8,670 nucleotides of DNA from a bacterium (lineage in GTDB: Bacteria; DYJV01; JALVYZ01), in contig JALVYZ010000302.1 in assembly GCA_027037705.1 (NCBI GenBank), positions 1 through 8,670 on the forward strand, written 5' to 3'. A program made the position numbers and the translations under genes. The stretch's first letter is position 1; each line of letters begins with the position of its first letter. A model generated the notes under the pieces. The model saw only the letters and a program-made list of their open reading frames with translations, made no database searches and was not told the DNA's origin. Positions 1 through 8,670 of the stretch are shown here, piece by piece.

Positions 1-848
1 AAATTAGCAGGACTTGATTTTGGAGATTTTACTTTTTTTACCGAAAATGGCTCTCCTAAAAATTCTATTTTTACTTTATCTTCATTGAATAGTTCTCTCT
101 TTTTTGCCTCTGATGTTATTAAAGTTTCACCAAAACCTACAAAGTTCTCAATTACAAAATCAAGAGAATATCCACATTTACTTAATCCTAAAATTCCAAA
201 ATTTACAGGAGTTCCACTTGAAGGGCCATCTCCTTCCATCCCTACTATTCCATCCATAATATTTAGTTGAGGTTTTACTGTTTCATAAATATCAATTAAA
301 ATATTAGCAAAAAAAATCTTATCATGGCCTGCTTTTAAATGATAACTAATTTTATCCTTGCCAACTATGAAACCGTAACAATTTTTTATAGATAAAGTCA
401 AACCCATCATACTATGAGTTTTTAATTTTGGTAAATTAACAATATAATCAAAATTAATTGCATCTGAAATTTCAAAATTTTTTAAAATTTTATTTTTTTT
501 ATTTTTTATTCTAATTTTATTTTTAAAATCATAAATTTTTAACCCATACTTTTTTATTATTTCATCATACCCACTTAGTCTTAAATTCCCTTTTAAAGTT
601 CCAAATCCAGGATTATCACCAACATAAATTTTAACTTTAAAATTCTTAAAAAATTTAACAACCCCTTCGAAAAAAACAGGATTGGTATTTACTGCTTTCT
701 CTTTTTTTTTAAATGATAAGAGATTAGGTTTTAATAAAATCTTATCTGAATTAGATAAATTAATTTTTATGTTAGCATTCATAACAAAATTACAAATTTT
801 TTCAGAATCATACTTTTCTAATTTTTGTAAATAAACAACATGTGACAT
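1..848 (-). CDS. DUF362 domain-containing protein (3' end beyond the window)
   Basis: This frame stays open from an ATG at 848 to the left edge, giving 282 codons with no stop, so the C-terminus is missing. Visible DUF362 hallmarks are a KPNLL segment near residue 41, VGDNPG in the N-terminal third, the lysine/histidine motif NLPKLKTH followed by a KNCYG segment mid-protein, and the signature DGIVGMEGDGPSSGTP near residues 200-215. DUF362 proteins are poorly characterised and often occur with ferredoxin-like Fe-S domains. Any such domain here would lie in the missing part, so I assign no reaction. The gene starts 8 bases after the lolA stop with no clear Shine-Dalgarno, suggesting translational coupling as the third gene of an ffh-lolA unit. 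Family assignment is firm; function is unknown. Confidence 0.88.
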   Translation of the reverse strand, partial: MSHVVYLQKLEKYDSEKICNFVMNANIKINLSNSDKILLKPNLLSFKKKEKAVNTNPVFFEGVVKFFKNFKVKIYVGDNPGFGTLKGNLRLSGYDEIIKKYGLKIYDFKNKIRIKNKKNKILKNFEISDAINFDYIVNLPKLKTHSMMGLTLSIKNCYGFIVGKDKISYHLKAGHDKIFFANILIDIYETVKPQLNIMDGIVGMEGDGPSSGTPVNFGILGLSKCGYSLDFVIENFVGFGETLITSEAKKRELFNEDKVKIEFLGEPFSVKKVKSPKSSPAN

Positions 849-856
849 ATTAAAAT

Positions 857-1522
857 TTATTTCATAGTTGGTATTTCAAATATTTGAACTCCTGCTGGCG
901 GGATAAAATTAAAAAGAGAACTATTAAGTTTTACATTAATCCAAGATTTTTTAAAGATCAATTTAATAATGTCACCATTTATATAGAAAACATGAGATTG
1001 CTTTATTTCAAAACTTTTTTTAGAAATTGTTAAAATCACTTTCTTAATTGTAATACCTGGTTTTTTAGGAATAAGTTGCAGATAGTAAAAATTTTTATTA
1101 TCCTTTCCCTCAATTAATGAACAATTAAATTCATCTTCTATTTTTTTTATACCTTTTAATATCATAAAAATGAGATTCATCTCATAACTCTCTTTTCCAG
1201 TTGACAATTTTCCAACATTAACTTGATTATCTCCTGGATAATAGTACCATATCTTTTTCCCATTAGAAATTATAGATTGAACTTCTGGAGAAGTATAATC
1301 CCATCTCATCATTTCAGGTCTTTTTAAATAAAGAGTTCCTTCATATTTTTGTAAAATATTTGCTGATTTAAAGTAAGAAATTTGAATAAATTTACTTTTG
1401 AATGTTTTAACATTATCATACTTTTTATGTAAATTTTTTAGGATAAAATTTACATTTGTTTTTGCAGATAAAAATATATTTGATAATAAAAAGATGCAAA
1501 TAAAAAAACCAATTTTTTTCAC
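857..1522 (-). CDS. lolA: LolA-family outer membrane lipoprotein carrier protein
   Basis: The product is 221 residues, close to the usual LolA length. Residues 1-20 form a signal peptide (MKK, then a hydrophobic run ending LSA before K21), which predicts a periplasmic protein. The body has the LolA/LolB pattern: an N-terminal helix (ILKNLHKKYDNVKTFKSKF), then GTLYLKRPEMMRWDY, then SNGKKIWYYYPGDNQV. In the family this half-barrel accepts lipoproteins from the LolCDE transporter and carries them to the outer membrane, so its presence implies a diderm cell. The start is GTG at 1522, set by a strong AGGAGG (1528-1533) five bases upstream. An overlapping ATG at 1522-1524 is followed directly by TGA and cannot be the start. 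It lies 29 bases after ffh and 8 before the DUF362 gene, on the same strand. Sequence divergence in this family leaves the exact client set open. Confidence 0.87.
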   Translation of the reverse strand: MKKIGFFICIFLLSNIFLSAKTNVNFILKNLHKKYDNVKTFKSKFIQISYFKSANILQKYEGTLYLKRPEMMRWDYTSPEVQSIISNGKKIWYYYPGDNQVNVGKLSTGKESYEMNLIFMILKGIKKIEDEFNCSLIEGKDNKNFYYLQLIPKKPGITIKKVILTISKKSFEIKQSHVFYINGDIIKLIFKKSWINVKLNSSLFNFIPPAGVQIFEIPTMK

Positions 1523-1551
1523 ATTAACCTCCTATTTTTCTGGTAATTAAA

Positions 1552-2907
1552 TCAAATATTAAGCCCTTGAAATATATTTTTAAAATCTTTTGGTAAACCT
1601 TTCATTCCTTTTTTATTTATCTTTTTCATCATATCACGCATTTGATAATATTGCCTCAATAATTTATTAACATCTTGAACTGTTGTACCACTACCTTTTG
1701 CAATCCTTTTTCTCCTTGAACCATTTATAATATCAGGATTTCTTCTCTCTTTCATAGTCATTGAATTAATAATTGCTTCTAATTTAACAAATTCTTTATC
1801 ATCAACTTTAAAATTTTTCATCTGTTTTAATTTTCCAAATCCTGGTAACATTTTTAAAATTGAATCTATAGAACCAAGTTTCCTTATTTGAACAATCTGT
1901 TTTCTAAAATCTTCAAGATCAAATTGATTCTTCCTTAGCTTCTTTTCAAGTTCTTTTATATCATCTTCATCTATACTGGATGCTGCTTTTTCAATAAGTG
2001 ATATGACATCTCCCATTCCAAGAATTCTTGACACAATTCTATCAGGATAAAATATCTCTATATCATTTAACTTTTCACCAACACCAACTAACTTTATTGG
2101 CTTCCCAGTTATAGCTCTTATTGATAACGCAGCTCCTCCTCTTGCGTCTCCATCTAATTTTGTTAAAACTATCCCTGTAATATCAAGTCTTGAATCAAAT
2201 TCTTTTGCAACATTCACTGCTTCTTGCCCAGTCATTGCATCAGCAACAAATAAAATTTCATGAGGATTAACTGCTAACTTAATATTTTCAAGTTCTTTCA
2301 TTAATTCTTCATCTATATGAAGTCTTCCTGCTGTATCTATTAAAACTAAATCTAAATTTTTCTGCTTAGCATAATCTATACTTTTTTTTGCAATATCAAC
2401 AGGATTCTCTTTTTCATCTGATGGATAACAATCAATATTTAATTGTGCCCCTATTTTTTTTAATTGCAAAATAGCAGCTGGCCTATAAACATCTGCAGGC
2501 ACAAGAAGTGGATTTCTTTTAAAATTCTTTCTTAAAAAATTAGCTATTTTTCCCGCTGTAGTTGTTTTACCAGAACCTTGAAGACCCACAAGCATATAAA
2601 TTGCAGGTGGAGCAACTTCTAACTTTAAAGAATTGTCCTCTCCTCCTCCCATAATCCTTTCCATCTCTTCTTTTACGATTTTAATAAACTGCTGAGATGG
2701 AGTTAAACTTTTTAAAACTTCTTCCCCTAATGCTCTTTCTTTAACATAGTTTATGAAAGTTTTTGCAACTTTATAATTAACATCTGCTTCTAATAAAACT
2801 AATCTTATTTCTCTTAAAATATCTTGTATATTTTTCTCATTTAAAACTCCTTTTCCTCTAATCTTATTAAAAGCACTATCAAGTTTTTCACTGAGACTCT
2901 CAAACAT
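1552..2907 (-). CDS. ffh: Signal recognition particle protein Ffh
   Basis: This is the GTPase of the signal recognition particle. With 4.5S RNA it binds signal sequences emerging from the ribosome and delivers the complex to FtsY at the inner membrane. At 451 residues it is full length. The N-terminal helical bundle covers about 1-95. The G domain has the P-loop GLQGSGKTTT (108-117), DTAGRLH (191-197) and TKLDGDARGG (249-258). The M domain begins near 300 and includes the RNA-binding helix-turn-helix SRRKRIAKGSGTTVQDVN (398-415). The M domain has fewer methionines than many mesophilic Ffh proteins but still has MKKINKKGMKG near its end. The ATG at 2907 follows AGGAG (2915-2919). The stop is TGA, which shows that TGA is normally a terminator here. 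It is the first gene of the leftward unit. Confidence 0.98.
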   Translation of the reverse strand: MFESLSEKLDSAFNKIRGKGVLNEKNIQDILREIRLVLLEADVNYKVAKTFINYVKERALGEEVLKSLTPSQQFIKIVKEEMERIMGGGEDNSLKLEVAPPAIYMLVGLQGSGKTTTAGKIANFLRKNFKRNPLLVPADVYRPAAILQLKKIGAQLNIDCYPSDEKENPVDIAKKSIDYAKQKNLDLVLIDTAGRLHIDEELMKELENIKLAVNPHEILFVADAMTGQEAVNVAKEFDSRLDITGIVLTKLDGDARGGAALSIRAITGKPIKLVGVGEKLNDIEIFYPDRIVSRILGMGDVISLIEKAASSIDEDDIKELEKKLRKNQFDLEDFRKQIVQIRKLGSIDSILKMLPGFGKLKQMKNFKVDDKEFVKLEAIINSMTMKERRNPDIINGSRRKRIAKGSGTTVQDVNKLLRQYYQMRDMMKKINKKGMKGLPKDFKNIFQGLNI

Positions 2908-2953
2908 TATTCATCTCCTAAAATTTTATTTAGACTTTTAAATTAACATTCAT

Positions 2954-2983
2954 ATTAAAAAAATGCAACAATTTCATTGACAA
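2954..2983 (-). promoter_or_regulatory. Predicted sigma-70-type promoter for ffh-lolA-DUF362
   Basis: Read on the minus strand, TTGTCA (2983-2978) is followed after 18 bases by TTTAAT (2959-2954), each 5 of 6 to consensus. Transcription would start near 2947, leaving a leader of about 40 bases that contains the ffh Shine-Dalgarno. The -35 overlaps that of the opposite promoter for mtaB. This is inferred by eye in AT-rich DNA. Confidence 0.5.
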
Positions 2984-3006
2984 ATCAATGTAAAATAAAT
3001 TACAAT
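2977..3006 (+). promoter_or_regulatory. Predicted sigma-70-type promoter for mtaB; transcript probably leaderless
   Basis: A perfect -35 TTGACA (2977-2982) is followed after 18 bases by TACAAT (3001-3006), 5 of 6 to the -10 consensus. The expected start of transcription is about 3011-3015, at or within a few bases of the mtaB ATG at 3015. No Shine-Dalgarno lies before that ATG, so the mRNA would be leaderless or nearly so. Confidence 0.6.
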
Positions 3007-3014
3007 TAATTTTT

Positions 3015-4304
3015 ATGAAATTTACAGTAAAGACTCTCGGCTGCAAAGTAAATCAATATGAATCTGAATTTATAATTAATTCATTAATTAAAAAAGGACT
3101 TCAATATGTTAATTTAGATGAATCACCAGATTTTATTATTATAAATTCCTGTACAGTCACAGATGAAGCTAAAAGACAGAGTTTTCAAATTTTAAGAAAA
3201 GCAAAGAGAATAAATCCTTTTTCTAAGATTATTTTGACAGGATGCGTTGTAGATGAAAATAACAAATTAATAGATGATATTATTTTAGTTTCAAATAGTT
3301 TTAAACCAAAAATCACAGAAATTATATTTAATTCTAAACCAGGCGATATATATATAAAAAATATTTTTAATGAAAAAAAATTTCATGAATTAGAGGTGAA
3401 AAACTTTTACAACACAACAAGGGCTTTTCTAAAAATTCAAGAAGGGTGTACAAATTTCTGTACATATTGCATAATTCCATATGTAAGAGGAAAACCAAGA
3501 AGTCTTGAAAAGAAAGAAGTGATAAATTCAATTTTAAAATTATCAAAAAATTATAATGAGATAGTTTTATGTGGTATAAATATTGAACTTTATGGGATAG
3601 ACTTTGGTGAAAAAAATGGATTTTACAATCTCTTATGTGAGATAGAAAATGAATTAGATAAAAAAAATATTAAAGATTTAAGAATAAGACTTACTTCATT
3701 AAAACCAGATAAAATAAATGAAAATTTAATAAAACTTATTATAAATAGTAAATATTTTTGCAATCACTTCCATCTTTCTATCCAAAATTTTAATGATGAA
3801 GTATTAAAATTAATGAATAGAAATTATGATTACAAAAAAATTGAAGAATGCGTAAATATAATAAAATCATATGATAATAATGCAAATATTGGAGCTGATA
3901 TTATTACAGGATTTATAAATGAGACAGAAGAGAAATTCTTAGATAATGTTGTGAAAATGGAAAAAATTGATATAAACTATTTTCATATTTTCCCATTTTC
4001 TTTAAAAAAGGGGACTAAAGCTGAGAATTTTAAGGAAATTATTGATAAAAAAGAAAAAAAAAGAAGAGTAAAAATTTTAAAAGATATTGCCAACAAAAAA
4101 AAAACAAATTTTTTAAAAAAAAATCTAAATACAATTCATAGAGTATTAATTGAAAAAAAAGAAAACAATTACTTTTCTGGATATTCAGACAATTATTTAA
4201 AAATTTATGTAAAAATTGATTTAAATCAATTGAAAAATAAATTTATTAATGTTATTGTTTATGAAGTATCCCAAGATGGATTAAAAGGAGGTGTTAGTTT
4301 ATGA
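3015..4304 (+). CDS. mtaB: tRNA (t6A37-C2)-methylthiotransferase MtaB
   Basis: This radical-SAM enzyme converts t6A to ms2t6A at position 37 of tRNAs reading ANN codons, which stabilises decoding. The 429 residues show the three-part MTTase architecture. The N-terminal UPF0004 domain has cysteines C10 (in TLGCKVNQYESE), C46 (NSCTVTD) and C77 (TGCVVD) for the auxiliary 4Fe-4S cluster. The radical-SAM core has CTNFCTYC (C145, C149, C152). The C-terminal region from about 365 is TRAM-like. The motif TLGCKVNQ starting at residue 7 separates MtaB from MiaB and RimO, and it fixes the ATG at 3015 as the start. No Shine-Dalgarno precedes it and a good promoter abuts it, so a leaderless message is likely. 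Its TGA stop overlaps the ATG of the next gene (ATGA), and its last codons carry that gene's ribosome binding site. Confidence 0.96.
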   Translation: MKFTVKTLGCKVNQYESEFIINSLIKKGLQYVNLDESPDFIIINSCTVTDEAKRQSFQILRKAKRINPFSKIILTGCVVDENNKLIDDIILVSNSFKPKITEIIFNSKPGDIYIKNIFNEKKFHELEVKNFYNTTRAFLKIQEGCTNFCTYCIIPYVRGKPRSLEKKEVINSILKLSKNYNEIVLCGINIELYGIDFGEKNGFYNLLCEIENELDKKNIKDLRIRLTSLKPDKINENLIKLIINSKYFCNHFHLSIQNFNDEVLKLMNRNYDYKKIEECVNIIKSYDNNANIGADIITGFINETEEKFLDNVVKMEKIDINYFHIFPFSLKKGTKAENFKEIIDKKEKKRRVKILKDIANKKKTNFLKKNLNTIHRVLIEKKENNYFSGYSDNYLKIYVKIDLNQLKNKFINVIVYEVSQDGLKGGVSL

Positions 4305-4501
4305 TTACAAAAGATATGCCTTTTTCAGAACTTTTACAAAAATATCCACAGGCTGTTGAAGTACTTATGAGTTATGGACTTGGATGAGTTGGATGTATTG
4401 CAGCTCAGTTTGAGACAATAGAACAAGGTGCTATGGCTCACGGTTTAGATCCAGATGAACTTGTAAAAGCTATGAATGAAAGAATACAATCCAAAAATTA
4501 A
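4301..4501 (+). CDS. DUF1858 redox-disulfide domain protein, predicted selenoprotein (UGA = Sec at codon 29)
   Basis: The ATG at 4301 overlaps the mtaB stop and follows a strong AAAGGAGGTG (4283-4292). Reading through one in-frame TGA (4385-4387) gives 66 residues ending at TAA 4499-4501. The first 28 residues (TKDMPFSELLQKYP, then EVLMSYGLG) and the 37 after the TGA (VGCIAAQFETIEQGAMAHGL, then ELVKAMNERI) together match the small helical DUF1858 / hybrid-cluster-protein-associated redox domain (TIGR03980 type) over its whole length. That family normally has G-L-x-C-x-G-C; here TGA replaces the first Cys and C32 is the second, giving U-x-x-C. No frameshift or other stop is present. A SECIS-like hairpin lies just downstream. 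The inferred role is a small cytoplasmic thiol/selenol redox protein; its partner is unknown. Alternatives are a recent nonsense mutation or a sequencing error. Family assignment is strong; the Sec reading is an inference that needs selABCD in the genome. Confidence 0.85.
4396..4420 (+). promoter_or_regulatory. SECIS-like hairpin downstream of the in-frame UGA
   Basis: The lower stem is TATTG (4396-4400) with CAATA (4416-4420). An asymmetric internal loop follows (CAG 4401-4403 against A 4415). The upper stem is CTCA (4404-4407) with TGAG (4411-4414), capped by loop GTT (4408-4410). Twenty bases separate the UGA from the loop. Bacterial SECIS elements bound by SelB typically have a small apical loop with G at its start, about 16-37 bases after the UGA, and this hairpin fits. 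The stems are short and I could not compute its stability. Confidence 0.65.
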
Positions 4502-4913
4502 AGGCACATACTTTATGTGCCTTTTCCTTCCTTCTCAGCAAAATATCGTTATTGGGAAATTAGGTAAAATAAATTTTAACAGAGGATATTATCTATATAT
4601 TGGAAAATCTTTTTCCAAAAGTGGAGTTTTCTCAAGAATTAAAAGACATTTATTAAAAGATACTTGTAAAAGATGGCATATCGATTATTTAAAAGAATAT
4701 ACAGAGTTCAAGTTTGTTGGAATTATAGAAAATATTGATTGTGAATGTTATTTGGCTAAAATTTTAAATGAAAAGTTTGTAAAAATTAAAAAATTTGGTT
4801 CATCAGACTGTAAATGTGATTCCCATCTTTTTTATAATAATAAATGGCAGGAATTTATTGAATATATAAAAAAAGCGGGGATAAAACCCCGCTTTTTATT
4901 TAACATCAATTGA
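4476..4913 (+). CDS. DUF123 / GIY-YIG-fold nuclease-like protein
   Basis: The 145-residue product matches the DUF123 family, which is related to GIY-YIG endonucleases. GYYLYIG carries the GIY-YIG core, followed by SRIKRHLL with the conserved arginine, then KRWHIDYL, then ECYLAKIL with the acidic residue, and FGSSDCKCDSHLF near the C-terminus. The cysteines in that last motif and in DCEC suggest a metal or structural role. The substrate is unknown for the family; a role in nucleic-acid cleavage is inferred from the fold. The ATG at 4476 is the first possible start, since TGA precedes it in frame. It lies inside the upstream selenoprotein gene, overlapping it by 26 bases, with no good Shine-Dalgarno. 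A later ATG at 4515 has AAAGG upstream but would remove the conserved KGTY start. Translational coupling to the preceding gene is likely. The 3' end carries a terminator and overlaps hsp20 by 18 bases. Confidence 0.85.
   Translation: MKEYNPKIKGTYFMCLFLPSQQNIVIGKLGKINFNRGYYLYIGKSFSKSGVFSRIKRHLLKDTCKRWHIDYLKEYTEFKFVGIIENIDCECYLAKILNEKFVKIKKFGSSDCKCDSHLFYNNKWQEFIEYIKKAGIKPRFLFNIN
4870..4897. terminator. Bidirectional rho-independent terminator between DUF123 and hsp20 genes
   Basis: GCGGGG (4875-4880) and CCCCGC (4887-4892) form a perfect 6-bp GC stem with a 6-base ATAAAA loop. It is flanked by a run of A before and T after, so a U-tract follows on both strands. It lies within the last codons of the DUF123 gene and just past the hsp20 stop, and can end both converging transcripts. 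It is by far the most GC-rich hairpin in this AT-rich window. Confidence 0.9.
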
Positions 4914-5342
4914 TATCTTTTTAGGTTTTGTTTCTTCTTTCTTTGGAATTTCTATTGTTAAAACACCTTTATCAAGTTTTGCTTTAATTTTATCTTTTTC
5001 TACACTTGTAGGTAGCGTAAATGACCTTCTAAATGTTCCATAAAATCTTTCAGCTCTTAAATAATTTTCTTTCTTTTCTTCTTTTTCTATTTTCTTTTCA
5101 CCTTTGATAGTTAATACATTATCTTCAATTGTGATATCAATATCTTTCTTATCAACATCTGGTATTTCTGCTTTAATAATATATTTATCTTCTTCTTCAT
5201 ATATATCAACTAATGGTTCCCAAATTCTTTCTTGTAATGCTCCTTCACCGGAAAATCTATCTAATTTCTCATCAAACAATTTATTCATTTCTTCTTGAAT
5301 TGCCAATAAATCCTTAATTGGATTCCATCTCATTAATGTCAT
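4896..5342 (-). CDS. Small heat shock protein, Hsp20/alpha-crystallin family
   Basis: This is an ATP-independent cytoplasmic holdase that binds unfolding proteins and assembles into oligomers. The 148 residues comprise an N-terminal arm (MRWNPIKDLLAIQEEMNKLFDE), an alpha-crystallin domain from about 42 to 135 (opening at WEPLVDIYEEEDKYIIKAEI), and a short tail. Visible signatures are FRRSFTLP, the A-x-L-x-x-G-V-L box (AKLDKGVLTIEIPKK) and the C-terminal I-x-I (ISI) that joins dimers in the oligomer. The ATG at 5342 is set by an almost ideal AAGGAGGTGA (5349-5358) six bases upstream, the strongest ribosome binding site in the window. It is the last gene of the leftward run, with its own probable promoter in the 52-base gap. 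I see no CIRCE inverted repeat there, so heat control, if any, is by other means. Confidence 0.95.
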   Translation of the reverse strand: MTLMRWNPIKDLLAIQEEMNKLFDEKLDRFSGEGALQERIWEPLVDIYEEEDKYIIKAEIPDVDKKDIDITIEDNVLTIKGEKKIEKEEKKENYLRAERFYGTFRRSFTLPTSVEKDKIKAKLDKGVLTIEIPKKEETKPKKISIDVK

Positions 5343-5378
5343 AGCCCATCACCTCCTTATATTGTTTTTTCATATATA

Positions 5379-5406
5379 AATTTAGGAAAGATAATTAAAT
5401 TGTCAA
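5379..5406 (-). promoter_or_regulatory. Possible promoter for hsp20
   Basis: On the minus strand a perfect TTGACA (5406-5401), lying in the last codons of the upstream hydrolase gene, is followed after 16 bases by TAAATT (5384-5379), 4 of 6 to consensus. A TTTATATA stretch (5380-5373) is an alternative -10 with a longer spacer. The resulting leader would be about 30 bases. This would allow hsp20 to be expressed apart from the upstream operon. Confidence 0.4.
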
Positions 5407-6159
5407 TAGGTAAGAAATATTTTCTTGAAATGTAAAATGAAAATTTATCTTTTCATTATTATTTAAAAAATTTTTTGTAATTTCTTCTTTTATTATCTTA
5501 AAAGAATTATTTTTTTCACTTATATGTGAAATAAAAATATCTGTTAACCCATCCCAATATATTTCATTTAATAACTTTACAGATGAGATATTTGATAAAT
5601 GTCCAAATGAGCTTAAAATTCTCTGTTTTAATTCCCAGGGATATGGACCATTTAACAATAATTTTTCATCATGATTAAATTCTAAAAATAAAACATTACA
5701 ATTTGATAGTTTATTTATAATTAAATTATTTAATTTTCCTAAATCTGTTGCTATTCCAATTTTAAAATCGTTTAGTCTAACTGTAAATCCTACTGGATCC
5801 ACTGCATCATGAGGAGTAAAAAAACTTTCAATTAAAAACTCCCCAATTTTGAAATCTTCACCAGAACTAAAAAAATTTTTATACTTTACTTTTTCATGTA
5901 AATTTTCTGGGAAATCTTTAGTATAAAATACGGGCACTTTATTATAGTTTGATAAAGTTTTTGCTCCTTTAATATGGTCAGTGTGCTCATGGGTAATTAG
6001 AATTGCATCAATTTTTGATATATCTTCATCTATTTTGTTTAATCTACTTTTTATTTTTAATGCTGAAAAACCAGCGTCAATTAAAATTTTAGTTTTATCT
6101 GTACCTATAAATATACAATTTCCTCTTGACCCACTGCCAAGACTACAAATTTTAATCAT
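5395..6159 (-). CDS. yycJ: MBL-fold metallo-hydrolase, YycJ/WalJ type
   Basis: The 254-residue product is full length for the YycJ group of metallo-beta-lactamase-fold hydrolases. It opens with ICSLGSGSRGNC, a YycJ signature. The metal motif THEHTDH gives H57, H59, D61 and H62. Further conserved positions are H117-D118 in TPHDAVDPVGF, D139 in GIATDLG, the FNHDEKLL segment (161-168), GPYPWELKQRI, H187 in FGHLSN and H211 in ISHIS. YycJ proteins are thought to be DNA-acting exonuclease-like enzymes; in Bacillus the gene sits in the walRK operon, which is not the context here. The ATG at 6159 is one base past the HD-gene stop, with only a weak ribosome binding site, so the two are probably co-translated. 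The substrate cannot be read from sequence. Confidence 0.87.
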   Translation of the reverse strand: MIKICSLGSGSRGNCIFIGTDKTKILIDAGFSALKIKSRLNKIDEDISKIDAILITHEHTDHIKGAKTLSNYNKVPVFYTKDFPENLHEKVKYKNFFSSGEDFKIGEFLIESFFTPHDAVDPVGFTVRLNDFKIGIATDLGKLNNLIINKLSNCNVLFLEFNHDEKLLLNGPYPWELKQRILSSFGHLSNISSVKLLNEIYWDGLTDIFISHISEKNNSFKIIKEEITKNFLNNNEKINFHFTFQENISYLLTI

Positions 6160-6160
6160 T

Positions 6161-6676
6161 TTAATTTAATAATTCTAAATATTCTACTTTTACACCTAAT
6201 TTTTGTAGTTTTTTTTCAATATCTTCCGCAACTCTAAATCCTTTTGCAACTTTATCATTTAGTCCATATCTATTTTTTAAATCTTCAAATCTTTCCTTTA
6301 ATGACACAATCTCCTCATGTTTAACTCTTTTGTCTGCATAAAAAACAAGCTCTTTTTCAAATTTTAAATAATTAATATTTCTTAAAACAACATGGCTCTC
6401 AATTATTTCAGCAATATCTGGATAACCTAATTTTCTTAATAACTGTCCACCTGTATATGAATGATCTTCACCTTTATTTAAAATTGATTGATATTTTGTG
6501 ATATCATGAAGAAATGCTGCATAAAAAGTTATTTCTCTATTAAATTTTAGCTGAGGAACCTTTTTTAGTTCCTCAGCTATATACCATACTATTTTTGCAA
6601 CTTTATATGAATGACCAATTATATGATTTGGGACATTGTATTCAATTAACAATGATAAAGTTTTTTCAAGTGTCAT
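6161..6676 (-). CDS. HD-domain protein (predicted metal-dependent phosphohydrolase)
   Basis: The 171-residue product carries an HD domain over nearly its whole length. The metal ligands appear as H22 (in IGHSYKVAKIV), H57-D58 (AAFLHDITKY) and D115 (FYADKRV), the classic H...HD...D order. H72 (EDHSYTGG) and H95 (IESHV) are also typical. The C-terminal part (ERFEDLKNRYG) is helical. HD-domain enzymes hydrolyse phosphate esters of nucleotides or related compounds; the substrate is not evident. It resembles stand-alone bacterial HD hydrolases rather than HD-GYP signalling enzymes, as no GYP motif is visible. The ATG at 6676 lies 10 bases after the pump beta-subunit stop with only a weak AAGAA upstream. 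It abuts the YycJ-type gene by one base, suggesting coupled expression of the two. Confidence 0.87.
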   Translation of the reverse strand: MTLEKTLSLLIEYNVPNHIIGHSYKVAKIVWYIAEELKKVPQLKFNREITFYAAFLHDITKYQSILNKGEDHSYTGGQLLRKLGYPDIAEIIESHVVLRNINYLKFEKELVFYADKRVKHEEIVSLKERFEDLKNRYGLNDKVAKGFRVAEDIEKKLQKLGVKVEYLELLN

Positions 6677-6686
6677 TTCTTATTAA

Positions 6687-7820
6687 TTATTTCATAAATA
6701 GGCTTAAAAAATAACCTCCTGCAATGGCACTTCCTATTACGCCTGCTACGTTTGGACCCATTGCATGCATTAATAAAAAGTTCTGTTTATTTTCCTTTTG
6801 ACCTAAATGTTGCACAATTCTTGCTGCCATTGGTACTGCTGATACTCCTGCTGCTCCTATCATTGGATTAAATGGCTCTTTTGATATTTTGCAATATATT
6901 TTACCCATTAGCACTCCACCAACTGTTCCAAAAGCAAAAGCAAGTAATCCAAGTAATAAAACTAACAATGTCCTTGGATGCATAACAGCTTCAGCAGGCA
7001 TTGATGCTCCAATTGCAAGCATTAGTAATATTGTAATTATATTCATAAGAGAATTCTGTGCTGTTTCTGTTAATCTTGGGACAACTCCTGATTCTCTAAA
7101 TAAATTTCCAACCATTAACATTCCAACTAATGGTGCTGATTTTGGGATTAATAAAACTACTATAATCATTGTATAAATTGGGAATAATACTCTTTCTAAT
7201 TTTGATACAGGTCTTAACATTGGTTTCATATATATTTTTCTCTCTTCTGGACTTGTTAAAAGATTAATAATTGGTGGCTGAATTATTGCGACCATTGCCA
7301 TATATGAATATGCTGCTGTAGCTGTAATTCCCAATATATGGGGAGCTAATACTCCTGTTGTATAGATCGTCGTTGGTCCATCTGCTCCACCAATTATACC
7401 AATTGAACATGCTTCTGGAATACTAAATCCCAGTAAAACTGCCCCTAAAAAAGCAAAATATATCCCTAATTGAGCTGCTGCTCCTAATATAAATGCCCTT
7501 GGATTAGCTATTAAAGGAGAAAAGTCTGTCATTGCACCTATGCAGAAGAAAATAAACTGAGGAAGTAAAGTCCATTGATAAAGCCCATATTTCAATAATA
7601 TACCTAAAACTCCTGCTTGAGCTGGTCCTACTCCTGGTCCAGGCTGAGTTGTAATTCCTGTAAATGGTAAATTTGCCAATATCATTCCGCAACCAATAGG
7701 TAATAATTCATATGGTTCCCATTTTTTATATAATGCAAGGAATATAAATCCAAGACCAACTAAAATCATAATAACATGAGGCAAGTCTAACATTGAAAAA
7801 CCAGTTATAAATTTAAACAT
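6687..7820 (-). CDS. Sodium ion-translocating decarboxylase, beta subunit (OadB/GcdB/MmdB family)
   Basis: This integral membrane subunit couples decarboxylation of carboxybiotin to sodium export. The 377 residues are typical for the family and consist of multiple hydrophobic segments. Family signatures visible are FFCIGAMTDFSPLIANP (91-107), IGIIGGADGPTTI (140-152) with the functionally important Asp (D147), and near the C-terminus HAMGPNVAGVIGSAIAGGYF. A Gly/Pro/Gln-rich stretch (TTQPGPGVGPAQAG, 57-70) sits in an N-terminal loop. The ATG at 7820 directly follows the stop of the small gamma-like gene (TAGATG), with GGGGAGGG upstream. The substrate-specific alpha or carboxyltransferase subunit is not in this window, so oxaloacetate, methylmalonyl-CoA and glutaconyl-CoA systems cannot be told apart. 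Confidence 0.95.
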   Translation of the reverse strand: MFKFITGFSMLDLPHVIMILVGLGFIFLALYKKWEPYELLPIGCGMILANLPFTGITTQPGPGVGPAQAGVLGILLKYGLYQWTLLPQFIFFCIGAMTDFSPLIANPRAFILGAAAQLGIYFAFLGAVLLGFSIPEACSIGIIGGADGPTTIYTTGVLAPHILGITATAAYSYMAMVAIIQPPIINLLTSPEERKIYMKPMLRPVSKLERVLFPIYTMIIVVLLIPKSAPLVGMLMVGNLFRESGVVPRLTETAQNSLMNIITILLMLAIGASMPAEAVMHPRTLLVLLLGLLAFAFGTVGGVLMGKIYCKISKEPFNPMIGAAGVSAVPMAARIVQHLGQKENKQNFLLMHAMGPNVAGVIGSAIAGGYFLSLFMK

Positions 7821-7979
7821 CTACTTTCCCTCCCCACTTTGAGATTTCTTTTTTGCTTCAAATTTTTGGATAAATTTTCCTACATATTCTGTAATTAAAG
7901 AAAGAGCAATCATTAAAATAATAACCATCCCAAAGCCAATTGTAAAAATTTCAAATGCCTGTTTCCATTTCTCTGCCAT
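7821..7979 (-). CDS. Small OadG-like gamma subunit of the sodium pump decarboxylase
   Basis: This 52-residue gene is easily missed. The ATG at 7979 follows a strong AGGAGGAG and the stop TAG at 7823-7821 abuts the beta-subunit ATG. The product has a short amphipathic N-terminus (MAEKWKQAFEIF), one transmembrane helix (about 13-30, TIGFGMVIILMIALSLIT), and a charged tail (KFIQKFEAKKKSQSGEGK). Small single-span proteins in exactly this position are the OadG/MmdD-type subunits, which hold the alpha and beta subunits together. It lacks the long Pro/Ala linker and His-rich end of some OadG proteins, so it is a minimal form. The assignment rests on size, topology and position next to the beta subunit rather than on strong motifs. 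Confidence 0.8.
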   Translation of the reverse strand: MAEKWKQAFEIFTIGFGMVIILMIALSLITEYVGKFIQKFEAKKKSQSGEGK

Positions 7980-8039
7980 TTTATCTCCTCCTAAATTTTA
8001 CATTTTCAAACGCATAAAATATGCCAAAGACCACAACAT

Positions 8040-8069
8040 ACTATAATAACTAACGATAAAAAAAAACAA
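8040..8069 (-). promoter_or_regulatory. Possible promoter for the sodium-pump operon
   Basis: In the 114-base gap between secG and the gamma-subunit gene, the minus strand carries TTGTTT (8069-8064) and, 18 bases on, TATAGT (8045-8040), 5 of 6 to the -10 consensus. The leader would be about 55 bases. The gap is very AT-rich with poly-T runs, so chance matches are likely. I see no convincing terminator for secG and no recognisable riboswitch in it. Confidence 0.35.
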
Positions 8070-8093
8070 TAAAAAAACAGTAGAAAACTTTAT

Positions 8094-8387
8094 TCACTTA
8101 TTTTGAGGGATTGTTTTCTGTTTTACAGGAATTGTAGATTCATTTATAACTGATTTCTTTTTGTGTGACAAATTATATGATATTAAAATTGATGTTGCCA
8201 TAAAAATAACTGCAAGAATACTTGTAACCTTGATTAGAAAACTACTTGCTCCTTTTGAACCAAAAAAAGATTCACTTGATCCACCGCCAAAAGCGCTACC
8301 TAAATCCATTCCAGAACTTGCCTGTAGTAAAATTATTACAATTAAAAAAATACATACAACTATGTGAATAACCCATAATGCTGTCAT
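8094..8387 (-). CDS. secG: Preprotein translocase subunit SecG
   Basis: SecG is the small membrane partner of SecYE and assists SecA-driven export across the inner membrane. The 97-residue product has two transmembrane helices (about 4-22 and 50-71). They are separated by the family's Gly/Ser-rich cytoplasmic loop, with LLQASSGMDLGSAFGGG followed by FFGSKG and the conserved FLIKVT entering the second helix. The tail is lysine-rich and polar. The ATG at 8387 has GGAGAG a few bases upstream. It follows tpiA by 12 bases; tpiA-secG is a recurrent gene order in many bacteria, which supports both calls. Confidence 0.95.
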   Translation of the reverse strand: MTALWVIHIVVCIFLIVIILLQASSGMDLGSAFGGGSSESFFGSKGASSFLIKVTSILAVIFMATSILISYNLSHKKKSVINESTIPVKQKTIPQNK

Positions 8388-8399
8388 ATTTCTCTCCTT

Positions 8400-8670
8400 T
8401 TATCCTTTGATGATTTTATAAAATTTTTCTGCTATTAATGATGCTCCGCCTACTAACACACCATTAACATTTTTGCAATCTAAAATTTCTTTTATATTTT
8501 CAGGATTAACACTACCTCCGTATAGGATTGGGATATCTCTATTAAAAAAATCTTTTATAAATGTATGAGCTTCTTCAATCTGCTTTTTTTCTGCATTTTT
8601 CCCAGTTCCAATTGCCCATACTGGTTCGTAAGCAATTATTAATTTGTCTAAGTCTTCAACATTTTGCAAT
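8400..8670 (-). CDS. tpiA: Triosephosphate isomerase, C-terminal part (5' end beyond the window)
   Basis: This glycolytic enzyme interconverts dihydroxyacetone phosphate and glyceraldehyde 3-phosphate in the cytoplasm. The last 90 or so residues are visible. The catalytic glutamate and flexible loop 6 appear as [22 protein letters not shown] and VLVGGASL form the phosphate-binding loops, and the end is FYKIIKG. About 160 N-terminal residues lie off the right edge. The apparent TTG start at 8669 is an internal leucine codon, not a real start. The stop TAA is 12 bases before secG, and the secG ribosome binding site lies in that gap. Confidence 0.97.

Follow-up and report, generated by a model that had tools for sequence, protein, structure and literature searches.

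A DUF1858 gene downstream of mtaB with an in-frame TGA, predicted to encode selenocysteine, at the first position of its C-x-x-C pair

Results

A DUF1858 gene containing one in-frame TGA

We analyzed a stretch of bacterial DNA of 8,670 nucleotides (referred to as 'the window') and found that the frame at 4301–4501 is very probably a real gene of the DUF1858/TIGR03980 family in which codon 29, a UGA, is read as selenocysteine (Sec), producing a U-x-x-C pair. A previous sequence-only reading had proposed a selenoprotein here. The proposal is supported because a second genome has TGA at the same codon, because the homologues have Cys in this column (93 of 97), because tRNA-Sec, a SelD gene that itself carries a TGA and a fragment of SelB are present, and because TGA acts as a stop elsewhere. 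The features discussed below are listed in Table 1.

Read with TGA as U, the frame gives MITKDMPFSELLQKYPQAVEVLMSYGLGUVGCIAAQFETIEQGAMAHGLDPDELVKAMNERIQSKN, followed by a stop codon, with residue 29 as its sole non-standard codon. When U was read as C, this product matched Pfam DUF1858 over model positions 1–59 of 59 (E 8e-23) and TIGR03980 over positions 1–58 of 58 (E 4.9e-29). Even in a six-frame profile search of the genome in which TGA was scored as a stop, the two matches still reached 75.2 and 89.1 bits, respectively, above the curated cut-offs. Of the paired C-x-x-C of these families, the first position is TGA (Sec for Cys) and the second is Cys in the window copy. An end-to-end family match with a single TGA at the first Cys had been reported from the sequence, together with a good ribosome binding site and an overlap with the mtaB stop, and each of these was found again. 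The ribosome binding site is strong, with 9 nt between its GGAGG and the ATG, and the ATG shares bases with the TGA stop of mtaB (ATGA, 4301–4304).

Table 1. Positions of features in and around the DUF1858 gene
Feature	Position	Strand	Basis or remark
mtaB-like radical SAM methylthiotransferase (UPF0004 + Radical_SAM), upstream neighbor	3015–4304	+	Pfam; TGA stop
Ribosome binding site, AAGGAGGTG	~4285–4293	+	sequence
DUF1858/TIGR03980 gene, predicted selenoprotein, 66 aa, TGA as Sec29	4301–4501	+	translation, profiles, homologues
In-frame TGA (predicted Sec codon) in place of the first Cys of C-x-x-C (UVGC)	4385–4387	+	translation, alignment
Expected bacterial SECIS stretch	4388–4430	+	best G-loop hairpins −5.4 and −5.1 kcal/mol
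11-bp hairpin followed by a short T-rich tail	4500–4524	+	−13.5 kcal/mol, z −6.6

Directly 3' of the DUF1858 stop codon lies a hairpin with a T-rich tail, which is consistent with mtaB and the DUF1858 gene forming a single transcript and possibly marks the end of that transcript; in a simple scan, the inverted repeat was assigned to the minus strand alone. The hairpin falls within the start of an open reading frame for a DUF123 (GIY-YIG-like) protein (4476–4913). The Pfam match of this frame starts at residue 32, and the real start of the DUF123 gene probably lies downstream of the listed one. A GC-rich, strong terminator-like hairpin that follows hsp20 on the minus strand (4870–4897) overlaps the end of the DUF123 gene.

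The TGA is shared by a second genome of the phylum

Two genomes of the phylum were compared, that of the window (G000) and one from another family of the same order (G001). Since only these two sample the phylum, conservation of the TGA rests on two sequences. The DUF1858 protein of G001 is 60% identical to that of the window, and its TGA is at the identical codon (GLGULGC versus GLGUVGC). The gene order of the window is kept as well: in G001, too, the gene comes immediately after mtaB, with its start overlapping the mtaB stop as ATGA. The two MtaB proteins are 45% identical. Aligning homologues from related genomes had been suggested as a check, and it placed the TGA of G001 in the same column.

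Among 97 distinct DUF1858 domains, column 29 is occupied by Cys in 93, TGA in 2, a gap in 1 and His in 1, the two TGAs being those of the window and G001 copies; at the second Cys position, 94 of the 97 have Cys. Sharing of a TGA codon at 60% identity, in a column with TGA in 2 of 97 domains and Cys in 93, argues that it is more than chance. Downstream of the TGA, the window and G001 copies differ at 10 first, 8 second and 17 third codon positions; 14 codons are identical, 8 synonymous and 13 non-synonymous, and the residue is kept in 22 of 35. This third-position bias and the kept residues indicate that coding constraint runs on beyond the TGA.

In a TIGR03980 survey of 386 genomes across bacteria, no internal TGA other than those of G000 and G001 was found among the matches listed, nor was there a further one among the matches listed in a PF08984 survey of 299 genomes from the phylum of a Spo0A-bearing genome. 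TGAs noted in two other genomes (G035 and G052) were rejected: they lie at the far C-terminal end, away from the Cys pair, and look like ordinary stops. Spo0A was sought among DUF1858 carriers, as a lead towards the group with the catalogued CxxU form (see below), and none was found. A scan of viral contigs for the motif with TGA yielded 52 matches at the DNA level, all of them outside DUF1858 genes.

Selenocysteine machinery

The genome of the window has a tRNA-Sec (82.3 bits), which ARAGORN called as tRNA-SeC with anticodon tca. Its selD gene (G000:C202:1871-2800, L064) carries an in-frame TGA near the gene start, at the usual Sec site of SelD (HASGUAAKL), as does selD of G001 (G001:C91:10104-11024, L065; RAAGUAGKL). 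In both genomes the TGA-bearing selD provides an internal check on Sec decoding. SelB was matched over profile positions 187–580, its C-terminal two-thirds, with a score below the cut-off, as expected since this copy is truncated at a contig end. Downstream of the truncated selB (G000:C474:4402-5727, L018) are genes that we named by eye as a SIS-domain-like sugar isomerase and glutamate synthase-like subunits.

No match to selA was found in the window's genome (496 contigs, 93% complete), either by profile or with the G001 protein, while selA is intact in G001. With this many contigs and this completeness, the missing gene is most simply put down to a gap in the assembly. The search for sel genes that had been advised as a check returned tRNA-Sec, SelD and part of SelB, and came up empty for selA.

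A standard bacterial SECIS is unconvincing in the window copy

The published bSECIS rule calls for a loop of 3–9 nt with an early G, a spacing of 16–37 and a minimum free energy of at most −7.5 kcal/mol, and a subset of selenoprotein genes departs from this model (PMC13188914). The window copy misses the −7.5 threshold: its best hairpins are −5.4 kcal/mol (spacing 24) and −5.1 kcal/mol (spacing 20, loop GUU), and the former is no better than synonymous shuffles, of which 46% are as good. The G001 copy has a hairpin with loop UGGGA, spacing 37 and −10.1 kcal/mol, just within the rule, and an alternative with an 8-bp stem, loop GGG and spacing 38; the two forms are at about −10 to −11 kcal/mol. 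The corresponding hairpins of the selD genes are −9.6 kcal/mol in the window's genome and −7.7 kcal/mol in G001. When a stricter scan considered minimum-energy folds alone, neither DUF1858 copy stood out from its synonymous shuffles, and nor did G001 selD. An Rfam search of the stretch returned no RNA family beyond a chance-level match. Altogether, a standard bacterial SECIS is not convincing in the window copy and borderline in that of G001.

Predicted structure

An AlphaFold2 model of residues 1–66 (4301–4498), made from 16 sequences, consists of five helices (pLDDT 93); residue 29 immediately precedes helix 30–36. In thiol oxidoreductases, an attacking selenol and its resolving thiol are usually arranged in this way, as a U-x-x-C where a helix begins, and by analogy the same geometry may apply to the DUF1858 protein. 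The closest solved fold is 2K5E, a DUF1858 protein, followed by 2K53; both match by sequence too. Part of the iron-sulfur repair protein YtfE gave a weak fold match to the model (TMq 0.60–0.68, E at least 2.5), a resemblance that we take as a lead only.

Discussion

Alternative explanations for the TGA

A TGA is one base away from the Cys codons and the assembly is fragmented into 496 contigs, as might be expected if an ancestral Cys codon now reads TGA in a dead gene, or if the gene was misread in sequencing or assembly. However, G001, from another family and 60% identical in this protein, has TGA at the same codon within the same gene order, which largely refutes this explanation. Furthermore, neither the frame nor the family match is broken on either side of the TGA, constraint persists after it, and the ribosome binding site and coupled start are intact. 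We consider a pseudogene or sequence error highly unlikely. Nor do we give appreciable weight to a true stop, which would leave a 28-residue peptide and a downstream match that is a relic. The window copy is without a strong SECIS hairpin, as this would predict, but the 37 residues 3' of the TGA keep Cys32 and the ETIEQG and HG motifs in two diverged genomes; the probability of a true stop is minimal.

For a full-length protein to be made the in-frame TGA must be read, and the residue inserted would be other than Sec if TGA coded for Trp, Gly or Cys in this genome, or if a near-cognate tRNA allowed readthrough. However, four genes of the window (ffh, mtaB, secG and the DUF123 gene) terminate in TGA, and its other conserved genes stay open with no need to read through a TGA. 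Since TGA ends ordinary genes here it is not globally reassigned, in agreement with what had been claimed from the sequence. The TGA residue is also at a redox Cys, and a tRNA-Sec with anticodon TCA is present. We regard reassignment or readthrough as exceedingly improbable and favor decoding of the UGA as Sec.

Relation to known selenoproteins

Two reviews already catalogue DUF1858 (PF08984) as a predicted selenoprotein family with the motif CxxU, represented by WP_012065717.1 (PMC9312934, PMC13188914); the earlier sequence-only reading was not aware of it as an established selenoprotein family and is corrected on this point. The catalogued form and the window copy share the Pfam domain, and in each a single Sec is predicted to replace a redox Cys of the pair; comparing with the catalogue entry, however, the Sec is at the second Cys in the former (CxxU) and at the first in the latter (UxxC). 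The CxxU subfamily is characterized by Sec at the second Cys, and the window copy, with its Sec codon at the first, falls outside it. A 2026 review counts the same architecture with a different Sec position as a distinct subfamily (PMC13188914), and under this rule the UxxC form of DUF1858 would be a separate subfamily. That review names DUF1858 once, as CxxU. In a search of papers (rather than database entries) open without subscription, we found no other that ties DUF1858 or TIGR03980 to selenocysteine, and DUF1858 is absent from the main texts of two cited sources, PMC2398784 and PMC5029168. The family itself is thus already known, and the new part appears to be Sec at the first Cys.

The hybrid cluster protein-associated redox disulfide domain of TIGR03980 (2K5E, 2K53) has the same all-helical fold and C-x-x-C position and a full-length match, but its solved members and nearly all genomic ones have Cys where the window copy has a predicted Sec. 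Thioredoxin/glutaredoxin selenoproteins of the UxxC type have the same U-x-x-C arrangement, in which Sec occupies the attacking position, but their fold is unrelated to the five helices of DUF1858.

Possible function

Sec decoding of the UGA, the redox chemistry and the coupling to mtaB are all three what we infer from these data. The DUF1858 product is probably a small redox protein of the selenol/thiol type. Attack on a disulfide or an oxidized substrate would come from Sec29, where the helix begins, and Cys32 would then resolve the selenenylsulfide. The protein would probably be made from the mtaB transcript, with translational coupling via the ATGA overlap. In the fetched flanks, MtaB was a neighbor in the window's genome and G001 only, and any functional pairing of the two proteins is a guess. 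The bolder proposal, that this is an unrecorded UxxC subfamily, fixed in the phylum, translated with mtaB and serving that iron-sulfur tRNA methylthiotransferase as a dedicated redox partner with a selenol, seems to us unlikely.

The UxxC gene is of the type that standard gene callers split or drop, and it brings to light the use of Sec in a phylum of bacteria sampled by two genomes. A Sec form of a widespread, uncharacterized redox domain, with Sec at the expected attacking position, hints at which Cys reacts. Furthermore, use of Sec at either Cys depending on the lineage (UxxC versus CxxU) would argue that both Cys are redox-active.
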